From: Marinifilum sp. N1E240
Lineage (GTDB): Bacteria; Bacteroidota; Bacteroidia; Bacteroidales; Marinifilaceae
Direction: 5' to 3'
Length of the DNA stretch: 64,000 nucleotides
Assembly: GCF_009295825.1 (NCBI RefSeq)
Contig: NZ_WHKF01000002.1
Span: 949,130-1,013,129 of the forward strand
Shown: piece after piece, positions 1 through 64,000 of the stretch
Layout of the letters: the number at the start of each line of letters is the position of its first letter
Position numbering within the stretch: position 1 is the stretch's first letter
The notes under the pieces: model-generated
The model's input: the letters and a program-made list of their open reading frames with translations, nothing else
Databases searched by the model: none
Told to the model about the DNA's origin: nothing
Made by a program: the position numbers and the translations under genes

Positions 1-193
1 AGAACGTCTCCAGAAAACCTCTTATAATGGAAGCATTGCAGCCATTGCCCGTTACGAGGATGAACGCAAACAGCTCGAAAAAATGAATGTTGATGCAGTT
101 TACGACATCTATTCAGAAGCTGGATATGGTTTTGCAAATCACGTTTGCCATCAGATTGATATCGGATGTGAAGCCAGGAAGCCTTTGTGGTAG
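1..193 (+). CDS. C-terminal end of a cation:proton antiporter / TrkA-N type protein (partial)
   Basis: An open frame runs in from the left edge and ends at TAG 191-193, giving the last 63 residues of a longer protein. The tail contains SIAAIARYEDERKQLEKMN followed by a Val-Asp-Ala-Val segment and a GYGFANHV motif. From memory this resembles the C-terminal end of CPA2/KefB-like antiporters that carry a Rossmann TrkA-N domain, where a phrase like 'AVARYDDE...GVDAVFN' and 'GFAE' closes the nucleotide-binding domain. That assignment is inference from a short tail. The frame has normal codon use for the window and no breaks. A short hairpin (CCAAC/GTTGG, 278-291) lies 85 bases downstream and could end the transcript, but it lacks a T tract. 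Confidence 0.5.
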   Translation, partial: ERLQKTSYNGSIAAIARYEDERKQLEKMNVDAVYDIYSEAGYGFANHVCHQIDIGCEARKPLW

Positions 194-403
194 TATAGTA
201 GAAAAGTTGAAAAGTCAAAAGGTTAAAAAGTAGAATGGGAAATGGTAGATAAGCAAAAAGATGAATACTTTGGATCTCCAACTAAGGTTGGAATTCACAA
301 TAAAATTTCATGATATACTAACTTTTAGCTGATAACTGGTAGCTGAACACTTTTTTCTAATTATGACAAAAAAACACTGAAATTTAAATCCTACTGACAT
401 ACT

Positions 404-429
404 GCTGTCACAAGTGTCACTTAGATTTG
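404..429 (+). promoter_or_regulatory. Promoter -7 box with overlapping GTCAC repeats
   Basis: TAGATTTG at 422-429 fits the Bacteroidota -7 consensus TAnnTTTG and lies 29 bases before the ATG at 458. Just upstream, GTCAC occurs twice (406-410 and 416-420) around an AAGT spacer. This is a plausible binding site for the YafY-like regulator encoded next door, but that link is inference. The rest of the 194-457 gap shows only AT-rich sequence and one small hairpin at 277-292. Confidence 0.45.
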
Positions 430-457
430 TTGTATTGTTAATTTAAAAAATGAAATT

Positions 458-916
458 ATGAAGAAGCAAACAGCACCAGCAATGACAGTATTGTCCAAAG
501 TAGTGAGAACAACTTTAGAAGATTTAATTAAAAACATTGAAAACTTTCCAAAGGAAATTGTACAGGAAGCTGTGAATGCGGGATTACATCCTTCAGGTCC
601 ACAATACTGGATCTACAAATGGGAGACTTGTGTTACCGTAGAAGAATTTGAGTTGAAAATTTGTTTGCCCGTTGCAACATTCGGCAATTCGTTTACAAGT
701 GATAAATTCAAATTGGAGAAGTTAGAAGAATATGTACACGTGAAGAAAACTCATTTGGGTCCCTGGGATCAGATGATGACCTCTTATGAAGCAATAACAG
801 AAGAAATGAAAGCTGAAAATATAGAAGCCGGTAAAACCTGCCGTGAATTGTATATCAATTGTGATTTTGAAGCTCCTGAAAACAACATTACCGAAATTCA
901 ATTTCAGGTGAACTAG
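458..916 (+). CDS. GyrI-like effector-binding domain protein
   Basis: A 152-residue soluble protein without signal peptide. It looks like a stand-alone GyrI-like/AraC effector-binding domain: an N-terminal part ending in a PQYWIYKWE segment, a central beta strand EEFELKICLPV, and the typical loop KKTHLGPWDQMMTSYEA, in which the family carries a GPY/GPW motif before a helix. Such domains bind small amphipathic or cationic ligands, either as the sensor half of transcription regulators or alone as scavengers. The gene is followed by a YafY-type regulator 112 bases downstream on the same strand, and another GyrI-like domain occurs at the C terminus of the protein at 2109-3032, so the three form a ligand-sensing neighbourhood. 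The start is the ATG in a run of A's. Substrate unknown. Confidence 0.7.
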   Translation: MKKQTAPAMTVLSKVVRTTLEDLIKNIENFPKEIVQEAVNAGLHPSGPQYWIYKWETCVTVEEFELKICLPVATFGNSFTSDKFKLEKLEEYVHVKKTHLGPWDQMMTSYEAITEEMKAENIEAGKTCRELYINCDFEAPENNITEIQFQVN

Positions 917-1027
917 ATTGAATTAGAAGAGAAGTAAAAGATATCCCGGAGTAGTTAAAACCCTTTCGGAGGAATTGATATTCCGGGTTCTTATCCCATA
1001 AATATAAAACAAAAGCAAGTAATAGTT

Positions 1028-1981
1028 TTGAACAGATTAGACAGATTGCAAGCAATATTAACGCAATTACAAAGCAAAAAAATAGTAAAAGCACAGGAAA
1101 TTGCAGACCGATTTGGAATAAGCTTAAGAACCGTCTATCGGGATATACGAGCATTGGAAGAAGGAGGAATTCCTATCGGTGCGGAAGCCGGTGTTGGCTA
1201 TTTTTTGGATGATAATTACACATTACCACCAATCATGTTTACAACAGAGGAGGCATCAGCAATACTAATGGCTGGCAAGATCATTCCACATTTATCAGAT
1301 AAGAATGTGAATCATGCCTTTCAGGATGCTCTGTACAAAATTAAGTCGGTGATGAATGCCGAAGACAAAGCAGTTCTTGAAAAACTGGATCACTCGGTTA
1401 AAGTATTTTCCGGCATGTCTTCTGCTCCTAAAAAAGACAGTATCTATCTTCAGGATATTCAGCAAGCCCTGATCCAATCAAAAGTGGTACATCTACTATA
1501 TTTCGCTCATTACAAACAAGAACTTTCACAAAGGGAAGTGGAACCCATTGGTTTGCTGTTTTATGCTTTAAATTGGCATTTGATAGCCTATTGTAAGTTA
1601 CGAGGTGAATACCGCGATTTTCGACTCGATAGAATCAGGAAACTGGAAATTAGTAAGACCTGTTACAATCGAAAATTAGACGAAGCTTTTGAAGAATATC
1701 TGGAAAGGGAAAAGGAACAATACCAATGCTTCGAAATAGAGTTGCAAGTTAAAAAGGAACTCGCACTCTGGCTTCATGAATCGAAATACTGGTATGGCTT
1801 TTTAAGTGAACAGGAAAATGATGAGTTCGTCAACATGAAATTCTTAAATCCTGATTTAAATGGATTTGCCCGATGGATTTTAAGTATGACTGATAAGGTT
1901 GATATAGTAGCTCCTCTTCGTCTAAAAAGCATGCTGCACGAAATGGTTCAACAACTCTTTCAAAAATATCAAAACGACTAA
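1028..1981 (+). CDS. YafY-family transcriptional regulator (HTH-11 + WYL)
   Basis: A 317-residue regulator. Residues 1-60 form a DeoR/HTH_11 winged helix (LDRLQAILTQLQ, then KIVKAQEIADRFGISLRTVY and YRDIRALEEGGIPI). Residues 140-220 match a WYL ligand-sensing domain (HYKQELSQREVEPIGLLFYA, WHLIAYCKLRGEYRDFRLDR). The C-terminal part is the usual WYL extension. The start is TTG at 1028: it gives exactly the N terminus expected for the family, and no in-frame ATG exists before the helix-turn-helix. The gene follows the GyrI-like gene and precedes the SRPBCC/GyrI gene, all on the plus strand, so it probably controls one or both. Ligand unknown. YafY proteins may repress or activate. Confidence 0.85.
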   Translation: MNRLDRLQAILTQLQSKKIVKAQEIADRFGISLRTVYRDIRALEEGGIPIGAEAGVGYFLDDNYTLPPIMFTTEEASAILMAGKIIPHLSDKNVNHAFQDALYKIKSVMNAEDKAVLEKLDHSVKVFSGMSSAPKKDSIYLQDIQQALIQSKVVHLLYFAHYKQELSQREVEPIGLLFYALNWHLIAYCKLRGEYRDFRLDRIRKLEISKTCYNRKLDEAFEEYLEREKEQYQCFEIELQVKKELALWLHESKYWYGFLSEQENDEFVNMKFLNPDLNGFARWILSMTDKVDIVAPLRLKSMLHEMVQQLFQKYQND

Positions 1982-2108
1982 CTCATAAGATCTTAATTAA
2001 TATTACTTGAAATAAGACTTTATTATTTTTAACTTTAAGAAGCACTTTAGAACCCTAGTTCTATTGTTATTTAAAATTCAAAACTATTTCACCTAAATAC
2101 TCAAATAT

Positions 2109-3032
2109 ATGCCTAAAACTCACGTTGAAAAATCAATTGCAATTGCTGCTAGCATTGATAAAGTAAAAAGTATTATCACCGATTTTCACCAGTGGAAAGC
2201 CTGGTCACCATGGTTTATTTTAGAGCCTGACGCCAAGGAATCTGTTTCTGAAGATGGAAAAAGCCATGAATGGGATGGAAAACGTATTGGATCAGGAATT
2301 ATTAGCATTATAGCTGAAAAAGAAGGACTGGTACAGTATGATCTGAAATTCCTAAAACCATGGAAATCGGAAGCCAAGACCGATTTTGTTCTGGAAAAGT
2401 TAGATGAAAACAGCACCAAATTGACTTGGACCATGGATGGTTCTCTCCCATTTTTCATGTTTTGGATGAAAAACATGATGGAACGCCTAATTGGCATGGA
2501 CTACGATCGAGGCTTGCTGATGCTGAAAGATTACATCGAAAAAGGACATGTGGAAGCCAAATTGGAATTCTTAGGAGAATCTCAATTTGAAGGCATCCAA
2601 TTCGTTGGGGTAAAAAGCGAATGTACCATGGAAACTATTGGCGAAGTAATGACGGAAGATTTCAAAAAAATCGCTGACTTTGCCAAAGACAATGAAGAGC
2701 TTGTGACCTGCGAATGGTTCTCCGTTTATCACAAGTTCGATTTCAATAAAAACAGAGTGATTTACACCTGTGGCATCGGCATTAAAACTGAACCTGAAAA
2801 TATTCCTGCCGGTATGTTTAAAGAGAATCTTCCTGCTAGCAAAATACATACGGTTCGCCACATTGGACCATATGAATTATCTGGTAACGGCTGGAGCGCT
2901 ATTATGGCAATGGAAAGAGCCAAAGAGTTCAAACAAAATAAGAAAATTCCACCAATGGAATTCTACCGCAACAGCCCAATGGAAACCGAACCCAAGGATT
3001 TGATTTCGGATATTTGCATGGCGGTAAAATAA
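2109..3032 (+). CDS. SRPBCC domain fused to GyrI-like effector-binding domain
   Basis: A 307-residue protein with two ligand-binding modules. Residues 1-145 resemble a polyketide-cyclase/SRPBCC (START-like) fold: EKSIAIAASIDKVKSIITDF, then WKAWSPWF and a strand ending TKLTWTMDGSLPFFMFWM. Residues 150-307 form a GyrI-like domain (FEGIQFVGVKSECTMETIGE, then HTVRHIGPYELSGNGWSAIM with the GPY signature). There is no signal peptide. This SRPBCC-GyrI fusion is common in Bacteroidota and is usually annotated as an effector-binding protein; the ligand is not known. An upstream gap of about 125 bases separates it from the regulator, so it may have its own promoter. A GC-rich hairpin follows at 3055-3078. 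Confidence 0.75.
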   Translation: MPKTHVEKSIAIAASIDKVKSIITDFHQWKAWSPWFILEPDAKESVSEDGKSHEWDGKRIGSGIISIIAEKEGLVQYDLKFLKPWKSEAKTDFVLEKLDENSTKLTWTMDGSLPFFMFWMKNMMERLIGMDYDRGLLMLKDYIEKGHVEAKLEFLGESQFEGIQFVGVKSECTMETIGEVMTEDFKKIADFAKDNEELVTCEWFSVYHKFDFNKNRVIYTCGIGIKTEPENIPAGMFKENLPASKIHTVRHIGPYELSGNGWSAIMAMERAKEFKQNKKIPPMEFYRNSPMETEPKDLISDICMAVK

Positions 3033-3054
3033 ATGATGTACATATTGTAATAGT

Positions 3055-3078
3055 AGAGGCGCAAAGTTTTGCGCCTCT
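3055..3078 (+). terminator. Hairpin after the SRPBCC-GyrI gene
   Basis: AGAGGCGCAAA (3055-3065) pairs perfectly with TTTGCGCCTCT (3068-3078), an 11-bp GC-rich stem 23 bases after the stop codon. The following sequence is only moderately T-rich, so termination is likely but not textbook. Confidence 0.65.
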
Positions 3079-3094
3079 AATTGTTAATTATGAT

Positions 3095-3121
3095 ATTATT
3101 ATTATTATTATTATTATTATT
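3095..3121 (+). repeat. ATT trinucleotide microsatellite (9 copies)
   Basis: Nine perfect ATT units in a row between the hairpin at 3055 and the promoter of the fluoride operon. The stretch from here to 3392 holds no convincing gene; a 63-codon open frame at 3167-3358 has no recognisable domain. Copy number may vary between isolates. Confidence 0.9.
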
Positions 3122-3392
3122 TGCACTTTGTAGGAGATACTTACCCAAAGCCAATATTATAAACAATTGCTATGGAAATTTCCCAAAATAAATTACCCTA
3201 GTGACGATCTCATATCGAAAATAGAAACTTTTCTTTATAGCAAGACAAGCATTCAAAACTATAGTTACGTCCTTCTTTCAAGAATATGCCAAATTCATGA
3301 AACTGAAATGGTTAGAAGCAAATATATCTTTCACAAATGTCATGAAAGCCACTCTTAATGAACACTAAAAAGTGAATTTTATCAATTTTTTA

Positions 3393-3425
3393 TTTGCATA
3401 TATCTAAAAAAAACACATACATTTG
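3393..3425 (+). promoter_or_regulatory. Promoter of the fluoride operon
   Basis: TTTG (3393-3396) and TACATTTG (3418-3425) match the Bacteroidota -33 and -7 elements with 21 bases between them. Transcription would start near 3431-3433, exactly where the riboswitch aptamer begins. No other promoter-like pair is as good in this leader. Confidence 0.65.
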
Positions 3426-3433
3426 TTCCCTCA

Positions 3434-3490
3434 AAGGAAATGAAGTCTTCCTATTTGAACCGCCTAATAAGCTAATGACTTCTGTGAACT
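3434..3490 (+). promoter_or_regulatory. Fluoride riboswitch (crcB motif) aptamer
   Basis: The leader follows the fluoride aptamer layout. Stem 1 is GGAA (3436-3439)/TTCC (3448-3451) closing a loop that contains ATGAAGTC. Next come AACCGCC (3458-3464), a short loop and GCTAATGACTTC (3471-3482). The loop bases GAAGTC (3442-3447) pair perfectly with GACTTC (3477-3482), the diagnostic pseudoknot. The conserved blocks GATG, AACYGCC and GCTGATG are present with single changes (AATG, GCTAATG). Stem 2 is weak, with a C-A mismatch. The genes downstream (CLC-F antiporter, DUF190, enolase) are those expected for fluoride relief. Recognised by eye against the known consensus; no covariance model was run. 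Confidence 0.85.
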
Positions 3491-3523
3491 AAAAGTTAAT
3501 ACTCAAATTAATTTCACAGAAGT
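3478..3523 (+). promoter_or_regulatory. Riboswitch expression platform: hairpin competing with the aptamer
   Basis: ACTTCTGTGAA (3478-3488) pairs perfectly over 11 bp with TTCACAGAAGT (3513-3523), ending three bases before the ATG at 3527. Its left strand reuses ACTTC of the aptamer pseudoknot, so the two folds exclude each other. With fluoride bound the leader upstream of the start is free; without fluoride it is locked in the hairpin. No T tract follows, which points to control of translation rather than of termination (inference). Confidence 0.7.
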
Positions 3524-3526
3524 GTT

Positions 3527-4822
3527 ATGTCAAAACAAATATTATTTCTGGCACAATTAAGAAAATTCTTAATTGCTAAGCAGCCTGCACTATTTTCTAT
3601 TCTGGAATGGTTTAGCATCTCCGTTATTATTGCAATTGCCGTTGGTTCTTGCAGTGCCCTTTTTCTATTGTCGTTAGAATACGTAACGGAAATCCGCAAT
3701 ACCAATCAAAATATCATTCCATTGCTGCCTGTTGCAGGACTCATCATTGGTTATGCATTCTACAAATGGGGAAAAGAGATTAATCCTGGTAACAATTTAA
3801 TCATTACCAACATTCACAATCCCCGAAAGGTAATCCCCTTTAAAATGGCTCCTTTCATTCTAATTGGCACCGTTCTCACTCATCTGTTCGGTGGATCGGC
3901 AGGAAGAGAAGGCACTGCTATTCAAATGGGTGCAGCCATATCCGACCAGTTAACCAAATTATTAAGACTGGGAAAGAACTATCGGAAATTAATATTGATA
4001 TCTGGAATGAGCGCAGGATTTGGATCAATTTTCGGAACACCTTTGGCTGGTGCTATTTTCGGACTGGAAGTTTACCATGTGGGCAAATTAAGATACAATG
4101 CCATCTATCCCGCCTTTGTCTCTTCCATAATCGCCGACTACGTTACCAGAAGCTACGGCGTACATCACACCCTATACAACTTGTCCTTTGTTCCAAATAT
4201 AAATGTTCCGAATTTAGGATATGCAATACTAGCTGGGATCTGCTTTGGAATTGTAGCCTTACTTTTCTCAAAAACAACAAATGCGGTAAGCAATTTTGCA
4301 AAAAAACACATTAAAAAGTCTTACTTACGACCTTTGTTTGGAGGTGTTCTTATCGTTATTGCCGTTTATTCACTTGGCACCAGCAAATACATTGGCTTAG
4401 GAATTCCAACAATAGTAGAATCGTTTAATATTCAGCAAATGCCCTATGTGTTCGCAATAAAACTTTTACTTACCGCTATCACATTAGGCTCTGGTTTTAA
4501 AGGAGGTGAAGTTACTCCTCTTTTCTATATTGGTGCTACGCTTGGGAGTACATTAAGTCTCTTTCTACCCTTACCCGTTGGATTGCTCGCTGCCATGGGT
4601 TTTGTGGCTGTATTTTCGGGAGCATCAAATACACCATTAGCATCCAGCATTATGGCGATTGAATTATTTGGCATTGCCTGCAGTCCTTATGTAGCTATAA
4701 CTTGCGTTGTTTCCTATTTAATATCCGGGCACAATGGCATTTACCATTCACAAATTATCGGTGATCCCAAATCATTTGCAAAAATAAAGGATACCGGAAA
4801 ATCCATTCTCGAACTTAAATAA
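3527..4822 (+). CDS. CLC-F-type fluoride/proton antiporter
   Basis: A 431-residue polytopic CLC protein expected to export F- in exchange for H+ at the inner membrane. CLC-F hallmarks are visible. The gating glutamate sits in GGSAGREGTAIQMG (E128) rather than the GKEGP of chloride exchangers. The usual GSGIP stretch is replaced by PGNNLI (88-92). The segment GGEVTP (E328-V329-T330) sits where the fluoride antiporter from Enterocloster, numbered E118/E318/T320 as I recall, has the same residues, with a constant offset of ten. No CBS domains follow. The gene lies directly behind a fluoride riboswitch and heads a five-gene operon with enolase, which fixes its role better than homology alone. General annotation pipelines would call it 'voltage-gated chloride channel'. 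Confidence 0.88.
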   Translation: MSKQILFLAQLRKFLIAKQPALFSILEWFSISVIIAIAVGSCSALFLLSLEYVTEIRNTNQNIIPLLPVAGLIIGYAFYKWGKEINPGNNLIITNIHNPRKVIPFKMAPFILIGTVLTHLFGGSAGREGTAIQMGAAISDQLTKLLRLGKNYRKLILISGMSAGFGSIFGTPLAGAIFGLEVYHVGKLRYNAIYPAFVSSIIADYVTRSYGVHHTLYNLSFVPNINVPNLGYAILAGICFGIVALLFSKTTNAVSNFAKKHIKKSYLRPLFGGVLIVIAVYSLGTSKYIGLGIPTIVESFNIQQMPYVFAIKLLLTAITLGSGFKGGEVTPLFYIGATLGSTLSLFLPLPVGLLAAMGFVAVFSGASNTPLASSIMAIELFGIACSPYVAITCVVSYLISGHNGIYHSQIIGDPKSFAKIKDTGKSILELK

Positions 4823-4887
4823 GATTGGTATTTTTCCAATTGAGTATAAAAGTAACTAGAACATAATTTCCGAAAAGCATAGAAATC

Positions 4888-5256
4888 ATGCATACAAAAG
4901 TGACCTATTGTGCACATATCTATTTTAAAAATGGAACAAAGGCAAATCATCTCTCCTGGTATAAAAGGATCTGGGATCATAGTTTTCTCTCCCATCTTTT
5001 AAAAAGAATTAAGGCTGCAAATCTAAAACATGCCAACTGCTTTAGTCCAAAAGCTGGATTTATGAATCATGCTGATATTGCCTATCACAATATGGAAGTT
5101 CCCCATCCTAAATCAGATCAATGCATTGAAATCATTGATAGTAAGGAAAATGTAATTCAATTTTTAGATGATAATATGAATTACCTGAAGGATTGTACAA
5201 TCTTTCATTTTAAAATAAATCAATTCACACAAAAATCAACACAAAATGATGATTAA
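4888..5256 (+). CDS. DUF190 family protein
   Basis: A 122-residue soluble protein. The core [20 protein letters not shown], a second strand after an [10 protein letters not shown] segment and [19 protein letters not shown] match the DUF190 (COG1993) pattern of a helix, 'GIxGAxxxxGxxGFG', 'lPvvieivDseekv' and a C-terminal helix, although the usual glycines are partly replaced. DUF190 genes are often found beside crcB fluoride channels, so its place after a CLC-F gene is consistent; the biochemical role is unknown. It begins 65 bases after the antiporter gene and its end overlaps the start of eno by 11 bases, indicating translational coupling within the fluoride operon. Confidence 0.7.
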
Positions 5257-6535
5257 ATCGATTAAAGCCCAAGAGGTTTTAGACAGTAGAGGAAACCCTA
5301 CAGTAGAAACAGAAATTACATTAACAAGTGGTGCCAAAGGAAGAGCAATTGTTCCTTCTGGTGCTTCAACTGGCGAACGCGAAGCTGCCGAGTTACGCGA
5401 TGGAGATAAAACTCGTTTTTTTGGTAAAGGAGTATTGAAAGCCGTTGCCAATGTAAATAGTGATATTGCCGATGCGCTCTGTGGAAAAAAAATTAATGAT
5501 CAGCGTGAGTTGGATACCATCATGATCAACTTAGATGGAACTCCTAATAAATCGAAACTTGGTGCGAATGCAATACTATCCGTATCATTAGCATACGCAA
5601 AAGCTTGTGCCAACAAAAAAGAGGAAGCATTATTCCAGCATTTGGCTCAACAAGATAAATATGTTTTGCCCGTTCCCTGCATGAATGTAATTAATGGAGG
5701 TGTTCATGCTGATAACAATATAGATTTTCAGGAATTCATGATTGCTCCTCATAATGCTCCCAATTTTGAGACAGCCATTCGCATGGGAATAGAAACATTC
5801 CATTCTTTAAAAAAAGTTCTGCAAGCCAAAGGTTACAATACTGCCGTAGGAGACGAAGGTGGGTTTGCACCTAACCTCAAATCGAATGAAGAGGCTATAG
5901 AAGTCATACTGGAAGCAATTACTGCTGCTGGTTATGTCCCAGGAAAGGATATTTCCATTTGTTTGGACCCAGCATCAAGTGAAATGTGGAAAGAAAACAA
6001 ATATCACTTCTTTAAATCTGATGGATCTTATAAAAGCTCTGAAGAAATGGTTGCCATTTGGGAAGATTGGATCAACAAATATCCAATTGTTCTGCTAGAA
6101 GATGGCATGGCAGAAAATGACTGGAAAGGATGGCAAATTCTAACGGAAAAATTAGGCGATAAAGTAGAATTAGTTGGAGATGATATTTTCTGTACCAACG
6201 CTAAAATTCTTCAGGAAGGAATTGATAAAAAAGTAGCCAATTCGATTCTTATTAAATTGAATCAAATCGGCACCTTAAGTGAAACTATTGACACCATGAA
6301 ACTGGCAAAAGATAATGGTTATAATTGCTTTGTTTCACACCGATCAGGAGAAACTGAAGATACGACCATTGCTGATTTTACAGTTGCTTTAGGCGCAGGA
6401 CATTTAAAAACAGGTTCTGGATGTAGAAGTGAACGGATTTCAAAATTCAATCAATTGCTACGAATAGAAAGAATTTTAGGCGATAAGGCTGAATTTGCAG
6501 GAATAAAAACATTTAAAAATCAATATGTATGCTGA
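5246..6535 (+). CDS. eno: Enolase (phosphopyruvate hydratase) in the fluoride operon
   Basis: A 429-residue enolase converting 2-phosphoglycerate to phosphoenolpyruvate. Conserved elements: loop [20 protein letters not shown], metal ligands in [20 protein letters not shown] and ELVGDDIF, the catalytic lysine in [24 protein letters not shown] and the C-terminal [20 protein letters not shown]. Several normally near-invariant positions differ from housekeeping enolases as I recall them (QIKTGS[A/M]SRSDR is usual, here [12 protein letters not shown]; DGMDExDW is usual, here DGMAENDW). Enolase is the classic target of fluoride-phosphate inhibition, and its placement behind a fluoride riboswitch suggests a fluoride-induced, possibly fluoride-tolerant isozyme. 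Whether the genome has a second enolase cannot be seen here. It overlaps both neighbours by a few bases. Confidence 0.93.
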
Positions 6536-6885
6536 AAATAAACACCTTACACAACATAGTAAGCGTTGAATTTACTGATGGAAAAATAACAAGTTCCGAT
6601 ATCGACGAACTATTTAACCATGTAGAGTTATTTCAAAATAAAAATAAGGAAATCAGCATTTTATTGCTGTTAGGCAATCATGAAAAGGTTGGTTTAAAAA
6701 CAAGTATTGAAACGTTCAGGCGAACATTTCAATTGGTGCATCAAATTAAAAAAATTGCGATTATTAGTGAGCATGACCAATCTGTAATAGCTTTTTTAGA
6801 TAACCTTTTATGTCCCTGGGAAGAAAAATATTTCAATATTGATGATTTAAATAAAGCCTGGGAATGGATTAAACACGACTCATAA
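6529..6885 (+). CDS. STAS/SEC14-like (SpoIIAA-like) protein
   Basis: A 118-residue soluble protein with alternating strands and helices: [40 protein letters not shown] and the closing LNKAWEWIK helix. This is the layout of SpoIIAA-like (STAS/SEC14) proteins in bacterial stress loci, and the '[13 protein letters not shown]' ending is typical. No catalytic residues can be named. It overlaps the end of eno by seven bases and its stop codon overlaps the ATG of the next gene, so it belongs to the fluoride operon. Function unknown. Confidence 0.6.
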
Positions 6886-7496
6886 TGGATTTACTTAACT
6901 TTACAATTACAACATTTACGGCTTTTTTTGCAATTGTTAACCCAATTGCTAATGCACCCATATTTATTGGTTTAACCAAAGACAGAAGCTCCGAAGAAAA
7001 GAAAAAAGCATCGAAAACATCAACTTTAGTCGCCTTCTTTATTGGCTTCGCATTTATTCTCTTTGGAAATTATATCTTCAAATTTTTCCACCTAACAATT
7101 CCAGGTTTTAAAATTGCCGGGGGAATATTATTGTTTTATGTGGGCTTTGAGATGTTACAATCAAAAAAATCCAACATTCACAATGCTAAGGAGAATGAAG
7201 GAAAAGAAAACATCTCAATTTCACCTTTAGCCATACCAATATTGGCAGGTCCAGGCACATTAGTAACCGCAATGAATGCAGCCAGTCACGCCAATTGGAT
7301 ACATATTGGATTGATAACTATTTGTTATGCAGCCATTATGATATTAAATTATTTAGCTTTTGTAAATAGCGGTAAATTACTTCAATTTATTGGCAATGGT
7401 TTCATCTTGATCATCGGAAAAATTATGGGATTAATTTTAAGTATTATCGCTGTGAACATGATTCTTGAAGGGGTAAAATTGGCGTTTGGAGTTTAG
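6885..7496 (+). CDS. MarC family integral membrane protein
   Basis: A 203-residue protein with about six hydrophobic segments. MarC-family marks are the first membrane helix ending in FFAIVNPIANAPIFIGLT, the charged KDRSSEEKKKASKTS loop, FKIAGGILLFYVGFEMLQ and SPLAIPILAGPGTLVTAM. MarC/UPF0056 proteins are inner-membrane proteins of unknown transport function; the old link to multiple antibiotic resistance has been withdrawn. It is the last gene of the fluoride operon (start overlaps the previous stop in TAATG) and a strong terminator follows 26 bases later. A role in fluoride stress is inferred only from position. Confidence 0.8.
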   Translation: MDLLNFTITTFTAFFAIVNPIANAPIFIGLTKDRSSEEKKKASKTSTLVAFFIGFAFILFGNYIFKFFHLTIPGFKIAGGILLFYVGFEMLQSKKSNIHNAKENEGKENISISPLAIPILAGPGTLVTAMNAASHANWIHIGLITICYAAIMILNYLAFVNSGKLLQFIGNGFILIIGKIMGLILSIIAVNMILEGVKLAFGV

Positions 7497-7521
7497 TATA
7501 ATTTATATTTCTAAAAATCAA

Positions 7522-7549
7522 AAAAGGCCTTCCAAATGGAAGGCCTTTT
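7522..7549. terminator. Bidirectional terminator between marC-like gene and icd
   Basis: AAAAGGCCTTCC (7522-7533) and GGAAGGCCTTTT (7538-7549) form a 12-bp stem with loop AAAT. A and T tracts flank both sides, so it can serve the converging transcripts of the fluoride operon (+) and icd (-). Confidence 0.9.
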
Positions 7550-7573
7550 CAATATATTTAATCGATACTAATA

Positions 7574-9832
<2,259 letters not shown>

Positions 9833-9969
9833 TTATAGTCTGTAAAATCTAGTCTTAAATCCGACATAATCTCTGTCTAAATTCAAGGTAAACATAGATA
9901 TTTTTTTTATTTCCCGATTTAAAAGAGCTTATTTTTTAACGATTTTTTTCTTTAATTACAATCTATTGA

Positions 9970-10005
9970 AAATTAGGCTCCTGCAGTAAAACAGAAGCCT
10001 AATTT
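9970..10005 (-). terminator. Terminator of dnaX
   Basis: AAATTAGGCT (9970-9979) pairs with AGCCTAATTT (9996-10005), a 10-bp stem. On the minus strand it comes about 40 bases after the dnaX stop codon and is followed by a short T run. Confidence 0.75.
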
Positions 10006-10044
10006 GTATTAAATTGTATATGCTATATATCATGTTTTCTCTTT

Positions 10045-11808
10045 TTACTCGAAATCGAGTGAAAGTTTTTGCTTTAGTACACCTAAAACCGGATTTTTCT
10101 TACACAAATAGTTGAATCTATCTGTGTCTGTAAATACCCTTTTTGTAGTTTTAGTTTGTGACATTTTTGTTTCCAATTCTATCTCCTTATTACTGAAAAC
10201 ACGTCTTAAATGATTTTGTAATTCTACCCTTACTCCATTAATATCATCGCCCTGTAATGGATTGCTAACTTTTAAAATCACCTTATTATCTATTACTTCA
10301 GGTTGATTCACCGTAAGAGCCAAACGAATTCTGTCGCTCTTTCCTTTTATCTGTACAAACTCTTTAAGTTGTTTAAAGGCTTGTGCCTGATTCAAAGGAA
10401 TATTCTCTGATACGGCTACAAGATCAACTTTCTCCTTTTCCTGATAGTTTGGCTTAGATATAGTCTTGGGTCTTTGTATCCCCGTTTTTAAAGCTTGTTT
10501 AATAGATACTGTTGGTGTGTATGCATTTCTTGAAACACCTGTTTGTATTTTAGGCTCTGTAGGTTCAACTTTTACCTGTCCATTCCCATTAGAAGGTGCT
10601 TGCTGACTTACAGGATTACTTGCTTTAGTTTGAGCAGGCAAATCTTCACGTCCCTCAACAATAATCTTTAAAAGTTTCTTGGTGTTCTTTTTTAAACTAG
10701 TTCCTTTTTTTTTTGATTCAATTATCTGGGACAATTGAATTAAACTTAGCTCTATTAATAAACGTGGATTTTGACTGGATTTGTAACCAATATCACATTG
10801 GTTTAATATTTTGAGTGATTCATACAAAAAGTCGACTGGACACTTTTTTGCCTGCTCTATGTATTTTTGTTTTACACTATCGCTTACTTCCATCAGTTGA
10901 ATGGTCGCAGGATCTTTTCCTACCAATACATCCCTGATATGTCCACTTAAGCCACCTACAAAATGATGACCATCGAAACCTTTCTCAAAAATCTCGTTCA
11001 ACATTACTAAAACGTCAGTGACTTTTCCCTCCAGAGATGCATCAACAATTTTAAAGTAATAATCGTAATCCAAAACATTCAAATTCTGAATTACATTTTC
11101 GAAAGTAATTTCTTTACCCGAGAAACTAACAATCTGATCGAAGATAGACAAAGCATCTCTCATGGCTCCATCAGCCTTTTGAGCGATTACATTTAATGCT
11201 TCTTCATCGATATTTACAGATTCTTTTTGTGCAATGTTCTGCAAATGCTTTACTGCATCATCTACTTTTATCCTGTTAAAGTCGAAAATTTGACAACGTG
11301 ATAAGATGGTAGGAAGAATTTTATGTTTTTCGGTAGTAGCTAATACAAATATAGCATGCGCTGGTGGTTCCTCAAGTGTTTTCAGAAATGCATTAAATGC
11401 AGATGCCGATAACATGTGAACCTCGTCTATTATATATATACTATAGGAACCTATTTGAGGTGGTATTCTCACCTGATCAATTAAGGTACGAATATCGTCA
11501 ACCGAATTGTTCGATGCTGCATCCAACTCGTGAATGTTATAAGAACGATTTTCATTAAAAGCCTTACACGACTCACACTCGTTGCACGCTTCAAAATCGG
11601 AAGAGATATTTGAGCAATTTATTGTTTTTGCAAAGATTCGTGCACAAGAAGTTTTACCTACTCCTCGCGGACCACAAAACAAATAGGCATGAGCCAAATG
11701 ATTGTTTTTGATCGCATTCTTAAGGGTTACGGTAATAGAATCCTGCCCTACTACTGTTGAAAAAGCAGAAGGACGATATTTACGTGCTGAAACAATAAAA
11801 TTCTCCAT
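10045..11808 (-). CDS. dnaX: DNA polymerase III subunits gamma/tau
   Basis: A 587-residue clamp-loader ATPase. The AAA+ core is complete: Walker A CGPRGVGKTS (45-54), zinc cysteines C65, C75, C78 and C81, Walker B IIDEVH (126-131) and the SRC arginine-finger motif (170-172). Domain III ends near residue 365. A lysine-rich linker and a variable region (proline/glutamine/asparagine-rich, about 390-440) lead to a C-terminal tau-like domain. At codons 365-368 the message has ten A's in a row, and a -1 shift there meets TAG after two codons (reported separately), so a gamma form of about 370 residues may be made. A promoter-like box lies upstream at 11855-11862. Confidence 0.95.
   Translation of the reverse strand: MENFIVSARKYRPSAFSTVVGQDSITVTLKNAIKNNHLAHAYLFCGPRGVGKTSCARIFAKTINCSNISSDFEACNECESCKAFNENRSYNIHELDAASNNSVDDIRTLIDQVRIPPQIGSYSIYIIDEVHMLSASAFNAFLKTLEEPPAHAIFVLATTEKHKILPTILSRCQIFDFNRIKVDDAVKHLQNIAQKESVNIDEEALNVIAQKADGAMRDALSIFDQIVSFSGKEITFENVIQNLNVLDYDYYFKIVDASLEGKVTDVLVMLNEIFEKGFDGHHFVGGLSGHIRDVLVGKDPATIQLMEVSDSVKQKYIEQAKKCPVDFLYESLKILNQCDIGYKSSQNPRLLIELSLIQLSQIIESKKKGTSLKKNTKKLLKIIVEGREDLPAQTKASNPVSQQAPSNGNGQVKVEPTEPKIQTGVSRNAYTPTVSIKQALKTGIQRPKTISKPNYQEKEKVDLVAVSENIPLNQAQAFKQLKEFVQIKGKSDRIRLALTVNQPEVIDNKVILKVSNPLQGDDINGVRVELQNHLRRVFSNKEIELETKMSQTKTTKRVFTDTDRFNYLCKKNPVLGVLKQKLSLDFE
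10705..10714 (-). other. A10 slippery run in dnaX (possible gamma/tau switch)
   Basis: The coding strand reads TC-A10-GG at codons 365-368 (Ser-Lys-Lys-Lys-Gly). A -1 ribosomal shift, or RNA-polymerase slippage adding one A, gives ...AAA AGG AAC TAG, ending the protein at about 370 residues, just after clamp-loader domain III. Nine bases further on the same message has A AAA AAG in the reading phase used by the E. coli dnaX frameshift site, also followed by an early -1 stop. Confidence 0.5.
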
Positions 11809-11854
11809 ATAATATTATAAATCGACTAGCGATTGATTGTCTTTTTTCGAAGTT

Positions 11855-11862
11855 CAAATATA
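11855..11862 (-). promoter_or_regulatory. Putative dnaX promoter -7 box
   Basis: On the minus strand this reads TATATTTG, a match to TAnnTTTG, 47 bases before the dnaX start. No clear -33 element at the standard distance. Confidence 0.4.
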
Positions 11863-11971
11863 CAGAATCAATCCAAATAAATCACCAAAGAATTGAGAAG
11901 AATTTTCAATAAAATCTTAATGAATTCATGACAAATTGGTTATAAAATAATCAGGATATCTGTATTAAGAA

Positions 11972-12004
11972 AAAGAGACTTCCTTAAAGTAAGAAAGTCT
12001 CTTT
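11972..12004 (-). terminator. Terminator of relA
   Basis: AAAGAGACTT (11972-11981) pairs with AAGTCTCTTT (11995-12004), with an extra inner CTT/AAG. It follows the relA stop codon on the minus strand by about 78 bases and has A/T tracts on both sides. Confidence 0.75.
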
Positions 12005-12081
12005 AATATCTCTTGATTTGGGAGTCGGAATTACATTCGGAGTCTCAAACTAATAACTGTTTACTGATGATTATTCATTGT

Positions 12082-14307
12082 TTAAGCCACCGTATCGTAA
12101 CGAGAAACACGATGAACTCCTTTCAACCTTTTCAATTTCACAATCAAAGTATTCAAATGATCCGTATTAGAAACTACAACCGTTAAATGCCCTTCGAAAG
12201 TTCCTGCATTTGATTCTACCGAGATAGATCTCATTTGCACGCGTAAATCTTTGGTGATTACTTCTGAAATATTGGTAATCATTCCCAATTCATCGTCGCC
12301 TGTAATATGAAGAATTGCTTGGTAAGATGCAGCACCTTTTTCTGTCCAATTGGCTTTCACAACCCGGTAAGGATATCTGCTCTGCATTTCCTTGGCATTT
12401 GAACATCCCAAACGGTGAATTCGTATGCCTTTACCTATGGTCACAAAACCAAAAATATCATCACCAAAAATTGGATTGCAACATTTTGCAAGAGTATAAT
12501 CTACATTGGCAATGGTTTGATCTACAATTAAGACATCTTCGCCCTCACCTTCCACTTTTCTCTTGCTATAATCCGGCATTTCTTCCGGAGCAAGTACTTC
12601 TTCTTCCTTTTCTTCTCGAGTTAAAACCTCCTTAATTTCAGATAAATCATGAATTTCAGTGGCAATACCATAATACAAATCTACAGCCAATTTGTACTTG
12701 TACTCTGCCATTAACTTTCGCGTATTTTCATCGCAAAACTCAATCTTCCAATTCTTCATCCTTCGCTTAAGTGTCTCTTTTCCGAGATCAGCTTCCTTAA
12801 GCATTTCTTCTTTCATCGACTGGCGAATCTTGTTCTTCGCTTTGTTAGAAATTACAAAGTTCAACCAATCTGGTTTTGGCTTTTGAGAGTTGGAAGTGGT
12901 AATAGCAACCTGATCCCCATTTTTTAACACCTGACGAATGGAAACATTTTTTTGATTTACCGTTCCTCCAATACATTTCCCCCCTAAATCGGAGTGAATT
13001 GAATAGGCAAAATCGAGTAAGGTTGCACCGGAAGGCAGTTGTTTTAAATCACCTTTTGGTGTAAAAACATATATCTCTTTATTATATAGATCAGCTTTAA
13101 ACTTATCAATCAAATCAATTGAATTGCTTTCCTGACTTTCCAATACCTCACGAATATCCTGCAACCAATTGTCAAGTCCACCCTCTCCTTTACCACCTTT
13201 GTATTTCCAGTGCGCCGCGAATCCTTGCTCTGCAATCTTATTCATTCGCTTCGAACGAATCTGTACTTCTACCCAACGATTTTGAGGACCCAATACCGTT
13301 GTATGTAATGATTCATATCCATTTGATTTTGGTATTGTAATCCAATCTCTCAAGCGTTCTGGATTTGGGCGATACAAATCGCTTACTGCAGAGTAGACTT
13401 TCCAGCACTCCGATTTCTCTTTCTTTGCTGAAGCTTTTAAAATAATACGAATCGCGAAAATATCATAAACTTCCTCAAACTCCACCTGCTTTTTCTTCAT
13501 TTTATGAAGAATAGAAGCTATGGTTTTAGTTCGAGCCTTAATCTTATATTTTATTCCTTGCGAATCAAGTTCGTTTTTGATAGGATCAACAAAATCATGA
13601 ATGAACTGAGCACGCTGTTCTTCCGTATCCTTAAGTTTTTGAACAATCTCGAAATAAATCTCTGGTTTCAAATAACGCAAAGCCAAATCTTCCATATCAG
13701 ACTTCACATTATACATGCCCAAGCGGTGAGCCAAAGGAATGTAAAGAAATTCAATTTCTTTAGCCAAATCAATTTGTTCTTGCTTAGGCTTGTGCTCCAT
13801 ATTACGCAAATGGAATAAACGATCAGCTAAAATGATTAAAACCACTCGCACATCGTCTGCAAAGCTCAATAATAACTTTCTAAAATTTTCGGAATGCTGA
13901 GTTAATCCCTGATTGTAAATATCAGTTACCTTAACAAGACCAGTAATAATTTGTGCCACTTTAGAACCAAATAATTCGGTAACTTCATCAATATTGACAT
14001 GTTCTTTCTGAACGATATCATATAAAAGAGCACAAATAACTGATGTTCTCCCTAATCCTAATTCTTCAACAACTATTTGAGCTACAGAAAGTGAGCGGTA
14101 GATAGCAGGATCACCATTACTTCTTCTTTCCCCCTCATGATCTTGTAAGCTTAAATCAAAAGCTTTTCTTACCAATTTGATATCTGCTCTGGAAACAATG
14201 TTCCTACAGGTCTTAAGTAAGTGTTTATACCTATATAATATTTGCCTTCTTTCTTCTTCTCTATTGAATTCTGTCATAATTTTCTCACTTAAACAAGAAA
14301 TATTCAC
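12082..14307 (-). CDS. relA: RelA/SpoT-family (p)ppGpp synthetase, hydrolase site degenerate
   Basis: A 741-residue long RSH protein. Order: pseudo-HD domain (about 40-195), synthetase domain with VYDIFAIRII, RLRDWITIPKSNGYESLHTT and the catalytic EVQIRS, TGS domain (YVFTPKGDLKQLPSGATLLD), a cysteine/zinc region (LAKCCNPIFGDD) and a C-terminal ACT domain. In the HD domain the catalytic His-Asp pair is Tyr96-Asp97, the Glu-Asp pair is Gln100-Lys101, and the earlier THPVA histidine is replaced (YRSLSVA), so ppGpp hydrolysis is very unlikely. This is the E. coli RelA situation: a dedicated ribosome-linked synthetase, implying a separate SpoT/Rel hydrolase elsewhere. The ATG at 14277 (residue 11) is an equally good start. 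The gene is monocistronic. Confidence 0.93.
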   Translation of the reverse strand: MNISCLSEKIMTEFNREEERRQILYRYKHLLKTCRNIVSRADIKLVRKAFDLSLQDHEGERRSNGDPAIYRSLSVAQIVVEELGLGRTSVICALLYDIVQKEHVNIDEVTELFGSKVAQIITGLVKVTDIYNQGLTQHSENFRKLLLSFADDVRVVLIILADRLFHLRNMEHKPKQEQIDLAKEIEFLYIPLAHRLGMYNVKSDMEDLALRYLKPEIYFEIVQKLKDTEEQRAQFIHDFVDPIKNELDSQGIKYKIKARTKTIASILHKMKKKQVEFEEVYDIFAIRIILKASAKKEKSECWKVYSAVSDLYRPNPERLRDWITIPKSNGYESLHTTVLGPQNRWVEVQIRSKRMNKIAEQGFAAHWKYKGGKGEGGLDNWLQDIREVLESQESNSIDLIDKFKADLYNKEIYVFTPKGDLKQLPSGATLLDFAYSIHSDLGGKCIGGTVNQKNVSIRQVLKNGDQVAITTSNSQKPKPDWLNFVISNKAKNKIRQSMKEEMLKEADLGKETLKRRMKNWKIEFCDENTRKLMAEYKYKLAVDLYYGIATEIHDLSEIKEVLTREEKEEEVLAPEEMPDYSKRKVEGEGEDVLIVDQTIANVDYTLAKCCNPIFGDDIFGFVTIGKGIRIHRLGCSNAKEMQSRYPYRVVKANWTEKGAASYQAILHITGDDELGMITNISEVITKDLRVQMRSISVESNAGTFEGHLTVVVSNTDHLNTLIVKLKRLKGVHRVSRYDTVA

Positions 14308-14552
14308 ACATCGGCATTTTTACGAAAAATGTTATAAGCCCTGTCTTAAAATTAATCGACATAAAGCATGTCGTTTTTTTAGCTCACTAAAAGTATAAAA
14401 GCTATTAAATAATGACAAGTGGATTAATACTTTTTAACGTATTTAAAACATTATAGAATTTACAAAAAAAATAGCAGACATTCTAGTTTATCTCATTATC
14501 AATTCATTGCCATTTTATTCTGATAGGTATGCAAAAAACTGCACGGATTTGC

Positions 14553-14560
14553 TAAATTTG
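14553..14560 (+). promoter_or_regulatory. Putative promoter -7 box of hemD-hemL
   Basis: TAAATTTG fits TAnnTTTG and lies 27 bases before the hemD start. The rest of the 14308-14586 divergent gap is AT-rich and shows nothing else. Confidence 0.45.
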
Positions 14561-14586
14561 TTAGCTCAGGAAGCAAAAAATAGCGA

Positions 14587-15291
14587 ATGTACTCAACTGA
14601 TTCAAATCGTATACTTTTTACAAGAAACTTATCGGATGGTCATTATGATTTCGGTAATAAAATTGGACTTCAATTAAGCGATCATGCCTTTATTGATATA
14701 AAAATTAACACTCTCGGGCAAAGAGAAATTGAATTACTTGAATCAGAATCGAAAGCCGAATGGATATTTACAAGTCGGAATGCAGTAAAGAGTCTTGCAC
14801 CGATTCTATCTAAATTAGTTCTTGATGAGAACCACAAGGTTTATGCAGTTGGAAAAAAAACAGCAGAAGAACTATCCAAAATTGGTTTGCAAGCCATAGT
14901 TCCATCAACTCATAATGCAAGGGCTTTGGTTGAATTGTTAGAGAAAAACAAAGCGGAAAGCTACATTTATTTCTCAGGTAATATTCGGAAAAATACGATC
15001 GTTAATTTCTTTACAGAAAATGATTTAACCTATGAAGAAATTGAGTGCTACAAAACTAGCTTAATTCAACCTGAAATTGATGTTGATAATTTTGATGCCA
15101 TTTGCTTTTGCAGTCCAAGTGCAATTGTTAGTTTTTTTAAAAAATACAAGCTTAAAAGTCCTGTTCCATGCATTGCCATTGGCAATTCATCCGCAGTTAA
15201 GCTATTAGATTATACCGAGCATGTCGTAATGTCTGAAAAGGCTAACATCTACTCCATGCTTGAAATTTGTAATGAATATTTAAACTCATAA
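14587..15291 (+). CDS. hemD: Uroporphyrinogen-III synthase
   Basis: A 234-residue cytosolic enzyme that closes and inverts ring D of hydroxymethylbilane. The family is weakly conserved, but the landmarks are present: a starting strand RILFTRNL, the AEWIFTSRNAVKSLAP segment, KVYAVGKKTAEELSKIGL, the second-domain start YIYFSGNIRKNTIVNF, FDAICFCSPSAIVSFFKKY and CIAIGNSSAVKL. It sits 11 bases upstream of hemL, so the two are probably co-transcribed, while the other hem genes form a separate minus-strand block at 21431-25894. This split of the pathway supports the assignment. Confidence 0.88.
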   Translation: MYSTDSNRILFTRNLSDGHYDFGNKIGLQLSDHAFIDIKINTLGQREIELLESESKAEWIFTSRNAVKSLAPILSKLVLDENHKVYAVGKKTAEELSKIGLQAIVPSTHNARALVELLEKNKAESYIYFSGNIRKNTIVNFFTENDLTYEEIECYKTSLIQPEIDVDNFDAICFCSPSAIVSFFKKYKLKSPVPCIAIGNSSAVKLLDYTEHVVMSEKANIYSMLEICNEYLNS

Positions 15292-15302
15292 AATAACACA
15301 CT

Positions 15303-16595
15303 ATGTACCAGTACAAAAGAAGTTCTGAACTTTTCGATGAAGCAAACAAATACATTCCAGGAGGAGTAAATTCGCCTGTTAGAGCTTTTAATTCGGTAGG
15401 TGGGACTCCTGTTTTTATCGAAAAAGCAAAAGGAAGTATTCTTACTGATGCTGATGGAAACGAATATATCGACTACATTTCGTCATGGGGGCCAATGATC
15501 TTAGGACATGCATACCCTAAAGTTATTGATGCAATTAAGGCTAAGGTTGAAGATTCAACCTCATTTGGCGCACCTACAGCCTTAGAAATTGATATTGCCA
15601 AGTTAATTGTTGATATGGTTCCAAATATCGATAAAGTAAGAATGGTAAACTCGGGAACGGAAGCATGTATGAGTGCAATTCGTGTTGCCAGAGGATATAC
15701 CGGACGAAATAAATTTATCAAATTCGAAGGTTGTTATCACGGACATGCTGATTCATTTTTGATTAAGGCAGGTAGTGGAGCCAGTACCTTTGGTGTACCA
15801 AATTCCCCCGGCGTTACTCCTGGAACTGCTAATGACACTTTAACGGCAAAGTACAATGATATAGAAGCGGTAAAACAATTAGTAGAAGAAAATAAAAGTG
15901 AAGTTGCCGCTATTATAATTGAAGCCATTGCTGGTAACATGGGATGTGTACTTCCTAAGAAAGGATTTTTGGAAGATCTACGTGAACTTTGCGATAAAGA
16001 AGGCATTCTATTGATATTTGATGAAGTAATGTCGGGCTTCCGCTTAGGAAAAGGTGGTGCTCAGGAATATTTTGGTGTGAAAGCCGATTTGGTCACCTTT
16101 GGTAAAGTAATTGGAGGTGGAATGCCGGTAGGTGCTTATGCTGGTCCTGATGAAATTATGAAAGTAGTTTCTCCTGTGGGTCCAGTTTATCAAGCTGGAA
16201 CTTTATCTGGAAATCCAATTGCTATGATAGCAGGATATACTCTATTAAAAGAGTTGAATGAGAATCCTCAATATTTTACTGAACTTGCTGATAAAACCGA
16301 ATATCTTCACAAAGGATTGGATAAAGTATTGACTGAATCTGGATTCGATTATAAAATCAATCGATGCGGCTCTATGATCAGCGTATTCTTTACAGATACT
16401 GAAGTTGTAGATTTTGATACAGCAGCAACAGCCAATAATGAAAAGTTTCCTAAATTTTTCCATGAAATGTTGAAAAGAGGTATTTACCTTCCACCTTCAT
16501 CTTTCGAAAGTTATTTCTTATCTAATTCATTAACTTACGAAATGTTGGATAAAACCATTCAGGCAGCTAAAGAATCTTTAGAAGCAATGAAATAA
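15303..16595 (+). CDS. hemL: Glutamate-1-semialdehyde 2,1-aminomutase
   Basis: A 430-residue PLP enzyme making 5-aminolevulinate from glutamate-1-semialdehyde, second step of the C5 pathway. Clear motifs: [20 protein letters not shown] at the N terminus, [49 protein letters not shown] and the PLP lysine in [16 protein letters not shown]. Length and ends are standard. It forms a two-gene unit with hemD, and together with hemA (24641-25894) shows that this organism makes heme precursors from glutamyl-tRNA. An imperfect terminator hairpin follows. Confidence 0.97.
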
Positions 16596-16611
16596 AAACT
16601 CTTGAGGGTCT

Positions 16612-16632
16612 CGCTCTAAGTGAGACTCTCAA
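16612..16632 (+). terminator. Hairpin after hemL
   Basis: TTGAG-GTCTC-CT pairs with AG-GAGAC-CTCAA with two single mismatches around a CTA loop, starting about 17 bases after the hemL stop. There is no strong T tract. Confidence 0.55.
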
Positions 16633-16724
16633 TAATACTCTATACTAAGACTCCTTTAGAAATTAGTATTTCTGCCATAATTTGAGAAACATTTGGCATA
16701 CAAACCTAACCAAACCCCAGCGAA

Positions 16725-17666
16725 ATGATTATAACGAAAGAACACTTACTAGAAACCCACAAAAGAATAAAGCCATTTATTCACAGAACTCCTGTTATGA
16801 GTTCTCAGCTAATCAACGAAATTGTCGGAGCTGAAATCTATTTTAAGTGTGAGAATTTTCAGAAAATGGGTGCTTTTAAAATGCGTGGCGCAACCAATGC
16901 CATTCTTCAATTGACAAAAACAGAGAGAGAATTTGGCGTTGCGACTCATTCATCGGGTAATTTCGCTCAAGCATTGGCTTTAGCTGCAAAATTGCAAGGC
17001 ATAAAGGCATATGTGGTAATGCCATCGAACGCTCCAGAAATTAAGAAAACTGCGGTAAAAGGCTACGGTGGTGAAGTAATTGAATGTATACCAACTTTAG
17101 AAGCCCGAGAAACAACCTTAAATGAGGTAGTGAATAAAACTGGTGCTATTTTTCTTCATCCTTATAATGATTATCAGGTAATACAAGGGCAAGGAACGGC
17201 TGCAATGGAATTATTTGAAGAACATGACGATTTAGATACTCTTTTTGCACCAGTTGGTGGTGGTGGATTACTTGCAGGAACCGCTTTGGCAGCACATCAT
17301 TTTTCATCACAAACACAAGTAATCGCTGGTGAACCAATGGGTGCTGATGATGCATGGCAATCGCTTCAGAAAGGTGAAATTGTTCCTCAAACCAATCCTA
17401 AAACCATAGCTGATGGATTGCTAACATCCTTAGGAGATAAAACTTTCCCAATAATTAAGGAGCATGTAAAAGAGATTGTTCGTGTTGAAGAAAACGAAAT
17501 AATTGAAGCTATGCGATTAATTTGGGAGCGAATGAAACTTATTGTTGAACCATCGAGTGCCGTCGCGCTTGCTGCATTAGTAAAGCACAAAGAAAAATAT
17601 CAGGGAAAGAAAATTGGAGTCATCCTTTCTGGTGGTAATGTACAGCTAAGCAAATTGCCATTTTAA
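16725..17666 (+). CDS. PLP-dependent threonine/serine dehydratase (serine racemase-like)
   Basis: A 313-residue fold-type II PLP enzyme. The PLP lysine lies in KMGAFKMRGATNAI; the substrate loop is HSSGNFAQALALAAKL and the phosphate-binding glycine loop is PVGGGGLLAGTALA. The protein lacks the C-terminal ACT regulatory domains of biosynthetic IlvA, so it is either a catabolic threonine/serine ammonia-lyase or a serine racemase; sequence alone does not separate these. The SSGN loop is shared by both. It is followed 15 bases later by a small HEAT-like gene on the same strand, so the two are probably co-transcribed. Confidence 0.85.
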   Translation: MIITKEHLLETHKRIKPFIHRTPVMSSQLINEIVGAEIYFKCENFQKMGAFKMRGATNAILQLTKTEREFGVATHSSGNFAQALALAAKLQGIKAYVVMPSNAPEIKKTAVKGYGGEVIECIPTLEARETTLNEVVNKTGAIFLHPYNDYQVIQGQGTAAMELFEEHDDLDTLFAPVGGGGLLAGTALAAHHFSSQTQVIAGEPMGADDAWQSLQKGEIVPQTNPKTIADGLLTSLGDKTFPIIKEHVKEIVRVEENEIIEAMRLIWERMKLIVEPSSAVALAALVKHKEKYQGKKIGVILSGGNVQLSKLPF

Positions 17667-17680
17667 ATTATTAATGATTC

Positions 17681-18193
17681 ATGGATTTAGGAAAATTACT
17701 TGATCCCTTTCCCATTAAGAAAGAAGCTGAATTAGTTGCCCAAAGCATTGCCGAAGATCCTAAACACATTCAAGCTTTATGGGAAATTTGTATTAGTGAT
17801 CAAAAACACTCCTGGCGTTCCACTTGGTTAATGGATAAAGTTTATGATATTGCGCCAGAATTGGTTCGTCCTTATATTCCCAAAATGATAAAACTGATTC
17901 CTACACTCGAAAACGAAAGCAAACAAAGGCAATACTTAAAATTAATCAGTTCAGAACCTCTCCCTAGGAACATCTCGGGGGATTTTATCAATCGCTGTTT
18001 CGACTTATTAATTTCATCGACAACTGCTATTGCTGTAAAAGTTCATGCCATGCAAATCCTCTACAATTTCTCACAAAAAGAACCAGACATTAAAAATGAA
18101 CTGGCTCTTATTATTGAAGAACAAATGGAAAATGGCACCGCTGGCTTTTGCTCAAGAGGAAGGAAAATTTTAAAGAAAATAAATACCTCCTAA
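17681..18193 (+). CDS. Hypothetical helical-repeat (HEAT-like) protein
   Basis: A 170-residue soluble protein of unknown function, apparently all-helical. Segments such as HSWRSTWLMDKVYDIAPELV, RPYIPKMIKLIPTLENESKQ and AVKVHAMQILYNFSQKEP look like successive HEAT/ARM-type helix pairs, as in adenylosuccinate-lyase-like or DNA-alkylation-repair-like scaffolds common in Bacteroidota. No catalytic motif is visible. It begins 15 bases after the PLP lyase and ends four bases before the convergent tail-tube gene. Confidence 0.55.
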   Translation: MDLGKLLDPFPIKKEAELVAQSIAEDPKHIQALWEICISDQKHSWRSTWLMDKVYDIAPELVRPYIPKMIKLIPTLENESKQRQYLKLISSEPLPRNISGDFINRCFDLLISSTTAIAVKVHAMQILYNFSQKEPDIKNELALIIEEQMENGTAGFCSRGRKILKKINTS

Positions 18194-18196
18194 GTT

Positions 18197-18655
18197 CTAT
18201 CCATTCGAAATTGTTATTCCTTCGTATGCTATTTCAATCGTTTCTATAGCAACTTCATTACCATCCGATTTTAAATCGGTACCAGTTATTTTTGTTGGCC
18301 AGGCATTTTCCAATACCCAGACCATTGTAGGATCACCACCTTCATCTAATAAACTGATCGTTACAGACACGCGCTTTATCGTATTCATTTTAATTTGAGA
18401 ATACCAATCCCAAAATTTATTGTCAGATTTAAAGATCCCCTTTTTCATTGTCACATTACCAGTTTTTTTAATACACGGTATTTTAATCGTTGAAAATTCT
18501 GGGCTATCACCATGTCTGTATTCTATTGGTTGTGCTTCTGTATCGAGTCCGGAAACTTCTTGAAAGGACATTACCTCGCAATCCCATTTAACTTCAAAAT
18601 GAAATTTTGGCATTGGCCATACATTTGTTGATTGAGCTGATCCATCATCTGCCAT
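18197..18655 (-). CDS. Contractile-tail tube protein (T4 gp19 / Afp1-like)
   Basis: A 152-residue protein matching the phage-tail tube family (gp19-like) used by extracellular contractile injection systems: an early WPMPKFHFEVKWDCEVMSFQ, the family marker EVSGLDTEAQPIEYRHGDSP, IKKTGNVTMKKGIFKSD, FWDWYSQIKMNTIKR and a C-terminal WVLENAWPTKITGTDLKSDG. In eCIS loci such subunits stack into the inner tube. Here it stands nearly alone: only a broken sheath gene remains upstream (18691-18964) and no spike, baseplate, AAA ATPase or cap gene is in the window. It may be a relic, or may serve a machine encoded elsewhere. The frame is intact with normal codon use. Confidence 0.88.
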   Translation of the reverse strand: MADDGSAQSTNVWPMPKFHFEVKWDCEVMSFQEVSGLDTEAQPIEYRHGDSPEFSTIKIPCIKKTGNVTMKKGIFKSDNKFWDWYSQIKMNTIKRVSVTISLLDEGGDPTMVWVLENAWPTKITGTDLKSDGNEVAIETIEIAYEGITISNG

Positions 18656-18690
18656 AACTATTTTATTTAAAATTTATAATTCCTTTTGTC

Positions 18691-18964
18691 TTATGATTTC
18701 TGCATCTGTTGCTGAAAAGTAATCTCAATAAATTTAGCTGGTCTTGTGATAGCAACCAATATTATAATTCTCAGATATCATTGTTTCATTTAAACCAACA
18801 TAAACACTAAATGCATCATCAGAAACTGCTCCTGTCACCCAGCCCTTGCTCCCATTTTCAGATTTTTCTGTATAACTCACGATTGCGGTCACTGATATAC
18901 CTGCATACACTTAAGAATTAGAAAAAGGATTTTTTTCTTCAATATAAGACTCAGATATTTTCAA
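18691..18964 (-). pseudogene. Broken, internally deleted contractile-tail sheath gene
   Basis: On the minus strand, from TTG at 18964, the sequence reads like a sheath N terminus (SESYIEEKNPFSNS, compare 'PGVYIEEKN.FPNS'), then TAA (18911-18913). In the same frame it continues VYAGISVTAIVSYTEKSENG, and then jumps straight to a sheath C-terminal segment, DDAFSVYVGLNETMISENYN. After a one-base frame change it ends VAITRPAKFIEITFQQQMQ plus KS and a stop at 18691. The several hundred residues between the N- and C-terminal parts are missing. This is the relic of the sheath partner of the adjacent tube gene. The rest of the gap to 19315 is very AT-rich with no gene seen. Confidence 0.75.
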
Positions 18965-19315
18965 TGTTCCTATAATTAAGAATTACACGTTTTAAATATA
19001 GTCAATTACATCAATTTAAGCATATCTTTTAATAACATATTAATTAAATCACATTACAAGAAAATTCAATTTTAAAATTAACATTAATTTATTAACTTTT
19101 CATTTAAGTCGTCACTTAACTACATTTCACATCACATAAGGATCTTACATATTGATATTTACAGCACCACAAACACAATACTCTTAGTTTTATCCAATCA
19201 AAAAACCATAATTACATTAACACTAACAAACAAAATTCCTAATAATTTTTTATTTATCAGTAAAATATCACTAATTTGCATATTGTACAATTAAGAAATT
19301 TCAGAATAGATATTA

Positions 19316-19984
19316 ATGGTGAAGGAAAAAGATTTTTTGGTGACCGAAGAAGAAAAAAAATTGCTAAGAGATAATGCAATTAATAACGAGCTGGATAGAC
19401 TTACAAATACACTTAAAAGAAAAAGAAAGATAATTGTATTCTATAGAGTATTATTCATCTGTTTACTTTGTATCATTGGTTCTTTTCTCTATCTCAAACA
19501 GAGCAAAATACCTTTGGAGAAATCAATTGTTAAGAATGATAAGAAAGAAATAATTCCTCCTAAAAAAGTAAAAACGCCAACTAAAACCCAAAAGACTCAA
19601 TTACCTACAATTGTATACTATACAGTATATTTTGCCAATGAAAATTCATATCCTTTGGCGCAGTTCAAAAACATGGAAAATGCGAAAAAATTCTGTAAAG
19701 CTTTGAATCAAATGAACTTACCTGCAAGCCAAATTCTAACTGATTCTATTTATAGAAGCCGAGAAAAACTTCAAGAAAAGAATTATCCTTATCGTTATGC
19801 AGTGCAGCTAGGAGCATACAATCATGATATCTTGAAAAAATACAAGAACAATTTAATATGGATGACAGAAGAAGAAGAGGAAGATTATTTCAAGTACAGA
19901 ATTGCTCCTTTTTATGGATTTTCAAAAAGTCAGGATTTCACAGGTAAAATTGAACTTAACGAACCATATATTTTACCAATTTAA
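19316..19984 (+). CDS. Single-pass membrane protein with SPOR-like C-terminal region
   Basis: A 222-residue protein not recognised as a named family. Residues 1-40 are charged and cytoplasmic, a single membrane helix follows (residues 41-62, IIVFYRVLFICLLCIIGSFL), then a lysine-rich linker (KKEIIPPKKVKTPTKTQKTQ) and an exported domain. That domain contains two similar phrases, YYTVYFANENSYPLAQFKNM and PYRYAVQLGAYNHDILKKYK, which resemble the strand-helix units of SPOR/peptidoglycan-binding domains. The type II topology with a basic linker fits a cell-envelope protein. It stands alone, about 135 bases before a histidine kinase gene. Confidence 0.5.
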   Translation: MVKEKDFLVTEEEKKLLRDNAINNELDRLTNTLKRKRKIIVFYRVLFICLLCIIGSFLYLKQSKIPLEKSIVKNDKKEIIPPKKVKTPTKTQKTQLPTIVYYTVYFANENSYPLAQFKNMENAKKFCKALNQMNLPASQILTDSIYRSREKLQEKNYPYRYAVQLGAYNHDILKKYKNNLIWMTEEEEEDYFKYRIAPFYGFSKSQDFTGKIELNEPYILPI

Positions 19985-20091
19985 ATAAAACTTTAATGTA
20001 AATTGGCTTTAATTTATTCCACATTACTATTTTTATAATCAAACAGTCATAAATTAAAACAATATTGAATTTAAAATTTATCTCGTGATAA

Positions 20092-20099
20092 TAAATTTG
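20092..20099 (+). promoter_or_regulatory. Putative promoter -7 box of the GAF histidine kinase
   Basis: TAAATTTG matches TAnnTTTG, 21 bases before the ATG at 20120, in an otherwise featureless AT-rich gap. Confidence 0.4.
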
Positions 20100-20119
20100 C
20101 CGATATTTATTAGTGTATT

Positions 20120-21364
20120 ATGAAAGAATCTATACAGATGCCTAAATGGATGCTTGATAAATGGCAAGGAATTGCCGATTTGCTTGCTGATCTATTATCC
20201 ATTCCTGCTGCTTTAATCATGAAAGCAGCAAATCAACAAATGGAAGTATTTATAACTAGTAATTCGAAAAATAATCCATATAAAGTTGGTGACAAAGAAG
20301 ATTGGCATGGTTTATATTGCGAAACAGTAATCAAATCGAAAGAAAAACTTCTGATTTCAAATGCTTTAATAAATAAAGACTGGGATCAAAATCCCGATAT
20401 TAAACTCGGAATGATTGCTTACCTGGGATACCCAATATTCTATCCTGATAATTCACCTTTTGGAACAATATGTATTTTGGATGATAAGGAGAATCATTTT
20501 TCTGCACTACATGAAAAAATTCTTTTACAATTTAAACAAGTGATCGAATTAGACCTGGCTTTAGTTACGTCATTTGAGCTTCAATCCTCTGAAATGATTA
20601 ATACCATTAATGAACAACAAAAGCAGCTTAAGGAACAAAACAACGCCTTACAGAAAGCAAAAGAAAAAGCTGAGGAAGGAAATCGATTAAAATCAGCTTT
20701 TCTGCAAAATATCTCTCATGAAATTAGAACTCCTTTAAATGCAGTCGTCGGATTTTCTGAACTTTTAACTTTGCCCAACCTAACTAACGAAAAAAGAGAT
20801 TATTTTTCTTCGATTATTATAAAAAACTCAGATCAATTACTTTCGATTGTATCTGATATTCTAACCGTATCTGCAATTGAAACAGATCAGCAAAAAGTTA
20901 ATATCGAGGATACATGTCTCGATTCATTATTACAAGATCTTGAAGATATTTACCGACAAAAGTATGATGGAAAAGAGATTGTATTGATTAAGAGAATTCC
21001 TGAAAGCCTAAGAGGATACAAAATTAAAACTGATAAAACTAAGGTAAACCAGATTATCACAAATTTACTAAACAATGCATTTAAATTTACTGATAATGGT
21101 TCCATCGAATTTGGCATTGATTTTAAAAATAATAATTGTGAATTTTTTGTGAAAGATAGTGGCATTGGGATACCGGAAGATATGCAAGATGAAATCTTTA
21201 ATCGATTTACACAAACAAACGAGACCATAAGTGAATTGTATGGAGGAATTGGTTTAGGTCTTTCTATTTCTAAAGCATTTGTTGAATTGTTAGGTGGGAA
21301 AATTTGGATGAAATCAGAAGTTGGTAAAGGTTCTAACTTCTATTTTACTCTACCCATAAAATAG
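20120..21364 (+). CDS. Cytosolic GAF-domain sensor histidine kinase
   Basis: A 414-residue kinase without membrane segments. Residues 15-165 form a GAF domain (DLLADLLSIPAALIMKAAN, YCETVIKSKEKLLISNAL, GYPIFYPDNSPFGTICILDD). A coiled coil follows (about 170-200), then HisKA with the phospho-acceptor in FLQNISHEIRTPLNAVVGFS and a complete HATPase domain: N box IITNLLNNAFKFT, G1 DSGIGIPEDM, G2 YGGIGLGLSISKAFVELLGG. No receiver is fused and no response regulator is adjacent, so its partner is elsewhere. The GAF ligand cannot be read from the sequence. The gene is monocistronic, closed by a strong bidirectional terminator. Confidence 0.88.
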   Translation: MKESIQMPKWMLDKWQGIADLLADLLSIPAALIMKAANQQMEVFITSNSKNNPYKVGDKEDWHGLYCETVIKSKEKLLISNALINKDWDQNPDIKLGMIAYLGYPIFYPDNSPFGTICILDDKENHFSALHEKILLQFKQVIELDLALVTSFELQSSEMINTINEQQKQLKEQNNALQKAKEKAEEGNRLKSAFLQNISHEIRTPLNAVVGFSELLTLPNLTNEKRDYFSSIIIKNSDQLLSIVSDILTVSAIETDQQKVNIEDTCLDSLLQDLEDIYRQKYDGKEIVLIKRIPESLRGYKIKTDKTKVNQIITNLLNNAFKFTDNGSIEFGIDFKNNNCEFFVKDSGIGIPEDMQDEIFNRFTQTNETISELYGGIGLGLSISKAFVELLGGKIWMKSEVGKGSNFYFTLPIK

Positions 21365-21373
21365 GACATTAAA

Positions 21374-21402
21374 AAAGGAGAAAGTTGCTGACTTTCTCCT
21401 TT
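21374..21402. terminator. Bidirectional terminator between histidine kinase and hemE
   Basis: AAAGGAGAAAGT (21374-21385) and ACTTTCTCCTTT (21391-21402) form a perfect 12-bp stem with loop TGCTG between convergent genes. Confidence 0.9.
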
Positions 21403-21430
21403 GTATTTATTTCTCTATATCTGATTTTCA

Positions 21431-22462
21431 CTATCTTCCCCAATCTGATTCTTTTACTTTCTTCACCAAATATTCCACATTTTCTACAGGAATTGATGGA
21501 AGCAAACCATGTCCCAGGTTGAAAATCCATTTGTGATCTTTTCTACCATAATTCAAGTAATACTCAAATTCACGATCAATAGCTTCTGATGTAGATTCCA
21601 AGATTCTTGGATCGAAGTTACCTTGTAGAATCATCTCCTCTCCTACAATACTTCTAACTTCGTGCAATGGCATCTGCCAATCAACACTAACACAATCACA
21701 CAAATCGTAATTTACCATATTGATACCTGTTCCCAATCCTTTAGGAAGATAAATGGTCTTCACTCCTTTTTCGCGTACTGCACCTAAAATTGCCTTTACC
21801 GACGGTAAAAATACTTCCTTATACAATTCAACAGGAATAAGACCCGCATGTGTTTCAAACAACTGAAATGCCTGCACACCATGCTCTACTTGTTTCAATG
21901 CATAATGAATACTCATTTCCGTTATTTTAGCCACAACTTTCTTCATCAATTCCTTATCGCGGTATATAGCTGGAACAAAATCAGGAAAATTCTGATTGCG
22001 ACTAAATCCTTGATACATGTAACAAAGTGTGGTTAACGGACCGCCACAAAAACCAATCAGAGGAATATTTGCAGGCTTGATTTCCAGGATTCGATCAATA
22101 GCCTTATAGATGTGCTCTAATTTTTCAGGCTTTTCTGTTAGAAAATCCAATGGATCATTAACATCCTTTAATGCAGTTGCGAAACTAGGCCCTTTCCCTT
22201 CAAAACTTAACTCCATTCCCAAAGCTTCAGGAATTACCAGAATATCAGAAAAGAGGATTGCTGCATCAACACCTAAATCGTGAATTGGCAACATGGTAAC
22301 ATCAGCCGCCAAATTAGGCGTTTCCATCATCTCTTTGAATCCGTATTTTTCACGTAATTTCATATACGATGGCAATACTCTTCCCGCCTGACGCATAAAC
22401 CACATTGGTGGTCTTTCTCTTTTGACTCCGTTAATCGTATCTAAAAATATTGATTGGCTCAT
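21431..22462 (-). CDS. hemE: Uroporphyrinogen decarboxylase
   Basis: A 343-residue enzyme decarboxylating uroporphyrinogen III to coproporphyrinogen III. Diagnostic N-terminal signature RPPMWFMRQAGRVLPSYMKL, the ILFSDILVIPEALGM segment, LIGFCGGPLTTLCYM, and C-terminal MILQGNFDPRIL and FNLGHGLLPSIPVENVEYLV. Length and ends are standard. It is the most downstream gene of the minus-strand hem block, but a strong hairpin with a T tract between hemB and hemE suggests it is at least partly expressed on its own. Confidence 0.97.
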   Translation of the reverse strand: MSQSIFLDTINGVKRERPPMWFMRQAGRVLPSYMKLREKYGFKEMMETPNLAADVTMLPIHDLGVDAAILFSDILVIPEALGMELSFEGKGPSFATALKDVNDPLDFLTEKPEKLEHIYKAIDRILEIKPANIPLIGFCGGPLTTLCYMYQGFSRNQNFPDFVPAIYRDKELMKKVVAKITEMSIHYALKQVEHGVQAFQLFETHAGLIPVELYKEVFLPSVKAILGAVREKGVKTIYLPKGLGTGINMVNYDLCDCVSVDWQMPLHEVRSIVGEEMILQGNFDPRILESTSEAIDREFEYYLNYGRKDHKWIFNLGHGLLPSIPVENVEYLVKKVKESDWGR

Positions 22463-22500
22463 TTAGTTGTAGTAATTAGTCGTTAGTAATCAGTAGTAAA

Positions 22501-22534
22501 AATAAGGATTCTCATAAAAATGAGAATCCTTATT
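22501..22534 (-). terminator. Terminator between hemB and hemE
   Basis: AATAAGGATTCTCAT (22501-22515) pairs perfectly with ATGAGAATCCTTATT (22520-22534), a 15-bp stem. On the minus strand it starts five bases after the hemB stop and is followed by TTTTT, so it should end or attenuate transcription before hemE. Confidence 0.88.
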
Positions 22535-22538
22535 GATT

Positions 22539-23531
22539 TTATAGTTTACCGTTCAAAATATCAGCTACATCTTTTGCATGATAAGTGATAATGATATCTG
22601 CTCCAGCTCTTTTAATTGACATCATGATTTCCATCATAACACGCTTTCCATCAATCCAATCGTTCGCTTCAGCAGCTTTCACCATCGAAAATTCTCCACT
22701 TACATTATAAGCAGCGACTGGCACATTAAATTCGTGTTTGGTACGATAAATTACATCTAAGTAACTTAAAGCTGGCTTCACCATTACGATATCCGCTCCT
22801 TCTGCTATATCCATCTCTACCTCACGAATGGCTTCATCGCTATTTCGTGGATCCATTTGGTAAGTTGAACGATCACCAAACTGAGGTGCACTATCTGCTG
22901 CATCTCTGAATGGACCATAAAAACCTGATGCATATTTTGCAGAATAAGCCATGATAGGAATTTTCTCAAAGCAATTCTCATCCAATGCTTTTCTCATGTA
23001 TCCAATTCTACCATCCATCATATCACTTGGTGCAACCATATCTACACCAGCTTCAGCCAAAGAAACTGCCTGAGCTGCTAATGTTACCAATGTCTGATCA
23101 TTGTCTACATCACCATCTACAATTGTTCCACAATGTCCGTGTGTGGTATATTCGCAATTACAGATATCAGCAATAATATACATTTCAGGATGCTTTTCTT
23201 TAATAGCTCTAGTAGCTTTCTGAACGATTCCATGATCGTGTGTTGCTACAGTTCCATCCTCATCTTTCGATTCAGGAATACCAAAAAGTAAAACAGACCT
23301 TACTCCCGACTCTAATAATTCACCACATTTCTCTACCAACATATCAATAGATAACTGATCGTTACCTGGCATACTCTTGATAGGATTTTGTACCTTCTCG
23401 CCTGGACAAACAAAAAGTGGCATAACTAAATCATCCGCAGAAAGACTGGTCTCAGCAATCATATCACGTACAACTTTACTGTAACGTAATCTTCTCATTC
23501 TGGTATCCGGAAAAAGTGGTCGTAAACTCAT
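22539..23531 (-). CDS. hemB: Delta-aminolevulinic acid dehydratase (porphobilinogen synthase)
   Basis: A 330-residue enzyme condensing two 5-aminolevulinates to porphobilinogen. Motifs: N-terminal RPRR-like opening (FPDTRMRRLRYSKVVRDMIA), the cysteine-rich zinc site DICNCEYTTHGHCG (zinc-type rather than the magnesium-only type), the first lysine in YSAKYASGFYGPFRDA and the Schiff-base lysine in DIVMVKPALSYLDVIY. Standard length. It lies 81 bases after hemC on the minus strand, inside the hemA-hemC-hemB run. Confidence 0.97.
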   Translation of the reverse strand: MSLRPLFPDTRMRRLRYSKVVRDMIAETSLSADDLVMPLFVCPGEKVQNPIKSMPGNDQLSIDMLVEKCGELLESGVRSVLLFGIPESKDEDGTVATHDHGIVQKATRAIKEKHPEMYIIADICNCEYTTHGHCGTIVDGDVDNDQTLVTLAAQAVSLAEAGVDMVAPSDMMDGRIGYMRKALDENCFEKIPIMAYSAKYASGFYGPFRDAADSAPQFGDRSTYQMDPRNSDEAIREVEMDIAEGADIVMVKPALSYLDVIYRTKHEFNVPVAAYNVSGEFSMVKAAEANDWIDGKRVMMEIMMSIKRAGADIIITYHAKDVADILNGKL

Positions 23532-23612
23532 AGTGTGTGTGTATTTTGTATTGTTTTGTTATATATTTTGAATCAATCATCAATTGATTCTTATTATTTT
23601 CTCACAAGGCTT

Positions 23613-24539
23613 TTAAAGATAAAAATTTATTCCTTTCGCTTTACACGTTTCTTTCATTTGTGAGGCTAATTCTTTCGATTTTTGTACCGAATCAGATACA
23701 GGAACTTCAATCTGCTCTACAATAAAATTATTGGTTTTTAGATCTCCTACGATAGCTACCATAAATAATTCCTCGCCAGTTACCACTGCATGAGCTGCCA
23801 ACGGGAATTTACAGCCTCCTTCAATTTCAGCCATAAATGCTCTTTCGGCAAAAATTGCGTTCATAGTTGGCTCATGATTCACTTTCTCGAGAATAGCAAT
23901 GGTTTCAGGATCATTATCACGACATTCAATTGCAATCGCTCCTTGTCCAATTGCAGGAATACATTGATCAACATCTAAAAGTAAATTTTCTTTGAACTCT
24001 TTACCCAACCTATTCATTCCGGCAGCTGCTAAAATTATGGCATCATATTCACCATCTATTAACTTTTGCATTCTGGTATCGATATTACCACGAATCTCCT
24101 TAAATTCGATATCGCTTCTCAAATCAGCCAGTTGAACTCTTCTTCTCGGACTACCTGTTCCCAACACAAATCCCTTAGGCATTTCGTCAATTGTACTTCC
24201 ATCTCTACTCAGGAAAACATCACGAACATCTTCTCTCTCCGGAAAAGCAACTAATTTCAATCCCGAAGGATGAAAACTCGGTACATCTTTCAAACTATGA
24301 ATGGCAATATCAGCCTCATTTTCCAATAAAGCATGCTCTAATTCTTTTACAAAAAGTCCGGTTGTTCCAAATTCAGTTAAGGAGCGATTTAAAACTCTAT
24401 CACCTTGAGTACTAAATTTTTTCACTTCAAAATCAACTTCAGGATTCGCTTTTTGCAGTAATTCAACTGTCTGCATGGTTTGAGTATAAGCCAGCAAACT
24501 TGGACGAGTAGCTACAACAATCTTCTTTTTATCAGACAT
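23613..24539 (-). CDS. hemC: Hydroxymethylbilane synthase (porphobilinogen deaminase)
   Basis: A 308-residue enzyme building the linear tetrapyrrole from four porphobilinogens. Motifs: opening VATRPSLLAYTQTMQTVELL, EHALLENEADIAIHSLKDVP, VLGTGSPRRRVQLADLRSDI, EIRGNIDTRMQKL and the dipyrromethane-cofactor cysteine in EGGCKFPLAAHA. Early residues of the usual 'IGTRxSxLALxQ' are slightly altered (VATRPSLLAYTQ), as seen in other Bacteroidota. It follows hemA on the minus strand after a hairpin and precedes hemB. Confidence 0.96.
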   Translation of the reverse strand: MSDKKKIVVATRPSLLAYTQTMQTVELLQKANPEVDFEVKKFSTQGDRVLNRSLTEFGTTGLFVKELEHALLENEADIAIHSLKDVPSFHPSGLKLVAFPEREDVRDVFLSRDGSTIDEMPKGFVLGTGSPRRRVQLADLRSDIEFKEIRGNIDTRMQKLIDGEYDAIILAAAGMNRLGKEFKENLLLDVDQCIPAIGQGAIAIECRDNDPETIAILEKVNHEPTMNAIFAERAFMAEIEGGCKFPLAAHAVVTGEELFMVAIVGDLKTNNFIVEQIEVPVSDSVQKSKELASQMKETCKAKGINFYL

Positions 24540-24583
24540 TTTGCAGGTATTTCAGGTAGTTAATAATCTTATGATTTAGAAAT

Positions 24584-24620
24584 AAAAAAGCCATATAAAA
24601 CAAGGTTTATACAGCTTTTT
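24584..24620 (-). terminator. Terminator-like hairpin between hemA and hemC
   Basis: AAAAAAGC (24584-24591) pairs with GCTTTTT (24614-24620), with an inner ATAAA/TTTAT pairing. It starts about 20 bases after the hemA stop on the minus strand, so hemC may rely on read-through or its own promoter. Confidence 0.6.
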
Positions 24621-24640
24621 ATCGAAAGCTTTTTACAGTT

Positions 24641-25894
24641 TTACGAATCCATATCTTTAAATATCATATTTAATGTTTCCATTGGGCTCGATTGCTTTTT
24701 GTGATGATCTTTCAAGTGATTGATACATGCACGAGCAATCTTATTCACAATATTATTGGTGATGTGTTCAACTTTTTTCAACTCATCATTAGATAATTTG
24801 TTCTTGTGATAATCCAACTCTTTCTTTTGTACTTTTTGTAAATTCTCTTTTAAAGCAACAATTACTGGCGAAAGATATTTCACCTCAAGCCACCCATAAA
24901 ATTCACCTATAGAAGCTTGTATAATTCTCTCAGCATCAGGAATGCAAGCTTTTCTTTGCTCTATTGCTGTAGAAATATGCTTCGACAATTCATCAACTGT
25001 AATTACCAAAACATTATCCAATTCATCAATTGCATTATCCACATTACGTGGAACCGATAAATCAAGAACCAACTTGCAAGATTCAACACCTTTAAAATGA
25101 TCAAGAGTAAGTGTTGGTTTTGATGCTCCAGTTGCAACTATAATTATTTCTGAATTATTTACCTCTTGATTTAGTTTATCAATTGTTTGATATTGAATAT
25201 TGAATTTAGCAGCAAGAGCCTCAGCTTTTTCAACCGTTCTATTCACTAAAGTAAGTGAACGATTGTTCATGTGTTTTAACAAATTTCCACAAGTATCCTT
25301 TCCTATATCACCAGTTCCGTACAGTAAAAAATTGCAAGTTTCAAGAGTTGAAACTTTATCTTTTATATACTGAACTGCAGCATGAGAAACGGAAGCTGCT
25401 CCTTTACTAATTTCTGTTGTATTTTTAATCTTTTTACTAGCCTGAAAAACAAAAGAAAATAAACGCGTTAAAAACGAATTTAAAATTCCTAAATTTTCAG
25501 ATAGCTGATAAGCATTTTTTACCTGACCCACAATTTGAAAATCTCCAATAATTTGAGAATCCAAACCTGAAGTTACTTTATATAAGTGACGAATACACTC
25601 ATTTCCATGAAGCGTGTATCCATTGCAATTAAAATCGTTACGATTTCCTTTACAATATTTCAAAAACAGACTGGTAATCAGCTCTACTTGTGAAGAGTGC
25701 GCATAAATTTCAGTACGATTACATGTTGATAATATAACCATACCTTCAATTTCGTTGTTCTTAGCCTCCTTCAGTAAACTTTCCTGATCTTCAGCAGATA
25801 AAGAAAATTTTTCCCTTACATCGAGAGCCGTTTTTCTATAGCTAATTCCTAGTACAAATAATTTTTGTAAGTTTTCTCGAATTTCTAATGACAT
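24641..25894 (-). CDS. hemA: Glutamyl-tRNA reductase
   Basis: The enzyme reduces glutamyl-tRNA to glutamate-1-semialdehyde, the committed step of C5 heme synthesis. Counted from ATG at 25894 it has 417 residues: KLFVLGISYRKTALDVREKF, catalytic cysteine in MVILSTCNRTEIYAHS (C58), SGLDSQIIGDFQIVGQVKNA, NADPH-binding LLYGTGDIGKDTCGNLL and the dimerisation helices. An in-frame TTG at 25960 would add 22 residues unlike the family, and it lies inside a TATATTTG promoter box (25958-25965), so the ATG at 25894 is preferred. It heads the minus-strand hem block. Confidence 0.95.
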   Translation of the reverse strand: MSLEIRENLQKLFVLGISYRKTALDVREKFSLSAEDQESLLKEAKNNEIEGMVILSTCNRTEIYAHSSQVELITSLFLKYCKGNRNDFNCNGYTLHGNECIRHLYKVTSGLDSQIIGDFQIVGQVKNAYQLSENLGILNSFLTRLFSFVFQASKKIKNTTEISKGAASVSHAAVQYIKDKVSTLETCNFLLYGTGDIGKDTCGNLLKHMNNRSLTLVNRTVEKAEALAAKFNIQYQTIDKLNQEVNNSEIIIVATGASKPTLTLDHFKGVESCKLVLDLSVPRNVDNAIDELDNVLVITVDELSKHISTAIEQRKACIPDAERIIQASIGEFYGWLEVKYLSPVIVALKENLQKVQKKELDYHKNKLSNDELKKVEHITNNIVNKIARACINHLKDHHKKQSSPMETLNMIFKDMDS

Positions 25895-25957
25895 AAAAAC
25901 GGAATTTGTTTTAAGGTGTAGCACACTTGCCATATAATTTGGTGCCACAACCAGTGC

Positions 25958-25965
25958 CAAATATA
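25958..25965 (-). promoter_or_regulatory. hemA promoter -7 box
   Basis: On the minus strand this reads TATATTTG (TAnnTTTG), placing the transcript start near 25951 and leaving a leader of about 57 bases before the ATG at 25894. It rules against the longer hemA start at 25960. Confidence 0.5.
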
Positions 25966-26144
25966 AAGGTAATAATTCAAAAATCCTTGCATTTGCAATA
26001 AGTATACCAAGTATTATTAAGCACTTTGTATTTTATGAAAACCATAAAAACTCTAAAAGGATTTTAATATCTTAAATACCAAAATAATCGACATTAATTC
26101 ATAATTTTCCTATTACCAATATATTTATTCATTTAAAATAAATA

Positions 26145-26152
26145 TAAATTTG
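26145..26152 (+). promoter_or_regulatory. Putative promoter -7 box of the epimerase-like gene
   Basis: TAAATTTG, matching TAnnTTTG, 28 bases before the ATG at 26180. Confidence 0.45.
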
Positions 26153-26179
26153 TGGAACGATATTTTTAGATAATAACAC

Positions 26180-27013
26180 ATGAATAAAACGTCTTTTAAC
26201 AGAAATAAAAAGATAAGTATTTTGGGTTGTGGATGGTTAGGACTCCCATTAGCTGAATACTTTATACAAAACCAATATACTGTTAGTGGTTCTGTTGCCG
26301 GAATAGATAGAATTAAATTGCTTAGAAAAGCCGGTATCATTCCCTATCATATTTATCTGAATCCTTTAATAAATGAAGATTTTGACAAAGAATTTTTCAA
26401 TTCAGATATCTTAATTGTTAATTTTCCACCCAAAAGAAGAGATGATATTATTGAATTTCATGAGAGACAAGTGCTTTCATTGCTAAATGCTATTAAAAAT
26501 TCGGCTGTAAAAAAAGTAATATTTGTAAGTTCAACATCAGTTTATGCAAACACAAACTCTGTTGTTGATGAATTGAACACAGATACTCCAGATAAAAACA
26601 GTGGAAAAGCTTTAAGAATAGTTGAAGAATTGTTTCAACAAGAAGATTCTTTTGATACTACAATAGTAAGATTTGGTGGCTTAATTGGTTATGATCGTAA
26701 ACCAGGTAGATTTTTCGCTGGAAAAAAACAGGTGAAAGATGGTGAATCTCCAGTTAATTTAATCCATCGGGACGATTGTATTGGAATAATAAATCATATA
26801 ATTGAAAATGAATTATGGGGAGAAATCTTTAATGCTTGTTGTCCGGAACATCCTAAAAGAAAAGATTTTTATAAACATGCTGCAAAGCTTGGTGGTTTTG
26901 AACTTCCAGAATTTTCATTAACAAAAGAACAATTTAAGATTATTAGTTCAGAGAAATTAATTAAAACCTCAGGATATTTATTTCATTTTTCAAATCCTAT
27001 AGATGCATTGTAA
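26180..27013 (+). CDS. NAD(P)-binding SDR/epimerase-like protein (YeeZ-like)
   Basis: A 277-residue Rossmann protein. The dinucleotide loop is unusual for an extended SDR, KISILGCGWLGLPLAEYFIQ, as in YeeZ-type 'NAD-dependent epimerase' proteins. Further marks are ILIVNFPPKRRDDIIEFHER, KKVIFVSSTSVYANTNSVVD (the Ser/Tyr active-site strand) and FDTTIVRFGGLIGYDRKPGR. No Tyr-x-x-x-Lys dyad is obvious, as is usual for this subgroup, so epimerase activity is uncertain. It is a single gene; the gap 27014-27388 downstream is AT-rich and nothing could be recognised in it. Confidence 0.75.
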   Translation: MNKTSFNRNKKISILGCGWLGLPLAEYFIQNQYTVSGSVAGIDRIKLLRKAGIIPYHIYLNPLINEDFDKEFFNSDILIVNFPPKRRDDIIEFHERQVLSLLNAIKNSAVKKVIFVSSTSVYANTNSVVDELNTDTPDKNSGKALRIVEELFQQEDSFDTTIVRFGGLIGYDRKPGRFFAGKKQVKDGESPVNLIHRDDCIGIINHIIENELWGEIFNACCPEHPKRKDFYKHAAKLGGFELPEFSLTKEQFKIISSEKLIKTSGYLFHFSNPIDAL

Positions 27014-27388
27014 TGATCAACACAAAGTTAAACTTCACATGAATATCTCCATACTATTATCCATAAGCAATTTAAGAAATATACCATTGTTTTATTTTGG
27101 GCAATAACTCGTCGTGCGAACATGTCATTTACAATTTAATTGTCATTCATTCTCACTCATTCTACTGCAAATAGTATAATAATCCTTATTGTCTAAATAA
27201 GCTCCTACTTATTGATTTATTAATAAAATATGATAGTTTTAAAATTTATTAAACAAGTGAGTGTTGATTTTACTTTTTAAACTAAAAAAAGATATAATCA
27301 TCCTTTATTTTAATACTATAATCAATTTAATGTAAACTCTTTAAGTATTTTAATTACTTTAGAACTGAAGAGAGATATTATTAATAAA

Positions 27389-27685
27389 ATGGTTTATTTA
27401 CTCATTAAACAACCAACTAGGGATATTAACTCCTGGAAAAAAGCGTTCAATCGATTTTTAGATTATCGAAAAATCGGAGGAGAGCTTTCTTGTGATATAT
27501 ATGAAACCCCAAAAAAGGAAAACGAACTAATTGTCCTTTCTAAATGGACATGCATGAACGATGTTAAGGAGTTTCTCTCGTCGCAATCTTTTGAAATGAT
27601 TAAGGAGTTAGAAAAAGAAGAACCTCTTACTGTAAAACTTCTTAACAGACAATCTCTTGGAAAATACATTCAGGATCTACATTAA
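27389..27685 (+). CDS. Small protein, possible dimeric alpha/beta-barrel (ABM-like)
   Basis: A 98-residue protein. It starts with a hydrophobic strand MVYLLIKQPTRDINSWKKAF and has a further strand ELIVLSKWTCMNDVKEFLSS, which together resemble the ferredoxin-like fold of antibiotic-biosynthesis-monooxygenase or stress-responsive barrel proteins. This is a fold guess from pattern only. Its 3' end overlaps the convergent gene at 27677-28180 by nine bases. No promoter is clearly visible upstream. Confidence 0.5.
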   Translation: MVYLLIKQPTRDINSWKKAFNRFLDYRKIGGELSCDIYETPKKENELIVLSKWTCMNDVKEFLSSQSFEMIKELEKEEPLTVKLLNRQSLGKYIQDLH

Positions 27686-28180
27686 ATCCTCTACCCTAAT
27701 TATCAAATCAGAATTTATTTCTTTTATCGTTGAAAGAGTTAAATCGCACAAAATTTCTCCAAAAGCCTTATCATACAAGCTGTTTTCTAATGAATTTATA
27801 TACTCTGATAAATTCATTTCATTTTGATCTCCATTGTTGATTTTTTTATAATATTCGATAATTTGAATCTCATTCAAATTAAACTGATCATCGTATAAAA
27901 GAGGTGTAATACTAATGCTATCATCCAGAAAAATCTTTTTTATCTCTTCCGAAACAGAGTTAATGTATGAGTTTAATACATCAATAATATCCTCATAATT
28001 ATCAATTACTTCTGAATTCCTAATTTCATTTAAATCATTGAAAGCATCGGAAATAAATGAGCTCAATACAACCAGATACTCCTCAAGTTTATCCAAGTGA
28101 TTATTCTTTACACCTGGCTGCAATTTATAGAACTCAATAATGTTCTGTATAATCTCGTAATTGTATTTATTAGTAATCAA
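27677..28180 (-). CDS. Hypothetical acidic helical protein
   Basis: A 167-residue soluble acidic protein not recognised. It appears mostly helical, with asparagine/aspartate/isoleucine-rich stretches (IDNYEDIIDVLNSYINSVSE, IQIIEYYKKINNGDQNEMNL) and no cysteine pairs, signal peptide or membrane segment. It begins two bases after the stop codon of the PHP-ACT-ACT gene on the minus strand, so the two are almost certainly one transcript, and it may be a partner of that enzyme (inference). Composition is more AT-rich than the PHP gene. Confidence 0.5.
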   Translation of the reverse strand: MITNKYNYEIIQNIIEFYKLQPGVKNNHLDKLEEYLVVLSSFISDAFNDLNEIRNSEVIDNYEDIIDVLNSYINSVSEEIKKIFLDDSISITPLLYDDQFNLNEIQIIEYYKKINNGDQNEMNLSEYINSLENSLYDKAFGEILCDLTLSTIKEINSDLIIRVEDLM

Positions 28181-28182
28181 TT

Positions 28183-29904
28183 TCAGTACCTGTTTTTATT
28201 TTTAACTCCATTTAAATGCAGATGTGTTGCCTCAAAAAATTGTGGACCTAATTTGCCTAGAATATTACTTGTTAGCTGTGCATTTCCTTCGACACCTAGT
28301 ATCGCGTAGCCTTTATTCCCTCTATGTCCCAATTGTAAATTAAGAATATTTATATTCTGAGAGGCTAAAGCAGAAAGCAAAATTAACAAAACTCCTGAAG
28401 AATTATTATGAACAGAAAGTATCATTTGCTGATTTATTGCAATAGGTAAATTAACTCCATCAACTTCTAATAAATAATTTTCACCTTTTTTCAGCTTGGG
28501 TATCTCAAAATTATCACCAACTCTAATATTTATAAAACTATCTCCACCGGTTCCTTGAACAAATTCAACTGCCTCCCTTATAGAATCATCATTGCCAGAT
28601 AAGGTTAGAAAGGCTGTGGCTGTTCCATCGTTATTCGAATTTAAATAAGCAGTTTCTACATTTATTTCTTCAGAAGCCAAAGCGTTAAAAATCATGGAAA
28701 GAACACCTGGTTCATCTTTATGGTGAGATAAAAGACCTTTAACTTCATCTTTGGGTGATTCAGGAATGGTATTACTAATAGTAATCGATCTATTTCCTTT
28801 TCGAATACGAATTGCCTCAAATTCGCCTAAGGAAGTGGAATTTTTATGATGCTCAAGAAAGGTTCTAAAAGATCCACCAAATGAAAATTTAGGAATTCGT
28901 CTTTGTTTGCTATTCTCGAAGCGCAAATTCAACATTTCAATTCCAAGATTCATTACTTTATACTTCTCTTCTTTAAAGCCTGTACTTCGCAATGGACGCT
29001 TTTCGGGAATGCACTTCGAAAAACTCAAATAATGCTTGTATCCAGCTTCATATGCATATTGAATTCCCTCCTTGTAGTGATTTCCCAAATTTTGAATTGT
29101 ATGAGTATCGGTTCCTAACGAAATAGGTATATCCAACTGTTTGGCTCTTTCCAGAATCGATGAATCCGGATAAATACCACAACCTTTGTTTATACCAGCT
29201 AGATTAACATCCAAAGCAAGATGGTATTCACTTATCATTTCCAATAAATACCTCATCCTACGAGCAAGAATATGATTTGAAGTTTCCAATTCTTTCAATG
29301 GGACTGGAACAGGTACAAATAGTTTAGGAAGATCTATATGTCCAATAACCTGAACCATTTCCCAGGATGAATCCACCATCTCAATCAACTCTTCAATATA
29401 TCCTAACCAATAGTTCTCAACACTTCCTCGTAGTTTTATTAGCGCTTCAGCTTCTTCTATGGAGCCATCGTAAGGAATTCCTTCTTTTGAAAAATGAAGT
29501 GAAGCAATCACAAAATCTGCATTCTGAGCCTGGAAAATCTTAGAACGATTCCATTGCAATCCCAAATCTGCACCCAACCACTCTAGTTCTATTCCATATC
29601 GTATGCAAATTTTATCTCCGTATTTCTGTTTTAATTCCTCTATTTTATTGGGATAGGTAAAATAGGCATTATCGCCTCGAATAAACTTTATATCCAGTCT
29701 TTTTTCTGCTGCATATCGAAAACGGGTTAACCTGGGTGTATGAATGATAAAGGTGATATTTGGATGAGCTTTCTCAATCGCCAATTCTGTGATTTTTTCC
29801 AGCTCATCAACACCATGTTTAACATGATCGTTTCCTGTACCAGCGTGAATTCCATGGGTTTCCCAAATAAAATATTCAGGTTGATTTGTGGTATTTTGTG
29901 GCAT
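28183..29904 (-). CDS. PHP-domain phosphoesterase with two C-terminal ACT domains
   Basis: A 573-residue protein. Residues 10-330 look like a HisJ-type PHP hydrolase: HGIHAGTGNDH near the start, IRYGIELEWLG, IASLHFSKEGIPYDG, VIGHIDLPKLF, and LGTDTHTIQNLGNHYKEG for the late metal ligands. From about 385 two ACT domains follow: HHKDEPGVLSMIFNALASEE, close to the serine-binding ACT of SerA, and a second at about 500, VHNNSSGVLLILLSALASQN. Known histidinol phosphatases of this class lack ACT domains, so this is probably an allosteric amino-acid-regulated phosphatase; the substrate is unknown. Gene order gives no his or ser genes nearby. The small gene at 27677 follows directly. Confidence 0.7.
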   Translation of the reverse strand: MPQNTTNQPEYFIWETHGIHAGTGNDHVKHGVDELEKITELAIEKAHPNITFIIHTPRLTRFRYAAEKRLDIKFIRGDNAYFTYPNKIEELKQKYGDKICIRYGIELEWLGADLGLQWNRSKIFQAQNADFVIASLHFSKEGIPYDGSIEEAEALIKLRGSVENYWLGYIEELIEMVDSSWEMVQVIGHIDLPKLFVPVPVPLKELETSNHILARRMRYLLEMISEYHLALDVNLAGINKGCGIYPDSSILERAKQLDIPISLGTDTHTIQNLGNHYKEGIQYAYEAGYKHYLSFSKCIPEKRPLRSTGFKEEKYKVMNLGIEMLNLRFENSKQRRIPKFSFGGSFRTFLEHHKNSTSLGEFEAIRIRKGNRSITISNTIPESPKDEVKGLLSHHKDEPGVLSMIFNALASEEINVETAYLNSNNDGTATAFLTLSGNDDSIREAVEFVQGTGGDSFINIRVGDNFEIPKLKKGENYLLEVDGVNLPIAINQQMILSVHNNSSGVLLILLSALASQNINILNLQLGHRGNKGYAILGVEGNAQLTSNILGKLGPQFFEATHLHLNGVKNKNRY

Positions 29905-29984
29905 TTTGTTGTGGTTTCGATTAATAGTCGAGTAAAATTAATCATTTGATTAGAAATTGAAAGAAGTATGAAAATAGAATGCAT

Positions 29985-30016
29985 AAAAAATCCCGTCCCT
30001 ACAAAGAGAGACGGGG
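29985..30016 (-). terminator. Terminator of the outer-membrane protein/RND operon
   Basis: CCCGTC (29992-29997) pairs with GACGGG (30010-30015). On the minus strand the hairpin follows the DUF6268-like gene and is succeeded by TTTTTT, a normal intrinsic terminator. Confidence 0.75.
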
Positions 30017-30091
30017 GAATCGAAGCACCCACTACAATAACTTCGATTAATCAAACAAGTTATTTATTTACCTAAAAATCATACGACTAGA

Positions 30092-30964
30092 TCACAGACC
30101 AAGCGAAATACCAATTTTTAAGTATAAGTCATTATCTAAATCATATTTCTTAACGCTATCTTTTTCATTAAGGAGTTCAAATTTTCGATAAAAAGTAAAA
30201 CCAGAGCTAAGATTAAATTTTAGCATTTTGTATAGCTTTTGTGTTAGCATTATACCTCCTCCTAAGTTCATGATTCGAATATTATCTATTTTTTTTTCCT
30301 CCTTATACAAATCTTCACTTAGTGTATAATTATCTCCAACCATAGTTAAATTGGCCGCAATATCTGTATTATTTCCTACTTTGTAATTGATTTTAAGATT
30401 TGGAAATCCAAAGTTAAAAGACCACTTTTCGTTGTATTGCCACATCAAACTAAACATAGGCAAAGGTGCAGGAACTCCTGTTGTTGATGAATACATAAGC
30501 CCGAATTGAAGATCTACATTAGGCTTTAGTTTTTTCATCATCATGAACATTCCCATTAATCGAATATCATTCCACTGAACAGAGGATGTTAAATTTGAAG
30601 AAATCCTTGGTGAGATCATCCCCATCATTGCCCAATTATTTTTCAATTTCTTCATATATCCCATAGAGTAAGATATTGTGTGAAATTGTTCCAATTCTTT
30701 AAAATTTAAATCGCTAATCGGATAATATATATTTGCTTGAGCATATTCAAATTTATTTATCAATAAGTTTCTCTGATTTTTTAGGCTTATGGGCATAGCA
30801 AACCGGATTCTATACTTGTCAAATCTCACACTATTCTTCGAATTATTATTACCTAAACTGATATAGTCAAAACCTGCAATTTCCTTTTTCATTTGCGCAC
30901 TTATAGGGCTAGAGTTCAGTAAAATAAGCAGGATTATAACTATTTTTCTTTGGTCAAAATTCAT
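30092..30964 (-). CDS. DUF6268-like outer-membrane beta-barrel protein
   Basis: A 290-residue secreted protein: signal peptide in residues 1-24 (IVIILLILLNSSPISAQ) and then repeated amphipathic strands typical of a small barrel (RFDKYRIRFAMPISLKNQRN, MGYMKKLKNNWAMMGMISPR, MYSSTTGVPAPLPMFSLMWQ, KWSFNFGFPNLKINYKVGNN) ending in an aromatic-poor YLKIGISLGL. It matches the DUF6268 pattern as I remember it. It follows the TolC gene by 26 bases on the minus strand and is probably the last gene of the RND efflux operon that starts at 37227. Role unknown. Confidence 0.65.
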   Translation of the reverse strand: MNFDQRKIVIILLILLNSSPISAQMKKEIAGFDYISLGNNNSKNSVRFDKYRIRFAMPISLKNQRNLLINKFEYAQANIYYPISDLNFKELEQFHTISYSMGYMKKLKNNWAMMGMISPRISSNLTSSVQWNDIRLMGMFMMMKKLKPNVDLQFGLMYSSTTGVPAPLPMFSLMWQYNEKWSFNFGFPNLKINYKVGNNTDIAANLTMVGDNYTLSEDLYKEEKKIDNIRIMNLGGGIMLTQKLYKMLKFNLSSGFTFYRKFELLNEKDSVKKYDLDNDLYLKIGISLGL

Positions 30965-30989
30965 TTTTCCTCATCATTTATAAATGATC

Positions 30990-32237
30990 TTATTGCTCCA
31001 ATAACACACCACTAATTCTCTGAATATTGAGCTCAGATAATTTCGAATCATAACGTGCTGTTGCTTTTTCATTTTTAGCTTCTACCAAATTTAACTGAGC
31101 CTCGCGAAATGTTGTTGATGTTACTTGCCCCAATTGATAGTATTCTTTCGTTTGATCAAAATTCAACTGGGCAGCTTCTAAAGCATCCTCTTCCAAAGTC
31201 AATACTTTAATATTGTATTGATAGTCAGCAAAAGCATTTACCAAATCTTTTTCCAATTCCAAGATGGTATTCTCATACTCATATTCAGTAATTTGTTTTT
31301 CAATTCTGGCATTTGCTATTTCAGTCTTTTTTCTCTTTCCATCGAAAATATTAAAGCTCATTGTAAGTCCACCGGTTAATTGTGTATTTGAGTTTGTTCC
31401 TGCAATATTATTTTCATAATAAGAATACGAAGAGTTCAATTTTAATGATGGCAACTGTCCAGATTTGGCTTGCTTAATTGCAGTTTCATCCTGACGTAAT
31501 ACATTCGCTTTCAGCAAATATTCAGCATTTTGATCCAATGTTATTTTTTTTAACTGAACTAGATTAAACTCCTGAAATTTTGTCTGGTCCGGAATTAACT
31601 GAATAGTAGTTTCCGCTTTTCTACCCAATAGTACATTCATATCTCTCATAGCTTCCTCGTAAACCTGTTGAGATTTTAAATAACTGCTACTATCTCTGTT
31701 AAAATCAACCTTCGCGTTTAATACTTCCAATTTATTAATATTTCCAAACTCATATTTCGTTTCATTTCTACGTAATCTTTCTTTTGATATTTCAAGGTTT
31801 TCTTGGGTAACCTCTAAATCATCAAAAGATTTACTTAGTTGGTAAAAGCTGGATATTACATTGGCAATTGTATTTTCAATGTTATATCGAGCTGTTAACT
31901 CTCCTTGTTCTTTCTGAAGATTAAGAATTTTATATTTATATCGTCCACCTAAACCGTCGAACAAAGTATATGAGAAATTCAATGCTCCAGATGAAGAGAT
32001 TTCATCAGCACTATACTCGGTATAATTTACTCCTCCACTAGCACTTAGGGCAGGTAATAAGCCTGCATTTCCTTTTGTCGCATTATTATCAGAAATTTGT
32101 GCCTGATTCTTAGCTACTTTAATATTTAAATTATTGCTTAAAGCAATTTGTATTGCAGATTCTAAGGTTAAAGCCTCTTGAGCGAACAATGGAGTCGAAA
32201 ACATCAGGAATCCTATTAATATCCTTATCTTTTTCAT
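30990..32237 (-). CDS. TolC-family outer-membrane efflux protein
   Basis: A 415-residue outer-membrane factor with signal peptide (MKKIRILIGFLMFSTPLFAQ) and the internally repeated TolC structure: each half starts with a conserved segment (ALTLESAIQIALSNNLNIKV) followed by long coiled-coil helices rich in A, E, K and Q, and two barrel strand pairs (SASGGVNYTEYSADEISSSG and KLNSSYSYYENNIAGTNSNT). It provides the exit duct for the RND pump encoded upstream (32925-36053). Between the two lies a DUF2141 gene whose first 45 codons look copied from a tolC-like gene. Its start lies 139 bases after the end of that gene. Confidence 0.9.
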   Translation of the reverse strand: MKKIRILIGFLMFSTPLFAQEALTLESAIQIALSNNLNIKVAKNQAQISDNNATKGNAGLLPALSASGGVNYTEYSADEISSSGALNFSYTLFDGLGGRYKYKILNLQKEQGELTARYNIENTIANVISSFYQLSKSFDDLEVTQENLEISKERLRRNETKYEFGNINKLEVLNAKVDFNRDSSSYLKSQQVYEEAMRDMNVLLGRKAETTIQLIPDQTKFQEFNLVQLKKITLDQNAEYLLKANVLRQDETAIKQAKSGQLPSLKLNSSYSYYENNIAGTNSNTQLTGGLTMSFNIFDGKRKKTEIANARIEKQITEYEYENTILELEKDLVNAFADYQYNIKVLTLEEDALEAAQLNFDQTKEYYQLGQVTSTTFREAQLNLVEAKNEKATARYDSKLSELNIQRISGVLLEQ

Positions 32238-32376
32238 TTGTTACTAATTTTATTTTTCACTTATCCTTTTCCATAAACTAATAAAAGAAGATGGCATTAA
32301 CATCAGATTAATTACATCTTAAGACATAACAGAATTTCACCCGTCAAATAAATCTGAAAAGCCAAATATTTAAAGT

Positions 32377-32835
32377 TTATAATTCGATATTTTGAATGAT
32401 GTCTTCATCTTGAATTCTGAATTTTGCGGCTTGAAATTTTGGAGGTCCAAAAAATCCTTTTGCATTATTTGAAACGCCAACTTTTTCCATAGGTCTTCCT
32501 TTACTATTAAGATCCAACTCATTGTTGATATTTTCATCATGAAAACACATAATTGCATAAGTTCCTGCTTTTATGCTTTCAAAATTCACACTTGCTTTTC
32601 CCTTCACGATTATTACCGTTTTACGAAAACAAGGATTTTTTAAATAACTGTCAGCATTACTGTATATTTCTACTATTACTTGCCCTTTGTCTGATCTCAA
32701 TCCGGATACCTGAACATTTATTGAATTATTATTTTCCGAAGTAATTGCTACTGCCTGATCTAAGCTTAATACTTCTTGTGCAAACAATGAAGTTGATATC
32801 AGACTAAAAATTATAATTATTTTGATTTTTTTCAT
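32377..32835 (-). CDS. DUF2141 secreted protein with a TolC-like N terminus
   Basis: A 152-residue exported protein. Residues 45-152 match DUF2141: VSGLRSDKGQVIVEIYSNAD, VNFESIKAGTYAIMCFHDEN with the typical 'HDxNxNxxLD' stretch, GRPMEKVGVSNNAKGFFGPP and a final strand. Residues 1-43, however, are clearly TolC-like: signal peptide MKKIKIIIIFSLISTSLFAQ then EVLSLDQAVAITSENNNSIN, closely parallel to the start of the neighbouring TolC protein. The gene therefore looks like a fusion of a tolC-type 5' end to a DUF2141 domain. It lies within the RND operon, 89 bases after the pump gene. Function of DUF2141 unknown. Confidence 0.75.
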   Translation of the reverse strand: MKKIKIIIIFSLISTSLFAQEVLSLDQAVAITSENNNSINVQVSGLRSDKGQVIVEIYSNADSYLKNPCFRKTVIIVKGKASVNFESIKAGTYAIMCFHDENINNELDLNSKGRPMEKVGVSNNAKGFFGPPKFQAAKFRIQDEDIIQNIEL

Positions 32836-32924
32836 TCCGTCATTTTTTAAAAACTGTCAACCCTAGCAACATTGACTCAATTAGTTTTAATTGGTTTAAT
32901 CTCTTTGTAATTTAAATTGAAAAA

Positions 32925-35900
32925 CTAATTCATCATATTCCTTACCGCTGGTTCCACACTTTCTCTTGAAGGCATAACCCCTGTTTTTAAATATTGCCAA
33001 CGACGTCTTAATGAGTTAACAACAATCAATAACACAGGTAATAATAATAAATTTAGAAAAGTTGCAACCGCCATACCGTAAGCCATCGAAATTGCCATAG
33101 GAATCACCATTGCTGCTTCTGGATCATTTGTAACAATAAGTGGTGCCAATCCAACAATTGTAGTAATCGATGTCAATACAATTGGTCTAAATCGAGAAAC
33201 TGCTGTATCGAAAACCGATAAAATATAATCCTTACCAGATTTGAGATTTTCATTTAATGTGCTAATTAAAACAATAGAATCATTAACCATTACACCCATG
33301 AGTGCAACCATTCCCAAGTAAGAAGAGATATCCAATGGAATACCATGAATCCAGTGTCCCCATCCCACTCCGATAAATCCAAATGGAATTAATGTAAAGA
33401 TTAAGAAGGTTTGAGAAACCGATTTAAAGGTGAAAATAACAATAGAAAATATTAATATTAAAAACACCGGTGCAATAAGGATTCCAGACGCTCCTGCCTT
33501 AGCCATTTCTTCAGTTTTCCCCTGAAATCTGTGCTTTAATCCAGAGTACTTGGCTTCTAAAGTAGGTAAAATATGCTCTTTTAACTCAGCATTTATGAGT
33601 CCAAGATTAACACTCGCACTTGTTATATCAGCCTGAATTGTAATTTCTCTTTGACCATTAAGGTGATTAATTTTAACAAGATTCCTTTCATAATCCAGAT
33701 TTGCAATATCCTTTAAAAAATACTCACCACCCGTAGTCGTTCGAATCCGCATATTTTCAAGATTTCCAATAGTGGATCTATCCTTTTTTTCATATCGAAC
33801 CCAAACGCGAACCTCATCAATTCCTCTTTGCAATCTCTGCACTTCTTTACCGTAAAAAGCTGTTCGAACCTGAGCAGTTACAGAATTTAGGTTTAAACCT
33901 AATTTATAAGCATTAGGTTTTAAGCTTAAATTGACTTCACGCATCCCTAACTGATCGTTATCAATAACATTTTTAAGCCCTTCTATTTTAGATAATGTTG
34001 ATTTTAACTCCTCTTTTGCCAGATCCAGTTCCTCCAAATTGCTACTTTGCAAGGAAACAGAAATAGGCTTCCCAAAATGACTTTCCTGAACGAAATTAAG
34101 ACGTTCTGCCTGAGGAATCTCACCAACATTTCTACTTATGGCATTTGAAAACTCGCCAGATTGAAAATCTCTTTTATCAGTTCCTAAAATATACACTGTA
34201 ATTTTCCCAACTGAAGTAGATGTAAGATCCGTTTTGATATTCTCAATAATAGGTTCACCCGTTAAGCTTTGATCTTGAAATTCCTCACCTGTTAGAATTG
34301 CTGCTTTTTCGATTATAGCCAAATATTTTAGAGTTTCGCTCTCAGGCGTACCTGCTGGCATCTCCAATTCAATATTGGTATAATTCGTATCATCAATCGA
34401 ACTATCTCCACTAATAATTATACCTCCTTGATATGCTCCAAGGGTTACTGCCATCACACCTAATGTAATTGCTATTGTAAGCATCTTATTGTTAATACAA
34501 AATCGACTAAGAGGCTCAAAACTTACTCTTCGAATCCACAATACCGCATTTGTTGTATAGCTCTCAAACTTCGATACTTTTTTATCACTTTTTAAAGCTT
34601 TAGAATGTATAACATGTGATGGCAGAATCAAGAATGCTTCAACAAGAGAGAAAACCAAAGCAAAAATAACAACAAATGCCAGTTCGATAAAAAACTGTCC
34701 TAACCTACCTTCAATAAAAAAGAAAGCTGTAAAGGCAACAATTGTTGTTAGCACAGCCGAAAAGACTGCTGGTAAAACCTCCATAGTTCCATCTATACCA
34801 GCCTGTAGTGCAGACTTTCCTTTTTCGTAATGTTGAAAAATATTCTCACAAATTACGATACCATCATCAACCAGAATCCCTACGACCAATATCATTCCAA
34901 ACAACGAAATTTTATTCAAGGTGACACCATACATTGCTGCTACCATAAACATTCCGAAAAATGAAATTGGAATTCCCAATGCCACCCAAAAGGATAATCG
35001 ATGGTTCAAGAATAACGACAGGAAAATTAAAACCATAACAAATCCCATCAAGCCATTCTCCAATAAAATATCCAGCATTGTTCTTACCGATGAAGAGTTG
35101 TCAAATAAGATATCCAGCTTTACATTCTCGTGCTTACTATTGAAGTCCGTTGCATATATTTTTAAATTTTCCGAAATAGAAAGAATATCCTCTCGAGAAG
35201 TATGAGAAACAGTAATACTTACTGCTGCATTACCGTCAACATAGGTTCTATTCGGTGTTTCCGACCATTTATCCTTAATTTTACAAACATCCATCAACCG
35301 AATGGTTCCGCCTTCGTTTTGTGAACGAATGATGATTCCTTTTAATAGTTCAGAATAGTAGTTCTTTTCTCGAACTCTAATTTTCAATTCCTCATCTGAT
35401 CCTTTAATCGAGCCACCCGTAATTTCAATATTTTCATTTGCTACAGCACTATAAATATCATCGAAAGTTAAGTTATAAGCAATTAATGCCTCTTCATTGA
35501 TGCTTATCTCAATCTCTTCATCTGGAAAACCTGATAATGTTACCTTTGAGATTCCATCAATTCCTCTCAAATCATTCTCTATTTGTCGAGCATATGATTT
35601 TAAAATTTTCAAACTTAAATCACCGTTAAGTGTCATATTAACAGCTAAAAGCTCAAACTCTCTTTTTTTAACACTAATAGATTCAACACCTACTGGGAAA
35701 GAACTAATCCCATCAACAGCATTTTTCACATCCTGCAAAGCGAGGTTTCCATCGTAACCTGACTCAATTGTAACAGTTATGACTGCTAAATTCTCTGTCG
35801 AAGAAGAGGTTGTTTTATCAATTCCACTAATTCCCTTAAGGTTATCTTCAATTTTGAGGGTAACTCCTTTTTCAACCTCTTCTGGAGAAGCACCTGGATA

Positions 35901-36053
35901 ACTTGCCGTAACAGTAATTACTCCTGGATCTATTTGAGGCATCACAGTAGTATTTAACTGAGAAATACCTGCCCATCCTAAAAGAAAGAAAACAACAGCA
36001 AGTAAGTTTCCCGCGAAAGGATTTTTTATAAAATATGCAACTAAAGCTTTCAT
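32925..36053 (-). CDS. RND-family efflux pump, inner-membrane permease
   Basis: A 1042-residue proton-driven pump with the duplicated RND layout: TM1 near residue 10-30, a large periplasmic loop (PGASPEEVEKGVTLKIEDNL), TM2-6 with the proton-relay acidic pair in GILVDDGIVICENIFQHYEK, a second loop and TM7-12 including MGVMVNDSIVLISTLNENLK. It resembles the HAE1/AcrB-like group used by Bacteroidota. It lies directly downstream of the adaptor gene and upstream of DUF2141 and TolC genes on the minus strand; together they make a tripartite exporter. Substrate not predictable. The divergent LytS/LytTR pair is a likely regulator. Confidence 0.93.
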   Translation of the reverse strand: MKALVAYFIKNPFAGNLLAVVFFLLGWAGISQLNTTVMPQIDPGVITVTASYPGASPEEVEKGVTLKIEDNLKGISGIDKTTSSSTENLAVITVTIESGYDGNLALQDVKNAVDGISSFPVGVESISVKKREFELLAVNMTLNGDLSLKILKSYARQIENDLRGIDGISKVTLSGFPDEEIEISINEEALIAYNLTFDDIYSAVANENIEITGGSIKGSDEELKIRVREKNYYSELLKGIIIRSQNEGGTIRLMDVCKIKDKWSETPNRTYVDGNAAVSITVSHTSREDILSISENLKIYATDFNSKHENVKLDILFDNSSSVRTMLDILLENGLMGFVMVLIFLSLFLNHRLSFWVALGIPISFFGMFMVAAMYGVTLNKISLFGMILVVGILVDDGIVICENIFQHYEKGKSALQAGIDGTMEVLPAVFSAVLTTIVAFTAFFFIEGRLGQFFIELAFVVIFALVFSLVEAFLILPSHVIHSKALKSDKKVSKFESYTTNAVLWIRRVSFEPLSRFCINNKMLTIAITLGVMAVTLGAYQGGIIISGDSSIDDTNYTNIELEMPAGTPESETLKYLAIIEKAAILTGEEFQDQSLTGEPIIENIKTDLTSTSVGKITVYILGTDKRDFQSGEFSNAISRNVGEIPQAERLNFVQESHFGKPISVSLQSSNLEELDLAKEELKSTLSKIEGLKNVIDNDQLGMREVNLSLKPNAYKLGLNLNSVTAQVRTAFYGKEVQRLQRGIDEVRVWVRYEKKDRSTIGNLENMRIRTTTGGEYFLKDIANLDYERNLVKINHLNGQREITIQADITSASVNLGLINAELKEHILPTLEAKYSGLKHRFQGKTEEMAKAGASGILIAPVFLILIFSIVIFTFKSVSQTFLIFTLIPFGFIGVGWGHWIHGIPLDISSYLGMVALMGVMVNDSIVLISTLNENLKSGKDYILSVFDTAVSRFRPIVLTSITTIVGLAPLIVTNDPEAAMVIPMAISMAYGMAVATFLNLLLLPVLLIVVNSLRRRWQYLKTGVMPSRESVEPAVRNMMN

Positions 36054-36120
36054 TAATTCTTTGTCTAATTAATAATTTGATGAATCATTATTGGCTCTTG
36101 GTAATGCTAGTAATTCACTA

Positions 36121-37227
36121 TTACAATACTGCCTCTCCACTAATACCTTTATGTATTCCTGATGTTTTTAATACCAGTAAACTTCCATTTTCCAGGCTAT
36201 TAGTTATAAAAGATCCTTCTTTTTGTTGGACGATATCAATCTTAAGCTTTTCGACAATATTATTTTGCATTACATAAACATATGATTCATCAATCAACAG
36301 TTTTCGAGGAATCTCAACACCTTCTATATTAGTTTTCAAACTAATATCTGCAGATAGAAACATACCATCTTTAAGATTGTCTCCTGACACAGCGATATAA
36401 ACATTCACCATTTGTGTTTGCGAATCAATCTTACTTCCAATTCTTGACACTTTTCCAGTCCATTCCTGATTAATATTTTCTGAAAAAAGTTTGACTTGAT
36501 TACCCAACTCAATATTTTTTAAACTGTTTAGATCCACCCCAACAACTAAATCATAAGTATTAGTACTTATAAATTCACCCAATTTCTGTCCAGTTCTCAC
36601 CAAAGTGCCTGGTTTTATGTACGATTCACTTACTCTACCCATAAAAGGAGCATAAATATTATATTTAGTAAGTAACTCTTCTTCCGATTTGATATCGTAG
36701 TAAGACTTGTAAATATTCTTACTGGCTATGAAATACTTCTCTTGATCATTTTTAGCAGGAGGAATTGAGGCTATGGGTTTTTCAACATCAAACTCACTTA
36801 AGTATTTTTTCCACCCTTCATAACTATCCGGATAATCAAATTTCAGATCAGGAAGCAAACTAGCAATAGCAGTCATTAAACTACTCTTATTTGCATATAA
36901 ACCTGTTCGCATCTGTGTATCATTAATTTTAAGCAAAGTCTCTCCCTTTTTATAAGTAATACCTTCCAAAAAGGATTTATTCGAAAATTCCAGCACTCCA
37001 CTCACTTCTGCAAATACTTCAACTTTTTCATGCGCCTGTAAGGTTCCAATTACTGTATGCTTTAATTCCATTTGTTCATTTTCAATTTTCTGAACTGGAA
37101 TCCGCAATACCTTTACTACCTCTTTCTTTTCGTGAGGTGGTTCTTTCATGCCTGCCAAAACAAATGCAACAACAAACAAGCTTAGAGCAACAAGTAAACC
37201 AAGTATGACACTTTTCTTTTTTAACAT
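36121..37227 (-). CDS. RND periplasmic adaptor (membrane fusion protein)
   Basis: A 368-residue adaptor from the ATG at 37227 (an in-frame upstream TTG-type extension to 37272 adds 15 residues ahead of the membrane anchor and is not preferred). The N-terminal anchor is LKKKSVILGLLVALSLFVVA. Then comes a lipoyl half (TVIGTLQAHEKVEVFAEVSG), an alpha-hairpin, the second lipoyl half (NIYAPFMGRVSESYIKPGTL) and beta-barrel and membrane-proximal domains ending GSLLVLKTSGIHKGISGEAV. First gene of the minus-strand RND operon. The 37228-37587 divergent gap shows no clear -7 box for it. Confidence 0.9.
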   Translation of the reverse strand: MLKKKSVILGLLVALSLFVVAFVLAGMKEPPHEKKEVVKVLRIPVQKIENEQMELKHTVIGTLQAHEKVEVFAEVSGVLEFSNKSFLEGITYKKGETLLKINDTQMRTGLYANKSSLMTAIASLLPDLKFDYPDSYEGWKKYLSEFDVEKPIASIPPAKNDQEKYFIASKNIYKSYYDIKSEEELLTKYNIYAPFMGRVSESYIKPGTLVRTGQKLGEFISTNTYDLVVGVDLNSLKNIELGNQVKLFSENINQEWTGKVSRIGSKIDSQTQMVNVYIAVSGDNLKDGMFLSADISLKTNIEGVEIPRKLLIDESYVYVMQNNIVEKLKIDIVQQKEGSFITNSLENGSLLVLKTSGIHKGISGEAVL

Positions 37228-37587
37228 CTTGATAAGTTTTTTAGTATTTGCTGCAATGATAAGTCTCAACAAGCTATTAATTAAATTATATCGACAAGCG
37301 GAATATCTCAGTCCGTAAATTGCCTAATCAGGTATTTTAACTCAGTTTGACTTCATTTTTAAATTGTTTGCCTTTATTCTGATTTAGTTTGTCGACAAAT
37401 TGTTGAAATAAGCTTAAGATTTATTTGCTTCGCATTAGAAGAGTAGGATTTGCAATATTTAATTCTAATAAGCAGAATAAATTCATTGCATTTGACTATT
37501 TTCATTTTTGGAAATAAATCAAAAAGACCAACAGAGATAATTTTCTAAAAAATCAGTTAGCTCTGTTCACAATAAGATCAAATTGTA

Positions 37588-38646
37588 ATGAATTTAAAAG
37601 ATAGATTATATCAGTTTTTCTCAATAAGGTTGGTTCAACATCTCTCCTTCTGGTCAGTATTTTTATTATTGGCTTTATGGCGATTCATGGATATGGAAAG
37701 AGAAAGAATTGCAAATGAGATATTCTTTGAAATTACTCAGTTATTTGTAATCGTAGTATTCGTTTATTTCAACTTAAGATACTTAATACCTAAATATTGG
37801 AACAAAGGAGAGTATTTCAATTATATTATCAATATCATATTTTACGAATTTCTTATCATTAGTTTTTTAAGTATTAGTATTAGATACTATCCAGATATCC
37901 ATTTTCAAAAAGTAGCAGGAGATAACCCTAGTAGACTAATAGTCATGAACTTTTTTAAGACAAATATTTTTGTCTTATCAAGTTCCTTATTTCATTTTGT
38001 AAAAGAATGGATTAAACTAAAAGATGAAAATTTAAAGTTTACTGAAAAAGCCCAGGAACAGCTCGAAGCTGAAATCAGTATTTTAAAAGCACAGGTAAAT
38101 CCTCATTTTCTTTTCAATACACTAAATAATATTTACTCAATGAGTCTTTATGATTCAAAAAAGACTCCTGAGATGATTCTAAAACTTAGTCAACTTATTA
38201 GCTACATGCTATATGAATGCAAGGATGAAGAAGTGAACCTTGAAAAGGAAATTCAATTTATAAGAAACTATATCGATTTAGAATCTGTACGAGTTGAAGA
38301 TATCGCAAGTATAAATCTCGAAATAAAAGGCGAAGACCCTGGACATAAGATACCACCTCTCCTATTCATACCATTAATAGAAAATGCATTTAAACATGGC
38401 ATTTCAACTGAGCAAAATTCTTCAGAGATCAATATCAAACTAGAGGTTTCCAACAATAAAGTCGATCTTAAAATCAATAATCCAATTGATGAATCGAAGA
38501 ATGATAATAGAAAAGAACAATATGGTGGTCTCGGAATTGAGAATGTAAAAAAGAGACTCAATTTGTTATTTCCTAAAAGATACGAGTTTACAATATCTGT
38601 AACTGATAATTTATACTCAACACACCTAAGTTTAACACTTTCTTAA
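37588..38646 (+). CDS. LytS/YehU-type sensor histidine kinase
   Basis: A 352-residue membrane kinase of the His_kinase (PF06580) family. Four hydrophobic segments fill residues 15-145. A coiled coil leads to the phospho-acceptor motif ILKAQVNPHFLFNTLNNIYS. The truncated HATPase has PLLFIPLIENAFKHGIS and GGLGIENVKKRLNLLFP. It overlaps the following LytTR regulator by one base (TAATG), the usual arrangement for a cognate pair. The pair is divergent from the minus-strand RND operon, so control of that efflux system is the simplest hypothesis. Signal unknown. Confidence 0.9.
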   Translation: MNLKDRLYQFFSIRLVQHLSFWSVFLLLALWRFMDMERERIANEIFFEITQLFVIVVFVYFNLRYLIPKYWNKGEYFNYIINIIFYEFLIISFLSISIRYYPDIHFQKVAGDNPSRLIVMNFFKTNIFVLSSSLFHFVKEWIKLKDENLKFTEKAQEQLEAEISILKAQVNPHFLFNTLNNIYSMSLYDSKKTPEMILKLSQLISYMLYECKDEEVNLEKEIQFIRNYIDLESVRVEDIASINLEIKGEDPGHKIPPLLFIPLIENAFKHGISTEQNSSEINIKLEVSNNKVDLKINNPIDESKNDNRKEQYGGLGIENVKKRLNLLFPKRYEFTISVTDNLYSTHLSLTLS

Positions 38647-39386
38647 TGACTACGAATATGAAAATTAAATGTATCATAGTTGATGATGAAATTCATGCCA
38701 GAAAAGTTCTTGAGAAATACATACAAGATATTCCTCATCTTGAATTGATTAAATCGTGTAAAAATGCATTGGAAGCGATGGATATTCTACGAAATCAATC
38801 AATAGATGCCATGTTCCTGGATATAAACATGCCAAAAATTACAGGCTTAAATTTTCTGGAAAGCTTACAAAATGCACCTGCTGTAGTAATTACAACTGCT
38901 TATCGAGAATATGCTCTTGATGCATATGAATTAGATGTAGTCGACTATTTGCACAAGCCCATACCTTTTCCTCGATTTGTAAAATCAATTTCAAAAATTG
39001 AAGACAGATTACAGGTTAAAAGTCAGCCAATACAAAAGGTAAAAGAAAACAATCCCGAAATTGCTTCTGATTTCATATTTGTAAAGGCAGATAAAAAAAC
39101 CATAAAGTTAAATTTTAACGAAATTCAATACATCGAAGGTCTTGGCGACTATGTTAAAATTCATACTAAAGAAAGGAGTATTGTTAGTAAGCTAACCGTA
39201 AAGCGTATGGAAGAGTTGTTGCCTTCAAATCAATTCCCACGTGTTCACAAATCCTTTATTGTTGCAATGAGAGCAATTAACTCAATTGAAGGAAATCAAA
39301 TTGAAACTGATACATGTAAAATTCCAATCGGACAAATCTACCGTCAAGGATTTATTGAATTAATTAATTCATTTCTTAAAAAATAG
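38646..39386 (+). CDS. LytTR-family response regulator
   Basis: A 246-residue regulator. Residues 5-120 are a receiver with the acidic pair in IIVDDEIHARKVLEKYI, phospho-acceptor in MFLDINMPKITGLNF, conserved threonine in VVITTAYREYALDAYELDVV and lysine in DYLHKPIPFPRF. Residues 150-246 form a LytTR DNA-binding domain: FVKADKKTIKLNFNEIQYIE, LGDYVKIHTKERSIVSKLTV, FPRVHKSFIVAMRAINSIEG. It works with the kinase whose stop codon overlaps its start. Codon 5 is another ATG (38658) and could be the real start. Confidence 0.92.
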   Translation: MTTNMKIKCIIVDDEIHARKVLEKYIQDIPHLELIKSCKNALEAMDILRNQSIDAMFLDINMPKITGLNFLESLQNAPAVVITTAYREYALDAYELDVVDYLHKPIPFPRFVKSISKIEDRLQVKSQPIQKVKENNPEIASDFIFVKADKKTIKLNFNEIQYIEGLGDYVKIHTKERSIVSKLTVKRMEELLPSNQFPRVHKSFIVAMRAINSIEGNQIETDTCKIPIGQIYRQGFIELINSFLKK

Positions 39387-39468
39387 ATCAATCCTGTTCA
39401 ATTTATAGCTCCTTTTACCACTATTTACAGTCTTCTAAAGGATCTTTGTAGTTTTTTAACATTTTTTA

Positions 39469-39486
39469 GTTCGGAACAAACCGAAC
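39469..39486 (+). promoter_or_regulatory. Operator 1: GTTCG-N8-CGAAC before the efflux regulator
   Basis: GTTCG (39469-39473), eight bases, CGAAC (39482-39486); the palindrome extends outward as AGTTCGG/CCGAACT. It ends six bases before the -7 box at 39493, where a bound repressor would block RNA polymerase. The same half-sites at the same spacing recur at 40076 and 40171. Confidence 0.75.
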
Positions 39487-39492
39487 TGTAGT

Positions 39493-39500
39493 TATATTTG
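39493..39500 (+). promoter_or_regulatory. Promoter -7 box of the efflux regulator gene
   Basis: TATATTTG matches TAnnTTTG, 12 bases before the ATG at 39512, immediately downstream of operator 1, suggesting autoregulation and a very short leader. Confidence 0.55.
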
Positions 39501-39511
39501 CATCGTTAAAG

Positions 39512-40036
39512 ATGACAAAAATGAAAGATCAAATCGATTTAGAAAATCAAAAAAAATTGCTTGTTGAAAGCTACGGTCTGTTTATGGAAAAGCAAGAAAA
39601 GCTCGCTCCTATTGCTGCTCGTATATTTGCAACTTTACTTATTGATAAAGAAAATGGATCTACATTTGAAGAATTGGTTAATTTTCTTGGAGCAAGTAAA
39701 AGTACTGTTTCAACAAATTTAAAAACTCTTCAGAAAACTGAAATTATAACCTATCACACAAAACCGGGTGATAGAAAAAAATATTTCACATTAAATCCTG
39801 TAGGTTTCTTAGCCAGAATAAATGAGAGTATCAAAATGTATCGCATTGAACAAAAATTATTGATACAGGTTAGAGAATACAAGCAATTAGCCAATCAAAC
39901 TTCAAAAGATAAAAATTATACCATAGATCACGACATGCCCTATTTGGATTTTTTAACCAATACGATTAATCTGTTAGAACAACTTCATAAAGATATTGAA
40001 GCGAAATGTTCTATTTTCGATCACCTGTCTAAATAA
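39512..40036 (+). CDS. GbsR/MarR-family transcriptional regulator
   Basis: A 174-residue winged-helix regulator. The DNA-binding core is IAARIFATLLIDKENGSTFE, ELVNFLGASKSTVSTNLKTL, then the wing IITYHTKPGDRKKYFTLNPV, which is the GbsR-type version of MarR in Bacteroidota. The C-terminal helices (MYRIEQKLLIQVREYKQL) would dimerise. It has a promoter overlapped by operator 1 and is followed by an adaptor/RND/TolC operon preceded by two more copies of the operator, so it is very probably the local repressor of that efflux system and of itself. Inducer unknown. Confidence 0.85.
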   Translation: MTKMKDQIDLENQKKLLVESYGLFMEKQEKLAPIAARIFATLLIDKENGSTFEELVNFLGASKSTVSTNLKTLQKTEIITYHTKPGDRKKYFTLNPVGFLARINESIKMYRIEQKLLIQVREYKQLANQTSKDKNYTIDHDMPYLDFLTNTINLLEQLHKDIEAKCSIFDHLSK

Positions 40037-40075
40037 TTTTGATCAGCTAATTCATTAGTTTTTTAGCTTCCTATG

Positions 40076-40093
40076 GTTCGTATATATCCGAAC
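40076..40093 (+). promoter_or_regulatory. Operator 2: GTTCG-N8-CGAAC
   Basis: GTTCG (40076-40080), TATATATC, CGAAC (40089-40093), directly followed by TTAAAGAACTAAAA. The same tail follows operator 3, so a unit of about 95 bases seems to have been duplicated between regulator and efflux genes. Confidence 0.75.
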
Positions 40094-40170
40094 TTAAAGA
40101 ACTAAAATAAATGATGATTAATAAAGATCAAATAATTGTAAATAAATAATCAAAACCAATATCTCACTAG

Positions 40171-40188
40171 TTCGTTTTCAGTCGAACT
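40171..40188 (+). promoter_or_regulatory. Operator 3: GTTCG-N8-CGAAC before the RND operon
   Basis: GTTCG (40171-40175), TTTTCAGT, CGAAC (40184-40188), then TTAAAGAACTAAAA, 22 bases before the adaptor ATG at 40210. The half-sites are identical to operators 1 and 2 while the spacers differ, which is what a protein-binding palindrome should look like. Confidence 0.75.
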
Positions 40189-40209
40189 TAAAGAACTAAA
40201 AATAAAAGA

Positions 40210-41364
40210 ATGAAGAAAAACTATTTATTCGCAGGTATAGCAATCCTCCTACTAGGATCTACCTCATGCAAAAATGGAAACCAACCTCAAGCAGGACATG
40301 GTCCAATGCCTTTTCCTGTGCAAACTGTAGAGAAATCGAATGTAACTACATATACAGAATATGCTGCCAATATCGAAGGAGTTCAAAATATCGAGATTAG
40401 ACCTAAAGTTGATGGATTTATTGATCGAATTTATGTAGATGAAGGAGCCGAAGTAAAAAAAGGTCAATTGCTTTTTAAACTAAGTGCCGAAACTTTAAAC
40501 CAACAAGTAAATGCCGCTAAAGCCAATATTTCGGTTGCAGAAGCTCAGGTTGTATCAGCACAGGTTGAAGTTGATAAGATAACTCCATTGGTTGAGAAAA
40601 ATATTGTGAGTTCAGTTCAATTAAAAACTGCAAAAAGCAACCTAAATGCTGCCAATGCGCAATTAGCTGCAGCAAAAGCAGATTACCAAAATGCCAAAGA
40701 AAATCAGGATTATACTATAATAAAAAGTCCGGTTGATGGAATGATTGGAAGCATACCTTATAAAGTTGGTAGTTTGGTTGGGAGAACTGAAACCAATCCT
40801 TTAACAACAGTTTCTAATATTAAAAATGTGTACGCTTATTTTACACTGAATGAGAAACAATTATTACAATTTAACAGACAGTTAAATGGTAGTAGTGTTA
40901 AGGAAAAGATAGAGCAAATGCCAGAGGTAGAGTTGGTTTTAGCAGACGGATCAATTTACGATGAAAAAGGACGAATTGAAACCATTAATGGTATGGTAAA
41001 TCCTAGGACAGGAAGTATTAGTTACCGAGCAATTTTTCCAAATACAAATCACTTACTAAGAAGTGGTATTAGTGGTAAAGTTAAAATGCCATCTGATGTT
41101 AACAACATCGTTTTATTGCCACAGCAGGCTACATTCGAACTACAAGGAAAGAAATTTGTCTACTTGGTGAATAAAGATAACAAAGTACAGTCAAAAGAAG
41201 TTATTGTTTCGAATACTACAGATACCCATTTTATTGTAAAAAATGGAGTTCAAGCTGGACAAAAGTTTGTTGTTGATGGATTAATAAAGCTTAGAGAAGG
41301 AATGGAAATCATTCCTCAATCAGGTGATAACAACCCTGGTAATGCTGCATTTTCAAAAGAATAA
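40210..41364 (+). CDS. RND periplasmic adaptor lipoprotein
   Basis: A 384-residue adaptor. The N terminus is a lipoprotein signal (ILLLGSTSC, Cys about residue 20). Then come VQTVEKSNVTTYTEYAANIE, lipoyl half IRPKVDGFIDRIYVDEGAEV, a long alpha-hairpin rich in A, K and Q (VNAAKANISVAEAQVVSAQV), the second lipoyl half YTIIKSPVDGMIGSIPYKVG, a beta-barrel domain and a final VKNGVQAGQKFVVDGLIKLR. It belongs to the AcrA/MexA group. First structural gene of the efflux operon, 22 bases after operator 3. Confidence 0.93.
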   Translation: MKKNYLFAGIAILLLGSTSCKNGNQPQAGHGPMPFPVQTVEKSNVTTYTEYAANIEGVQNIEIRPKVDGFIDRIYVDEGAEVKKGQLLFKLSAETLNQQVNAAKANISVAEAQVVSAQVEVDKITPLVEKNIVSSVQLKTAKSNLNAANAQLAAAKADYQNAKENQDYTIIKSPVDGMIGSIPYKVGSLVGRTETNPLTTVSNIKNVYAYFTLNEKQLLQFNRQLNGSSVKEKIEQMPEVELVLADGSIYDEKGRIETINGMVNPRTGSISYRAIFPNTNHLLRSGISGKVKMPSDVNNIVLLPQQATFELQGKKFVYLVNKDNKVQSKEVIVSNTTDTHFIVKNGVQAGQKFVVDGLIKLREGMEIIPQSGDNNPGNAAFSKE

Positions 41365-41398
41365 GTAAATTTTTTATTACAATTTTCAAGTAAAAAAC

Positions 41399-44300
41399 AT
41401 GTTACAGAAATTTATTGAACGGCCGGTACTATCGACCGTAATATCCATACTCATCGTAATTTTGGGGATTTTAGGTCTTTCTTCATTACCTCGAGAACAG
41501 TTTCCTGAGATTGCACCTCCAACGGTTCAAATTTCAGCCACTTACCCAGGAGCAAATGCTGAGACCATTTTAAAAAGTGTTGTTGTACCAATCGAAGAAG
41601 CAGTAAACGGAGTTGAAAATATGACTTATATGTCATCAACCTCAAGTAACGATGGAACTGCATCAATCAGTGTTTATTTCGAATTGGGAACCAATCCAGA
41701 TATTGCCGCTGTTAACGTTCAAAACCGTGTTGCTACAGTTAATAGCAAGTTGCCTCAGCAAGTAATTCAATCAGGTGTAACAACCGAAAAGGTACAGAAT
41801 AGTGTTTTAATGTTCTTTTCGTTGTACACTGATAATGATGATTTCGATGCAACCTTCATCGAAAACTACGCGCGTATCAACCTAATTCCTATGATCAAAA
41901 GGGTAAATGGTGTTGGTAGTGCTAATGTATTTGGTTCAAAAGACTATTCAATGAGAATATGGTTGAAACCAGAAAAAATGGCAGCTTACGGCTTAACACC
42001 TCAAGATGTTGTAAACGCATTAAATGAACAAAATCTCGAAGCAGCACCAGGAAAATTTGGTGAGAATTCAAATCAGGCATTCGAATATGTTATTCGTTAC
42101 AAAGGAAAACTTTCAACCCAAAATGAATATGAGAACATTATCTTAAGATCTGAAGGAAATAGTGATTTTCTAAAATTAAAAGATGTGGCAAAAGTCGAAT
42201 TAGGAGCATTTAATTACGGAACAAAAAACATTACAAATGGAAACCCATCAGTAGCTGTTGCAGTTTATCAAACCTCTGGATCAAATGCTCAGGAAATTAT
42301 TAAAGAGGTTGTTGAAACACTAGAAAAGGCAAAAAAGGATTTTCCTAAAGGCGTTGACTATGTGATACCATTTAACACAAATGATTTCCTTGAGGCATCC
42401 ATTAGCAAAGTGGTTAGCACCTTAATTGAGGCATTCCTTCTGGTGTTTCTTGTTGTATTCTTATTCCTACAAGATTTTAGATCAACTTTGATTCCTGCTA
42501 TTGCAGTTCCCGTAGCTATTATTGGTACATTCTTCTTCCTGAATCTATTTGGATTCTCGATTAACATGTTGACCTTATTTGCGCTGGTGTTAGCCATCGG
42601 TATTGTAGTTGATGATGCCATTGTGGTGGTTGAAGCAGTCCATGCTAAACTTGATAATGGAGCGAAGAGTGCTAAAAAAGCAACCATATCTGCTATGAGC
42701 GAGATTACTGGTGCTATTATTTCAATAACCTTGGTAATGTCCGCGGTATTTATTCCAGTTTCATTTTTGGAGGGACCAACAGGAGCATTTTACCAACAAT
42801 TCGCCATTACACTGGCAGTTGCTATTGTAATTTCAGCAATTAATGCATTGACCTTAAGTCCAGCATTATGTGCAATTTTGCTTAAACCTCATGATCCTAG
42901 TGAAGAACACAAAAAAGGATTGGCTAATCGTTTTTATACTTCATTTAATACAGGATTCGATGTTGTAACTGAACGTTATACCAACTCTGTTCGTTTTCTG
43001 ATCCGCAAAAAGTGGTTGTCAGGGGTTATACTTGTAGTATTTATTGCTTTAGCAGGATGGTTCTTTAAAACAACACCAACCGGATTTATTCCAAATGAAG
43101 ATCAAGGTATCATATTTTGTGACATCACATTACCTCCAGGAAGTACTTTAGATAGAACAACTGAAGTTGCAGGTAGAGTTGAGAAAATCATTAACGAAAT
43201 TGATGTTGTTCAAGAGAACATGTTTGTAATTGGTTTTAGTTTAATGAGTGGTACAAATGGTGGATCGAAAGCATTTGCGGTAATAAAACTAAAAGAGTGG
43301 AATCAGCGTAAAGAAGATCACCAAAAAGTAAATGCCTTAATTGGTCAATTATTTGGAAGAACTGCAGGCATTAACGAAGCCAGAATATTATTCTTCGCCC
43401 CTCCTACAGTCCGAGGATTTGGTAATTCTGATGGATTCGAAATGCGTTTGCAAGATAAATCAAACGGTGAGTTTAGCGATTTAATGGCTAAAAGTGGTCA
43501 ATTCCTAGGAGCATTGAACCAACGACCAGAGATTAAGTATGCAATTACTTCATTCAACACAGGATTTCCACAATATGAAATGGAAGTTAATGTTGAGAAA
43601 GTAAAAGAAGCAGGAATATCAGTTAATGGACTATTTTCGACTCTGCAGGGATATTATGGAAGTTGGTATGCTGCCGATTTCAACCGCTTTGGAAAGCAAT
43701 ATCGCGTGATGATTCAGTCTTCACCTGAAGATCGTGAAACCATTGAATCGATGAATAATGTGTTTGTGCGAAATTCACAAAACGAATTGGTTTCTGTAAG
43801 CCAGTTTGTGAATATGAAAAAAGTGAATGGACCTGATGTTGTGAACCGATTCAACCTGTTCAACTCTGCGACAATAAACGGAAATGTAAATCCAGGTTAT
43901 AGTACAGGTGATGCTATTAAAGCAATTCAGGAAGTTGCCGCAGAAACATTACCGGCTACTTATGGATACGAATTCTCAGGAATGACACGTGAGGAACAGA
44001 AAGCAGGTAATCAAGCTATTTTGGTATTTGCCTTGAGTTTGATTTTTGTTTACTTCTTGTTAGCCGCACAGTACGAATCTTACATACTGCCATTCTCAAT
44101 TATTTTATCCTTACCTATCGGGATATTTGGAGCGATATTCTTTGTAAAAACCATTGGTTTGGAAAATAATATTTATTTCCAGGTTGCCTTGATCATGTTG
44201 ATTGGTTTGCTGGCTAAAAATGCTATTCTTATTGTGGAATTTGCTTTGCAACGTCGCCGACAAGGTATGGAAATTATTCAAGCAGCTGCAGAAGGTGCTA

Positions 44301-44551
44301 AAGCTCGTTTACGTCCAATCTTGATGACCTCTTTCGCCTTTATTCTTGGTTTAATGCCATTAATGCTAGCAAGTGGCGCTGGTGCAGTTGGTAACCGTTC
44401 TATTGGAACCGGTGCTGTTGGAGGCATGTTAATAGGAACCATATTTGGTGTATTTGTAATACCTGCATTTTTTGTGATTTTCCAAATTATTCAGGAAAAA
44501 ATCACCGGAGCTCCAAAGTTGGAAGAAAACGAATTGGAATCTGCAGAATAA
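41399..44551 (+). CDS. HAE1-type RND efflux permease
   Basis: A 1050-residue AcrB-like pump. The N terminus MLQKFIERPVLSTVISILIV is typical of HAE1, followed by LPREQFPEIAPPTVQISATY. The proton relay is in LAIGIVVDDAIVVVEAVHAK (TM4) and the TM10 counterpart in IGLLAKNAILIVEFALQRRR. The C-terminal GAGAVGNRSIGTGAVGGMLI also fits. It lies between adaptor and TolC genes of the same operon, which is under the GTTCG-N8-CGAAC operators. Likely to export hydrophobic toxicants; substrate unknown. The sequence differs clearly from the RND pump at 32925-36053, so the two are different subfamilies rather than recent duplicates. Confidence 0.95.
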   Translation: MLQKFIERPVLSTVISILIVILGILGLSSLPREQFPEIAPPTVQISATYPGANAETILKSVVVPIEEAVNGVENMTYMSSTSSNDGTASISVYFELGTNPDIAAVNVQNRVATVNSKLPQQVIQSGVTTEKVQNSVLMFFSLYTDNDDFDATFIENYARINLIPMIKRVNGVGSANVFGSKDYSMRIWLKPEKMAAYGLTPQDVVNALNEQNLEAAPGKFGENSNQAFEYVIRYKGKLSTQNEYENIILRSEGNSDFLKLKDVAKVELGAFNYGTKNITNGNPSVAVAVYQTSGSNAQEIIKEVVETLEKAKKDFPKGVDYVIPFNTNDFLEASISKVVSTLIEAFLLVFLVVFLFLQDFRSTLIPAIAVPVAIIGTFFFLNLFGFSINMLTLFALVLAIGIVVDDAIVVVEAVHAKLDNGAKSAKKATISAMSEITGAIISITLVMSAVFIPVSFLEGPTGAFYQQFAITLAVAIVISAINALTLSPALCAILLKPHDPSEEHKKGLANRFYTSFNTGFDVVTERYTNSVRFLIRKKWLSGVILVVFIALAGWFFKTTPTGFIPNEDQGIIFCDITLPPGSTLDRTTEVAGRVEKIINEIDVVQENMFVIGFSLMSGTNGGSKAFAVIKLKEWNQRKEDHQKVNALIGQLFGRTAGINEARILFFAPPTVRGFGNSDGFEMRLQDKSNGEFSDLMAKSGQFLGALNQRPEIKYAITSFNTGFPQYEMEVNVEKVKEAGISVNGLFSTLQGYYGSWYAADFNRFGKQYRVMIQSSPEDRETIESMNNVFVRNSQNELVSVSQFVNMKKVNGPDVVNRFNLFNSATINGNVNPGYSTGDAIKAIQEVAAETLPATYGYEFSGMTREEQKAGNQAILVFALSLIFVYFLLAAQYESYILPFSIILSLPIGIFGAIFFVKTIGLENNIYFQVALIMLIGLLAKNAILIVEFALQRRRQGMEIIQAAAEGAKARLRPILMTSFAFILGLMPLMLASGAGAVGNRSIGTGAVGGMLIGTIFGVFVIPAFFVIFQIIQEKITGAPKLEENELESAE

Positions 44552-44562
44552 TCTAGAGCAAA

Positions 44563-45975
44563 ATGAAGAAAAGATATATAATCATTAGTCTGGTTTTGAC
44601 AGCATTCAGTCTTCAGTCCTGTTTTGTTGCCAAAAAATATCAGCAACCTGAAATAGAAATTCAAGACCAGTATAGAAATGTATCTACAACTGATTCAAGC
44701 ACTTTGGCAAGTATGCCATGGAATCAGTTGTTCACCGATACAAAATTAAATGCACTTATTCAGGAGGCTTTGGATTCCAACCTGGATCTGTTAATGGCAG
44801 TTGAACGTGTGAATGCCGCTGAAGCCTACTATAAACAAGGTAAAATGGGTTATCTCCCTAGCTTAAATTTAAGTGCTAATGGTGGTAATTACGAATTATC
44901 AGACAATAGTCAATCCGGTGTAGCTGCAGGCGGTAATGGACCTAATTACGAGAACTACCAATTAACGGGTACTGTTTCCTGGGAAGCTGACATCTGGGGT
45001 AAAATAAGAAGCAATAAAAGAGCGTCACAAGCTTCGTACTTGCAAAGTGAGGCATCGAGAAGAGCTGTTGAAAGTAGCTTGGTTGCCAATATGGCTTCAA
45101 CCTATTACCAGCTTGTTGCTTTAGATGCTCAGGTTGCTGTTGCCAGTAAAACGGTAACCAATCGTAAGGAAAGTTTAGAAACGATGAAAAGCTTAAAAGA
45201 AGCTGGGCAGGTAACCGAAGCTGCCGTAAAGCAAACCGAAGCTCAGTTGTACAGCACACAAATCTTACTGCTTGATTTGGAACAAAATGTTGCCTTACTG
45301 GAAAACACTATTTCTCTATTATTAGGAAGAAGTCCTTATTTAATAGACAGAAGTTCTCTGGAGGAGCAAAACATTACAATTGAGTTAAAAACAGGTTTTC
45401 CTGCTCAATTGTTGAGAAATCGTCCAGATGTTATGGTGGCTGAATTTGGCTTAATGAATGCCTTTGAATTGACTAATGTAGCCAAAAGCAATTTCTACCC
45501 TAGCATTAGCCTTAGTGCAAGCGCAGGTCTTGAGAGTATTAACTTTGATGATTGGTTTGATTCAGGAGCTATCTTCAGCAATGTAGTAGGAAATTTAACC
45601 CAACCTCTGTTCAACAAGAGAAAGGTTAGAACACAACACGAGGTTGCAAAGGCACAACAAGCTGAAGCCAGGTACAATTTCAAAAAATCAGTTCTAAATG
45701 CAAGTACAGAAGTTTCGGATGCATTGTATACTTATCAGAGTGAAGGAAACAAATTTGAAATCAGAAAACAAGAGCTGAAAGCCTTAACCGATGCTGTAAG
45801 CTATTCAGAAGAATTGCTGAATAATGCTTATCAAAACACAACCTATCTGGAGGTGTTAACAGCTAGAAGCAATGCACTTTCTTCTGAAATTAATATGATT
45901 GATTCAAAATACAAGCAATTGAACTCCATTGTTAAGCTTTACCTGGCTCTTGGCGGTGGATGGACCAATAACTAA
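44563..45975 (+). CDS. NodT-family outer-membrane efflux lipoprotein
   Basis: A 470-residue outer-membrane factor of the NodT/OprM type. It has a lipoprotein signal (SLVLTAFSLQSC), then KYQQPEIEIQDQYRN, SMPWNQLFTDTKLNALIQEA (the typical 'W.xFxDxxLxxLi' opening) and ALDSNLDLLMAVERVNAAEA, a first barrel hairpin, WEADIWGKIRSNKRASQASY, LLRNRPDVMVAEFGLMNAFE and the second coiled coil. It completes the tripartite pump with the two genes upstream, starting 11 bases after the RND gene. A long hairpin and a strong terminator follow. Confidence 0.93.
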   Translation: MKKRYIIISLVLTAFSLQSCFVAKKYQQPEIEIQDQYRNVSTTDSSTLASMPWNQLFTDTKLNALIQEALDSNLDLLMAVERVNAAEAYYKQGKMGYLPSLNLSANGGNYELSDNSQSGVAAGGNGPNYENYQLTGTVSWEADIWGKIRSNKRASQASYLQSEASRRAVESSLVANMASTYYQLVALDAQVAVASKTVTNRKESLETMKSLKEAGQVTEAAVKQTEAQLYSTQILLLDLEQNVALLENTISLLLGRSPYLIDRSSLEEQNITIELKTGFPAQLLRNRPDVMVAEFGLMNAFELTNVAKSNFYPSISLSASAGLESINFDDWFDSGAIFSNVVGNLTQPLFNKRKVRTQHEVAKAQQAEARYNFKKSVLNASTEVSDALYTYQSEGNKFEIRKQELKALTDAVSYSEELLNNAYQNTTYLEVLTARSNALSSEINMIDSKYKQLNSIVKLYLALGGGWTNN

Positions 45976-45997
45976 ACACATTATTTGTGGGGAAAGT

Positions 45998-46056
45998 GAC
46001 CGGATCAAAATAGTGGGATATTTAGATTGAGATTACTTCAATCTTATGATCCGGTC
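45998..46056 (+). terminator. Long nested hairpin after the RND operon
   Basis: GACCGGATCA (45998-46007) pairs perfectly with TGATCCGGTC (46047-46056). Inside, AGATTGA (46024-46030) pairs with TCAATCT (46038-46044). It starts 22 bases after the last gene and is followed by CTACTTTTATT, so it may act as a first terminator or RNA-stabilising structure. Confidence 0.6.
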
Positions 46057-46084
46057 CTACTTTTATTATATTAGCATATCAATT

Positions 46085-46121
46085 ACAGCATCGAAGACTT
46101 GGTCTTTGATGCTGTTTTTTT
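46085..46121 (+). terminator. Strong intrinsic terminator
   Basis: ACAGCATC-G-AAGAC (46085-46098) pairs with GTCTT-T-GATGCTGT (46102-46115) around a TTG loop and is followed by six T's. A textbook terminator for the efflux operon. Confidence 0.92.
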
Positions 46122-46231
46122 ATGGGAAAAATTCATTTTTGCAGAGAGAAAAAAGAGTTGTAAATTGAGGAGTGCTATTCAAAACCACCCTACTCCTTCC
46201 CAATTGAGTTTAATTCTTAATTCAATCTAAA

Positions 46232-47707
46232 ATGAAAAAAATTACACACGTACACAAATTCATGTCAATTCTTACAGTTCTATTTTTCTTACTATCCACT
46301 TCTCTCCACTCTAACGGACAATCAAAAAAAGAAAAGCTGGATAAGGTACTTGAAAAGTATACTGAATACAGTCAATTTAATGGATCTGTTTTAGTAGCAG
46401 AAAATGGTAAAGTGATTTACAAAAAAGGATTTGGCTTAGCCAATATGGAATGGGATATTCCCAACAAAGCAAATACAAAACATCGCCTGGGATCAATCAC
46501 CAAACAATTCACAGCCATGCTGATTCTTCAACTTAAGGAAGAAGGAAAATTAAAGCTGGATGCGACAATATCTGAATACCTCCCAAACTACTCCAAAACA
46601 AATGGAAATAAGGTTACCATTCATCAATTGTTGACTCATACCTCGGGCATTCCCAGCTATACTTCCTATCCTAATTTCTTTAAAGATATGAGTCGAGACT
46701 CCTATCAGCCTATGGAATTCACACACTTTTTTGCGGATTCAACACTTCAGTTTCAGCCAGGAGAGAAATTCAGATACAACAACTCTGGATACTTTCTATT
46801 GGGCGTGATTATTGAGAAAATAACCGGTAAATCGTACGAAGAAGCATTACAGGAGAGAATTTTCACTCCTCTAAACATGAAGAATTCAGGCTTCGATCAC
46901 CACAGTACAATCATGAAAAACAGAGCTACTGGCTACGAAAAAAGAGGAGATGGTTTTATCAATGCTCCTTATTTGGATATGTCTCTTCCTTACGCTGCAG
47001 GTTCGCTCTACTCCACTGTGGAAGATTTGTATTTATGGGATCAAGCCTTATATACAAACGAATTACTTTCGAAAGAAGGAATGGATCTGTTTTTTGGAGA
47101 GCACATGCCCACTGGAAACAGATTTTATGCCTATGGTTGGAGTACTGGCGAGCAAAAAATTGGTAACACAGATAACAAAGTATACAGCATTTCGCATGGA
47201 GGAGGTATCAATGGATTCAACACTATTATTTCTCGATTTCCTGAAGATAAACATTTGATTGTATTGCTAAACAATACCGGAGGCACCAATTTAGGAGAAA
47301 TCAGTAATGCCATAACGGGAATATTGTATGATCTTACTTATGATATGCCTAAAAAATCACTTGCGAAAGCATTATTTGAATTGATTAATAAGAAAGATTT
47401 AAATTCTGGTTTAAAGTGGTTCAAGGCTAATAAAGATTCTGAAATCTATGCCTTAAAAGAAAATGAGTTTAACAGGATTGGTTATCAATTTTTACAAATT
47501 GGAAAGTTAAAAGAAGCAATTGCTGTATTTAAGATCAATGTAGATCGATTCCCAAAATCGAGCAATGTATACGATAGTTTGGGTGAAGCATTCCTAAAGG
47601 ATGGACAAAAAGATCTTGCTGTGGTAAATTACAAAAAAGCATTAGAGCTCGATCCTGGCAATAGTAATGCAGAAAAGATAATTGAAGAACTAGAAAACAA
47701 AAATTAA
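46232..47707 (+). CDS. Serine beta-lactamase-like hydrolase with C-terminal TPRs
   Basis: A 491-residue exported protein (signal peptide residues 1-30, TVLFFLLSTSLHSNGQ). Residues 35-350 form a class C beta-lactamase/penicillin-binding-like domain: SxxK in HRLGSITKQFTAMLI, YxN in FRYNNSGYFLLGVII and the third box as HGGGINGF. Residues 410-485 carry TPR-like helices (NVYDSLGEAFLKDGQKDLAV, NYKKALELDPGNSNAEKIIE). Such periplasmic serine hydrolases are often D-aminopeptidases or esterases; true beta-lactamase activity cannot be claimed. It is a single gene between terminators. Confidence 0.88.
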   Translation: MKKITHVHKFMSILTVLFFLLSTSLHSNGQSKKEKLDKVLEKYTEYSQFNGSVLVAENGKVIYKKGFGLANMEWDIPNKANTKHRLGSITKQFTAMLILQLKEEGKLKLDATISEYLPNYSKTNGNKVTIHQLLTHTSGIPSYTSYPNFFKDMSRDSYQPMEFTHFFADSTLQFQPGEKFRYNNSGYFLLGVIIEKITGKSYEEALQERIFTPLNMKNSGFDHHSTIMKNRATGYEKRGDGFINAPYLDMSLPYAAGSLYSTVEDLYLWDQALYTNELLSKEGMDLFFGEHMPTGNRFYAYGWSTGEQKIGNTDNKVYSISHGGGINGFNTIISRFPEDKHLIVLLNNTGGTNLGEISNAITGILYDLTYDMPKKSLAKALFELINKKDLNSGLKWFKANKDSEIYALKENEFNRIGYQFLQIGKLKEAIAVFKINVDRFPKSSNVYDSLGEAFLKDGQKDLAVVNYKKALELDPGNSNAEKIIEELENKN

Positions 47708-47756
47708 AAATTGTAGTAGCAATTGCTGAGTAAGCTCACGTACAACTATCAACATA

Positions 47757-47783
47757 AAAAAGGCAGCCCATTAGGCTGCCTTT
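47757..47783. terminator. Bidirectional terminator
   Basis: AAAAGGCAGCC (47757-47767) and GGCTGCCTTTT (47773-47783) form an 11-bp stem with loop CATTA between the convergent beta-lactamase-like gene and pepF. Confidence 0.93.
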
Positions 47784-47808
47784 TCAACATATATTTTCAG
47801 AAATAATC

Positions 47809-49713
47809 TTATTTCTCTAGCTTCTCAAGCTCAACAGCTAACTGATCTACCAATTGATCCAATTGATTGATAACAGCTAAAATAGTTTCTGGTTTCGACA
47901 AATCAACGCCAGCTTTTTTCAACTGCTCCATTGGGAAATCGTTACCACCCGATTGCAATAAGGTAGTATATCTTTTCAATGCTTCTTTCTTCTCTTTCTT
48001 GGTCCCTTCGGTTACATCTTTGTACAATTTAGCCGATGATGCAAAACAAGTTGCATACTGATACACATAGTAAGGTGAATTGTAGAAGTGAGGAATTCTT
48101 GTCCATGGGTAGTTTGAGTACTTCGTTTTCTCAGTTACATCGCCATAATATTTGTTTGCGATATCGCCCCAAACTTTAGTTAGGATATCAGCATTTACAG
48201 GCTGTCCCTGCTCCACCATAGTGTGAACCTGGTATTCGTAATCAGCAAACATGGTTTGAGCGAAGAATGTTCCAATAATTCCTTCGATTGATTGAGTCAA
48301 CAATGCAATTCTCTCCTTAGGATTATCTGTATTTTTCATCATGTGATCCAACAACAAACGTTCGTTGAAAGTTGAAGCAACCTCAGCTACGAAAATGGTA
48401 TAGCCGTGAGTTGCAAATGGCTGATTCTCGTTCGATAAAGTGGTATGCATGGTGTGACCCAACTCGTGAGCTAAGGTAAATACATAGTCTAAAGTTCCAT
48501 TGTAGTTCAACAACATGTATGGGTGAACACCATAAACACCTGCAGAAAATGCTCCGGATCTCTTACCTGGATTCTCATATACATCTAACCAACCGCTTGA
48601 GGTAGCTACTTTCAACTTCTCCTGGTAATCTTTTCCTAATGGAAGAACCGATTCTGTTACAACGTCCACAGCTTCATCATATGGGTAATTTTTGTTGAAA
48701 TCAGTTAAACTGATAGAACCATCGAATCCGTAGTACTTCTCTAAACCTAAAACTTTCTTACGAAGTTTCACATACTTCTGTACTGGTGCAGTATTCTCTC
48801 TTACCGTATTCACAAGATTCAAGTACACATCTTTAGGAATGTTATTTCCTTCCAATTTAGCATCTAAACACGACTCATATTTTCTTGCACGAGCATTCGA
48901 CCATTCCGACTCAATTACGCCCTGGTAAATGGCAGCATAAGCATTCTTGTTCTTGTAATATACATCGTAAAGAGCCTCATAAGCTTTCTTACGATCTTCC
49001 TGATTTAGGTTGTTGGTCACAATTTGTGAGTAAACACCTGGAGTTACTTTTACCTTTTTACCATCTGACAATTCCACTTCCTGAAATTCGATATCAGCAG
49101 TTGAAAGCGCAGTAAACACTTTTCCTGCTGTTCCTGAAACCTGAGAATAGAAAGACATCAATTGCTCCATTTCTTCAGTCAACACGTGCTTCTGAAGACG
49201 ATACATATCCAATAAATCGAATTTGTGATCTTTTAAAGCAGGATTACTTGCAACCCACTCTTTCATAGTAGATTCAGGAATCTGAATCATCTCCGGAGAA
49301 ATCCATGCTGTAGCAACACCAAACTGTGAGAATAAGATCTGCACTTGTTGTAATTTCGCCTGCAATTCCATATTACGCATATCTACCGTACTCTGGAATG
49401 AAACGAATTGGTATACTTTGTAAGCCTTCTTCATTAAATCTTCCTGAATCTTTAACATCTCTGCTAAGTTTTCAGAATTCTCTCCTAATTTACCTTTAAA
49501 ACTTTGTATTTTTTCCATGTCCTTAGAGATGGCTTTGAAATCAGCTTCCCAAGCTTCCCAATTGGCATAGATATCCGAAAAATTCCACTTGTATTTTGCT
49601 GGAATGTCTTCTCTCTTCTCATAATTTACCTGAGCTACAGATTGTACACATGTACAAGCCGCCACAAGTACAAAGACAAAAAATCTTTTAAATTGATTCA
49701 TTCTTGTGTTCAT
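47809..49713 (-). CDS. pepF: Oligoendopeptidase F (M3B family), exported
   Basis: A 634-residue metallopeptidase. It has an N-terminal signal-like segment (FKRFFVFVLVAACTCVQSVA) whose cysteine may make it a lipoprotein or simply a cleaved secretory protein, whereas classical PepF is cytosolic. The M3 fold follows: EKREDIPAKYKWNFSDIYAN, RKAYEALYDVYYKNKN, and zinc site FTLAHELGHTMHTTLS with a downstream glutamate in FVAEVASTFNERLLLDHM. C-terminal YVYQYATCFASSAKLYKDVT is typical of M3B. Codon use suggests good expression. Monocistronic, with a -7-like box upstream at 49755-49762. Confidence 0.94.
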   Translation of the reverse strand: MNTRMNQFKRFFVFVLVAACTCVQSVAQVNYEKREDIPAKYKWNFSDIYANWEAWEADFKAISKDMEKIQSFKGKLGENSENLAEMLKIQEDLMKKAYKVYQFVSFQSTVDMRNMELQAKLQQVQILFSQFGVATAWISPEMIQIPESTMKEWVASNPALKDHKFDLLDMYRLQKHVLTEEMEQLMSFYSQVSGTAGKVFTALSTADIEFQEVELSDGKKVKVTPGVYSQIVTNNLNQEDRKKAYEALYDVYYKNKNAYAAIYQGVIESEWSNARARKYESCLDAKLEGNNIPKDVYLNLVNTVRENTAPVQKYVKLRKKVLGLEKYYGFDGSISLTDFNKNYPYDEAVDVVTESVLPLGKDYQEKLKVATSSGWLDVYENPGKRSGAFSAGVYGVHPYMLLNYNGTLDYVFTLAHELGHTMHTTLSNENQPFATHGYTIFVAEVASTFNERLLLDHMMKNTDNPKERIALLTQSIEGIIGTFFAQTMFADYEYQVHTMVEQGQPVNADILTKVWGDIANKYYGDVTEKTKYSNYPWTRIPHFYNSPYYVYQYATCFASSAKLYKDVTEGTKKEKKEALKRYTTLLQSGGNDFPMEQLKKAGVDLSKPETILAVINQLDQLVDQLAVELEKLEK

Positions 49714-49754
49714 TTGTTATCGTATTTAAGAATTAAATATTAATTACAGTTGAA

Positions 49755-49762
49755 CAAAAATA
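49755..49762 (-). promoter_or_regulatory. Putative pepF promoter -7 box
   Basis: The minus strand reads TATTTTTG (TAnnTTTG), about 42 bases before the pepF start. Confidence 0.4.
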
Positions 49763-49914
49763 TGGCTATCACGATTGAATTCATATTGGAAGGACACTTA
49801 TCTTTAATTTTTTAGATAAGCGTTAAAATAAGACGTTAAGATGGATAATTTATAAGATATATTTACAGTATACTACGCCAAAAAATCATTAATTCTCTTC
49901 TTTTTGAGCCAATT

Positions 49915-50601
49915 TTACAGCATCAACTTGTAGCCGATGCCCCGAATATTCACAATCTGTATATTGGGATCATCTCTCAGATACTTTCTAAGTCGAGTAA
50001 TAAATACATCCATACTTCGTGCATTAAAAAAGGAATCATCACCCCAAAGCTGATCCAGAACTAATTTGCGTTCCAAAACCTGATTTCTTTTCTCAAAAAG
50101 CATCAATAGTACTTGAGCTTCCCGATGTGTCAAGCTCTTTGTCTTATCATTTAATTCGAGGGATTGTTTGATAATATCAAATTTGTATTTCCCAACAAAA
50201 CAAGTTTCCAATTGACTCTCGTCAGTATTTACAGTTCTTCCTGCCAAAGCCTTAATGCGTACAATTAACTCCTCCATACTGAAAGGCTTCTTCAAATAGT
50301 CATTTCCACCCAATTCAAAACCTTCCACTACGTCTTCTGTCTGCGATCGTGCCGTAAGGAAGATAATTGGTGTTTCCCTGTTTACTTTACGATATTCCTT
50401 AGCCATGCTAAAGCCATCCATTTTAGGCAACATTACATCAAGAACCAATACATTATATTCATTTGATAAGGCAGCTTTCAAAGCACTTTCCCCATCGGAA
50501 TAGTAATCCACTTCAAATCCACGACTTTTTAGACTGTCACTCACCACCATTCCTAAGGCTTCTTCGTCTTCTACGAACAATATTTTAATTGTCTTTTTCA
50601 T
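49915..50601 (-). CDS. OmpR/RprY-like response regulator
   Basis: A 228-residue regulator from the ATG at 50601. A GTG at 50610 would add three residues and overlap the kinase gene, but the ATG gives the normal N terminus MKKTIKILFVEDEEALG. Receiver marks: phospho-acceptor in YNVLVLDVMLPKMDGFSMAK, threonine in TPIIFLTARSQTED and lysine in NDYLKKPFSMEELIVRI. The C-terminal winged helix has SLTHREAQVLLMLFEKRNQV, NARSMDVFITRLRKYLRDDP and IVNIRGIGYKLML. It is the partner of the kinase directly upstream and resembles RprY of Bacteroides. Candidate binding sites are TAAC repeats at 52136-52172. Confidence 0.93.
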   Translation of the reverse strand: MKKTIKILFVEDEEALGMVVSDSLKSRGFEVDYYSDGESALKAALSNEYNVLVLDVMLPKMDGFSMAKEYRKVNRETPIIFLTARSQTEDVVEGFELGGNDYLKKPFSMEELIVRIKALAGRTVNTDESQLETCFVGKYKFDIIKQSLELNDKTKSLTHREAQVLLMLFEKRNQVLERKLVLDQLWGDDSFFNARSMDVFITRLRKYLRDDPNIQIVNIRGIGYKLML

Positions 50602-50603
50602 GA

Positions 50604-52055
50604 CTAACACGGTAAATTAATTGTAAATGTACTTCCTCTTCCTGCTTCGCTACTTAAACCAATTTTCCCACTATGTTTCTCAATAATGTTTCTTACATAG
50701 TGCAAGCCTAAGCCAAATCCTTTAACATTGTGAACATCACCAGTTGGAACACGATAAAACTGATCGAAAACCTTAGCCTGATGTTTCTTATGAATACCAT
50801 TTCCATTATCACTCACACTAATTTGAATAAAGTCAGGTTTGCGTTGGCATTCAATTTTAATATGAACTGGATTACCTGAATACTTGATACTGTTCTCAAT
50901 TAAGTTTTGCATCACATTCACCATATGAAAACGATCTACCTTCAATCTCTCCGCTTCCTCATCTATCTTTAGGTCAAAAGAAACTTCCTTCTCTTCCTGT
51001 TTCATTTTTTGACTGTTGATGATGTTGTCACAGATTTCACGGAAGTTCAATTCTTCGATATGCATTTGAAGAGGTTCTCTCTCTTCACGAGCCATATTTA
51101 AAACCTTCTCTACCAATCCTGATAATCTTCCTAACTCCGTTTGTGAAACAGTAAGATATTTCTGAGTTTTCTCATTATCATCCAAGACACCAAAACTTTG
51201 CATGGATTCTACAATGGCTGAAACCGTGGCAATTGGCGTTTTCAATTCATGAGTCATGTTGTTGATGAAATCACTTTTTATTTGCGAAAGTTTCTTCTGT
51301 TTAAAAATGGTTAGCAGCATGTAAATAAAACAGCTTAGTACAAACAGTATCAAAAGCAAAGATGCCAGCACACCTGTCAACATTCTTTCCAGTATTACTT
51401 CCTGCTCATTCAATATTCTCACTCTCAACCTCTCGTTACCCATAATATCTGTCTGAAAAGATCGAGTCTTCAATGAATTTATCGTATCATAGCTAATGCT
51501 TGTGGAACTTACAAAAGTGGAATCTTGCCTGGTTAATTGTTCTATATTATAAGGCAATTCAATTTCCCTATCCAATAACTCATTGGTAAACAAAGAATCA
51601 ATCCTTTGGATATTTGCCTTAAATCCACCACTCATTTCACTGGAAAGCATAGAAGCCACCATCTCCTTAATTCTAAATTCGAATTTTTCAGGAATAGAGT
51701 CAATATTATCTCCCGAAACACCAACCGAATTTATGTGCATGGTAAACTCTGCCCTTCCAGAATCCTGACTATTGAAAACTTTATTTAATAGAGAATCCAT
51801 TTTCACATTTGGAATCGAATCTTTCTTCACTGTCATTACCGCAGCATTCTCGCCTCTAAAAATGATTTCTGCCTGACCGTTCATTCGCTCATTCATTTCC
51901 ACCTTCACACTTTTTTCCAAAGCCAGGTTCAATTCTTTTTGCAATTGTTCCTTATTAATTTGATAGGATTGCCTAATCCAATATACCTGAAGTAATACAA
52001 CTCCTAACATGGATACAAAAACTAAAATCAGAATTATGCGAATGCGTTTTATCAT
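50604..52055 (-). CDS. RprX-like membrane sensor histidine kinase
   Basis: A 483-residue two-pass kinase. TM1 is at residues 5-27 (IILILVFVSMLGVVLLQVYW), a periplasmic sensor domain covers about 28-215 and TM2 about 222-245 (LLILFVLSCFIYMLLTIF). HisKA has the histidine in SDFINNMTHELKTPIATVSA; the ATPase domain has VMQNLIENSIKYSG, VSDNGNGIHKKHQAKVFDQF and VKGFGLGLHYVRNIIEKHSG. The cognate regulator starts three bases downstream. The pair is divergent from a GLPGLI-like/ABC/M1-permease operon, with a helically phased operator array between them, pointing to control of that operon and of itself. Confidence 0.92.
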   Translation of the reverse strand: MIKRIRIILILVFVSMLGVVLLQVYWIRQSYQINKEQLQKELNLALEKSVKVEMNERMNGQAEIIFRGENAAVMTVKKDSIPNVKMDSLLNKVFNSQDSGRAEFTMHINSVGVSGDNIDSIPEKFEFRIKEMVASMLSSEMSGGFKANIQRIDSLFTNELLDREIELPYNIEQLTRQDSTFVSSTSISYDTINSLKTRSFQTDIMGNERLRVRILNEQEVILERMLTGVLASLLLILFVLSCFIYMLLTIFKQKKLSQIKSDFINNMTHELKTPIATVSAIVESMQSFGVLDDNEKTQKYLTVSQTELGRLSGLVEKVLNMAREEREPLQMHIEELNFREICDNIINSQKMKQEEKEVSFDLKIDEEAERLKVDRFHMVNVMQNLIENSIKYSGNPVHIKIECQRKPDFIQISVSDNGNGIHKKHQAKVFDQFYRVPTGDVHNVKGFGLGLHYVRNIIEKHSGKIGLSSEAGRGSTFTINLPC

Positions 52056-52135
52056 AGTGATTTTATATAATTATTTTAATTTCTCAGCACTAAAGTACAA
52101 CTAATCTTCTTCATTTTCCAAGCCTTCACCCCACC

Positions 52136-52172
52136 GTTAACACACGTTAACAGTAGATAACAGAGCATTAAC
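52136..52172. promoter_or_regulatory. Four phased TAAC repeats: candidate response-regulator array
   Basis: TAAC occurs at 52138-52141, 52148-52151, 52158-52161 and 52169-52172, that is every 10, 10 and 11 bases. The first two copies lie in GTTAACAC and GTTAACAG. Direct repeats on one helix face are the usual target of OmpR-family regulators, and this array lies between the RprXY-like genes and the divergent operon. Confidence 0.6.
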
Positions 52173-52194
52173 CTAGTTTCTGTTCATCACCCGA

Positions 52195-52202
52195 TACATT
52201 TG
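52195..52202 (+). promoter_or_regulatory. Promoter -7 box of the GLPGLI-like/ABC operon
   Basis: TACATTTG matches TAnnTTTG. It lies 23 bases downstream of the last TAAC repeat and 53 bases before the ATG at 52255. The array would sit around -40 to -75, a position suited to activation. Confidence 0.55.
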
Positions 52203-52254
52203 TTGATGTGATCAATAAAAAAACATTCAATTCAACATTTAAAATATTTGAAAC

Positions 52255-52944
52255 ATGAAGAAAATTATCCTATCAACCCTAGTATTACTTTTAATAGTCA
52301 ACTTCGTATCTGCACAAAAGCAAGGCACAATTGTTTACGAACAAAGCATTAACCTACACAAAAGTCTGAGTCCAAAACAACAAGCACTTAAGGCGATGAT
52401 TCCTGAAACCACTACAAAAAAAATTCAGTTCATTTTTAATGAAGAGAAAGGATGCTTAAAAAATCTGCCAACAGATTCGCCCAAAGGCATGGTAATTAAT
52501 GTAGGCGGATCGGATAAACCAACCTGGATCAATTTTCAAAAAGAAATATATCGAAAATACATTGATATAGATGATGAACTCTACCATACAGAAAATACAA
52601 TAGATGTTGACGATGCCAAACCTACGGGCAATAGCAAAAAAATCCTAAACTTTGCTTGCGATGAATACAAAAGCGCAGATGACTCCTATAGCTTTTGGGT
52701 AAGCAAGGAGTTGCCAAAACACCTAACACCAATGGTACCCTTATTTCTCGACGGAGCCATTTTAGCCATTGAAAATGAGAAGATAAGCTTTTTAGCCATA
52801 TCCTTTTCACAGGAAATTGATACCAGGCAACTCATTCCTCTTGAATCAGAAGAAATCACTTCCGAACAATTCGAGGATCTTCAGGAAGAGCAATTGAATG
52901 AAATGAAAGCCATGGGCGGAAAAGTAATGAAAATGGAAAACTAA
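52255..52944 (+). CDS. GLPGLI-like secreted protein
   Basis: A 229-residue exported protein with signal peptide IILSTLVLLLIVNFVSAQ, mature start KQGTIVYEQSINLHKSLS. It has the architecture of the GLPGLI/DUF-type family: an early 'G.I.YE....' strand, a central VDDAKPTGNSKKILNFACDE that is similar to the 'KILGY.C.KA' phrase, and SFWVSKELPKHLTPMVPLFL leading to a DGAILAIE stretch where family members have the GLPGLI motif; here that motif is degenerate, so family membership is moderate. A C-terminal tail is acidic and methionine-rich. It is first in an operon with an ABC ATPase and permease-peptidase. Role unknown. Confidence 0.6.
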   Translation: MKKIILSTLVLLLIVNFVSAQKQGTIVYEQSINLHKSLSPKQQALKAMIPETTTKKIQFIFNEEKGCLKNLPTDSPKGMVINVGGSDKPTWINFQKEIYRKYIDIDDELYHTENTIDVDDAKPTGNSKKILNFACDEYKSADDSYSFWVSKELPKHLTPMVPLFLDGAILAIENEKISFLAISFSQEIDTRQLIPLESEEITSEQFEDLQEEQLNEMKAMGGKVMKMEN

Positions 52945-52985
52945 GCAGTTAGCAGTTAGCAGTTAGCAGTTAGCAGTTAGCAGTT
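52944..52985 (+). repeat. Heptamer repeat AGCAGTT x6
   Basis: Six perfect tandem copies of a seven-base unit start in the stop codon of the GLPGLI-like gene and end 49 bases before the ABC ATPase start. The array is a candidate hypervariable tract; loss or gain would change intercistronic spacing but no reading frame. Confidence 0.95.
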
Positions 52986-53033
52986 ACAAAGTTCGGTAAA
53001 CACTCTTGTAGTAACAATCAAAACACACATAAT

Positions 53034-53897
53034 ATGGAATTAAGCATAAACAATATATCAAAGACCTACCCTAATGGAGTAAAGGCATTAAACAATTTAA
53101 ACCTGACAATTGGAAACGGCATGTTCGGTCTATTGGGACCAAACGGAGCTGGAAAATCCTCTCTCATGCGCACCATAGCAACTCTTCAGGATCCCGATGA
53201 AGGAATCATCACTTTTAATGGTATGGATGTGATCAAAGAAAAGGATGCGATTAAAAAGGTACTGGGTTATCTTCCACAGGATTTTGGTGTCTACCCACGC
53301 ATTAGCGCTCAGGAGTTGCTTACTCACTTTGCGGTTTTAAAAGGCATTCATATCAAATCGGAACGCCAGGAGATGGTTGAGTTTCTTTTGAATCAGGTAA
53401 ACCTGTACAAGGACAGAAAGAAAAGCGTTCACACCTTTAGTGGAGGTATGAAGCAACGTTTTGGAATTGCCCTTGCTCTTCTGGGGAAACCCGAATTGAT
53501 TATTGTAGATGAACCAACCGCAGGCTTGGATCCAGCCGAACGCAACCGATTCAACAACCTATTAAGCGAAATTAGTGAAGATAAGGTCGTTATTCTTTCC
53601 ACTCACATTGTAGATGACGTAAAAGACCTGTGCAATGATATGGCTATTATCAATCATGGAGAAGTATTGGTAAACGGTCGTCCATCGGATTTGATTCAGG
53701 AATTGAATGGTAAAATCTGGGAGAAGCGAATTAGCAAGCAGCAAATTGAAGAATACCAAGCCAGTTATCAACTGATTACCTCTCATTTGAACGAAGGCAA
53801 GCCATTAATTCACATTCTGCAAGAGGAGCATCCCGATAATGGATTTTCGAATGTCTCACCAGACCTGGAGGATGTCTATTTCTCGGCTATTAAATAA
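53034..53897 (+). CDS. ABC transporter ATP-binding protein
   Basis: A 287-residue ABC ATPase of the DrrA/CcmA-like exporter type. Walker A is FGLLGPNGAGKSSLMRTIAT, Q-loop YLPQDFGVYPRISAQELLTH, signature HTFSGGMKQRFGIALAL, Walker B PELIIVDEPTAGLDPAERNR and H-loop ILSTHIVDD. The last 60 residues are the usual extension. Its partner permease gene begins 43 bases downstream. Together they should form an ABC-2 exporter in which the permease carries a peptidase domain. Confidence 0.94.
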   Translation: MELSINNISKTYPNGVKALNNLNLTIGNGMFGLLGPNGAGKSSLMRTIATLQDPDEGIITFNGMDVIKEKDAIKKVLGYLPQDFGVYPRISAQELLTHFAVLKGIHIKSERQEMVEFLLNQVNLYKDRKKSVHTFSGGMKQRFGIALALLGKPELIIVDEPTAGLDPAERNRFNNLLSEISEDKVVILSTHIVDDVKDLCNDMAIINHGEVLVNGRPSDLIQELNGKIWEKRISKQQIEEYQASYQLITSHLNEGKPLIHILQEEHPDNGFSNVSPDLEDVYFSAIK

Positions 53898-53940
53898 GCA
53901 GATACAAATTGCTTTATTCTTCATTAAAAAACAAAACACA

Positions 53941-56900
53941 ATGTTCTACGAAATATTCCGCTTCGAAATAAAACGAGCTTTAAGTCGTCCTGCAGTCTAC
54001 ATCTACTGGGCTATCCTCTTCCTGATCGCATTTGCCATTGTAAATGCTGCCGGTGGTGCCATTGATGGAATCAACATCCAATTTGCAGGTGATAATGTTT
54101 ACATCAATGCACCTGGAGTTGTTGATATCTTCTTGGGTACTTTCTCCTATCTGGGCATCTTTTTGGTAGCTGCCATTTGCGCCAGTGTAGTTCTGAAAGA
54201 TTACCAGTACAACACACTGGAACTAATGTACAGCACTCCATTGCAAAAGGGAAATTATTTGTTTGGTCGATTTACTGCAGCTTATGTCCTAAGTATTTTT
54301 GCTTTTACCGGTGCAGGTATAGGTTTTTATATTGGCAGTTTGATGCCCTATTTAAATCAGTCTTATATGGGACCCAATGAGTGGGCGACCTATATCCATC
54401 CCTATTTGACTCGCATCCTTCCAAATGTATTCTTTGTAAGTGCAATATTTTTCTCACTAAGCATCCTCCTGCGCAATGCTGTAGTGAACTGGATTTCCAT
54501 TCTTGCACTCTATATTCTTTATGGAGTTGCCATGAGTCTTTTCAGAGATTTGGAAAGTCAAACACTGGCATCTCTTCTTGATCCCTTTGGAATTGCTGCA
54601 TCTTTAAAAGTGACCACAGGCAACTCCGCCTCTGACATGAATGAAACCGGAGCTACACTTCAAAATGTATTTCTTTACAACAGGATGCTTTGGGTAGGCT
54701 TAGGAGTCCTATTGATTGCATTCACATATTTTCGTTTCAGATTGGTTTACAATCTGCGTCATTTTCAGCTGCTAAAGAAAAAGAATACTGAGGCTGAAAG
54801 CCAGGCAAATGATGAACATATCATTACCAAATTACCAGAAATTTCTCAAGTTCAGAATAAGCTGCAAAGTCTATGGCAATTGACTCGTTTCGAAACCCGA
54901 AAACTTTTTGGAAGTGCCTATTTCTGGTTGATCTCCTTAATTGTTGTCATCTTCTTATTCGTGGCATCAAAAGGCATAGGTAAAATATACGATACCAATA
55001 CCTATCCGGTGACTTACCAGGTGCTACAAATATTTGGAGGTAGCATTCAACTGTTTATTTTTATCATTGTCCTCTTATTTTCTGGAGAAATGATTTGGCG
55101 CGATCGTGATAAAAAAGTCCATGAAATATTCCAAACCTATCCGCTTCCTCGTTGGGTAAGTCTGGCAAGTAAATTCATAGCCTTAGTAAGTGGAATAACA
55201 TTCATTAAATTACTATTGATTATCTGTGGCGTAATCGTTCAGAGTATGGCAGGATACTATAAATATGAATTGTCCTTGTATTTTATATCTGAATTTGGCA
55301 TCAACTTCGTGGATACATTTCTACTAATGGCATTGGCATTCCTGGTTCATATCGTAGTCAACAACAAATATCTTGGCTATGTACTTATTGTTCTTTATTG
55401 GGTTTTAGATCAGTATTTTGCCGCCCTTATTTTAAAGCATCCTTTGCTAATTTACGGTTCTGGTCCACATGTTAGCTATTCTGATATGAATGGATATGGC
55501 TTTGAGCTCCTTCCTTACTGGATATTTAAATTCTATTGGTTGCTTATTGCAGGAGTCTTGATCGTTTTTGCCAACCAGTTATTGGTAAGTCAGACCGAAA
55601 ACGATTGGCGCACCCGTTTTGAACTATTGAAACAACGATTTACAGGAAATGCCAGCAAAGGTATTCTTGCTTTAGGAATTGCTAGTCTTCTAATGGGATC
55701 TTACATTTTTTACAATACCAATATCAAAGGCGATTTTCAAACCCCTTATCAGAGAGAGCTGGAAACTGTGCGCTATGAGAAAGAGTACAAAAGGTATGAG
55801 AATATCCAACAACCTAAAATAACAGATGTTTTACTACAAGCAGATCTTTATCCTGAGAGTGGAGATTTTCATGCTAATGGTACATTTACCATGCAAAACC
55901 TGAGTTCTTCTCCAATTGATCTGATTTATATCAACTCAAATAAATTTATACAAAGTTTGGAACTGAACCAAAAGGCAGAGCTAATTACTAGCGACGAGGA
56001 GTTGCACATTAAAATATATCAGCTGTCGCAGGCATTACAGCCAAATGAGAGACTAAAGTTAAATTTTTCTTTTGAAGGAATGAATGATGGATTCACCATG
56101 AATGGCGCCAATAATATTTGCCAAAAGAACGGGACATTCCTATACAATTCTCTCTTCCCCTCGATTGGATACAAAGCCGATGGAGAACTGGCAGACAAGA
56201 GAACCCGAGAAAAACACAATCTGCCTGAACGTGAAATTGTAAGAAGCATTGATGATCCGAATGGAATACAGCAACATTTTATCTCCGATGATTCACATTT
56301 CATCAATTTTGAGGCAGTTGTTAGTACTTCATCCGATCAGACGGCTTTAACCCCCGGTAAATTGGTTACATCCTGGCAAGAAGAAGGACGAAACTATTAC
56401 CATTACAAATCGGAACATCCCATGATCAATTACTATGCTATTCTATCGGGAAAATATGAAGTAAAAACAGATCAATGGAAAGATGAGAAGGGTAAATTGG
56501 TGGATTTAAGCATCTATTATCACAAAGGGCATGAGTACAATTTGGACAATATGATGAATGGAATTAAAATTTCGCTAGACACCTATACCCAATGCTATTC
56601 GCCTTATCAGTTCGACCAGTTAAGAATTGTTGAGTTCCCTAGATATTCCAGCTATGCCCAATCCTTCCCCAACATGATTCCCTTTTCGGAAGGCATTGGT
56701 TTTATTGCCGATTTACGAGATTTAAACAAAGAAGAACTAAGCAATAATGAAAAGATTATAGATTATCCATTCTTTGTAACAGCTCATGAGATGGCACATC
56801 AGTGGTGGGCGCATCAGGTAGCTGCAGCCGATGTGGAAGGATCACAAATGTTAATGGAATCTATTACACAATACAGTGCTCTGCAATGCATGAGAACTTA

Positions 56901-57564
56901 TTTCGATAAGGAAAGAATGAACAAGTTCTTTAAAAATGAACTCTTCAGATATGTTAGCTCTCGAAAAAATGAAGATCGTGGAGAAAGACCTTTGGCTAGA
57001 GTAGCTCCCTACCAACAGAGCACTTACTATCAGAAAGGTGCTTTGGCAATGAATGCACTTGGCAACTATTTGGGCGAAGACAAGTTTATGAATGTACTAA
57101 GTAATTTTTTGAAAGATTATGCTTTTAAAGGAGCCCCATATCCTACAAGTAAAGATTTAATTGGCAGAATAAAAGCAGAAACACCCGATAGCTTGCAGTA
57201 TTTTGTGGAAGATGTACTGGAGAAAATTACCCTTTATAAAACCAAAATAGATTCTGTTAGCTATACACGAAACAAGGATTTTACCTATACCGTTGATGCT
57301 ATTATCGACATAGAAAAATACTATGTGAACGAAAAGGGTGAAGAAAGCCCAGCAGATTGCAACGACTATATTGGAGTTGGAGCTTTTAACTCTAAAAACA
57401 AGGAGTTATACAATCGAAAAATAAAATTAAAATCAGGTAAAAATAAAATACAATTTAGCGTGAAACGAAAACCAAATACGCTCCTGGTCGATCCTGATTA
57501 CATGATTATAACCAAAGATTGGATGCGCCAGCCATCAGAAATCGATAAAAAGAAAAAGGTGTAA
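53941..57564 (+). CDS. ABC-2 permease fused to M1 (gluzincin) aminopeptidase domain
   Basis: A 1207-residue membrane protein from the ATG at 53941. An upstream in-frame start at 53839 lies inside the ATPase gene and is not preferred. Residues 1-580 contain two sets of membrane helices of the ABC-2 type (YEIFRFEIKRALSRPAVYIY; a second unit starts LWQLTRFETRKLFGSAYFWL). The remainder is an exported M1-like peptidase with zinc site FFVTAHEMAHQWWAHQVA, the third ligand in MLMESITQYSALQC and the preceding YSSYAQSFPNMIPFSEGIGF in place of the GxMEN motif. The fusion is recurrent in Bacteroidota; substrate and physiology are unknown. It is the last gene of the operon. Confidence 0.9.
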   Translation: MFYEIFRFEIKRALSRPAVYIYWAILFLIAFAIVNAAGGAIDGINIQFAGDNVYINAPGVVDIFLGTFSYLGIFLVAAICASVVLKDYQYNTLELMYSTPLQKGNYLFGRFTAAYVLSIFAFTGAGIGFYIGSLMPYLNQSYMGPNEWATYIHPYLTRILPNVFFVSAIFFSLSILLRNAVVNWISILALYILYGVAMSLFRDLESQTLASLLDPFGIAASLKVTTGNSASDMNETGATLQNVFLYNRMLWVGLGVLLIAFTYFRFRLVYNLRHFQLLKKKNTEAESQANDEHIITKLPEISQVQNKLQSLWQLTRFETRKLFGSAYFWLISLIVVIFLFVASKGIGKIYDTNTYPVTYQVLQIFGGSIQLFIFIIVLLFSGEMIWRDRDKKVHEIFQTYPLPRWVSLASKFIALVSGITFIKLLLIICGVIVQSMAGYYKYELSLYFISEFGINFVDTFLLMALAFLVHIVVNNKYLGYVLIVLYWVLDQYFAALILKHPLLIYGSGPHVSYSDMNGYGFELLPYWIFKFYWLLIAGVLIVFANQLLVSQTENDWRTRFELLKQRFTGNASKGILALGIASLLMGSYIFYNTNIKGDFQTPYQRELETVRYEKEYKRYENIQQPKITDVLLQADLYPESGDFHANGTFTMQNLSSSPIDLIYINSNKFIQSLELNQKAELITSDEELHIKIYQLSQALQPNERLKLNFSFEGMNDGFTMNGANNICQKNGTFLYNSLFPSIGYKADGELADKRTREKHNLPEREIVRSIDDPNGIQQHFISDDSHFINFEAVVSTSSDQTALTPGKLVTSWQEEGRNYYHYKSEHPMINYYAILSGKYEVKTDQWKDEKGKLVDLSIYYHKGHEYNLDNMMNGIKISLDTYTQCYSPYQFDQLRIVEFPRYSSYAQSFPNMIPFSEGIGFIADLRDLNKEELSNNEKIIDYPFFVTAHEMAHQWWAHQVAAADVEGSQMLMESITQYSALQCMRTYFDKERMNKFFKNELFRYVSSRKNEDRGERPLARVAPYQQSTYYQKGALAMNALGNYLGEDKFMNVLSNFLKDYAFKGAPYPTSKDLIGRIKAETPDSLQYFVEDVLEKITLYKTKIDSVSYTRNKDFTYTVDAIIDIEKYYVNEKGEESPADCNDYIGVGAFNSKNKELYNRKIKLKSGKNKIQFSVKRKPNTLLVDPDYMIITKDWMRQPSEIDKKKKV

Positions 57565-57746
57565 ATTACAATTGATGAGGACTTCTATTAAAAAGGGAGT
57601 CCTCATTTTCTTTCAATTCAATTTTCCTGAAACAATCTTAGCCTTCCAACCAAAGAAATCTAAACCAATATCACTACTATTGTATTGGAACAATTTGTGC
57701 TGTGCACTCAACCCATACAAATTTCAATCTTTATCACCCATTAATT

Positions 57747-57812
57747 TGACTCCTTCGGAGTCAGATGTTTATAGCTGATATTATCTATAAGCATACGACC
57801 CTAAATGGGTCG
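57747..57812. repeat. Pair of small palindromes (REP-like)
   Basis: TGACTCC-TTC-GGAGTCA (57747-57763) and CGACCC-TAAAT-GGGTCG (57796-57812) stand 32 bases apart in the 358-base gap after the permease gene. Short GC-rich palindromes of this kind recur in intergenic regions of many Bacteroidota. The first could also terminate the ABC operon. No gene is convincing in this gap. Confidence 0.45.
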
Positions 57813-57922
57813 AATCTATTCTTCCTTCCTGTTACATCTATTCTATTATTGATCAGCACGTAAAAATTATGTATTTTCGATTCCCTGATACAATGAACTG
57901 TTGATTTGGAAGAGAGTGTAAA

Positions 57923-58495
57923 ATGAAACAACTAATACAAGACATAAAAAAATGCAGAATTTGCGAATCGAGTTTGCCTCTAGATCCCAAACCCATTTTT
58001 ACTGCTCATTCTAAAAGTAAAATTGTAATCATAGGTCAGGCACCAGGATTGGCTGCCCACAACACCGGAATTCCCTGGGATGATAAGAGTGGTGAAAATT
58101 TAAAGAAATGGATGGGAATTGATGATGCCACCTTCTACGATCCTGAAAAGATTGCTTTAATACCTATGGGCTTTTGTTATCCCGGAAGGGGAAAATCGGG
58201 AGATATTCCACCACGAAAAGAGTGTGCCCCACAATGGCACAAGCTACTTTTAAATCAACTAAACAAAGTGGAATTGATCGTATTAATAGGCAAGCATGCA
58301 CAAGATTATTACCTGAAAGAACAAGTGAAAAAGAATCTGACCACAAGGGTTGAAAATTACAAAAGCTATTTGCCCAAATACTTTGTTCTGCCCCACCCAT
58401 CGCCACGAAATAACATTTGGATGGCAAAAAATGAATGGTTTATAAAGGAAGTGATTCCTGCATTACAATTAAAAATACAAGACATACTTAAATAA
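57923..58495 (+). CDS. Uracil-DNA glycosylase family protein
   Basis: A 190-residue protein of the UDG superfamily (family 4/5-like). Motif A is VIIGQAPGLAAHNTGIPWDD, preceded by a short N-terminal C-x2-C (KCRICES). Further marks are ALIPMGFCYPGRGKSGDIPP, the helix ELIVLIGKHAQDYYL and the closing motif FVLPHPSPRNNIWMAKNEWF with the catalytic-loop histidine. Only three or four cysteines are present (two N-terminal, one in GFCYPG, one in KECAPQW), so an iron-sulfur cluster as in family 4 is possible but uncertain. A repair role is likely; DNA substrate specificity is not. The EEP gene starts 18 bases later. Confidence 0.8.
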   Translation: MKQLIQDIKKCRICESSLPLDPKPIFTAHSKSKIVIIGQAPGLAAHNTGIPWDDKSGENLKKWMGIDDATFYDPEKIALIPMGFCYPGRGKSGDIPPRKECAPQWHKLLLNQLNKVELIVLIGKHAQDYYLKEQVKKNLTTRVENYKSYLPKYFVLPHPSPRNNIWMAKNEWFIKEVIPALQLKIQDILK

Positions 58496-58513
58496 CAAAC
58501 TCAAATCCATAAA

Positions 58514-59311
58514 ATGAAATTGAAAACAAAACTTCTTCTTCTGGCACTTCTCCTAAATGCCTCGGTACATGCTCAATCGAAATCAGATGGCAATAAAATT
58601 GTGAAAGTCCTTAGTTTTAACATACTGCATGGGGCTACTACAAAAGGTGATTTTAATTTAGATGTAATTGCAAAGGTGATAAAAGATGCAGATGCCGATT
58701 TCGTAGCCATGCAAGAGGTAGATTTTAAAACCCAAAGAGCCAAAAAATATGACTTAACCACAGAACTGGCCTACCGAACAAAAATGATTCCTCTGTTTGC
58801 CAGAGCCATGCATTACGATGGTGGCGAATATGGGGAAGGAATACTATCGAAACACACATTTTTAAGCACGCGAAATCTTGCTCTACCCTATTCGCCAGGC
58901 AATGAACCTCGTTCTGCATTGGAAATTGTTTGTACCCTTGATTCCAATGATACCATAGCATTTATTGGAACTCACCTCGATCATTTAGAAGATGAAACCG
59001 ATCGCCTTTCGCAAGCCAATAAAATAAATGAACTATTCAAAGCCAATGCCTATCCAACTATTTTGGCGGGAGATTTAAATGCCGTTCCCGGAAGTGCCAC
59101 CATAAATACTTTGGAAGAAATGTGGACGGCGAGTTACGATAAGGAACATGTGGAATTCACTTATCCATCGGGCACACCTAATCAGAAAATCGACTATGTA
59201 CTATTTTATCCGAAGAACAGATGGAAAGTATTGAAAACTCAGGTGATTAATGATACCATAGCCTCTGATCATTGTGCTTATTTGGTAACGCTTGAACTTC
59301 TCGATGAGTAA
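58514..59311 (+). CDS. Exported endonuclease/exonuclease/phosphatase family protein
   Basis: A 265-residue secreted hydrolase: signal peptide LLLLALLLNASVHAQ, then the EEP fold with KVLSFNILHGATT, metal glutamate in ADFVAMQEVDFKT, FIGTHLDHLE, ILAGDLNAVPGS, KIDYVLFYP and final TIASDHCAYLVTLEL. All catalytic residues (N, E, H, D, N, D, H) are present. Export suggests a phosphodiesterase acting on nucleotides, sugar phosphates or sphingolipid-like substrates rather than DNA repair (inference). It shares a transcript with the UDG-family gene. Confidence 0.88.
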   Translation: MKLKTKLLLLALLLNASVHAQSKSDGNKIVKVLSFNILHGATTKGDFNLDVIAKVIKDADADFVAMQEVDFKTQRAKKYDLTTELAYRTKMIPLFARAMHYDGGEYGEGILSKHTFLSTRNLALPYSPGNEPRSALEIVCTLDSNDTIAFIGTHLDHLEDETDRLSQANKINELFKANAYPTILAGDLNAVPGSATINTLEEMWTASYDKEHVEFTYPSGTPNQKIDYVLFYPKNRWKVLKTQVINDTIASDHCAYLVTLELLDE

Positions 59312-59324
59312 GTTACTATTGTAG

Positions 59325-59432
59325 GGAATAAATCGGGAAAAGGAATTGTTAAAACTACTCAATACTACTACTGATTATGCTGATGAAGCAGTTATTGCCA
59401 TAAAGAAATTGTTAAAGCAAAATTACGAGTAG
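59325..59432 (+). pseudogene. Short coding remnant (35 codons, no start)
   Basis: Directly after a stop codon (59322-59324) the frame reads REKELLKLLNTTTDYADEAV then IAIKKLLKQNYE and a stop. Composition and amphipathic pattern look like real protein, but there is no start codon, so this appears to be the C-terminal stub of a lost gene. The surrounding gap 59312-59616 contains nothing else recognised. Confidence 0.35.
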
Positions 59433-59616
59433 ATTATAGGTTTAGAATTGCATAGCAAGTTCTCATTTGTTAGCTTTACAAAACAATGGCTCCATTGTCT
59501 TTCGCGGCATGTGTAAAATAGTTTACAGACATTTGACACACATGCATTAAAAGATCAACAGAGCACATTGTTACTTAGTGATAGTGAATCTTTGGGATTA
59601 CATGCCCATGGGTTCA

Positions 59617-60342
59617 CTATTCATTTTCAACAACTTCACTTTCAACTTCTGCTTCAGGTTCACCCTTCAGGTATCGGTATTCGAAACCATAAGTTCGCAT
59701 TATTCTACGTTGATTCGATTCTGTTTCCTTTCTTAAGGCAAATTGCAAATGATCCGCAATATCCTTTATTAATGTATCAACCGGAATACGCATACTACTC
59801 ACTTCCTTCTGAAAGATATTATAGCTACGATCTGCAGGAGCAATGTCATCCCTCTCCTTCTGTGCTACTAATAACTTCTCTTCCACTTCAGCAGCGCTAG
59901 GATTTTCCATGGCAGGATAAGAATTGGCAACCAGACTAGCATCACCCTTTACAATATGAGTTGCAGCAGCCAAAATCTCCTTCTCATTGTTTAGATTCGG
60001 AATATCACCCGATAATGGTAAACCCAGTTTGGTAAACACTTCAGCAGGCTGATCTAATCGAATGGCTCTACGTTTTGCTACAACCCAAAAATCGCGGACG
60101 TAAACATGCAAAATGTCTACACTTTGATTCTTTTCGCGAACTTCCTTTTCTTTATCCGATAAACTGGTTTTAAGTTTTTCAAATAAAAGGTTAAATTCAG
60201 GCTTCAATCGTAATAACTCACTAACTACCAACTCTGGCAGATAAATAACACCAAGCTCTTTGTCTTTTTCTGTGGTGTTTGAGCACTGATTTAAAAAATC
60301 ATTTCTTTTCAAATCAGATTTAGGATATTCCAAGTATGGCAT
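59617..60342 (-). CDS. Hypothetical protein
   Basis: A 241-residue soluble protein without recognised family. It is charged, largely helical, with an N-terminal MPYLEYPKSDLKRNDFLNQC, a middle KEKEVREKNQSVDILHVYVR, FWVVAKRRAIRLDQPAEVFT, a segment GLPLSGDIPNLNNEKEILAA and a very acidic tail (EPEAEVESEVVENE). Codon use is normal for the chromosome, unlike the AT-rich genes further right. It is divergent from the tandem-repeat gene at 60472. Function unknown; a Bacteroidota-restricted family is likely but not tested. Confidence 0.55.
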   Translation of the reverse strand: MPYLEYPKSDLKRNDFLNQCSNTTEKDKELGVIYLPELVVSELLRLKPEFNLLFEKLKTSLSDKEKEVREKNQSVDILHVYVRDFWVVAKRRAIRLDQPAEVFTKLGLPLSGDIPNLNNEKEILAAATHIVKGDASLVANSYPAMENPSAAEVEEKLLVAQKERDDIAPADRSYNIFQKEVSSMRIPVDTLIKDIADHLQFALRKETESNQRRIMRTYGFEYRYLKGEPEAEVESEVVENE

Positions 60343-60471
60343 ATCTTCAATTTTATTGGTTAAACAATTGGAGTAAATTCTATACTCCCTTACTATTTCA
60401 CACTTAAATGATGTATGTTAACATCGAAAATTTCACTTTACAAGTTTCAGAAATACAATTGGCTATAAAAA

Positions 60472-60777
60472 GTGCTTATTCCTGGTGTAGAAAATCAACT
60501 ATCAGAAAACTGGGAAGACATTTTCGGTGCCGGAAACTCATCACCAGAAAACTGGAGAGGCATTTTCGGTGCCGGAAACCCACCATCAGAAAACTGGGAA
60601 GGCATTTTCGGGACCGGAAATACATCACCAGAAAACTGGGAGACCATTTTCAGTGCCGGAAACACTTCGCAGGAAAATACGAAAGGTATTTTCGATGTCG
60701 GAAACACATCGCGGGAAAATTCAAAGAGTACCTTCAGAGCTTTATTGGCAGGGCTTACAGTCGTTTTCTGTATATAA
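60472..60777 (+). CDS. Possible 14-residue-repeat protein (ENWExIFGAGNTSP units)
   Basis: A 101-codon frame from a GTG start, built mostly of five to six 14-residue units of the form ENWE.IFGAGNTSP, ending in a hydrophobic tail LLAGLTVVFCI. All three forward frames are open across the repeat, but changes between copies favour this one: GGT/GGG, AAC/AAT, GAA/GAG, TCA/TCG and GGC/GGT are silent here. The same frame upstream has an ATG at 60415 followed by a TAA at 60466, and downstream it continues after its stop for another 52 codons, so the present gene may be a decayed piece of a longer one. Function unknown. Confidence 0.35.
   Translation: MLIPGVENQLSENWEDIFGAGNSSPENWRGIFGAGNPPSENWEGIFGTGNTSPENWETIFSAGNTSQENTKGIFDVGNTSRENSKSTFRALLAGLTVVFCI
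60505..60745 (+). repeat. 42-bp tandem repeat, about 5.7 copies
   Basis: Units start at 60505, 60547, 60589, 60631, 60673 and (partial) 60715. The core ATTTTCGGTGCCGGAAAC is well kept in the first four copies and diverges in the last two. It is GC-richer than its surroundings. Confidence 0.9.
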
Positions 60778-60936
60778 TTCCTAAAAAAAGCTTTATCAAA
60801 TTGTAAAGCTACATTTGCTTTTAGCGAAAAAGAATACGCCTTTGTAAAAATTTTTGTTGATCAACTTGAATTAATGCCAGCTGATTCACAGTATAAATTA
60901 AAGTGTAGTTTCATATTTGTTGATATTGATGATTAG
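60778..60936 (+). pseudogene. Open protein-like stretch without start codon
   Basis: Following the stop of the repeat frame, the same frame reads 52 codons that look like genuine protein (KATFAFSEKEYAFVKIFVDQ, LELMPADSQYKLKCSFIFVD) to TAG at 60934. No usable start exists before the internal ATG at about residue 33. It is probably a remnant. From 60937 to 61258 the sequence is AT-rich with no gene seen; a TAGCTTTTG near 61223 may be part of the integrase promoter. Confidence 0.3.
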
Positions 60937-61258
60937 TCCTATCCCCTCTTTTCAACAAATGATTTCTTCGAAATCTAGATTTAAGTTAAGAAATGCATTT
61001 AATTCTACAAAACACTTTTCTTATTTTTTTGTTCATATCATGCTCTACCTCTTGAAAATACAGGCATAGTTTTACAATTTTTTTTATGATTTCTTTTTTC
61101 GATAAGCAGTAATAGCTAAAAATCTACATTATTAACATTTAAAACACAGAAGAATCTTATTTTAAGGTGATTTGTAATTTTAATTAAGGATAACAAGCAA
61201 TTATTTTGTTTACTGATTTAGCTTTTGTAATTTCATGAACATTATTCCTGTAAAGTAA

Positions 61259-62365
61259 ATGGGCACACAAATAAAACTCTCATCGGATCATCATAGAGGC
61301 AAGAAAGTTGTTTTGTTGCAGTTTGAGTACAATTCTCAAATTGTAAACTTGTTAAAGCAGCATTTTCCTGTCCGTTGGAGTCAAACAAAAAAATGCTGGT
61401 GGATTGCCAGACGGGAGTTTGATTTTAAAATGTTTAAACAAGTATTTGCCGAATATGATATAATAGCAATTGCTCATGAACCATTAAGAATTCAGAAGCA
61501 AAACAAGAAACTAAATAAACAAATAAGCTTACCCAAAGGCTATTTGGAGAAATTAGAAAGACTTAGATATAGCGAGAGTACTATAAGAACTTATTCGAAA
61601 TACATGAGAGATTTTTGTACTGTATTTAAGGATGCTAATCTTTCAGAAATAGGTATTGACGAAATTAATGAATACTTACATCATCAGGTACAAAATGACA
61701 TTATTTCGATAAGCCAACAAAACCAATTGATTAATGCAATTAAGTTTTATTACGAAAAAGTACTTGGAAAAAGCAAAGAATACTATAATTTAGAAAGACC
61801 TCGAACACAAAAACAATTACCTAAAGTTCTTAGTAAAAAAGAAGTTATTTCAATAATTAAACAATGTAGGAACATTAAGCACAGGTGTATTTTATCATTA
61901 ATTTATTCTGCAGGTCTCAGACGTAAAGAACTTATTAATCTGGAGATTACTGATATAATTTCTGAACGCAATCAGATAAGAATATACCAAGCTAAAGGTA
62001 ATAAGGACCGTTACTCCATTTTGTCACCTCATTTACTTATTGAACTCCGTGAATATTACAAAAAATACAAGCCTGAAAAATGGCTATTTGAAGGTCGCGA
62101 ACCAGCCTCACAATATAGTGCAACCAGCATACGTAATATTTTGAATTACGCTAGTCAAAAAGCAAATATAAAGAGAAGAATAACTCCGCACATGTTACGA
62201 CATTCTTTTGCAACACACTTGCTTGAACAAGGTGTTGACTTAAGATATATTCAGGTACTTTTAGGACATAGTTCTTCAAAAACAACCGAAATTTATACAC
62301 ACGTTTCTAATCAGGAAATTCGTAAAATTGTAAACCCACTTGATGAACTATGGAATACGACTTAA
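61259..62365 (+). CDS. Tyrosine recombinase, probable integron-type cassette integrase
   Basis: A 368-residue site-specific recombinase. Residues 1-95 are an extra N-terminal domain (RGKKVVLLQFEYN, VRWSQTKKCWWIARRE) seen on some Bacteroidota recombinases. A core-binding SAM-like domain follows (YLEKLERLRYSESTIRTYSK). The catalytic domain is complete: R221 in SAGLRRKELI, K246 in QAKGNKDR, H311/R314 in PHMLRHSFATHLLEQG, H337 in VLLGHSSSKTTEIYTHV and nucleophile Y346. The distance R221-H311 (90) is XerD-like and shorter than in classical IntI, so the IntI-specific insertion is missing. It is followed directly by an attI-like junction and two cassettes with attC-like sites, in the same orientation, which makes it the likely cassette integrase. 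Confidence 0.88.
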   Translation: MGTQIKLSSDHHRGKKVVLLQFEYNSQIVNLLKQHFPVRWSQTKKCWWIARREFDFKMFKQVFAEYDIIAIAHEPLRIQKQNKKLNKQISLPKGYLEKLERLRYSESTIRTYSKYMRDFCTVFKDANLSEIGIDEINEYLHHQVQNDIISISQQNQLINAIKFYYEKVLGKSKEYYNLERPRTQKQLPKVLSKKEVISIIKQCRNIKHRCILSLIYSAGLRRKELINLEITDIISERNQIRIYQAKGNKDRYSILSPHLLIELREYYKKYKPEKWLFEGREPASQYSATSIRNILNYASQKANIKRRITPHMLRHSFATHLLEQGVDLRYIQVLLGHSSSKTTEIYTHVSNQEIRKIVNPLDELWNTT

Positions 62366-62370
62366 AATAA

Positions 62371-62415
62371 AAAAGTGCACAATATTGACCTATATGGTAT
62401 GTATTGTGCACTTTT
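62371..62415 (+). terminator. 14-bp hairpin after the integrase gene
   Basis: AAAAGTGCACAATA (62371-62384) pairs perfectly with TATTGTGCACTTTT (62402-62415), flanked by A and T runs. It probably terminates integrase transcription. GTGCAC occurs here twice and again at 62449-62454, so part of it may also be integrase-binding DNA. Confidence 0.75.
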
Positions 62416-62438
62416 AATAACGATATATTAAAAATATA

Positions 62439-62473
62439 TGCACTTATAGTGCACATACTAACAAGTTATGTAC
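62439..62473 (+). other. attI-like recombination point
   Basis: TGCAC-TTATA-GTGCA (62439-62453) is followed by CATACTAACAAG and TTATGTAC. TAAC-AA-GTTA (62459-62468) is an inverted core like the simple sites of integron attI, and the predicted crossover is G|TT at 62465/62466. The sequence resembles the end of attI1 (AAACAAAG|TTAGG) in layout. The first cassette starts here. Confidence 0.55.
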
Positions 62474-62481
62474 AATTAAAG

Positions 62482-62976
62482 CTCTTTATGAAGAGATAAA
62501 ACCCTCTTTATTTACGGCTGAGATGATACAAAAATGGAAAGTTCCTTAAGGCGTAAAAGGACAAGAAAGGCAATGGAAGGCATTGTTCAAGTCTTATGCG
62601 GTGCTACCGTGAAAGATCGCTCTTTCAAACGACGAGTATCGTTAACTAAGACTTGGATAAGTTACTGTTTTTCAGGATCAATGTCAAGAGTAGAATGAAA
62701 TTCGACTTTGATAAACAGTTACTTACACTTGTTCTTTTAAGAAAGGAACTTGGTGTATTGAGTTCTTGTTTTGTATTAAGGACTCAGCCATTTCCAGTTT
62801 GATATGACGCTGCCTTAGACAAATCTAAAGCGCATAAGATCAAACTAAATCAAGGTGTTTAGAAAGGAATAAAGAGTTTAACAGTGCCTTTTATCTGTTT
62901 TAGAGGGGGAATGAAATTCCTAAAACAGACCTGTTTTTAAGAGCCTGATTCAGGAGGTGTGCAACAAATAGGCTTT
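62482..62976 (+). ncRNA. Candidate large structured RNA filling cassette 1
   Basis: The cassette between 62466 and 62995 has no convincing protein frame but is packed with helices. CTCTT/AAGAG (62482/62491) and CAATG/CATTG (62571/62581) are short. A 9-bp stem CAAGTCTTA/TAAGACTTG (62588/62647) encloses three hairpins (62599-62609, 62611-62626, 62628-62643). AAGTTACTGTTT/AAACAGTTACTT (62659/62713, one mismatch) has an inner ATCAA-GTC/GAC-TTGAT stem. Others are TGAGTTCTT/AAGGACTCA (62759/62778), AGTTTGAT+ATG+CGC+TTAGA with their complements (62796-62846), and TCTGTTTTA+GGAAT with theirs (62894-62929). The last is AGCCT/AGGCT (62942/62970). No known RNA family was recognised. Confidence 0.55.
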
Positions 62977-62986
62977 AAAAATAAAA

Positions 62987-63118
62987 GTACATAACAAGAG
63001 CTAAATTTTATTGGGGTTAAAGTACTTAATCATGCTTTCTATCTCTTAGAAAACTATAAATGAGAGATAGAAAAATGGTTTTAATCCCCAACAAAACTTA
63101 GCAATAACCGTTACCACC
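62987..63118 (+). other. attC-like site of cassette 1
   Basis: The site opens with GTACATAAC (62987-62995), the exact reverse complement of GTTATGTAC at the cassette start (62465-62473). A long imperfect hairpin follows: 63000-63016 (GCTAA...GGGG) pairs 15 of 17 with 63086-63102 (CCCC...TTAGC), then TTAAA/TTTAA with one extrahelical T (63085), and TTTCTATCTC/GAGATAGAAA (63036-63045/63064-63073). It closes with AACCG|TTACCACC (63106-63118), where the next cassette starts. The length (about 130) and layout R''-L''-L'-R' are those of integron attC sites. Confidence 0.75.
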
Positions 63119-63130
63119 AATTTAGGAGAA

Positions 63131-63718
63131 ATGAACTATTTTAAAATACAACCTGATAATCTTACGAACAAAGAAAAGAAGGTAACCTATTTTCTTTTAA
63201 TTATATGCTTGATAATAGCTGTTGTATTCTTCGGAATTATTAAAAAAAATCACAACTATGAATCGGCTATTAGAAAAGGAAAAGATTTTATTAGTACTGA
63301 ATGTGAAATTATAGGTTATGGAGCGAAATTTAATAGTTCAATTTTTAAATATAATTATCGTGGTGAAAAATATAATTCTAGACAACACAATACGGACGAC
63401 TTACAAATTGGAGAAAAATATCGGGGACGACTTAATAAGAATGAACCAGAAGTGGCTATTATGCTATTGAATGAACCTGTAATTGACACATCTAAATACA
63501 AAAAAACAATTGCGCGAATTAAGAAAATAGAACCTAAGAAATATGATCTTAATTTGGTAACTTATCTTTATGAAATTAACAATCAAAAGTATTCTAGAAC
63601 AGAATTCATGAATAAGTTTTTCAAATGGAAAAAAGGTGAAAATGTTTCAATACTTTATAAAATAAATAATCCAAAAATTTCATACATAGAAAAGGAAACA
63701 GGTGGTAACAAAAGCTAA
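63131..63718 (+). CDS. Cassette-encoded single-pass membrane protein, unknown function
   Basis: A 195-residue protein preceded by a clear Shine-Dalgarno-like GGAG at 63124-63127, unusual in this window. One membrane helix lies at residues 20-42 (VTYFLLIICLIIAVVFFGII). The exported part has two similar halves of a small beta domain (ECEIIGYGAKFNSSIFKYNY with GEKYRGRLNKNEPEVAIMLL, and IARIKKIEPKKYDLNLVTYL with GENVSILYKINNPKISYIEK), resembling DUF3592-type proteins. It is more AT-rich than chromosomal genes. The gene fills cassette 2, starts 21 bases after the cassette boundary and takes its last residues (GGNKS) and stop codon from the attC-like site, as is common for integron cassettes. No family identified. 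Confidence 0.75.
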   Translation: MNYFKIQPDNLTNKEKKVTYFLLIICLIIAVVFFGIIKKNHNYESAIRKGKDFISTECEIIGYGAKFNSSIFKYNYRGEKYNSRQHNTDDLQIGEKYRGRLNKNEPEVAIMLLNEPVIDTSKYKKTIARIKKIEPKKYDLNLVTYLYEINNQKYSRTEFMNKFFKWKKGENVSILYKINNPKISYIEKETGGNKS

Positions 63719-63832
63719 ATTTCAAGGGCGGTGACGCTCAACTTGATAATAAAACAAAACTTTAAACGGTAGCGGCTTTGATAAGGCGGTAGTTTCAAAT
63801 CGCCCTCATAATTTAGCCAAACCGTCAGACTG
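63701..63832 (+). other. attC-like site of cassette 2 (right end possibly interrupted)
   Basis: GGTGGTAAC (63701-63709) is the exact reverse complement of GTTACCACC (63110-63118), the start of the same cassette. 63714-63730 (GCTAAATT...AGGGCG) pairs 14 of 17 with 63801-63817 (CGCCCT...AATTTAGC). The right end reads AAACCG|TCAGACTG instead of the expected G|TT, and just there an IS1182-type element seems to begin. It shares TAACAA-[AG]-AGCTAAATTT with the first site. Confidence 0.65.
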
Positions 63833-63910
63833 TCTAAAAACCTTGATAAGTTGTTGATAAGTAAGCATGCTTGTATTTGATAGATTTTCAGCACTTTGTT
63901 ATCTTATAGT

Positions 63911-64000
63911 ATGAGATTTATACAAGGACAAGACAGAACACAAACTCATCTTTTTCCCATCTCATTAGACCAATCAATTGCTAAAGACAATGAAGTTCGT
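63911..64000 (+). mobile_element. IS1182-family transposase, N-terminal part (runs off the edge)
   Basis: From ATG 63911 the frame reads MRFIQGQDRTQTHLFPISLD then QSIAKDNEVR to the window end. This is the opening typical of IS1182-family DDE transposases ('..FI.G.DR.Q..LFP.SLDd.I..dN.VR.'). The left end of the element should lie upstream; TGTCTAAAAACC (63831-63842) is the best candidate for the terminal inverted repeat, which would put the insertion at or next to the right end of the second attC-like site. Completeness cannot be judged here. Confidence 0.75.

Follow-up and report, generated by a model that had tools for sequence, protein, structure and literature searches.

An integron-type cassette platform in Marinifilum with a non-IntI integrase predicted to act on folded attC sites

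A tyrosine recombinase gene of Marinifilum sp. N1E240 is followed by an attI-like point and two cassettes with attC-like hairpins, raising the question of whether cassettes are moved here as in an integron, and by what kind of integrase. The window, meaning the whole stretch of 64,000 nucleotides analysed, is the right end of contig G000:C21, which stops at window position 64000; the features of the locus are collected in Table 1. Our analysis makes it very probable that the window holds an integron-type cassette platform with a non-IntI integrase, which is predicted to integrate and release circular cassettes at G|TT, with the folded single strand of attC as its substrate.

Table 1. Features of the cassette locus, in window positions or integrase residues
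Feature	Position	Strand	Evidence
Tyrosine recombinase, intact, 368 aa	61259..62365	+	ORF list; Pfam/NCBIfam matches
Extra N-terminal domain of integrase	about residues 1-70		
SAM-like core-binding domain of integrase	residues 96-171		Pfam/NCBIfam
Catalytic domain of integrase	residues 190-352		Pfam/NCBIfam
attI-like site, 93 bp	62375..62467	+	sequence; fold z -6.6
attI-like inverted repeat 1, GTGCACAATA/TATTGTGCAC	62375-62411	+	sequence
attI-like inverted repeat 2, TGCACTTATAGTGCA	62439-62453	+	sequence
attI-like crossover point, CAAG|TT	G at 62465	+	sequence
Cassette 1, no long ORF, ends in attC1	62465..63112	+	near-identical copy in another genus over exactly that span
attC1 with R'' and R' ends	62987..63118	+	R'' GTACATAAC complementary to cassette 1 start
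Cassette 2	63110..63825	+	GTTACCACC/GGTGGTAAC ends
ORF in cassette 2, 195 aa	63131-63718	+	DUF3592 match below cut-off (Pfam)
attC2, right end interrupted by IS	63701..63825	+	sequence; 11 related sites in genome (blastn)
IS left end and first 30 transposase codons (from 63911), cut by contig end	63826..64000	+	same left end after attC-like ends elsewhere

The original prediction was that each cassette starts with the reverse complement of the left end of its own attC, and direct reading showed this to be exact in the window. Cassette 1 starts with GTTATGTAC (62465-62473), the reverse complement of which, GTACATAAC (62987-62995), is the left end of attC1, and cassette 2 starts with GTTACCACC (63110-63118), the counterpart of which, GGTGGTAAC (63701-63709), opens attC2. 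The shared hairpin ends were borne out in part: the left arms of attC1 and attC2 have AACAA[AG]AGCTAAATTT in common, but the right end of attC2 is incomplete, an IS having its start at 63826, within the G|TT. Scored by itself, the window array was equalled by 1 of 60 shuffles, which for so short an array is suggestive only and leaves some room for a chance origin of the matching ends. A broader comparison used 18 stretches of Marinifilaceae-type genomes (from the source genome, G011, G034, G027 and two Marinifilum records), in which attC starts and ends were set by conserved motifs, independently of the rule. Agreement over all five variable bases was seen for 12 of the 20 cassettes when start and attC came from the same cassette, but for only 4 of the 380 pairs when they were crossed, and none of 20000 permutations of the motif-defined cassettes reached 12 own matches; among the eight non-matching cassettes are motif hits that fall in unrelated DNA, as well as cases of an intervening cassette with another attC type. 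The array of G011, probably Labilibaculum antarcticum, followed the rule cassette after cassette, even across two IS insertions. Other parts of the source genome and Labilibaculum-like relatives followed the rule too, as did arrays next to homologous integrases of Rufibacter, Pontibacter, Algoriphagus and Draconibacterium.

Cassette 1 DNA was found in three of 58 other relatives searched, one of which (G040) has a 40-bp match only. G034 belongs to a different genus, and its integrase is 54% identical to that of the window. It carries cassette 1 at 98.9% identity over 648 bp, exactly 62465 to 63112, which are the predicted crossover points, and the sequences flanking the cassette differ between G034 and the window. 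Three copies are present in G034, two of them at 87-88%, and three in G016, partial and at contig ends; by reading, an attC right end stands before five of these six copies and an attI-like palindrome (L203) before the sixth. Exchange as a unit, a feature by which canonical integrons are recognised, was thus found for cassette 1. Because a near-identical cassette in another genus has identical, exact borders, the matching ends are settled as going beyond chance; together with the excess of own over crossed matches and the rule-obeying chains in 27 of 58 integrase-adjacent regions described below, this contradicts a chance origin, which retains virtually no probability. The outcomes named beforehand as speaking against the original prediction were a lack of further sites in related genomes and perfect conservation without cassette variation; instead, further sites occur in the source genome and in related ones, and cassette content differs between genomes. 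The attI-like point, the attC hairpins, the G|TT borders and the exchange of cassettes have all held up. Cassette 1 is strongly structured as RNA (fold z -5.7 for 62470-62990). An Rfam search returned nothing above the gathering score at the locus, with only weak, unlikely matches for cassette 1, and a phage collection searched with cassette 1 gave no match.

The attI-like site begins 10 bp past the integrase stop, which, as far as sequence alone can tell, is the adjacency of canonical integrons. The reading of the locus as an integron was supported in its architecture, its sites and its end rule, but the defining domain of IntI is missing from the integrase, and the locus is therefore not a classical integron. 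This IntI-specific domain (roughly 41 residues), by which IntegronFinder recognises integron integrases (PMC9668308, in the portion available), is absent from the window integrase and from all 108 homologue rows aligned, among which the window protein is counted twice. The NCBI integron-integrase model aligned in two pieces, with 59 model positions skipped and only 18 residues between them, and IntI4 of 2a3v was likewise matched in two pieces. In one alignment, the position of the domain held 23-33 residues in the 108 homologue rows, against 55-68 in 22 IntI (IntI1 and IntI2 included); the two Xer-like proteins of the source genome had 32 and 34 residues there. The TIGR02249 cut-off was not passed by the window integrase, no IntI above the cut-off was found in the source genome, and model NF040815 was matched barely over its own cut-off. 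The closest solved relatives by sequence are of the XerA/XerC/XerD type (4a8e, E 4.4e-38). These recombinases resolve chromosome dimers at dif; unlike them, the present family, here termed patch-less, adjoins cassette arrays. A FastTree phylogeny of 132 rows placed the 22 IntI in one clade with support 1.0 and none of the 108 others inside, while 100 of the 108 rows formed a core clade of the patch-less family with support 0.343. The tree does not fix how IntI, Xer and the patch-less family branch relative to one another, and so does not establish an independent origin.

The extra N-terminal domain is filled in 88 of the 108 rows and missing in 20, some of which are fragments; some rows without it adjoin cassettes (L095, L113). 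The AlphaFold model of the integrase predicts a beta-beta-alpha-beta-beta-alpha arrangement, with no Pfam family above cut-off and no confident fold for the domain, the nearest folds (XPB, HARP and CASTOR1) being weak. The likeness to the fork-binding XPB and HARP is a hint, and HARP had been guessed before the fold search. Functionally, the domain may substitute for the missing IntI patch.

A recombinase without the IntI domain might be a mere bystander, next to real integron cassettes built by a canonical IntI that sits elsewhere or has been lost. The distribution of the family bears on this. A family profile (E 1e-90 or less) found matches in 167 of the 395 genomes sampled from the class, which from the named relatives is probably Bacteroidia, so that the rarity of integrons outside Proteobacteria does not extend to this integrase family in the class. 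The canonical IntI model, which was over its cut-off in 105 of 395 genomes of a whole-phylum sample, was found in a single one of the 395 genomes of the class. We scanned for arrays by accepting only chains in which the first cassette begins 30-200 bp past the integrase. Of the 84 regions prepared, 25 run into a contig end before reaching 600 bp, and another does not adjoin an integrase, leaving 58 to be scored. In 27 of the 58, no more than one of the 60 dinucleotide shuffles did as well as the G|TT chain, and in 18 of these 27 none did, against a chance expectation of about two regions at the 1/60 level. The other 31 failed the G|TT scan, and 10 of them passed with an A|TT core. Chained cassettes numbered 13 in Rufibacter, 6 in Algoriphagus, 5 in the Marinilabiliaceae genome A049, and 5 and 6 in Pontibacter. 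Counts rest on the anchored scan alone, since unanchored scans of long chromosomal stretches produced noise chains on either strand. A bystander role, for which the one genome of the class sample with a canonical IntI could also be cited, is therefore very improbable, given that no IntI passed the cut-off in the source genome and that arrays stand directly downstream of the family in these 27 regions and in 12 of 15 gut-type loci.

A separate matter is which form of DNA the integrase would act on. The folding of attC1 is well beyond that of shuffled DNA (z -5.0 for one strand and -5.2 for the other), and in 20 attC sites of Rufibacter and Pontibacter 9 of 12 stem pairs showed pair-keeping changes on both sides. 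The hairpin expected of a canonical integron is thus present by fold and by covariation, with weaker support in the Marinifilaceae set: its covariation score of 0.169 was reached by 4 of 500 shuffles, but its double-change pairs were not above shuffles (177 of 500), and a control slid by +1 had 7 such pairs against 4 in the real register. RNAalifold found no consensus pair in the Marinifilaceae attC, and the covariance model R1 is accordingly sequence-only. A search of the source genome with R1, in line with the attC search of covariance type that had been proposed, found 16 sites at E <1e-5, 12 of them used to build the model and 4 new. Double-stranded recombination of the kind Xer performs at dif, with the hairpins of little weight, would suit an Xer-like protein without the patch with which IntI engages folded attC, and the attI-like site does have dif-like inverted repeats. 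We nevertheless regard it as improbable, in view of the covarying stems of the Rufibacter and Pontibacter set, the z of about -5 for attC1, and a left arm that varies among cassettes except for AAC. Among the closest known systems are CTXphi-type phages, which use host XerCD (PMC4792948). In the portion of that source available, an Xer-type recombinase without the IntI patch acts on a folded single strand, the action predicted here; CTXphi, however, is a phage borrowing the XerCD of its host, while here a dedicated integrase gene lies beside tandem cassettes.

The attI-like site is not confined to the integrase. Six further copies are present in the source genome, and copies occur in five of nine relatives searched; the complete genome G011 has three further copies, four sites in all, and a cassette follows each of the four. 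No integrase was found beside the further copies of the source genome and G011. We examined 13 dispersed sites in five genomes; three hits in G004 and one in G022 were not among them. By script, the first cassette matches its own attC at 9 of the 13, and a tenth (C61) does so by eye; the G008 site showed no start/attC match, and the script found no start for G020 C7 and G022 C44. A search of up to 2.5 kb before 12 of the dispersed sites found no remnant of an integrase. A TAnnTTTG box occurs in the 75 nt preceding 8 of 12 sites, compared with 4.4% of random stretches, the pattern having been chosen after viewing the sequences. TAnnTTTG is the form of the Bacteroidetes promoter element. Taken together, these sites are probably extra expression platforms, where the one integrase would act in trans and a promoter of Bacteroidetes type would drive the cassettes. 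It is somewhat unlikely, though by no means implausible, that they are dead relics of duplication or IS activity and that only the integrase-adjacent site is live. Several copies are indeed partial (C3, C61) and IS elements are common at attC, but the self-matching cassettes, the lack of integrase remnants at the 12 sites and the promoter-like boxes speak against this.

An IS with a DDE transposase occupies the attC right end twice in G011, by reading with CCGT flanking it on each side. The IS left end comes after attC-like ends on five contigs of the source genome, that of the window included, which would explain these contig breaks.

Bacteroides, Phocaeicola, Parabacteroides and relatives also have integrases homologous to that of the window, and there the genes that come next are short and separated by hairpin spacers. 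An A|TT core was chosen after viewing one gut locus (L177), and the scan was repeated with it; 12 of 15 gut-type loci then beat all 60 shuffles (L102, L119 and L153 did not), ten of the twelve belonging to the 31 regions that fail the G|TT scan. No immunity gene was recognised in the window, while L177 has annotated T6SS-immunity and SMI1/KNR4 genes. Its annotation and sequence together give a tyrosine recombinase, co-oriented short immunity genes and a conserved intergenic motif. The recombinase-associated acquired interbacterial defence (rAID) arrays of gut Bacteroidales are described as having a tyrosine recombinase, co-oriented short immunity genes and conserved intergenic motifs, and the word integron does not occur in the portion of the source available (PMC12247911). 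Going by this published description, which L177 fits, rAID arrays would share with the present system a homologous recombinase, short genes all in one orientation and conserved spacers. The spacers of the gut-type loci obey the same cassette rule as the window array, and these arrays differ in their A|TT instead of G|TT core, in a distance of about 40-45 bp from R'' to R', and in their immunity cargo. We infer that rAID arrays are cassette arrays of the patch-less integrase family.

In comparison with canonical integrons (the mobile classes 1-3 and the chromosomal ones with IntI), the present system is alike in having an integrase gene and then attI, single-gene cassettes in one orientation, the attC logic of R'', L'', L' and R', and insertion at G|TT. 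It is unlike them in an integrase without the IntI domain and outside the IntI clade, often with an extra N-terminal domain, and in several scattered attI-like sites per genome. Surveys that key on the IntI-specific domain would miss the patch-less family. According to the portion of PMC9024848 available, reports for Bacteroidetes had been confined to lone integrases until a single complete integron was described from Salinibacter ruber. Our literature search, mostly at title and abstract level, found no report of a patch-less integrase with cassettes; what is reportedly the first rAID paper, Ross 2019, lay outside that search.

A further-reaching reading is possible, though we hold it tentatively and with the balance somewhat against it: these loci may be an integron kind proper to Bacteroidia, with an XerA-like origin independent of IntI, a folded attC read without the IntI patch with the help of a structure-reading N-terminal domain, one integrase for several promoter-bearing attI platforms, and the T6SS-immunity arrays as its gut branch. 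Should the prediction for the patch-less family hold, attC recombination would be possible without the IntI patch, and the origin of integrons could be tested by comparing two lineages. Capture of cassettes would then also be a standing trait of a large share of the class, including gut species, in which the cassettes are defence genes.

A canonical IntI, the integron integrase of classical integrons, was matched in only 1 of the 395 genomes of the class sample, taken to be Bacteroidia (G095, contig C40, 3592-4530; 421.9 bits), where it may reflect transfer or contamination.

The left end of an IS with a DUF772/DDE_Tnp_1_6 transposase stands after attC-like ends on five contigs of the Marinifilum sp. 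N1E240 genome, and in a complete relative genome, taken as that of Labilibaculum antarcticum, two IS copies lie within the attC right end, with CCGT flanking each side. Judged from these junctions, the IS is attC-targeting. In Maribellus sediminis, a group II intron-like sequence that by reading encodes a YADD-type reverse transcriptase is located inside an attC-like right end; group IIC-attC introns are known from other integrons. Two cassettes terminate in a very short attC-like end, the 16-bp AACAAAAGTAACCGTT, and both still have starts complementary to the left ends of their own attC. These short ends are perhaps attC deletions that have lost the hairpin.

Cassette 1 has a strong predicted RNA fold over its structured stretch (z -5.7, with none of 100 shuffles as good), in which the longest ORF does not exceed 54 aa, and no fitting family was found in Rfam. 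Comparison of the four full copies showed that differences fall mainly in loops, with both-sided changes in 2 of the 157 predicted pairs. Cassette 1 is possibly a new structured RNA in cassette form.

Locations of features (window positions, or positions in fetched stretches, L)
Feature	Location	Details
Very short attC-like ends	L017 near 120-230 (reverse strand); L013 near 1990	
Tandem repeat	window 60501-60710	42-bp unit repeated 5 times in tandem (77% match); a little upstream of the integrase
Fluoride riboswitch	window 3427-3491	Rfam RF01734, 42.4 bits
Structured stretch of cassette 1	window 62465-62992	RNA fold
IS with DUF772/DDE_Tnp_1_6 transposase	window 63826-64000; L056; L013; L015; L025; L026	window holds the left end
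Group II intron-like sequence inside attC-like right end	L094 about 12600-15000	Maribellus sediminis
3' end of group II intron-like sequence	L013 1-137	start of contig C15, Marinifilum sp. N1E240
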